Of a stretch of 21,067 nucleotides of DNA, positions 1-21,067 are shown piece by piece (position 1 is the first letter of the stretch; each line of letters opens with the position of its first letter). Origin of the DNA: a virus. The notes beneath the pieces are model-generated. The model did not search any database. It was given only the letters and a program-made list of their open reading frames with translations, and was not told the DNA's origin. Made by a program: the position numbers and the translations under genes. The stretch lies in IMG/VR virus record IMGVR_UViG_3300031851_003312, positions 1 to 21,067 of that record. One strand, 5' to 3'.

Positions 1-314
1 AACGCAACATCAAAAGGATCAAAGTTTGTGCCACCGCCACTGTTAGTACCGACACCTTTTCTATATAATCTGCGTACTTCCATTACTTCGTCTGGTAATG
101 TGTACTCAGTTACACCTTCTTGTGTGGTTATAAACAGGGCACTTTCTTCTACAGCACCTGCACTAAGTTGTCTATATAAAGCAAGGGACTTGTCTATAGC
201 AACATCATAGTGTGCTCTGTCGAGTTCAACGTCAACCATACCGTCTGCTAGACGTAGTTGTAACTCGTTTACAAGTTCTTCTCTGTTATTATATCCTATT
301 TGATCTACTGGCAT
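1..314 (-). CDS. Virion-type structural protein, N-terminal part (runs off left edge)
   Basis: The frame opens with ATG at 314 and stays open to base 1, giving about 104 residues; the C-terminus lies outside the window. The translation begins MPVDQIGYNNREELV and contains VDVELDRAHYDVAI, then ALYRQLSAGAVEESALF, then a YTLPDEVMEVRRLYR segment and a Gly/Ser-rich stretch ending near FDPFDVA. This layout resembles a conserved structural protein of marine T4-like phages and is loosely like the start of neck protein gp13, but I recognise the pattern only from memory. The start is strongly supported by a late promoter element (320-327) exactly five bases upstream, and the 16-base string GATAAATAGTACTATG is identical to that at the gp14 start. 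There is no Shine-Dalgarno sequence, so the mRNA may be leaderless. A function other than virion structure cannot be excluded. Confidence 0.6.
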   Translation of the reverse strand, partial: MPVDQIGYNNREELVNELQLRLADGMVDVELDRAHYDVAIDKSLALYRQLSAGAVEESALFITTQEGVTEYTLPDEVMEVRRLYRKGVGTNSGGGTNFDPFDVA

Positions 315-319
315 AGTAC

Positions 320-327
320 TATTTATC
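320..327 (-). promoter_or_regulatory. T4-like late promoter GATAAATA for the leftmost gene
   Basis: The minus strand reads GATAAATA GTACT ATG, so the element lies five bases before the ATG at 314. It sits in the 23-base gap after the 380-aa gene. It matches the late promoter of T4-like phages (TATAAATA, often with a relaxed first base in marine relatives). Confidence 0.75.
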
Positions 328-337
328 TAATTTTCAA

Positions 338-1480
338 TTAAAATACTTTAAGTAGTACAATAGTATCACTTATTCTGCCAGTTAATTTAGTTGGGGTAGT
401 CTTTATTTCTTCAAAAAATGTATTAAATCTAGTCTTTGCAGACCCTTTAATTGCTTTTATTTGCTCTGCAGGCTTACGCAATGTCTTTTGAAAACTAGTA
501 GAAGTATCAAAATCTTTAATAGTTGTGCCTTTTATAGTTAATCCAGTACACATTTCTGATTTTCTGTACACGCCTAATTTTCTTAATTTAGTGTTATAAA
601 ACCAAAGTTCTGTTGCATCTATTATTTCAACAGGGTTTATACTTGCTATGCCTAAATCACTGTCATTAATTTGATACTTTAATTTTTTTACAAGTTTGTC
701 CCTATCCATGGGCTTAGGTTTTCTAGGCTTACGAGTTGCTTTGCCTGTTTCTATTAATGTATCACATGCAGTATGTATCTTTTCAAAAAATGCAAAATAG
801 TCTTTACGCATTTTTACACTAAAATGACCGTATCCTTCTTTAATGTCTTGATCTTCCCATGCTAATATTTCTGTTGCTTCTGCAACATCTCTATCATAAC
901 TGTCTTTAATAATTTTAGCATGAGCAGGTTTTATAGCAGGTGTATATGCTCTCATATCATTGTATGGATCAAACTTTTTCAAGTCAAATGCTTCTCTGTC
1001 TACAAAGTTATCTAACTGTTCTTCCCAAGTTCCACACAATGTTGATACTTGCTCTTTCATACGATCTTGAATACTAATTACTTTAGTGTCCTTTTTCTTT
1101 TCTTGTTCTTGTGTTTTAACAGTATATACTTTCTTACCAAGTGCCAACCACTGTGGTTTTTGTTTCTCGTTTAAATACTTTATTGTGCCTTCAGGCCAGT
1201 AGCCTAGTTTTTTTGCTACCCAGGCAGTTTTACCCATTGCAGAAAAATAACCTTTATCTATACAGACTGCATACTTTATATCTTCTTTAGTCCAACCACT
1301 TTCTTGCTTAATCCATTTTATTAATGCTTCTTGTTTCTTCTTTGTTGCTATTTCGTAGTGGACAAAATATTCAGCATTACTAATTGCTTTCTTTCTTTGT
1401 TCTGGATCTGTAAGTAAAGAGAGTTCCTTCCAATTAGGCTCTTTTAATAAATATGTACTTCTCTGTTTTTTTCTTGCCAT
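338..1480 (-). CDS. Hypothetical basic protein, 380 aa
   Basis: I do not recognise this family. The product is 380 residues, Lys-rich and without a signal peptide or membrane segment. The first ~120 residues look helical and include KWIKQESGWTKEDIKYAV and a Trp-rich stretch near WPEGTIKYLNEKQKPQWLALG. A charged linker around residues 122-132 (QEQEKKKDTK) separates them from a C-terminal half with basic patches such as KATRKPRKPKPMDRDK near 250. Such a basic protein could bind nucleic acid or sit in the virion, but that is only a guess. The ATG at 1480 lies six bases after the stop of the 74-aa gene, so the two are probably co-transcribed from the late element at 1750-1757. No clear Shine-Dalgarno precedes it. 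Confidence 0.75.
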   Translation of the reverse strand: MARKKQRSTYLLKEPNWKELSLLTDPEQRKKAISNAEYFVHYEIATKKKQEALIKWIKQESGWTKEDIKYAVCIDKGYFSAMGKTAWVAKKLGYWPEGTIKYLNEKQKPQWLALGKKVYTVKTQEQEKKKDTKVISIQDRMKEQVSTLCGTWEEQLDNFVDREAFDLKKFDPYNDMRAYTPAIKPAHAKIIKDSYDRDVAEATEILAWEDQDIKEGYGHFSVKMRKDYFAFFEKIHTACDTLIETGKATRKPRKPKPMDRDKLVKKLKYQINDSDLGIASINPVEIIDATELWFYNTKLRKLGVYRKSEMCTGLTIKGTTIKDFDTSTSFQKTLRKPAEQIKAIKGSAKTRFNTFFEEIKTTPTKLTGRISDTIVLLKVF

Positions 1481-1486
1481 GTGTGT

Positions 1487-1711
1487 TTAGTCTTTAAATA
1501 ATTCTTCCCTAGGATCTAAATAAAGTACCTGTATTGCTTTAGGCCAATTTTTAAATCCTACTATTTCTTTTTTATCTTTAAGTACACTTTTACTTTGAAA
1601 AAACTGGGTGATGGTTAGCATACCCATAAATCTGCCTGCCTTTTCTCCTGCTCTAAAACAAAAGTAAGAATTAGCAAGAATGAAGATGCCAAAATATATA
1701 TAATTTTCCAT
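1487..1711 (-). CDS. Small membrane protein, 74 aa
   Basis: A 74-residue protein with one hydrophobic segment at about residues 3-20 (YIYFGIFILANSYFCF), then a Gly-containing turn and a hydrophilic, charged C-terminus ending DPREELFKD. No family is recognised. The purine-rich GAGG a few bases before the ATG at 1711 fits a Shine-Dalgarno site. A late promoter-like element at 1750-1757 lies about 38 bases upstream, so this appears to be the first gene of a short unit with the 380-aa gene. The role is unknown. Confidence 0.7.
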   Translation of the reverse strand: MENYIYFGIFILANSYFCFRAGEKAGRFMGMLTITQFFQSKSVLKDKKEIVGFKNWPKAIQVLYLDPREELFKD

Positions 1712-1749
1712 ATTACGCCTCTAATTAAAAAACTAGTCTAACAGATTTC

Positions 1750-1757
1750 TATTTATT
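1750..1757 (-). promoter_or_regulatory. Late promoter-like AATAAATA overlapping the radical SAM stop codon
   Basis: The minus strand reads AATAAATA across the TAA that ends the radical SAM gene (1753-1755). Thirty-eight bases follow before the ATG at 1711, so unlike the N5-ATG class this one would give a normal leader. Confidence 0.5.
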
Positions 1758-3609
1758 TGTCAAGACTAATTTTATTTAGATGCCAGCCTCTTCGTCTTCC
1801 AAAGAAAAGCATATCTAAATGATCTTCTTTTTTGTCTAAGTAGTCTCCATATCTATCAGAAATAATTAAATTTGCTGGGAAAAGGTTACTTTTGACTGTA
1901 ACATGGACAGAATCATGTATATATGACTCAAATTGTTTGATTTGTAGATTTGAAATTTTAATGTAATCGTCTATAATATCTTGTGTTACAAACTGTTTTG
2001 AAAAATCTCCTACAACATTAATGTAATGTTCTACTAAATTATTGTTTTGTATAATAGGCATAATAGAATGGAAAAATTTCCAGCCTTCTATAAACACATT
2101 ATCTATAGTAGTTTCCATATAACCTGTCTTTTTCCAATCCTGTAATCCTGTTTTCAGTTGATCTAACCAACCGTTTAGTACTATGTCGTTTTGTTTAAGA
2201 TGGTCATAGAGTTGTGTATAAAATTCAATATATGATTTATTTTGGGTTTGATATAGGTATGTTGATATAATATTAGATATCCCAAACATGTGCAATCCTA
2301 AAATGAATGCTGTAAAGACTGCAACATCTTCCATTTCGTTTTCTGAAATAGTGTTAGTGCTTTTTATAACTTCTATAGATTCCGATATCTTATGTTTTTT
2401 ATCGTATTCAAATTTTTCGTTCTGTACACCATAGAAAAAGTCATATGCATAAAATGTTTTTAAATCGTATTCTTGTATTTGTTTTACATACATTGGAGAG
2501 TTTACTAATAGTTGTAAAAAGTAAACATCTAATGTTGGTATTTCATTTATTAATATTTGTTCTAAAGTAGCCTTCCATGTTTCCACAGTTTCACCTGGCA
2601 TACCTAATATTAATTCTGTAAGGGCAGGAACATTTTTTTCTTTAGCAGATCCTATGATTTCATCTATAGAATTAATTTTCATATTCTTGCGTTTGATATT
2701 CTCTAAAACTTCTTCAGTTGTTGTCTGCAAACTTAATGTTAATCCTGTTTGTATGTTTACCTCTATAAATTTCTTTACAATTTCTAATACTGTATCATTA
2801 CTGTTCTTTGCATAACTTACACTTATGCCACTAGGAAAGCCTGTTTGTTTATTGGTTGCAACAATCATATCTGCAATCATTATATCTCTATCTTTGAAGA
2901 TTCCAAAGTTACTAGATGTTAATGCAAGGTAGGGTAGTTTATTATCTGCTACCCATTTTAAATCTGCAAGTATACGCTCGTCATACAGTTTATACATTTT
3001 ACTTGCTGTAGCACTCCCCCAATCACAAAATGTGCAACTGTAAGGGCATCCTCTGTCTGTTTCTAAAGTCGGCACCCATTCTATATCTGGATGTTGTTTT
3101 ATGAGATCGTCAAATAATCCTAATGTATAAGGACTAGGTAAGTTTAAATCCTGTATCCTGTCAAACTCGTAGACTTGCTCTAAGGGCTTTTTATCTAGAT
3201 ATGCAGTAAGTATCTCTAAAACCGCTAACTCGCCTTCTCCGATTACTATAGAATCAATATAATCATTTTCTTTTAAGAAATTTGGATTTCTGTGAGGTAA
3301 TTCAGGACCGCCTAGTATAATTTTGATGTTTGGATATGCTTCTTTAAGTACTTTACCTAACATCAAACAATAATTTTTGTTCCAGATATAAAGACTTATA
3401 AAAACAATATCGGTATTCTTACATCTATTAACAACACTTTGGAGTTCCTCTCGTCGAAATATCCAATTGTCTACTTGATAATTGTCTTTAATCTGTTGAT
3501 TTTGTATTAAGTAACTCCAAAGAGAACCTACACTATAAGGAAGGTAATAACTGTTAAGATGTTTAGGTCCAGTCTGAAAATTAGGCTGAACTAAAGTAAC
3601 ATTAAACAT
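1753..3609 (-). CDS. B12-binding radical SAM enzyme, 618 aa
   Basis: The N-terminal ~140 residues look like a cobalamin-binding Rossmann domain: NVTLVQPNF at the start, PYSVGSLWSYL, KIILGGPELP near residues 96-105, and IGEGE at 123-127, a motif usual in this class. The radical SAM core follows with the 4Fe-4S cysteines C188, C192 and C195 in RGCPYSCTFCDWG. A long C-terminal region (~400-618) has no motif I recognise. Class members methylate unactivated carbon or phosphorus, or rearrange carbon skeletons; the substrate cannot be told here. The ATG overlaps the epimerase stop by one base (TAATG) and an AAAGGAAA Shine-Dalgarno lies upstream, so translation is coupled. As last gene of the operon it may act on a sugar or guanidino product made by its neighbours. 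The family call is secure and the role is inference. Confidence 0.88.
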   Translation of the reverse strand: MFNVTLVQPNFQTGPKHLNSYYLPYSVGSLWSYLIQNQQIKDNYQVDNWIFRREELQSVVNRCKNTDIVFISLYIWNKNYCLMLGKVLKEAYPNIKIILGGPELPHRNPNFLKENDYIDSIVIGEGELAVLEILTAYLDKKPLEQVYEFDRIQDLNLPSPYTLGLFDDLIKQHPDIEWVPTLETDRGCPYSCTFCDWGSATASKMYKLYDERILADLKWVADNKLPYLALTSSNFGIFKDRDIMIADMIVATNKQTGFPSGISVSYAKNSNDTVLEIVKKFIEVNIQTGLTLSLQTTTEEVLENIKRKNMKINSIDEIIGSAKEKNVPALTELILGMPGETVETWKATLEQILINEIPTLDVYFLQLLVNSPMYVKQIQEYDLKTFYAYDFFYGVQNEKFEYDKKHKISESIEVIKSTNTISENEMEDVAVFTAFILGLHMFGISNIISTYLYQTQNKSYIEFYTQLYDHLKQNDIVLNGWLDQLKTGLQDWKKTGYMETTIDNVFIEGWKFFHSIMPIIQNNNLVEHYINVVGDFSKQFVTQDIIDDYIKISNLQIKQFESYIHDSVHVTVKSNLFPANLIISDRYGDYLDKKEDHLDMLFFGRRRGWHLNKISLDK

Positions 3610-4565
3610 TATTTTCCTTTGGAAAATCTTCTATCTTGATTATGTGGTATGTCGTTTTCTAAAACATTTTTCCAAACAGCAATAGTTCTATCAAGACCTT
3701 CACTAAGTTCTACTTTAGGAAACCATCCAAGGCGTGTTGTAATTTTATGGTTTGTACTATTAAGTAAAAATATTTCGCCTGGTCTAGGCGGTTTGGTATT
3801 CCAATTAACATGTCCTTTCCAGTCTAACTTATCTGCAATCATTTTTACATAATCTTTAATTTTAATAGCATTGTCGGGTCCTATACAAAATATCTCTCCC
3901 TGACACTTATCTGGATTTTCAATAACTTGTTGCCAAGCATCAAGTAAGTCATCAATGTAAATAAAGTTTCTGTATGGTTCGCCATATCCTAAATTTATCT
4001 CATCTGGATTTTTAATCATTTGTGTTATAATTTGTTCTGTTACAAAGAAGTCGTTATCCTTTCTACCGTATGCATTAGTTTGTCTGATAGCAGTAAACGG
4101 CAATCCATAACTTCTGTGTGCATACTCTAAGTATTTTTCACAGCCATATTTTGCAACGGCATACGGAGCATTTGGATTTGGTGGAGTACTTTCATTAAAT
4201 GCAATAATGCCTTCTTCTTTACCGTCTCTTATTAAATCACTAATTGGTTGCCAACCGTATACTTCCATTGTACTTGCAAACACAAAGTTTTTTAAGTTTG
4301 GTAAAGTTGCCGCAATCTCGATTAAGTTTACAGTACCAACATAATTTACTTCACTAAATGTAATCTGTTCATAAAAACTGTCTTGCACTTCTGTTCTAGC
4401 CGCCAAGTGAACGATTATTTCAGGATCAAATTGTTTAATTTGAAATCCTACTTTAGCATGGTCTCTTAGATCTTCTTTTAAAAATTCTAATTCATGCTGA
4501 TCTTTCAATCTTTCGACCATTGCTTGGCCTATAAATCCGTCTGCGCCTGTTATAAATATTCTCAT
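3609..4565 (-). CDS. NAD-dependent epimerase/dehydratase (extended SDR), 318 aa
   Basis: The N-terminus has the Rossmann motif TGADGFIG (G7, G10, G13), then VHLAART near 52-58. The SDR active site is S98/T99 in FASTMEVYG with Y135 and K139 in PYAVAKYG. Later NAYGR and the YRNFIYIDDLLDA segment match nucleotide-sugar epimerases and dehydratases, and a C-terminal RPGEIFLLN block fits sugar-nucleotide binding. The length (318) is typical. The expected reaction is a 4-epimerisation or 4,6-dehydration of an NDP-sugar in the cytoplasm; the motifs do not distinguish UDP-glucose 4-epimerase from GDP-mannose or dTDP-glucose dehydratases. An AAGGAAA site lies before the ATG, nine bases after the stop of the upstream oxygenase gene. 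The context suggests sugar remodelling for a surface glycan. Confidence 0.92.
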   Translation of the reverse strand: MRIFITGADGFIGQAMVERLKDQHELEFLKEDLRDHAKVGFQIKQFDPEIIVHLAARTEVQDSFYEQITFSEVNYVGTVNLIEIAATLPNLKNFVFASTMEVYGWQPISDLIRDGKEEGIIAFNESTPPNPNAPYAVAKYGCEKYLEYAHRSYGLPFTAIRQTNAYGRKDNDFFVTEQIITQMIKNPDEINLGYGEPYRNFIYIDDLLDAWQQVIENPDKCQGEIFCIGPDNAIKIKDYVKMIADKLDWKGHVNWNTKPPRPGEIFLLNSTNHKITTRLGWFPKVELSEGLDRTIAVWKNVLENDIPHNQDRRFSKGK

Positions 4566-4574
4566 ATTATTTCC

Positions 4575-5117
4575 TTAAAATGTTCCTTTCTCTGCAAATC
4601 CTGTAACTTGTAATGTATATCTATTCTGATAACCTAAATTTGCAACATGATGCTCTGCATTAGGTTTGATTACTGTGAAGTCTCCTTTTTTATAATCTAT
4701 CCAACATTCGTTATCCATTTCAAAATAATGCCCCATTAACCTATCCTGTAGAAATAAATTTATTCTAATAGGTTCCAATCCTTTTATATTAAGTTTTTCG
4801 TTCTTAACATGTTCTTTTATTTTATAAAGTGTATCTGTATGAGGTGCTATAAATCTACCTGGTTTAATACAATTTACTGTTGCTACACTATATTTTAAAA
4901 CATCATCAAATAGATGCTTTACCTGTTGTACCCAATAATCACAATCGCTTTCAAATACTTGATACACCCAAGGTGAATCGTGAGGGTAATCAGGTACTGC
5001 AACACCAAGTTTATCCCAAAACCCTGCACTAAAAACAGTATTAGTATGCTCTGTAAATTTGATTCTATAAAGCATTTCATCTGTAACAAATGAAATATTT
5101 TTATGTCCCTTATGCAT
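4575..5117 (-). CDS. 2OG-Fe(II) oxygenase-like protein, 180 aa
   Basis: The likely iron ligands are H93 and D95 in APHTD and H156 or H157 in AEHHVANLG, with R166 (NRYTLQVTG) as the candidate 2-oxoglutarate anchor. This matches the double-stranded beta-helix core of aspartyl/asparaginyl beta-hydroxylase-like or prolyl-hydroxylase-like enzymes. It is a clear paralog of the gene just upstream (5110-5613): both share the blocks I-x-PG, GHYxE, GD and QVT in the same order. The ATG overlaps the upstream stop by eight bases. The substrate is unknown; context suggests hydroxylation of a sugar, amino acid or guanidino compound made by this operon. Confidence 0.8.
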   Translation of the reverse strand: MHKGHKNISFVTDEMLYRIKFTEHTNTVFSAGFWDKLGVAVPDYPHDSPWVYQVFESDCDYWVQQVKHLFDDVLKYSVATVNCIKPGRFIAPHTDTLYKIKEHVKNEKLNIKGLEPIRINLFLQDRLMGHYFEMDNECWIDYKKGDFTVIKPNAEHHVANLGYQNRYTLQVTGFAEKGTF

Positions 5118-5613
5118 CTTTTAGAACTGTGACTTGACAAGAATAAAAAGGCTCTTCACCCATGTTTCCTGCTATGTGCCAATCATCTATGCCAAACTTT
5201 ACCCAATCACCTGCTCTCCATTTTACAAAAGGCTGATCGTGTACTTCATAATAGTGTCCACGTTTCCAGTCCTCTAAAAATATCAAGTAACGATGACTAA
5301 CGCCTGTGCCGTCATCATTATGTTTTTGTTTAAGTTTAAAATGTTTGTCAACATGATATGGAATAGTTTGTCCTGGTGGAATATTAATTACACTAACAAC
5401 ATGATGATCAAAGTCTTGTGGTATTTTTTTAGATAAGTCATGTACCCATTGTGGTGAGGTCTCAAACATCTGCCATATACTACTATTATGTTCTGTGTAA
5501 TATTGTTCTACAGCAGGCGTCTGTTGATAACACTGGAAGTAATCGTCAAAGTTTAACTGACTCATTTGATCATGAGTAATTCCAAAATTATCTATATGGC
5601 CGTATTTAATCAC
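5110..5613 (-). CDS. 2OG-Fe(II) oxygenase-like protein, 167 aa, GTG start
   Basis: H87 and D89 in IPYHVD and H146 in DDWHIAGN form a plausible iron-binding triad. There is no Arg at the position matching R166 of its paralog (the segment is FYSCQVT), so co-substrate binding may differ. The block order PPG, HVD, FLEDW, GHYYE, GDW, WH, QVT parallels the next gene (4575-5117), indicating tandem duplication. The frame opens with GTG at 5613, overlapping the amidinotransferase stop by eight bases; a purine-rich AGAGAG lies just before it. The next in-frame ATG (MSQLNF) would remove 16 residues. The role is inferred only from fold and operon position. Confidence 0.75.
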   Translation of the reverse strand: MIKYGHIDNFGITHDQMSQLNFDDYFQCYQQTPAVEQYYTEHNSSIWQMFETSPQWVHDLSKKIPQDFDHHVVSVINIPPGQTIPYHVDKHFKLKQKHNDDGTGVSHRYLIFLEDWKRGHYYEVHDQPFVKWRAGDWVKFGIDDWHIAGNMGEEPFYSCQVTVLKDA

Positions 5614-6667
5614 AGTAACTCTCTAATGTACCTTTACGTCTTAGATCTAAAGTAGCACAATGTATACCGCCAGATAGCGTCATAGAATGCCTAAACTGTA
5701 CAGGTACACTATCTATACCATACTTGTCTAGTTCTCTCATCAGAGGCTCTTGTGCTGAGTCTAACACTACTGTATTTTCGTCTACACTCAATAAGTTCAT
5801 ACCAATATAAGGTGAGCATGGAGGCATGTAGCCTTGCTCTGCAAGTTTGCTTCCTTGTACAACACAATCATCAAACCAAATCTTGTCCCATTTTTTAAAC
5901 ATCTCAGGACAGTTATCAGGTGTTACCCTGCTACTATTCATTAATACTAATCCTGGTCTAAGTGGAACAATAGTGCTGTCAAAATGTGCAAAACTATATA
6001 GTTCGCTGTAATGCATTTTATAACCCATAGGTTCAACTAATCTTTTTAACCACTGGTAACCTTTCATGTTTCCTGAATTACTAACTTGGTATAATAAGTC
6101 TTTTCCAACTCTTACTATGTTCGGTGCATCAAAACAAATCTCATGGTTAAGTAATGTTGGTTTGTCTTCTATATCTTCAAATGTGTACATGTCATCATGT
6201 AACTTTGGTTTAGGTGCTGACATCCATAAAGCACCATCTTCAAATGCTTCATACATAATGTCTTCGTATAATCTTGTTTCAAAGTATCTTGCTCTTACAG
6301 GAGTAGGAGTTTCTATAAGCATGTCGCCTAATGGTAAAATTAAATCTCTTGGACACCAACTATACCAGCCTTTTGATTGCCAGCCTTGTCCAATATCGTA
6401 ACTTTTTTGTTCCCAATCAATGACTTTAGGCCTATGAACTTTTACACCCATTTTACTAAGTGCATCTGCAAGTCCGTCTGCATCTTCATTGGCTTCGTCA
6501 ATTACCCATTGTGGGTAAGGCCCTTCTAGTTTTTCTACATCTTCTTTATTAAAATTAGCATAACTAAAACTTCTTGCTGAAATATCTGTTGCTATTCTGG
6601 AATGGTCTGCTCGACCTACAATGATTTCCTCTAAAGGGTCCCAATCATTGTGTGAACTAACTATCAT
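5606..6667 (-). CDS. Amidinotransferase (glycine/inosamine amidinotransferase family), 353 aa
   Basis: The protein follows the glycine amidinotransferase (GATM/AGAT) pattern along its whole length. Matches include DWDPLEEIIVG at the start, PRDLILPLGD and IETPTPVRARYFETR near 106-132, CFDAPNIVR, AHFDSTIVPLRPGLVL, and a C-terminus GGIHCATLDLRRKGTLESY close to that of the animal enzyme. The catalytic triad appears intact as D180, H228 and C337, with spacings near those of human GATM (D254, H303, C407). Known members move an amidino group from arginine to glycine (creatine precursor) or to an aminocyclitol (streptomycin pathway, StrB). The acceptor here is unknown. The ATG at 6667 has an AGGAG site eight bases upstream, and a late promoter lies at 6697-6704. 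With an aminotransferase-fold protein upstream and sugar enzymes downstream, a guanidinylated sugar is a reasonable guess. Confidence 0.92.
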   Translation of the reverse strand: MIVSSHNDWDPLEEIIVGRADHSRIATDISARSFSYANFNKEDVEKLEGPYPQWVIDEANEDADGLADALSKMGVKVHRPKVIDWEQKSYDIGQGWQSKGWYSWCPRDLILPLGDMLIETPTPVRARYFETRLYEDIMYEAFEDGALWMSAPKPKLHDDMYTFEDIEDKPTLLNHEICFDAPNIVRVGKDLLYQVSNSGNMKGYQWLKRLVEPMGYKMHYSELYSFAHFDSTIVPLRPGLVLMNSSRVTPDNCPEMFKKWDKIWFDDCVVQGSKLAEQGYMPPCSPYIGMNLLSVDENTVVLDSAQEPLMRELDKYGIDSVPVQFRHSMTLSGGIHCATLDLRRKGTLESYCD

Positions 6668-6696
6668 ACATTTGTCTCCTGTGTGTATTATGTTAC

Positions 6697-6704
6697 TATT
6701 TATT
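6697..6704 (-). promoter_or_regulatory. Late promoter-like AATAAATA upstream of the amidinotransferase
   Basis: The minus strand reads AATAAATA GTAAC A, overlapping the TAA of the PLP-type gene. With T4 geometry transcription would start near 6691 and give a leader of about 24 bases that contains AGGAG (6676-6680). This is an internal late promoter with a conventional ribosome-binding site. Confidence 0.6.
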
Positions 6705-7582
6705 TAACAATCACCTAACCAGTCCGAAATACAGACTCTGTAGTTTCCTGATACTCCCCTATTATATTCTGAATGTCTGATATCGTCCCCTAGACCAAAT
6801 ATCATTGTATCTGTCCACACTAGGTCTTCGTTAGAACATATTGTTTCGTATAAGTCTCTATACTTTTCCCAATTATAATCAGGCGAAAAGTTTCGCATAT
6901 ACTGTACACCTAATGCCATGCTATAATTATTTTGCATTTTTACCTCATTGAGCATACTTACGCCATCATCAACATAATCTCTAGTAAATCTAATACCTAC
7001 TCTGTGATTTTCTAATGTAAAGAAAGGTTTACTTAAACTACATGTTACTTCTTTAATAGCAGGATATTTATTTAAATCTATATGTACAAATTTACTAATT
7101 CCCCAATACGCCAGATCTAGGCATACAGGTATATCCATTACATTACAGACTTTCATTATGTGTTCAAAGTCAGGGTGTATACAACCAAAATCGCTAAATG
7201 GTGCACTTATTAGTAATGCATGTAATCCTGGACCTTTTAATATACTTTCTAGATGATGTGGAGAATGTAGATTTTGAAATTGTACATGTTTACCTAAACA
7301 GGCATGATATTGAAAGTCACCGTTCAAGACTATTATTTCTCTGTCTTTACTATGTCGTAATATAAATTGGTCAAACGTTTGACTGGTGCCTTGTGTGTAA
7401 TCTGCATGTTTAAATTCGTTTAATCCGTTAAGGCTTTTTGTATCTGAATAGTTAAGCCATTCTCTCCAGACCTTTTGATATTCTTCGAGACTTACATTTT
7501 TTAAATCATCTTTATCTAGATGCCAATGGAAATCTTGTATTTCTTTATTTCTAACAGGTCTTGCTCCTCTAACTGCAGGCAT
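6704..7582 (-). CDS. Small PLP-dependent aminotransferase-like protein (fold type I), 292 aa
   Basis: The middle and end of the protein look like the aspartate-aminotransferase fold. LLISAPFSDFGCIHPDFEHI leads to IPVCLDLAYWGIS (D156 would pair with the pyridine nitrogen, Y159 follows) and to CSLSKPF (K185 as Schiff-base lysine) followed by HRVGIRF (R194). The protein is short (292 aa, against about 390 usual) and begins about where the fold's N-terminal arm would be missing, so it may be a minimal or altered enzyme. I place the start at 7582 because AGGAG lies seven bases upstream; the frame also extends to an ATG at 7609 without a comparable site. It overlaps the glycosyltransferase-like gene by 14 bases. 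It could transfer an amino group to a keto-sugar, but activity is unproven. Confidence 0.72.
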   Translation of the reverse strand: MPAVRGARPVRNKEIQDFHWHLDKDDLKNVSLEEYQKVWREWLNYSDTKSLNGLNEFKHADYTQGTSQTFDQFILRHSKDREIIVLNGDFQYHACLGKHVQFQNLHSPHHLESILKGPGLHALLISAPFSDFGCIHPDFEHIMKVCNVMDIPVCLDLAYWGISKFVHIDLNKYPAIKEVTCSLSKPFFTLENHRVGIRFTRDYVDDGVSMLNEVKMQNNYSMALGVQYMRNFSPDYNWEKYRDLYETICSNEDLVWTDTMIFGLGDDIRHSEYNRGVSGNYRVCISDWLGDC

Positions 7583-8954
7583 TATGAATCTCCTGGAAAA
7601 AGTTTTCATTACTTTTCCTTCTAAATGTTCCGTCTACTAAATGATTATAATTAAACTCTACACTATCTTTTGTTTTTTCTAATAGTTCTTGATAAGCAGT
7701 AGGGCTTAGATTTCTTATATATTCAAATACAGTAAAAAATCCTTTTACTCTATCTAATAAAGTATCTGCTTCATTAAAGTTAATTGGCCAACACTCATCA
7801 AATGTTTTAAAATCTATACTTTTTAGTTCTTCGTAAATACCTTTACATCCAAATGTAATAAAAGGCTTTTTAAATGCCATAGGTATAAATTGTTTTTCAT
7901 CCACATACCCATAACCGTAAGGTTCGCCACCAGGTGTAATTATTATATCACAGTCTTCATACAACCAGGGTCCAGGGATACCTCTATCATCTATATTTTT
8001 CATATCTATAATATGTGGCCTACTCATAATATTTTCCATTATAGACTTAAACATACTATCTGTAATATCTTCTTTATTAATTAATTCGTTTAAACTTGTA
8101 GCCATTAATTGTATATGATAAGGATACTCATGTTTTGTATTTGGATTGTTTGCAACTTTAGATATAGCATTTGGACCTAAACTGTAAAACCTACCATAAG
8201 TAATATCTTCTAATCCCATAGCACTATTTTCTAACATAGTAGAAAATAATAATCTGTGTGACCTACAATTTCTTAATGTACATAAAAATTTATTTGGTAC
8301 AATATTATATAATCTTTTTTCCCTAGGCCCCATTGTCCTATTCATTTCTAAATGTACTTTATTAAATTCTTTTTCCTCTGATAAAAATGTCATATAATGA
8401 ACTCTATCAAAATACCAAAGTTTATGTATTTTAAAGACATTTTTAACTCTTGATGTATGAGTTGTATAGTGACCAAAATAATCAGTGGTTTCCCCTGATC
8501 CACTTAATATAATTTTGATGTTTGGGTTTGCTGACCCTAATTCTGCGAAATAAATATTTGCATCAAAGAAATAAGGTTCAGTACTAGAATAAAATAAAAA
8601 TGCTAAATTAGGTAAATTTAGTGAAAGTATATGCTGTACTACTTTATCTATCTCTTTACCAAAAGGTGATAGTTCGTAATATTTACGATTTTCTATTGTG
8701 ATGGGAAAACTTTGTATATCTATAGGAACAAGTGTTATATCATTACTATTACATTTAGATACATCACCATTATTAATTATATTAATATCAAACATTTCGT
8801 TAAATGGATTATAGTTTTGTTCTAATTCTATTTGTGTTAGTATATGTAATGGCAAAGGCTCACGGCCTGTCCAACCATTGGCTTTATGCTGTTCTATTGT
8901 TTCATCTGTAAACTGAAACCCGTCATGTAAATAGAATATATTAATATTTTTCAT
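7569..8954 (-). CDS. Putative glycosyltransferase-like protein, 461 aa
   Basis: No DxD metal motif is obvious. The protein nevertheless has two blocks seen in uncharacterised phage and algal-virus glycosyltransferase-like proteins: KFLCTLRNCRSHR at 222-234, and a C-terminal segment near 352-387 (DEKQFIPMAFKKPFITFG, then FKTFDECW) that resembles the TEKTFKP...PFI end of fucosyltransferase-like (GT-B) proteins. A GPWLYEDCDIIITPGGE stretch lies between them. The assignment is by pattern memory and remains tentative. It is the first protein gene of the operon. Its ATG lies only nine bases after the 3' CCA of tRNA-Ser, and the AGGA ribosome-binding site overlaps the tRNA end. It would act in the cytoplasm, probably moving a sugar made by the downstream enzymes. 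Confidence 0.6.
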   Translation of the reverse strand: MKNINIFYLHDGFQFTDETIEQHKANGWTGREPLPLHILTQIELEQNYNPFNEMFDINIINNGDVSKCNSNDITLVPIDIQSFPITIENRKYYELSPFGKEIDKVVQHILSLNLPNLAFLFYSSTEPYFFDANIYFAELGSANPNIKIILSGSGETTDYFGHYTTHTSRVKNVFKIHKLWYFDRVHYMTFLSEEKEFNKVHLEMNRTMGPREKRLYNIVPNKFLCTLRNCRSHRLLFSTMLENSAMGLEDITYGRFYSLGPNAISKVANNPNTKHEYPYHIQLMATSLNELINKEDITDSMFKSIMENIMSRPHIIDMKNIDDRGIPGPWLYEDCDIIITPGGEPYGYGYVDEKQFIPMAFKKPFITFGCKGIYEELKSIDFKTFDECWPINFNEADTLLDRVKGFFTVFEYIRNLSPTAYQELLEKTKDSVEFNYNHLVDGTFRRKSNENFFQEIHNACS

Positions 8955-8963
8955 AAGTTATCC

Positions 8964-9053
8964 TGGCGGAAAGGGAGGGATTCGAACCCTCGGTACAGTT
9001 ACCCGTACTCCTCCTTAGCAGGGAGACGCTTTAAGCCACTCAGCCACCTTTCC
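8964..9053 (-). tRNA. tRNA-Ser (anticodon GCU)
   Basis: The minus strand folds as a class II tRNA. The acceptor stem is GGAAAGG/CCTTTCC and the D arm is GCT..AGC. The anticodon loop CTGCTAA has anticodon GCU at 9017-9019. The long variable arm has a stem GTACGG/CTGTAC around GTAA, and the T arm is GAGGG/CCCTC around TTCGAAT. The discriminator is G and CCA is encoded (8964-8966). The long variable arm and anticodon identify serine and AGU/AGC codons. A late promoter element at 9062-9069 would start transcription about three bases before the mature 5' end. The neck gene gp14 nearby uses AGY for 15 of its 22 serines, which fits a phage-supplied tRNA for late genes. Confidence 0.97.
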
Positions 9054-9061
9054 GTTTTTTA

Positions 9062-9069
9062 TATTTATC
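9062..9069 (-). promoter_or_regulatory. Late promoter GATAAATA for the tRNA-Ser operon
   Basis: The minus strand reads GATAAATA TAAAAAAC followed by the tRNA 5' end at 9053. It lies back to back with the plus-strand element at 9117-9124 in a 76-base divergent region that holds no gene. Confidence 0.7.
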
Positions 9070-9116
9070 GTTGTTATATACAGTTATAATTATATTACGA
9101 TAGGATTCGTAAAGGC

Positions 9117-9124
9117 GATAAATA
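9117..9124 (+). promoter_or_regulatory. Late promoter GATAAATA for gp14
   Basis: GATAAATA GTACT ATG: five bases separate the element from the gp14 ATG at 9130. The 16-base string is identical to that upstream of the leftmost gene on the other strand. No Shine-Dalgarno sequence is present between the element and the ATG. Confidence 0.8.
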
Positions 9125-9129
9125 GTACT

Positions 9130-10191
9130 ATGCCAAAAATAAGTTTATGGAATCCAGTCAAAACAAACGACTACTCATTCACCGATAGAATTGTCGGAGA
9201 GCATTTATATGCCGGTGGTACCGGGGTACATATCCATAAATATTTAGGAGTACATAACTCACCTGATGAAAAAGACCCTACAAGACCTAGTAGTGCCGCA
9301 AATGATACAGAAGTTTTTATACAAGACTTGTTATTCTTAGAAAATAGAGATCGTAAATACGATAAAGACATTTACGAATTACGTGGACAATATAATCTTG
9401 GTGACGGTGATGCTTTTGATTTAACACAATTTGGTATGTTCCTTGCAAACGATACATTAATGATGAATTTCCATATTGAAAGTATGGTAGAAGCAGTAGG
9501 CAGAAAGTTAATGGCAGGTGATGTTTTAGAGTTGCCGCATTTAAGAGACGACTTATTACTAGGCAGTGACGAAGCAATCAATAGATACTATGTAGTAACA
9601 GATGCCAGTAGACCAGCAGAAGGGTATGATCCTAGATGGTGGCCTCACTTGTGGAGAGTTAAGTTAGGACCAATTACAGATTCACAAGAGTACAGAGATA
9701 TTCTTGGAACTGGTGAGGAAGAGGAAGATTTAAGAAACTTAATAAGCACCTATGCTAATGATATTAATATTAATGATAAAATTTTAGAACAAGCAGAACG
9801 TGATGTACCGTTTGATCCTCAATTTAGAAATACTACACATTTATATTTTGATGAAACTGTACCGGACAAACCAAGTATAGACTTCGGTGGTGCAGACGGC
9901 ACACCAGTAAATGGTTTAAGTTTAGTAGGTAGCGGAGCAACATTCCCTACTTCAGGTACTAGTGACGGTGATTACTTTTTAAGAACAGACTTTAGTCCAA
10001 ATAGATTATTTAAAAAATCAGGAACACGTTGGTTAAATGTAGGTTCAGATGGTCGTCAGGCTTGGTCAGCGGCAAATAGAATACTAGCAACCTTTATTAA
10101 TAATGATAATATTACTAGCGATAGTGACGGTGGCGAAGCAAACGAAAAAACAAATTTAAGTAAGGTTATTAAACCTAAAACGGATAACTAA
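9130..10191 (+). CDS. 14: Neck protein, T4 gp14 family, 353 aa
   Basis: The first ~200 residues follow the T4 gp14 pattern: early VFIQDLLFLENR, then a TLMMNFHIESM segment and GDVLELPHLRDDLLL, and WWPHLWRVKLGPITDS, which correspond to the LSINPNLF, GDLIYFPMDNSLFEI and following blocks of T4 gp14. In T4, gp14 joins gp13 to complete the DNA-filled head and form the neck that binds the tail. The protein is about 100 residues longer than T4 gp14 (256 aa). The extra C-terminal part includes GDYFLRTDFSPNRLFKKSG and a disordered-looking Asp/Asn-rich tail. The start is fixed by the late promoter five bases upstream, and the mRNA is possibly leaderless. The stop overlaps the gp15 ATG by one base (TAATG). 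Confidence 0.85.
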   Translation: MPKISLWNPVKTNDYSFTDRIVGEHLYAGGTGVHIHKYLGVHNSPDEKDPTRPSSAANDTEVFIQDLLFLENRDRKYDKDIYELRGQYNLGDGDAFDLTQFGMFLANDTLMMNFHIESMVEAVGRKLMAGDVLELPHLRDDLLLGSDEAINRYYVVTDASRPAEGYDPRWWPHLWRVKLGPITDSQEYRDILGTGEEEEDLRNLISTYANDININDKILEQAERDVPFDPQFRNTTHLYFDETVPDKPSIDFGGADGTPVNGLSLVGSGATFPTSGTSDGDYFLRTDFSPNRLFKKSGTRWLNVGSDGRQAWSAANRILATFINNDNITSDSDGGEANEKTNLSKVIKPKTDN

Positions 10192-11543
10192 TGGCAGGTA
10201 AGAATTTAGATTATTGGTATGATGAACAGATAAAACGTTATCTAATTCAGATCATTAGAATATTCTCTAATTTTAAAGTAAGAGAATACACCAAGACAGG
10301 TGCAAGTTATAATAGAGTACCTGCACGATACGGTGATGCTAGTAGAATGGTAGCAAATATATTGCGTAATAATTCTGAAAACGTAATTAATAATGCTCCG
10401 TTTATAAGTGTTACAATACAAAGTATACAACCAGCAAGAGATAGAATTGCCGAGCCTTTCTTTGTTGATACTAATCAAATAGCAGAAAGAGAATATGACC
10501 CAGAAACAGGAACATACTCTGCTGAACAAGGAAATTTATACTCAACACAGAGATATATGCCTGTGCCTTATAATCTTACAGTTAATGTAGATATATGGAC
10601 TACTAATACTGACACAAAGTTACAGGTACTGGAACAAATATTTGTACTGTTTAATCCAAGTATACAATTACAATCCAATAGTAACCCTTTAGATTGGACC
10701 AGTGTTTTTGAAGTTGAACTTACAGATATTGCATGGAGTAGTAGAAGCATACCAGCAGGCGTAGATGAGAATTTAGATATTTCTACATTAACCTTTGCTA
10801 TACCTATATGGATCAGTCCTCCTGCAAAAGTTAAAAGACAAACAATTATACAAGAAATTATTAATAATGTACACTCTGTATCAAGTATATCAGACTTAGG
10901 ATTCAGTAACGATTATGCAGACTTCTTTAACGACATAGAAGATACATTCGAGATTGTAACTACTCCAGGTGATTACAAAGTTCAAGTAATAGGTGCTACG
11001 GCTACACTAGTAGACCAAAAAGGTACAGAGATTAAATGGTCAGATATTATAGAGCAATTAGGTGAAATAAGAACTACAAGTTTACTAAAATTAAATATCA
11101 GCGGTGATTCTGATAACCTACTTAATTTAGTATATGGCACAGTAGCAACTAGTCCTTCAAGCGATACTCAATTAATTTTTAATTTAGATACTGATACATT
11201 GCCTACTAATACTCTTACTGCAATAGATAAAATTATAGACCCTAGAGCAAATTATCCGGGAGATGGCACATTGGATGCCGCGGCTAACGGACAAAGATAC
11301 TTAATTACAGAACAAGTTACAAAATCAGGATACACCAATTGGGATATTGATGCAAACGAAGATGACATCATACAATTTAACGGTTCTACATGGACTGTAG
11401 TTTTTGATGCAAGTGCAAATGGTAGTGAGATACATTACATAAACAATACATTTACCACCAAACAATACAAATGGACAGGCAAAACCTGGATAAGTAGTTA
11501 TGAAGGCGAATACAATCCAGGATTTTGGAGACTGAGTTTATAA
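10191..11543 (+). CDS. 15: Tail sheath stabiliser and tail completion protein, T4 gp15 family, 450 aa
   Basis: The N-terminal ~230 residues follow gp15: YDEQIKRYLIQIIRIFSNF, YNRVPARYGD, MPVPYNLTVNVDIWTTNTD, VLEQIFVLFNPSI, and TFAIPIWISPPAK. T4 gp15 caps the contractile tail and connects it to the neck. The protein is far longer than T4 gp15 (272 aa). Its C-terminal ~200 residues include a segment with IIQFNGSTWTVVFDAS and a final KQYKWTGKTWISSYEGEYNPGFWRLSL-like block (positions ~425-450) that resemble small beta-rich adaptor domains of phage structural proteins. The ATG overlaps the gp14 stop (TAATG), so the two are translationally coupled, which suits proteins needed together at the head-tail joint. 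Confidence 0.88.
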   Translation: MAGKNLDYWYDEQIKRYLIQIIRIFSNFKVREYTKTGASYNRVPARYGDASRMVANILRNNSENVINNAPFISVTIQSIQPARDRIAEPFFVDTNQIAEREYDPETGTYSAEQGNLYSTQRYMPVPYNLTVNVDIWTTNTDTKLQVLEQIFVLFNPSIQLQSNSNPLDWTSVFEVELTDIAWSSRSIPAGVDENLDISTLTFAIPIWISPPAKVKRQTIIQEIINNVHSVSSISDLGFSNDYADFFNDIEDTFEIVTTPGDYKVQVIGATATLVDQKGTEIKWSDIIEQLGEIRTTSLLKLNISGDSDNLLNLVYGTVATSPSSDTQLIFNLDTDTLPTNTLTAIDKIIDPRANYPGDGTLDAAANGQRYLITEQVTKSGYTNWDIDANEDDIIQFNGSTWTVVFDASANGSEIHYINNTFTTKQYKWTGKTWISSYEGEYNPGFWRLSL

Positions 11544-11974
11544 TGATCACAACGGCGGCAGGAGTATTATTCCTTGCCAAAGACACAGGTAGATGTATGT
11601 TGCAATTACGAGAAGGCAACAAAAGATTTAACCATACATGGGGTTTTTGGGGAGGCACAATGGAGAAAAAAGAAACTCCATATGAGTGTATCCAACGAGA
11701 ATTAGAAGAAGAAATAGGGTTCGTTCCAGAACTACAAAAATTAAATCCATTAGATGTTTATCAAAGTAAAGATAAAAACTTTTACTATTATAGTTTTGTA
11801 TATGTTGTAGATCAAGAATTTCAACCACCAAAACTAAATGGTGAAAGTGCAGGATATGCCTGGGTAGATATAGGCCAATGGCCTAAACCATTACATAATG
11901 GGGCAAGAGTAACCTTATCTAAAAACAATGGCACAGAAAAACTACACACTATACTGCAAATAAATTCTAGATAA
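11543..11974 (+). CDS. Nudix hydrolase, 143 aa
   Basis: A complete Nudix box spans residues 38-60: G38, E44, then R52-E53-L54-x-E56-E57-x-G59-F60, exactly GX5EX7REUXEEXGU. The rest (MITTAAGVLFLA at the start, YYYSFVYVV, GYAWVDIGQWP) fits a single-domain Nudix fold. Such enzymes cleave nucleoside diphosphates linked to another moiety; marine T4-like phages often carry one, and candidate substrates include ADP-ribose, NDP-sugars, damaged dNTPs or capped RNA. I place the start at the ATG at 11543, which overlaps the gp15 stop (TAATG), instead of the in-frame TTG at 11525. The substrate cannot be told from the sequence. Confidence 0.93.
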   Translation: MITTAAGVLFLAKDTGRCMLQLREGNKRFNHTWGFWGGTMEKKETPYECIQRELEEEIGFVPELQKLNPLDVYQSKDKNFYYYSFVYVVDQEFQPPKLNGESAGYAWVDIGQWPKPLHNGARVTLSKNNGTEKLHTILQINSR

Positions 11975-11977
11975 ATA
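11970..11977 (+). promoter_or_regulatory. Late promoter GATAAATA for the 210-aa gene
   Basis: GATAAATA CTAGT ATG: five bases to the ATG at 11983. The element overlaps the Nudix stop codon (11972-11974). No Shine-Dalgarno sequence is present. Confidence 0.75.
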
Positions 11978-11982
11978 CTAGT

Positions 11983-12615
11983 ATGAGCAAAGGCGAAATA
12001 ATCGATTTTGTACTTTTGCGGATAACCACTGAGCTAGACAAGTTCGAAAGAACGACTACAATCCCACATACACTACTAGAAGGTGCAATAGAAATAGACG
12101 AAATACAAGACGTCTATTATGAGAAGTTATCGCCGAAGTATCAAAAAATGTTTGATAAACTGTTAAAACAGTATCATCAGAATATTGGCGAAAATATAGA
12201 GTCTCTTAAAAAAGCAATGAAAAAAGACTATGCTAGAGTCATAAAGACTATGGCTACTGAACATGAAAGTTTTAAATTTCCAGAAATTATGAAATTATAC
12301 AGGCCTGGAATGAACCCAATAAGAGGATTGTACTATCAAACAAGAGAGGCTACAACTAGATTTAATCCGGAACACCCGTTCCATCATTGGTTAGTAGCAT
12401 TAGTTACTGATTTAGAATACAATAATATACTACTAGATGCTCTCGGTAAAGATGTGCGTAAATTAGAAAAAATTATTAAAAGATATTATTTTCCTTTAAT
12501 CGAACACGGTGATGGAATACCTTTAGAATTATTTCATGCAAAGCAACAACTAAAAGATTTTAGACATTACTATATGTTTTTTAGAAATATAAAGGATTGG
12601 GAGCCAGACGAATAA
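11983..12615 (+). CDS. Hypothetical protein, 210 aa
   Basis: No family is recognised. The protein is soluble-looking, largely helical and rich in Lys, Glu and Tyr. It contains a YRPGMNPIRGLYYQTREATTR segment near the middle and an EHPFHHWLVALVTDLEY segment at about 134-150. It has no signal peptide or membrane segment. It sits on the same strand as the neck and tail-completion genes and has its own late promoter, so it is probably a virion component or assembly factor. Its TAA directly abuts the TAA of the convergent 119-aa gene with no base between them. Confidence 0.75.
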   Translation: MSKGEIIDFVLLRITTELDKFERTTTIPHTLLEGAIEIDEIQDVYYEKLSPKYQKMFDKLLKQYHQNIGENIESLKKAMKKDYARVIKTMATEHESFKFPEIMKLYRPGMNPIRGLYYQTREATTRFNPEHPFHHWLVALVTDLEYNNILLDALGKDVRKLEKIIKRYYFPLIEHGDGIPLELFHAKQQLKDFRHYYMFFRNIKDWEPDE

Positions 12616-12975
12616 TTAATAAATTTTTCTTATCTGGTAGTCAAAAGGTTCAACAGTTCTAATTTCAAATGCTCTTCCATCCATATCTTTTCCTTTAATA
12701 TGTTTAGGAGTTTTCTTAGTAATCTTCTTTAAAAGATATCTTTTATGAGATCTTGTAGTTGTAATATTACCATCTCCGTCTCTAATAGAATCCTTTAAGT
12801 ACCATACTGTTAATTCATATTCTTCATAGATAATTTTAAACCAAAGTCTTAGTATTGCTTTCCATATTGTAATTAATAGTTTTACGATAAACTGGACTGC
12901 AATCTTAGTCTTTTGCCATAGCCATACCAATGAAGGCTTTACTTTCTGTGTTATATTGTGTAAAAAGTTTTTCAT
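12616..12975 (-). CDS. Membrane-associated hypothetical protein, 119 aa
   Basis: Residues ~15-49 are hydrophobic with repeated Trp and Lys (LVWLWQKTK, IVKLLITIWKAILRLWFK). This looks more like an amphipathic or poorly defined membrane helix than a classic transmembrane segment. Residues 50-119 form a charged domain (WYLKDSIRDGDGN, KRYLLKKITKKTPKHIKG, RAFEIRTVEPFDY) that looks like a small beta-rich fold. No family is recognised. A late element (12981-12988) lies five bases before the ATG, and it is the last gene of the curli-side minus-strand block. The Trp/Lys-rich helix could disturb membranes, but there is no direct evidence for a lysis role. Confidence 0.7.
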   Translation of the reverse strand: MKNFLHNITQKVKPSLVWLWQKTKIAVQFIVKLLITIWKAILRLWFKIIYEEYELTVWYLKDSIRDGDGNITTTRSHKRYLLKKITKKTPKHIKGKDMDGRAFEIRTVEPFDYQIRKIY

Positions 12976-12980
12976 ACTCT

Positions 12981-12988
12981 TATTTATT
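12981..12988 (-). promoter_or_regulatory. Late promoter AATAAATA for the 119-aa gene
   Basis: The minus strand reads AATAAATA AGAGT ATG. The spacer is five bases, and the element touches the stop codon of the upstream oxygenase-like gene (12988-12990). Confidence 0.68.
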
Positions 12989-13560
12989 TAATTTTTAAAT
13001 ATCCAGTTACCAGTTATTCTATTATCTAAGGTGGTATTAAAACATCCTACTGAATGCCAGGAATTACTATTTGGTTTTATAATTAATAATTGTCCAGGTT
13101 GTCCACCAAGTTCTATGCCTTTATCCCACATATGTACCCACCATCTAGAATCATCTTCATCTGCCCAGCCTGGTTCTTCTTTATGAATATGTGTACCATA
13201 CATGTATTCAGGATTTAAATAAAGTATTGCCCTTATAGGCATTTCGGTATATGATACTTCACCATCAGGCATCAGTAATTCTCCCGTATAATCATCGTGT
13301 GGTATAATTTCGTCTTCTTTATTAAATACTTGTAGGCCGTGTATTAAAGTTGTCGTATTTACATCAAATGCTGTATTTACAGCACTTATGATATCTGCCT
13401 TATTATTTTCTATGTATTCGTGTACCGGGTGATAGGCTGACCAAAGCTCTGTTTTTACTATGTTTTCTTCAGTTGCCCAATCTATTGCAAAGTCATCTAT
13501 TAATATGTAATCTAAATTATAATGTTTTATATTTTCTTTAGATATTTGATCTATTTTCAT
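12988..13560 (-). CDS. 2OG-Fe(II) oxygenase-like protein, 190 aa
   Basis: H88 and D90 in IIPHDDYTG, H169 in NSNSWHSVG and R181 in DNRITGNW give the HxD...H...R pattern of 2-oxoglutarate and iron dependent oxygenases, with beta-strand-like RAILYLNP and GGQPGQLLIIKP between them. It is not close to the tandem pair at 4575-5613; the loops and spacing differ, and it resembles the small phage and marine bacterial proteins often labelled prolyl 4-hydroxylase-like. The ATG overlaps the stop of the adenylate cyclase gene (ATGA), so it is coupled to it. The substrate is unknown; a link to the cyclase or the secreted proteins is suggested only by position. Confidence 0.72.
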   Translation of the reverse strand: MKIDQISKENIKHYNLDYILIDDFAIDWATEENIVKTELWSAYHPVHEYIENNKADIISAVNTAFDVNTTTLIHGLQVFNKEDEIIPHDDYTGELLMPDGEVSYTEMPIRAILYLNPEYMYGTHIHKEEPGWADEDDSRWWVHMWDKGIELGGQPGQLLIIKPNSNSWHSVGCFNTTLDNRITGNWIFKN

Positions 13561-15626
13561 TTTGATGTTTTACGCTCAACTCCGTCCCAATCACCTACAG
13601 GCATTGGTTGTTTGATTCTTTCTGCATACAGTTCTGCAAGTGTATCATTCCATTTATGATCTTTTATTATCTCTATTTGATTTGAGCAAGTTGCCCACTC
13701 TCTGTTTTGATATGCGTCTACCATTCTGTTTATAACTCTTGCATACTTGTGATCATTTAGTATGGTATAAATTGTTACTGGTGCTGTTTGTCCTTTAACT
13801 GCAATTTTATCTAGCATTACTAAATTTTCCGGAGTGTTAATTTGTTTTAGTGTATGCTCGGTAAACATAAAGAACACACCATACTCTTTGGTTTGTGCTT
13901 CTAGTCTTGCCGCTAAGTTCACACTATCACCTAAAACTGTATAATCAAAACGTTGATTACTGCCCATATTACCTACTACGGCATCTCCTGTATTAATACC
14001 TATACCAACACCTAACTCCATAAGTCCATCTGCTTTAAGTTCTTTGTTTAGTTTTTTAAGTTCAACTTCCATTTCCTGTGCTGTTTCTATTGCCAATTGA
14101 GCATGATTATCTACATCAAGTGGCGCATTCCATATCGCCATTAAGGCATCACCTATATACTTGTCTATGGTTCCTTCTTTACGCATAACTAGATCAGTCA
14201 TTGGTGTCATATATCTGTTTATAAGATTACCTAAGCCTTGTGGATCTGTTTTAAACTGTTCCGATATAGGTGTAAATCCACGAATGTCTGAGAACAAGTA
14301 TGTCATTGTTCTTGTATCTCCGCCTAACTTTAATAAACTAGGATCTTTTTGTAACTTCTTAACCATTGCTGGTGCCAAGTAATGTTCAAACTGTTTCTTA
14401 ATTTGCTCACGTAATTTAAACTGCTTGTAGAAGTTATTAAATGCCGCCTGTGTAAACACTAAGAACCCTGCTATTACAGGGAAAGTAGCATCTACTAATA
14501 CTAAACTACCTGTATATTGTTTTACACTATAATATGCTATACCGCCTAATATGGTTAAACTAATAGGTGCTGTAAGTAGCAAAGGCAGTCTATATACTGC
14601 TAGTGATACTAATAACATAGTCAGTAGCCCTATGAGAAGCTCTGTGATGGCACTTAACTCACTTCTAGTTATATTACTACCGTCTATAAAGTTCTGTAGC
14701 ATATGAGCTTGTATCTCTTGTGGATATAAGTTTCCACGTGGCGTTGGTACAGGGTTTGCAATACCCTCTGCTGTTACGCCAACTATAACCATTTTACCTG
14801 CTAAATCTGGTATGCTGTCAGCACCAGTATACTCTATTGTCTCAAAACTATTATTAAAACGTATGTATGCTGTACCATCTGGCTGTGTAACTATAGGATC
14901 TACTCCTTTAACAGCAACTTCTTGAATACCTATCTCACTAGTCTTAACAATGTAACTTTTTTGCCCTCTACTTACTCTAAGCATTTCAACAGCAAAACTT
15001 GGATAGATTCTATCCTCTACTGTGATTGCTAATGGATATGTTCGTGTTTGATTGTCTGGTTGTGGTGCAGATGCATTTACGCCTTTACCATTTGCTACAG
15101 CCTCCAACATAGGGACATTAGTAACTAAATTAGGCCATTTAAGTAAATAGTTTTTTGCAGGTACTGGTCCTATTGTGCCTGTACCTATATGTGGTCCAGA
15201 TGTTTTTATACCTTTTATACTAGGTGTTTGGCTAAGGACATTAAAATTTATAGGGTTTCTTCTTGCACCAGGTACGTTTACTACATTTTGCTGTAGGAAA
15301 CTAGCGAAAGTTTCGTCTCCCTGAAATCTGTCTGCTTCAGGAAACATAATAGTCCAACCTAAGACGCCACTGTTTTTACTTGCAACATCTATAACTAGTT
15401 GAGCATAATATTGTCTTGGGAAAGGATATTGGCCGTATGTTGCTAATGTGTTTTCGCCAAAGTTAAGTAATACAACATCTTGACTTGGAACTATTACATC
15501 TAGTTGTTGGTAAGTATCAAATACCTGACCACGTAAACTTTGTAATGGCGTAGGGTCAATTACCCTTAGTGCGAGTAATAAGATTATTGATACTGCTACT
15601 GCATACCCGCTGTATAACCATTTCAT
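13557..15626 (-). CDS. CHASE2-domain class III adenylate cyclase, 689 aa
   Basis: An N-terminal membrane anchor (~5-22) is followed by an extracytoplasmic CHASE2 sensor domain (~30-320). Three membrane segments follow (~327-345, 350-367, 376-396), then a coiled linker and a cytoplasmic cyclase domain (~440-625). Catalytic residues are present: metal-binding D447 (FSDIRGF) and D493 (KYIGDALMA), K489 and T563 at the adenine-selecting positions, and N570 and R574 in VNLAARLE. The spacing matches cyanobacterial CyaC-type cyclases, so ATP to cAMP is the expected reaction, working as a homodimer. A late promoter five bases before the ATG (15632-15639) gives it its own start. Its neighbours include a FecR protein and a curli-like exporter. 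An active signalling cyclase in a phage is unusual. Residues 625-689 are a helical tail of unknown role. Confidence 0.95.
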   Translation of the reverse strand: MKWLYSGYAVAVSIILLLALRVIDPTPLQSLRGQVFDTYQQLDVIVPSQDVVLLNFGENTLATYGQYPFPRQYYAQLVIDVASKNSGVLGWTIMFPEADRFQGDETFASFLQQNVVNVPGARRNPINFNVLSQTPSIKGIKTSGPHIGTGTIGPVPAKNYLLKWPNLVTNVPMLEAVANGKGVNASAPQPDNQTRTYPLAITVEDRIYPSFAVEMLRVSRGQKSYIVKTSEIGIQEVAVKGVDPIVTQPDGTAYIRFNNSFETIEYTGADSIPDLAGKMVIVGVTAEGIANPVPTPRGNLYPQEIQAHMLQNFIDGSNITRSELSAITELLIGLLTMLLVSLAVYRLPLLLTAPISLTILGGIAYYSVKQYTGSLVLVDATFPVIAGFLVFTQAAFNNFYKQFKLREQIKKQFEHYLAPAMVKKLQKDPSLLKLGGDTRTMTYLFSDIRGFTPISEQFKTDPQGLGNLINRYMTPMTDLVMRKEGTIDKYIGDALMAIWNAPLDVDNHAQLAIETAQEMEVELKKLNKELKADGLMELGVGIGINTGDAVVGNMGSNQRFDYTVLGDSVNLAARLEAQTKEYGVFFMFTEHTLKQINTPENLVMLDKIAVKGQTAPVTIYTILNDHKYARVINRMVDAYQNREWATCSNQIEIIKDHKWNDTLAELYAERIKQPMPVGDWDGVERKTSK

Positions 15627-15631
15627 AGTGA

Positions 15632-15639
15632 TATTTATC
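15632..15639 (-). promoter_or_regulatory. Late promoter GATAAATA for the adenylate cyclase
   Basis: The minus strand reads GATAAATA TCACT ATG: five bases to the ATG at 15626. It overlaps the stop codon of the upstream 154-aa gene (15635-15637). Confidence 0.75.
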
Positions 15640-16099
15640 GTATTTTATTACAATTTTGCTTGGCATCTTTTAGTAATCTAAAGTTATTTGCAACAACTAC
15701 TGAGTATACCATATTAGTATCATTGAGTTCGTCGGGTGTAACTTCTTTCCAGTAATCGTTGTAAAGTAACCCAGGTACAAGTAAAATTGTTTTTGTAAGT
15801 ACTAATCTGGTATTGCTGGGCGATTCTGTAAATATTGGATTTATTTCTTTTACACAATCATATTTCAATGCACGTGATGTTGAATAAACATCTAATACTT
15901 GGAATGTCCAAAATGCTATCCATTGTCCATTAGTTGTACGCGGAGTTATATCAAACTTTGGTATTTTAGGTGGCAGTGGTCTACATTCTACTGGATTATT
16001 ATCACAGTAATAGGGATCTATTGGAGGATTGTATGTTAGGTCTAAGGCAAATAGACTAGAAGAAAAAAGCGACAATAAACAAATTATCGCTCTTTTCAC
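15635..16099 (-). CDS. Secreted or membrane cysteine-containing protein, 154 aa, GTG start
   Basis: The protein has a typical signal peptide (MKRAIICLLSLFSSSLFALD, cleavage near residue 19). The mature part starts with a Pro-rich stretch with two cysteines (C32, C39), then WIAFWTFQVLDVYSTSRAL (60-78) and CVKEINPIFTESPSNTRLVLTKTILLVPGLL (82-112). The D-x-x-ST...E-x-NP layout recalls small DUF5658-like membrane proteins, but this is weak. The four mature cysteines (32, 39, 82, 150) could form disulfides in the periplasm. The start is GTG at 16099, because the next ATG (residue 130) is far too late and this start gives a perfect signal peptide. It begins two bases after the stop of the -1 frame of the lipoprotein gene. 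Confidence 0.72.
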   Translation of the reverse strand: MKRAIICLLSLFSSSLFALDLTYNPPIDPYYCDNNPVECRPLPPKIPKFDITPRTTNGQWIAFWTFQVLDVYSTSRALKYDCVKEINPIFTESPSNTRLVLTKTILLVPGLLYNDYWKEVTPDELNDTNMVYSVVVANNFRLLKDAKQNCNKIR

Positions 16100-16101
16100 A
16101 A

Positions 16102-16281
16102 TTATTCACACTCTTTAGGATTCTTAGAGCAGTATTCCATAAGTTTTTGATACATTTTTACCTGTTTAATAAACTCTTGGATCTCCTCGTCTGAAACCTG
16201 CTCATCCTCTACTGAGGGTAAGACTTTTACCTTTTCGTTTTTAGTTAAAAACTTAAAGGGTTTAAAGAATGAGCGTGTTAC
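16102..16281 (-). CDS. -1 frame extension of the lipoprotein gene (59 codons, no usual long start)
   Basis: Directly after the lipoprotein's last codons, the -1 frame reads GTA ACA CGC and stays open for 59 codons to TAA at 16102-16104. The translation begins VTRSFFKPFKFLTK and ends YCSKNPKECE; it includes an acidic-amphipathic stretch (SVEDEQVSDEEIQEFIKQV). No ATG, GTG or TTG occurs in frame until an ATG 18 codons before the stop. The heptamer A AAA AAG at 16281-16287 sits next to the lipoprotein stop in the right phase for -1 slippage, so a fusion of about 170 residues is predicted. The end is packed against the next gene, as expected for real coding sequence. The alternatives are a rare start codon, a 17-residue peptide, or chance. 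Confidence 0.6.
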   Translation of the reverse strand, partial: VTRSFFKPFKFLTKNEKVKVLPSVEDEQVSDEEIQEFIKQVKMYQKLMEYCSKNPKECE

Positions 16282-16613
16282 TTTTTTGGCTCTTCTTTTG
16301 CTTCTTCTTTTTTGTCTTCGTCTTGTAAAGCATCAGTTTGGTCGTTTACTTCATCAGCAACAACTTTCACTAATCCAGCACCTGTATCAGCCGCAGTTTG
16401 GACTAATCCAACACCTACTTCTGCACCAGTTTGAACAATACTACCAACATCATTTGCCACTGAACCAACAATACCACTGGCTGTGCCAGTAACCGTATCA
16501 ATTGTATCTGTTGCAAGTTTTTGACCGCCGTCGATTACAGTACCAACTGTAGCACAACCTTGAGCGAACATAACAAAGAATACACCAAAAAATACATTTT
16601 TCAATTTATTCAT
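16278..16613 (-). CDS. Lipoprotein with four 11-residue repeats, 111 aa
   Basis: The N-terminus is a lipoprotein signal (MNKLKNVFFGVFFVMFAQGC) with C20 as the lipidated residue; the lipobox AQGC is imperfect, since L or V is usual at -3. Residues 44-87 form four repeats of 11 residues (44-54, 55-65, 66-76, 77-87) with the pattern x-[AGV]-x-[GS]-[IL]-V-x3-A-[NDE], which suggests an extended amphipathic 11/3 helix. The tail (88-111) is acidic and Lys-rich and ends EEPKK. A GGAG site lies six bases before the ATG, and a late element (16669-16676) is farther upstream. It probably sits in the periplasm or outer membrane. A spanin-like or curli-accessory role is possible but not shown. See the -1 frame extension. 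Confidence 0.82.
   Translation of the reverse strand: MNKLKNVFFGVFFVMFAQGCATVGTVIDGGQKLATDTIDTVTGTASGIVGSVANDVGSIVQTGAEVGVGLVQTAADTGAGLVKVVADEVNDQTDALQDEDKKEEAKEEPKK
16281..16287 (-). other. Predicted -1 ribosomal frameshift site A AAA AAG
   Basis: On the minus strand the lipoprotein ends GAG CCA AAA AAG TAA, so the classic slippery heptamer A AAA AAG (as in E. coli dnaX) ends right before the stop codon. Slippage by -1 would continue as AAA AAA GTA ACA into the 59-codon open frame. Downstream structure is weak: a 6-bp A/T stem with one bulge at 16252-16267, 13 bases downstream, and a GTTTTT-AACT-AAAAAC hairpin at 16237-16252. No strong upstream Shine-Dalgarno stimulator is seen. Confidence 0.55.
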
Positions 16614-16668
16614 CTTTTTCTCCTATATATAAGATTGTTATAAAACCATCTGTTATTATAACATAATA

Positions 16669-16676
16669 TATTTATC
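16669..16676 (-). promoter_or_regulatory. Late promoter-like GATAAATA upstream of the lipoprotein
   Basis: The minus strand reads GATAAATA TATTATG, 55 bases before the lipoprotein ATG at 16613. That leader contains a GGAG site near its end. The 69-base gap 16614-16682 holds nothing else I recognise. Confidence 0.5.
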
Positions 16677-16682
16677 TAAAAG

Positions 16683-16994
16683 TTAGATGCCAAGTTCGTT
16701 AAAAGGGCGATGTCCTGCTAAACTGTTTTGATCGTGTAAGTGTAATTCGTAGGATAAAAGATGTATAGTTTCTTGGCAATCACTAGTATATATTAAATTT
16801 AATATATCCATTCTGTGTGCTTCTTCTATTGTGTGAATTAAATCAACCCACATATACATAACTACCATCATGATTGTCAAAACAATAGTATAAAATACTA
16901 CGTTAGGGAAGAAGTATGTGAACAATAAAAAGTGTACACCTATAACAGATAGTGAATATATCCTGAGACTATTGAGCCATTTACTTAGCATCAT
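16683..16994 (-). CDS. Small membrane protein, 103 aa, two membrane segments
   Basis: Two hydrophobic stretches at ~11-29 and ~31-52 form a likely helical hairpin. A hydrophilic C-terminal half follows with His and Leu (HRMDILNLIYTSDCQETIHLL, ~60-80) and ends NELGI. No family is recognised. The start (ATG at 16994, or the next codon) overlaps the end of the 55-aa gene by 14 bases, so the two are coupled and likely transcribed from the promoter at 17159-17187. Its position between the curlin genes and the lipoprotein suggests an envelope role. Holin-like behaviour is possible from size and topology alone, but there is no supporting motif. Confidence 0.7.
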   Translation of the reverse strand: MMLSKWLNSLRIYSLSVIGVHFLLFTYFFPNVVFYTIVLTIMMVVMYMWVDLIHTIEEAHRMDILNLIYTSDCQETIHLLSYELHLHDQNSLAGHRPFNELGI

Positions 16995-17148
16995 CTCTTA
17001 AATTAAATTGTTCTATGTATGCGTTGCTGTGCCAATAAGTATCTAACACAATGTCAGCAACAAGAGCGATTAATACTAATGTCAATATTACAGAAAGATA
17101 TAGATTTATCCCTGCAGATATCTTCAGCCATTTAATCATGTGTTTCAT
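16981..17148 (-). CDS. Small membrane peptide, 55 aa
   Basis: A short frame from ATG at 17148 to TAA at 16981-16983. The product starts MKHMIKWLKISAG, has one membrane segment at about 12-35 (LYLSVILTLVLIALVADIV) and ends in a hydrophilic tail (YIEQFNLRDDAK). It overlaps the start of the 103-aa membrane protein gene by 14 bases, a typical coupled arrangement, and it fills an otherwise empty 200-base gap. A consensus-like host promoter (TTGACA and TATAAT, 17-base spacer) ends ten bases upstream. Transcription would start only about four bases before this ATG, and no Shine-Dalgarno site is seen; the ATG at codon 4 is an alternative. The function is unknown. Confidence 0.65.
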   Translation of the reverse strand: MKHMIKWLKISAGINLYLSVILTLVLIALVADIVLDTYWHSNAYIEQFNLRDDAK

Positions 17149-17158
17149 ATGTTAAATA

Positions 17159-17187
17159 ATTATAGCAGAAAGACTACTGCTTGTCAA
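17159..17187 (-). promoter_or_regulatory. Host-type sigma70 promoter, TTGACA-17-TATAAT
   Basis: On the minus strand TTGACA (17187-17182) and TATAAT (17164-17159) are separated by exactly 17 bases, a perfect consensus. The spacer carries an inverted repeat AGCAG-N8-CTGCT that extends one base into the -10 element and could be an operator or a weak hairpin. It lies in the 43-base gap between the second curlin unit and the 55-aa gene. The other promoter candidates here are late-type, so this one may allow early or host-driven expression of the small membrane proteins and downstream genes. Confidence 0.75.
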
Positions 17188-17191
17188 GTGT

Positions 17192-17503
17192 TTAGGACAA
17201 TCTTCTCTGTATCCATTTGACACCAGCATATATACTTAATCCGTATATTGCAAATATTGTAAGAGGAACTGCCATGTTTAAAATGGTCATAACATCTAGG
17301 AATAGTAAATCTTTTGTGAAATCAATAATTGCTTCAGCATCACCTTGTGCAGGTTCAATAGTTCCTTCCACAGTATATTGCATATCATTATCTGTAAGCA
17401 TCAAGTGGAACTCATTTTCAGGAATACACATCATACCTTCAGGGCAACCTTCCTCACCTGGATATTTTGTTCCTATTGGATTTCCAAACATATCTAAGTT
17501 CAT
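17192..17503 (-). CDS. C-terminally anchored small protein, 103 aa
   Basis: The N-terminal ~65 residues are hydrophilic and acidic, with a Cys pair (C20 and C26 in EEGCPEGMMCIPENE). One membrane segment lies at ~71-95 (VMTILNMAVPLTIFAIYGLSIYAG), and a short basic tail KWIQRRLS follows. There is no signal peptide, so the topology is probably outside-N with the basic tail inside. The ATG comes one base after the stop of the second curlin-like gene (TAA T ATG), so it belongs to the same mRNA. No family is recognised. It might serve the curlin export or assembly step that CsgE or CsgF performs in enterobacteria, but the sequence does not resemble either as I recall them. Confidence 0.72.
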   Translation of the reverse strand: MNLDMFGNPIGTKYPGEEGCPEGMMCIPENEFHLMLTDNDMQYTVEGTIEPAQGDAEAIIDFTKDLLFLDVMTILNMAVPLTIFAIYGLSIYAGVKWIQRRLS

Positions 17504-17504
17504 A

Positions 17505-18401
17505 TTAGTTATCTTGGTTTATAGAGACTGAACAGCCTCCTATAGTATTACATATACCAGTAATGCTGTAACTTACAGCACTTGAACCCACGTTTTGAGA
17601 TAGATCAAAGTTATAAGCACCAGTACCATATGTTAAATCAACTGTTGCCGTTGCGTTATTACTACCACGTTGATTAATATCTACACTATGGCCATCGCCA
17701 GTTAATAAAACGTCTGCCCATTTAACGCCACCGTTACCACGTTGGTATAACACCACATCATTGTTATCGCCTATTATCTCTATAAAGCCATCGTGTCCTG
17801 ATTTACCTAACTGCCTGTGGTCTACATCATTGTAGTCACCTGTTATAATGTTTGCCAAATGATGAGGACCTGCGTTGTTACCGCCACTGGCTCTATTGGT
17901 GTCTGTTTGACTACTAGCAAAAGTATTGTGGTCCCCTCTTACTGTCCAATATGCTTCATGTCCGCCTGTTTCGTCTGCGTCTTCAGTTTCTGTTAAATGT
18001 TTACCTTGATAAATTCTACCTGAATTATAAGTACCGTAACCATCTAGTTTAACATATCCATTGTCCTGTCCAGCACCCATAAATATTTTAACAGTATTGT
18101 TACCGCCCCATTGCCAATTACCCTGGAATACATGTCCTGTGCCTTGTTGTTTTATGTATAAAGTATTATCGTCGCCATTTAAAACACTGGTGTCTGTTAT
18201 ACCAGTTATCAAATTATCGGTACCTGCTTGTGATATATCTAGTACTAAATTATCACCTGTAATATTACCTAAAAATACTTCGTTATCATCTGCGTTTGCT
18301 GATAAGGGTATTAATAAAAACATACTCAATATGATATAACCTAACACCAATAGTGGCGTATCTTTAGGTTCCATTTCATTTAATCTCTTATCTATATTCA
18401 T
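17505..18401 (-). CDS. Curlin-like secreted protein 2, 298 aa
   Basis: After a long charged N-region, a signal peptide core (residues 16-36, LLVLGYIILSMFLLIPLSANA) precedes a mature protein starting DDNEV. It carries curlin-type repeats with the Q-x-G-x-x-N signature (QAGTDN 58-63, QRGSNN 244-249) and related QQGTGH, QRGNGG, TGDYN and IGDNN turns, roughly every 20-25 residues, which predicts a beta-solenoid amyloid core. C284 and C290 lie near the end (SVSINQ). The first ~25 mature residues closely match curlin-like protein 1 (ADDNEV, TGDNLVL, QAG), so the two are paralogs. I choose the ATG at 18401, because a late promoter lies five bases upstream; the frame also extends to 18449 inside the FecR gene. 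It would be exported through CsgG. Confidence 0.82.
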   Translation of the reverse strand: MNIDKRLNEMEPKDTPLLVLGYIILSMFLLIPLSANADDNEVFLGNITGDNLVLDISQAGTDNLITGITDTSVLNGDDNTLYIKQQGTGHVFQGNWQWGGNNTVKIFMGAGQDNGYVKLDGYGTYNSGRIYQGKHLTETEDADETGGHEAYWTVRGDHNTFASSQTDTNRASGGNNAGPHHLANIITGDYNDVDHRQLGKSGHDGFIEIIGDNNDVVLYQRGNGGVKWADVLLTGDGHSVDINQRGSNNATATVDLTYGTGAYNFDLSQNVGSSAVSYSITGICNTIGGCSVSINQDN

Positions 18402-18406
18402 AATAC

Positions 18407-18414
18407 TATTTATT
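18407..18414 (-). promoter_or_regulatory. Late promoter AATAAATA for curlin-like protein 2
   Basis: The minus strand reads AATAAATA GTATT ATG: five bases to the ATG at 18401, overlapping the FecR stop codon (18413-18415). This supports the 18401 start over the upstream in-frame start at 18449. Confidence 0.7.
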
Positions 18415-19588
18415 ACTCTTGTGTTATAGTAATCCTTATTCCATCGCAATTATTTAAACACATAACAGTCTCGCCTAAGTCTTTGTCTCTTACTTCTAGT
18501 TGGACTGGTGTTCCACTTTTAAATTTTACACTAACTTGATTTGTTGATAATCTGTAAAACCAAACTTTACCTTCGTAACCAGCAGTACCAGGTACTACAT
18601 TAAACTGATTATCTGGTTGTAGGCCAAATGCTCTATCTACTAGTTTATCTGCAAAATTTCCCTGATTATCTAAATTGTCAGAACTTATTTTTTCAACTTC
18701 TGCTAATAAATCTCTTAAGAAGTCTACATTTAAAAAATCAATATCTAATTCAGTAAACATCAGTTCTTGCTCTGCGGCTTTACCTAAATCTTCGCTTTCT
18801 AAAAAGTCTTTGTCTAATCCGTCAAAGTCTAATAGTCCAGCATCACCTTTTAATTGGTCTGCTTGTTCTTCTTCTGCTTTAACAATTTCTTCTGGCTTGC
18901 TCACAATAAACATATTGTCTATCATGTTTAAATCTAAGTCCATTATTATTACAGGATTTGTAGGCGGTGTTTCAAACGTACTTACCATTACAGCCTGGAA
19001 GGCTTCTTCTAATACAACTGTTCCGCCATCATTAGTAACTGTGATACTACCACTGGGCCTACACCCTTCTTCTAATTTTACTTTGTCATTACAATTAGCA
19101 TCTGGTAATAATATTACCAAACTTCTACCCAGTTCATCCACTGTGGTAGTAAAATCTGTTCCCCTAATACCTATTGTGGCAGTTGGAGTTTGTATTTGTA
19201 TATTTTCTTTTGGTACTAAGCCTAATCCACCTGTGGCAAATCTGGCTGTGCCTTGAACAAAGTTCAAAGCCATTTTACTTTTACTTGGGTCAGGGTCATA
19301 TACATATTCATCTATTTCCATATATGTATGTTCTGTTAAACTAACCTGTGTTTCATCAACAAACTGTATTTTAAGTCTGCCGTTTTCTGTTTCAACTTCG
19401 TCAAAACTAACTATATCTGTTTGTAAGTTTGCCGTTAGTTCTTCTCCTGAAAGCCTTACAATACTCCCAGCCTTTCCACTTTGTTCAATTATGCCGCCGA
19501 TTGATTCGGCGGCATAAACATTTCCGATTGCAATTAGTAAAACTGCGACTAAAAGTTTAGTCGGTTTGTTTAATACTAACTGAAGCAT
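18413..19588 (-). CDS. FecR-domain periplasmic protein, 391 aa
   Basis: A signal peptide (~1-27) is followed by a FecR domain at ~55-150: GRLKIQFVDETQVSLTE, MALNFVQGTARFATG and IQIQTPTATIGIRGTDF, the typical beta-strand pattern ending in the IGIRGTDF block. Residues ~225-310 are strongly acidic. The last 15 residues carry C377 and C381 (CLNNCDGIRITITQE), and a matching C-x3-C-N-G motif occurs at the end of curlin-like protein 1. No sigma factor (FecI) gene is nearby and no membrane segment follows the domain, so this is not a classic FecIR anti-sigma system. FecR domains also occur beside CHASE2 cyclases, as here. The ATG overlaps the upstream curlin-like gene by 32 bases. Possible roles are envelope sensing or fibre assembly. 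Confidence 0.88.
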   Translation of the reverse strand: MLQLVLNKPTKLLVAVLLIAIGNVYAAESIGGIIEQSGKAGSIVRLSGEELTANLQTDIVSFDEVETENGRLKIQFVDETQVSLTEHTYMEIDEYVYDPDPSKSKMALNFVQGTARFATGGLGLVPKENIQIQTPTATIGIRGTDFTTTVDELGRSLVILLPDANCNDKVKLEEGCRPSGSITVTNDGGTVVLEEAFQAVMVSTFETPPTNPVIIMDLDLNMIDNMFIVSKPEEIVKAEEEQADQLKGDAGLLDFDGLDKDFLESEDLGKAAEQELMFTELDIDFLNVDFLRDLLAEVEKISSDNLDNQGNFADKLVDRAFGLQPDNQFNVVPGTAGYEGKVWFYRLSTNQVSVKFKSGTPVQLEVRDKDLGETVMCLNNCDGIRITITQE

Positions 19589-20348
19589 TTTCGCTGTCTA
19601 TCTCAACATTAATCACGCCATTACAAGCATTGGTACAAGTTGTAGTCATATCCTGAGTGAACTGGAAATCTCCATCACTACCTGTTATGTCTGCTGTTAA
19701 ACTGTGACCACTGTTACCGCTTTGCTTAGTTGCTAGTTCATTGTCATCACCAGTGATTTCAAAGTTCCATATCGCGTTATCTGAGTCTACCAGAATACCT
19801 ACCATTGTACTTGTTCCTGTACTGTTTGTGCCTGAACCCGTTGCCCATACTTTACTGTTAGTGAAACTAGTATCAAAGTCGTTACCACTTCCAATTATAG
19901 TTAAGTCAAAGTTAAGGTTTTCAGCACTTGCACTTTCGCCTATGCCTACATCAAACAAGTTATTACTACCTGTTATACTTGAAAGCATATCCGCATTGTC
20001 GCCACTGTTTGATCCTGGTACATTTATATCCCAGATGTTTCCATCTCCTATCATATAAAAGTCCAACACACTTGAACCAGTGCCATCTAATACAAGTTTA
20101 CCAAAGAAGTCATTATTGTTACCGTCTTGTATCAAGTCTAATATAAGACTGCTACCAGTAAGAACTAAATCACTACTCTGTGTTGCGTCACCTGACAATG
20201 TGTTACCATATCCAGCCTGCAAAATTGTTAAAACTAAGTTGTCACCTGTTTGATCAAGTAAAACTTCGTTATCATCTGCAAGTACTGGATTCGCCATAAG
20301 GCCTATTAATGCGAAGACACTAACCGCTAAGTTTTTAAATATCTTCAT
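19557..20348 (-). CDS. Curlin-like secreted protein 1, 263 aa
   Basis: The signal peptide is clear (MKIFKNLAVSVFALIGLMANPVLA, cleavage near 24) and the mature part starts DDNEV. Repeated turns of the Q/I-x-G-x-x-N type occur at QAGYGN 44-49, QDGNNN 74-79, IGDGN 100-104, TGSNN 126-130, IGSGN 152-156, TGDDN 199-203 and TGSDG 222-226, about every 22-28 residues, as in curlin CsgA/CsgB beta-solenoid amyloids. CsgA is about 150 aa, so this one is longer and its repeats are less regular. C238 and C242 lie near the end (CTNACNG), and it ends SVSIKQTD. I choose ATG 20348 because GGAG lies seven bases upstream; the frame also extends to 20381. It overlaps csgG by 14 bases. Confidence 0.83.
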   Translation of the reverse strand: MKIFKNLAVSVFALIGLMANPVLADDNEVLLDQTGDNLVLTILQAGYGNTLSGDATQSSDLVLTGSSLILDLIQDGNNNDFFGKLVLDGTGSSVLDFYMIGDGNIWDINVPGSNSGDNADMLSSITGSNNLFDVGIGESASAENLNFDLTIIGSGNDFDTSFTNSKVWATGSGTNSTGTSTMVGILVDSDNAIWNFEITGDDNELATKQSGNSGHSLTADITGSDGDFQFTQDMTTTCTNACNGVINVEIDSENASVSIKQTD

Positions 20349-21067
20349 TTTTTTTCTCCAATATTGGTTTATTTGTATCATTCTTTAAAAGAATGCGTTT
20401 CCATAATGGTAAATCTTTAGGATCTTTTGAGTATTGTTTCACATCCTCCGCGTCCGTAAGACTGCCTGATTCTTTAAGACTCATCCAGTATGCCTGCTCT
20501 TGAGCGGCTACTTGTGAGTCCCAATCTTCAGGATAAACAATCTTCCAGTATCCTCTTTCATCACCTTGCTTAATAAGTTCTAACACCGCGGCTTCGATCA
20601 CTGATCTAACTGCAAATGTTACACTTTCGTTTTGTGTCATACCACTTTCAAGTTCAAGTAGTCTTGTATCCATATCTAGAAATCTAAATACGTCTCCTGC
20701 TTGTCCTGAACTTAAAACAGTCTTTTGTGTTTGTACATTTAATATCACTTCGCCTGTGAGTGTGCTAACGGCTCTTAATGATATAACTATACTGTCTCTT
20801 CGATATTGGTTTGTCGTACCAATACCCAAATACCTTGCCCCTGTACCTCCTGTTTCAATATTAGTGTCGTATCCTATGACGCCACCTTCTAATATCATAC
20901 CAGCAAATAACATTGGCTGTAGTTCTTGGAACTCCTCTAATCCTGCCTGTTTGGCAGTCTCTGAACGAGTGCTTCGAACTATTTGTCTTTCTCTAACTAA
21001 GTTATCTAAACCTAGTCCTCTTTCAACTACTCTAAACCAAGTTCCTTTTGGATTCTCTCCTGAACCT
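20335..21067 (-). CDS. csgG: CsgG-like curli secretion channel, C-terminal part (runs off right edge)
   Basis: The frame is open from the right edge of the window (21067) to TAA at 20335, about 243 codons; the true start lies outside, and the ATG at 20913 is internal. The sequence follows E. coli CsgG closely in order: WFRVVERGLGLDNLVRERQIVR, then ILEGGVIGYDTN, GGTGARYLGIGTTNQYRRDSIVISLRAV, STLTGEVILNVQTQKTV, DVFRFLD, and NESVTFAVRSVIEAAV. CsgG is an outer membrane nonameric channel that exports curlin subunits. The C-terminus is longer than in E. coli, with a hydrophilic ~70-residue tail ending LEKKNEDI. It overlaps the next gene by 14 bases, so it probably heads the operon. The lipoprotein signal is not visible here. 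Confidence 0.93.
   Translation of the reverse strand, partial: GSGENPKGTWFRVVERGLGLDNLVRERQIVRSTRSETAKQAGLEEFQELQPMLFAGMILEGGVIGYDTNIETGGTGARYLGIGTTNQYRRDSIVISLRAVSTLTGEVILNVQTQKTVLSSGQAGDVFRFLDMDTRLLELESGMTQNESVTFAVRSVIEAAVLELIKQGDERGYWKIVYPEDWDSQVAAQEQAYWMSLKESGSLTDAEDVKQYSKDPKDLPLWKRILLKNDTNKPILEKKNEDI

Follow-up and report, generated by a model that had tools for sequence, protein, structure and literature searches.

A probable -1 programmed ribosomal frameshift signal at the end of a lipoprotein gene in a marine phage curli cluster

Frameshifting in well-studied phages is mostly found in tail chaperones and capsid genes, and in a few enzymes. Among bacterial signals, those of the IS911/IS3 type and of dnaX combine the slippery heptamer A_AAA_AAG with a 3' stem at a typical short spacer and fuse two overlapping frames; an upstream Shine-Dalgarno stimulator is absent from some bacterial frameshift signals. 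With the IS911 or IS3 stimulators, C_CCA_AAG, G_GGA_AAG and A_AAA_AAG are the most efficient heptamers in E. coli (Sharma et al., PMC4066793), and 3' structural stimulators lie 5-9 nt behind the heptamer (PMC5009743). Tail-chaperone genes of the lambda gpG/gpGT type yield two products, the longer of which gains its C-terminal extension at a slippery site close to the stop codon. A paper cited by PRFect proposes that T4-like phages make their chaperones without frameshifting. The arterivirus nsp2 gene is subject to -2/-1 frameshifting, which there involves a protein complex and a spacer of 11-14 nt. Curli gene clusters, finally, are carried by pelagimyophages and by phage Melnitz, and the published work on them mentions neither a lipoprotein nor a frameshift (PMC7029224, PMC9004378).

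The window, by which we mean the whole 21,067-nt stretch of viral DNA analysed here (positions 1 to 21,067 of IMG/VR record IMGVR_UViG_3300031851_003312), contains a lipoprotein gene whose 3' end reads CCA AAA AAG TAA. Judged by its sequence and that of its relatives, this junction is very probably a -1 programmed ribosomal frameshift signal that gives rise to two forms of the lipoprotein. Its features are the following.

16620..16624, minus strand: AGGAG, the Shine-Dalgarno sequence of the lipoprotein gene (anti-Shine-Dalgarno duplex -7.3 kcal/mol)
16278..16613, minus strand: lipoprotein gene, 111-aa zero-frame product
16281..16287, minus strand: slippery heptamer A_AAA_AAG, in the zero frame, fitting X_XXZ_ZZN
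16278..16280, minus strand: zero-frame stop TAA, directly 3' of the heptamer
16275..16280, minus strand: spacer TAACAC, 6 nt, from the heptamer to the stem
16263..16274, minus strand: 5' arm of the stem, GCTCATTCTTTA
16200..16211, minus strand: 3' arm of the stem, TAGAGGATGAGC, within the extension codons V-E-D-E
16230..16259, minus strand: predicted inner hairpin in the 51-nt loop of the stem, on which the minimum-free-energy and centroid structures agree
16206..16217, minus strand: possible alternative small hairpin CCTC-AGTA-GAGG, which would give a three-way junction, present in the minimum-energy folds of relatives L117, L083, L123, L110 and L125
16105..16281, minus strand: -1 frame extension, 59 codons past the slip, predicted fusion 170 aa
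16102..16104, minus strand: -1 frame stop TAA, two bases before the next gene (GTG at 16099)

The locus shares with the IS911/IS3 and dnaX signals its heptamer, a 3' stem at short spacing and the fusion of two overlapping frames. It differs from them in that it has no Shine-Dalgarno stimulator, the heptamer is followed by the zero-frame stop either at once or after one codon, the main-clade stem encloses about 33-68 nt, and the gene encodes an envelope lipoprotein rather than a transposase or polymerase subunit. As in the lambda tail chaperones, a short and an extended form would be made via a slippery site near the stop. Such chaperone pairs lie directly upstream of the tape-measure gene, whereas the neighbours here are curli genes, a FecR gene, a DUF5658-like gene and a cyclase gene; the locus lies between the curli genes and the cyclase gene, and its function differs. 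Possible -2 slippage in four relatives recalls arterivirus nsp2, but slip site and host are different, and a stem at a 5-nt spacer takes the place of the protein complex. In the pelagimyophage and Melnitz clusters the order of the CsgG, curlin-repeat, FecR and cyclase genes is that of the window; the lipoprotein and its extension, located here after the second curlin-repeat gene and ahead of the cyclase gene, are absent from the cultured phages.

The lipoprotein has an N-terminal signal peptide followed by FAQGC, which we take to be a lipobox, judged by eye against the PROSITE PS51257 rule; its cysteine, Cys20, is invariant among the 11 relatives compared. With signal peptide, lipobox and invariant cysteine, the protein has the features of a bacterial lipoprotein and is predicted to be processed as one. 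Its body consists of 11-mer-like amphipathic repeats and ends in a charged tail, KEEPKK; the AlphaFold2 model of the lipoprotein is unreliable (pLDDT 47). In most relatives the anti-Shine-Dalgarno duplex of the lipoprotein gene reaches -9.3 kcal/mol. Neither DNA search nor tblastn of the INPHARED phages gave a usable match to the lipoprotein or the extension.

The neighbouring genes of the window are also on the minus strand.

20335-20913, minus strand: CsgG
19557-20381 and 17505-18449, minus strand: curlin-repeat proteins, one above the Pfam cut-off and one weak
18413-19588, minus strand: FecR-domain protein, flanked by the curlin-repeat genes
17505..20913, minus strand: the curli cluster as a whole, upstream of the lipoprotein gene
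15635..16099, minus strand: next gene, product exported, its DUF5658 match weak and below the cut-off; a conserved neighbour
13557..15626, minus strand: CHASE2 and adenylate/guanylate cyclase protein, a conserved neighbour

The conserved order is CsgG, curlin repeat, FecR, curlin repeat, small membrane proteins, lipoprotein/extension, DUF5658-like protein and CHASE2 cyclase, of which some contigs lack some members. The cluster belongs to uncultured marine T4-like phages. In the cultured phages HTVC008M and Melnitz, curli and cyclase genes are present and the lipoprotein is lacking. CsgA and CsgB have been called missing in published pelagimyophage work; curlin-repeat proteins are present both here and in Melnitz. 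The CHASE2 cyclase also stands beside the curli genes in HTVC008M and Melnitz, a phage nucleotide signalling enzyme tied to a secretion cluster. On the plus strand, the tail sheath stabiliser gene of the window (10191-11543) has its best match, among the matches listed, in PA5oct-like jumbo Pseudomonas phages at 37% identity, and a NUDIX gene adjoins it both here and in those phages. One relative lies on a 250-kb contig. The sheath stabiliser match and this contig suggest that the phage may have a large genome; a marine jumbo phage is a possible source of the window.

Relatives were collected from IMG/VR, where the extension as query gave 29 loci and a lipoprotein profile gave 203, 80 of which were kept; the census recorded the lipoprotein stops and the frame of the extension behind each. 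It yielded 38 distinct junctions with an extension (less than 97% identity), 34 with the extension in the -1 frame and four with it in the +1/-2 frame. When the C-terminal motif [EK]YCx[KE]NPKEC was scanned for on its own, it turned up in 43 viral contigs. A script scored 41 of 44 motif copies: 38 lie at -1, three at -2/+1 and none in frame. Two further copies (L171 and L214) were read by hand, and one (L209) is cut off by the contig end; every assessable copy is out of frame behind a lipoprotein. A scan of genome contigs gave one real match, L214, on a phage-like contig in a bacterial MAG, and one chance match, L215.

The preliminary description of this DNA had proposed a programmed -1 frameshift from the heptamer beside the stop and from a -1 frame that stays open for 59 codons and closes two bases short of the next gene. 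Both features are as it described them, and its reading is supported more strongly than it had supposed: heptamer and open -1 frame are kept in all 34 distinct -1 relatives, so that stops in the -1 frame, which would have spoken against it, do not occur among them. The heptamer is A_AAA_AAG in 30 of the 34 and G_GGA_AAG in the other four; it is followed at once by a stop, or by a single codon and then the stop (GAC or GAT; GGA in L177). Because an efficient slippery heptamer stands in all 34, the junction pattern is no chance event. At the end of the heptamer lysine is encoded by AAG in 34 of 34, against 10% of lysine codons elsewhere in these genes, and the glutamate before GGA AAG is GAG in four of four, against 9% of glutamate codons elsewhere, counts that take no account of shared descent. 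The codons of the heptamer appear to be constrained beyond the amino acids they specify, and the exchange of one heptamer for another between clades argues for this more strongly than the counts do. In most main-clade members the glutamate codon before CCA (16290-16292, minus strand, in the window) is GAG as well; elsewhere GAA makes up 91%. An upstream Shine-Dalgarno stimulator, which is an optional feature, was not found at the slip sites: the anti-Shine-Dalgarno duplex is about -2 kcal/mol at most of them, compared with -9.3 at most gene starts.

The preliminary description had counted the lack of stimulators on either side as the weak point of its reading. It was right about the upstream side and mistaken about the downstream side, where a 12-bp helix with a 51-nt loop begins 6 nt behind the heptamer, within the 5-9 nt range of 3' stimulators; the helix escaped that reading because its arms are about 50 nt apart. 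The fold has z = -3.4, and one of 200 shuffles was as good. Nearly all -1 relatives have a stem of 7-12 bp at 6 nt 3' of the heptamer. The arms vary by clade (CCTTTTCTCT/AGAGAAAAGG, CCTTCTTA/TAAGAAGG, GATCACTCTT/GAGGGTGATC, CCCCTG/CAGGGG, GCCATTC/GAATGGC), and clades other than that of the window have compact hairpins of unrelated sequence with the 6-nt spacing retained. In one relative (L185) the 6-nt position requires a bulged stem, and another (L145) has its stem at 8 nt. Against random positions of the same contigs the stem gives p 0.0005-0.007, and against synonymous-codon resampling p 0.005-0.1 in most sequences; the stems of L126, L205, L137, L180 and L185 are individually non-significant in the latter comparison. 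Pairing in the main clade was compared with slid partners and with shuffles, one of these controls ignoring relatedness: 99% of cells pair against 50-62% with slid partners, and the covariation score exceeds that of 500 of 500 shuffles. The main clade retains 11 pairs, GAU/AGU exchanges in the 3' arm preserve G-U or A-U pairing, and two members (L115 and L119) show a C-G to U-A double change. The evidence for the stem is the agreement of its spacing across clades, some small clades being non-significant on their own. With its 51-nt loop, the stem of the window clade is less stable and folds more slowly than a compact hairpin. Rfam gave nothing relevant.

The extension (VTRSFFKPF...EYCSKNPKECE) consists of a basic segment, a helix and a conserved C-terminus, EYCSKNPKECE, that is nearly invariant among relatives. 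Its pN/pS is 0.37 in the -1 frame, compared with 1.03 and 1.90 in the other two. Across the 34 distinct homologs, third positions of the -1 frame are the most variable (0.31, against 0.20 and 0.12), which is the pattern that the preliminary description had said to look for. These values point to purifying selection on the extension in the -1 frame only. For a 61-aa segment that includes the two lysines of the heptamer, AlphaFold2 gives one helix at residues 33-55 (pLDDT about 80-90 there), just before the EYCSKNPKECE end and the sole feature of the model. Pfam has no match for the extension, and its PHROG matches (phrog_3128 and phrog_34542) are weak and indicate no function. The heptamer, the stem, the spacer, the selection on the -1 frame and the conservation of all these together are direct observations.

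More distant lipoproteins without the extension also have no heptamer, with the exception of L145. There the lipoprotein gene (844-1086) ends in G_GGA_AAG TAA, an 8-bp hairpin (TCCTTCTT/AAGAAGGA) follows, and the tail read in the -1 frame is another one, VRKSFFNRKKESS...CVKVRK; by these signs it is the same recoding with an unrelated C-terminus. In two other distant lipoproteins that have no heptamer (L141 and L153), an ORF of about 160 aa (NVVGALAPTLGSALGGPLGGQA) stands behind the stop in the -1 frame. In L153 its ATG overlaps the lipoprotein stop, which suggests a normal overlapping gene.

In the mechanism that we propose, a ribosome translating the lipoprotein gene would pause on A_AAA_AAG against the stem 6 nt downstream. 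Most ribosomes would terminate at the adjacent TAA and release the 111-aa outer-membrane lipoprotein. In a fraction of them the P- and A-site tRNA-Lys would re-pair one base back, from AAA AAG to AAA AAA, and the slipped ribosomes would continue in the -1 frame for another 59 residues (a basic linker, the helix and the CSKNPKEC end), giving the 170-aa form. By analogy with IS911-type signals, the efficiency is perhaps 5-40%. Export and lipidation would proceed via the lipobox. In E. coli, alanine at position +2 sorts lipoproteins to the outer membrane, and the alanine at +2 here suggests the same destination. Both the slippage itself and a role for the extension we infer from sequence; the likeliest role of the extended form would be that of a minor subunit, made at a fixed ratio to the major one, in an envelope assembly tied to the phage curli secretion cluster.

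The extension might instead be a small gene of its own, whose translation would begin by reinitiation or internal initiation past the lipoprotein stop, at a non-standard start codon. It does follow a stop immediately, a position at which reinitiation often occurs in phages, and five relatives (L107, L109, L110, L018 and L021) have an upstream ATG in the extension frame. No start codon is conserved in position among the relatives, however: three (L027-L029) have no ATG, GTG or TTG across the whole extension frame, and L001-L004 have none ahead of its last third. The extension of the window has two ATGs, 17 and 12 codons before its stop, where the preliminary description had counted a single start codon 18 codons from the end. 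Nor was a Shine-Dalgarno sequence found for the extension, although the real gene starts of these phages have strong ones. None of the homologs found has the extension in frame or as an independent gene with its own start, the other finding that would have spoken against the original reading, and initiation within the extension would leave the invariant heptamer, the AAG bias and the 6-nt spacing of the stem unexplained. We regard a separate gene as very unlikely.

Two further explanations would dispense with ribosomal slippage and place the cause in the mRNA or in the assembly. RNA polymerase slipping on the run of six A in the window could produce a mixed mRNA pool, some of it with one extra A, and a one-base insertion would restore the frame for a normal ribosome. 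Bacterial slippage runs, however, need An with n > 7 (PMC3711429), and four distinct relatives have GGGAAAG, with three A only; such slippage would moreover require neither a stem 6 nt downstream nor the avoidance of AAAAAAA. It is, in our estimate, slightly less probable still than a separate gene. The homopolymer at the junction is also a place where a sequencing or assembly error might have split a gene that is truly in one frame, but dozens of contigs, assembled independently from different metagenomes and with differing heptamers among them, show the same break, as does a contig of a bacterial MAG, and the census contains no in-frame version; an error is therefore hardly conceivable.

Programmed -1 frameshifting, our preferred reading for the window, has a variant in four relatives (L107, L109, L110 and L125). 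Their junction reads GAA AAG AAG TAR, with the slip site A_AAG_AAG; they have the same stem at a spacer of 5 nt instead of 6 and encode the extension in the -2 (= +1) frame, in which its pN/pS is 0.23. If GAA AAG AAG is moved two bases back, the first AAG re-pairs on AAA and the second would face AGA. A scan for patterns with intermediate spacers gave, among the matches listed, only the spacer-6/-1 and spacer-5/-2 classes and unrelated genes. The family may hold a natural switch from -1 to -2 slippage, in which the slip site changed from A_AAA_AAG to A_AAG_AAG and the loss of one base between it and the stem moved the frame and cut the spacer from 6 to 5 nt, the same stem now driving a -2 shift to the same extended lipoprotein; one deletion could move the frame and tune the spacer at once. 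Since the re-pairing is imperfect, we give this idea about an even chance. It is quite possible, if on the doubtful side, that in these four relatives (not in the window) the extension is reached by a +1 shift, or is no longer made as a fusion. The frame alone does not separate +1 from -2, and three of the four members have an upstream ATG in that frame. The pN/pS of 0.23 argues that the extension is still used, however, and L125 has no start codon before it. In a +1 shift tRNA-Lys would have to re-pair on AGU, whereas a -2 shift takes the first AAG onto AAA. All four have the stem one nt closer, and a review (PMC7618472, citing Lin, Gilbert and Brierley 2012) places the optimum for -2 slippage at a spacer 1-2 nt below that for -1.

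The proposed mechanism is ordinary -1 frameshifting, and all the defining features looked for are present except the optional Shine-Dalgarno stimulator. The novelty appears to lie in the gene and its setting and in the possible switch from -1 to -2; in the open-access literature we found no report that places frameshifting in an envelope lipoprotein or within the curli cluster of a phage. As gene callers need a start codon, the locus suggests that they will miss the conserved C-terminus of the extension. A lipoprotein of two forms adds to the unexplained curli/cyclase cluster of these phages. The family is also a natural experiment, in which heptamers were swapped and stems gave way to unrelated hairpins with the 6-nt spacing unchanged; one clade shows a joint change of frame and spacer of the kind predicted by the tension model of -1 versus -2 slippage.
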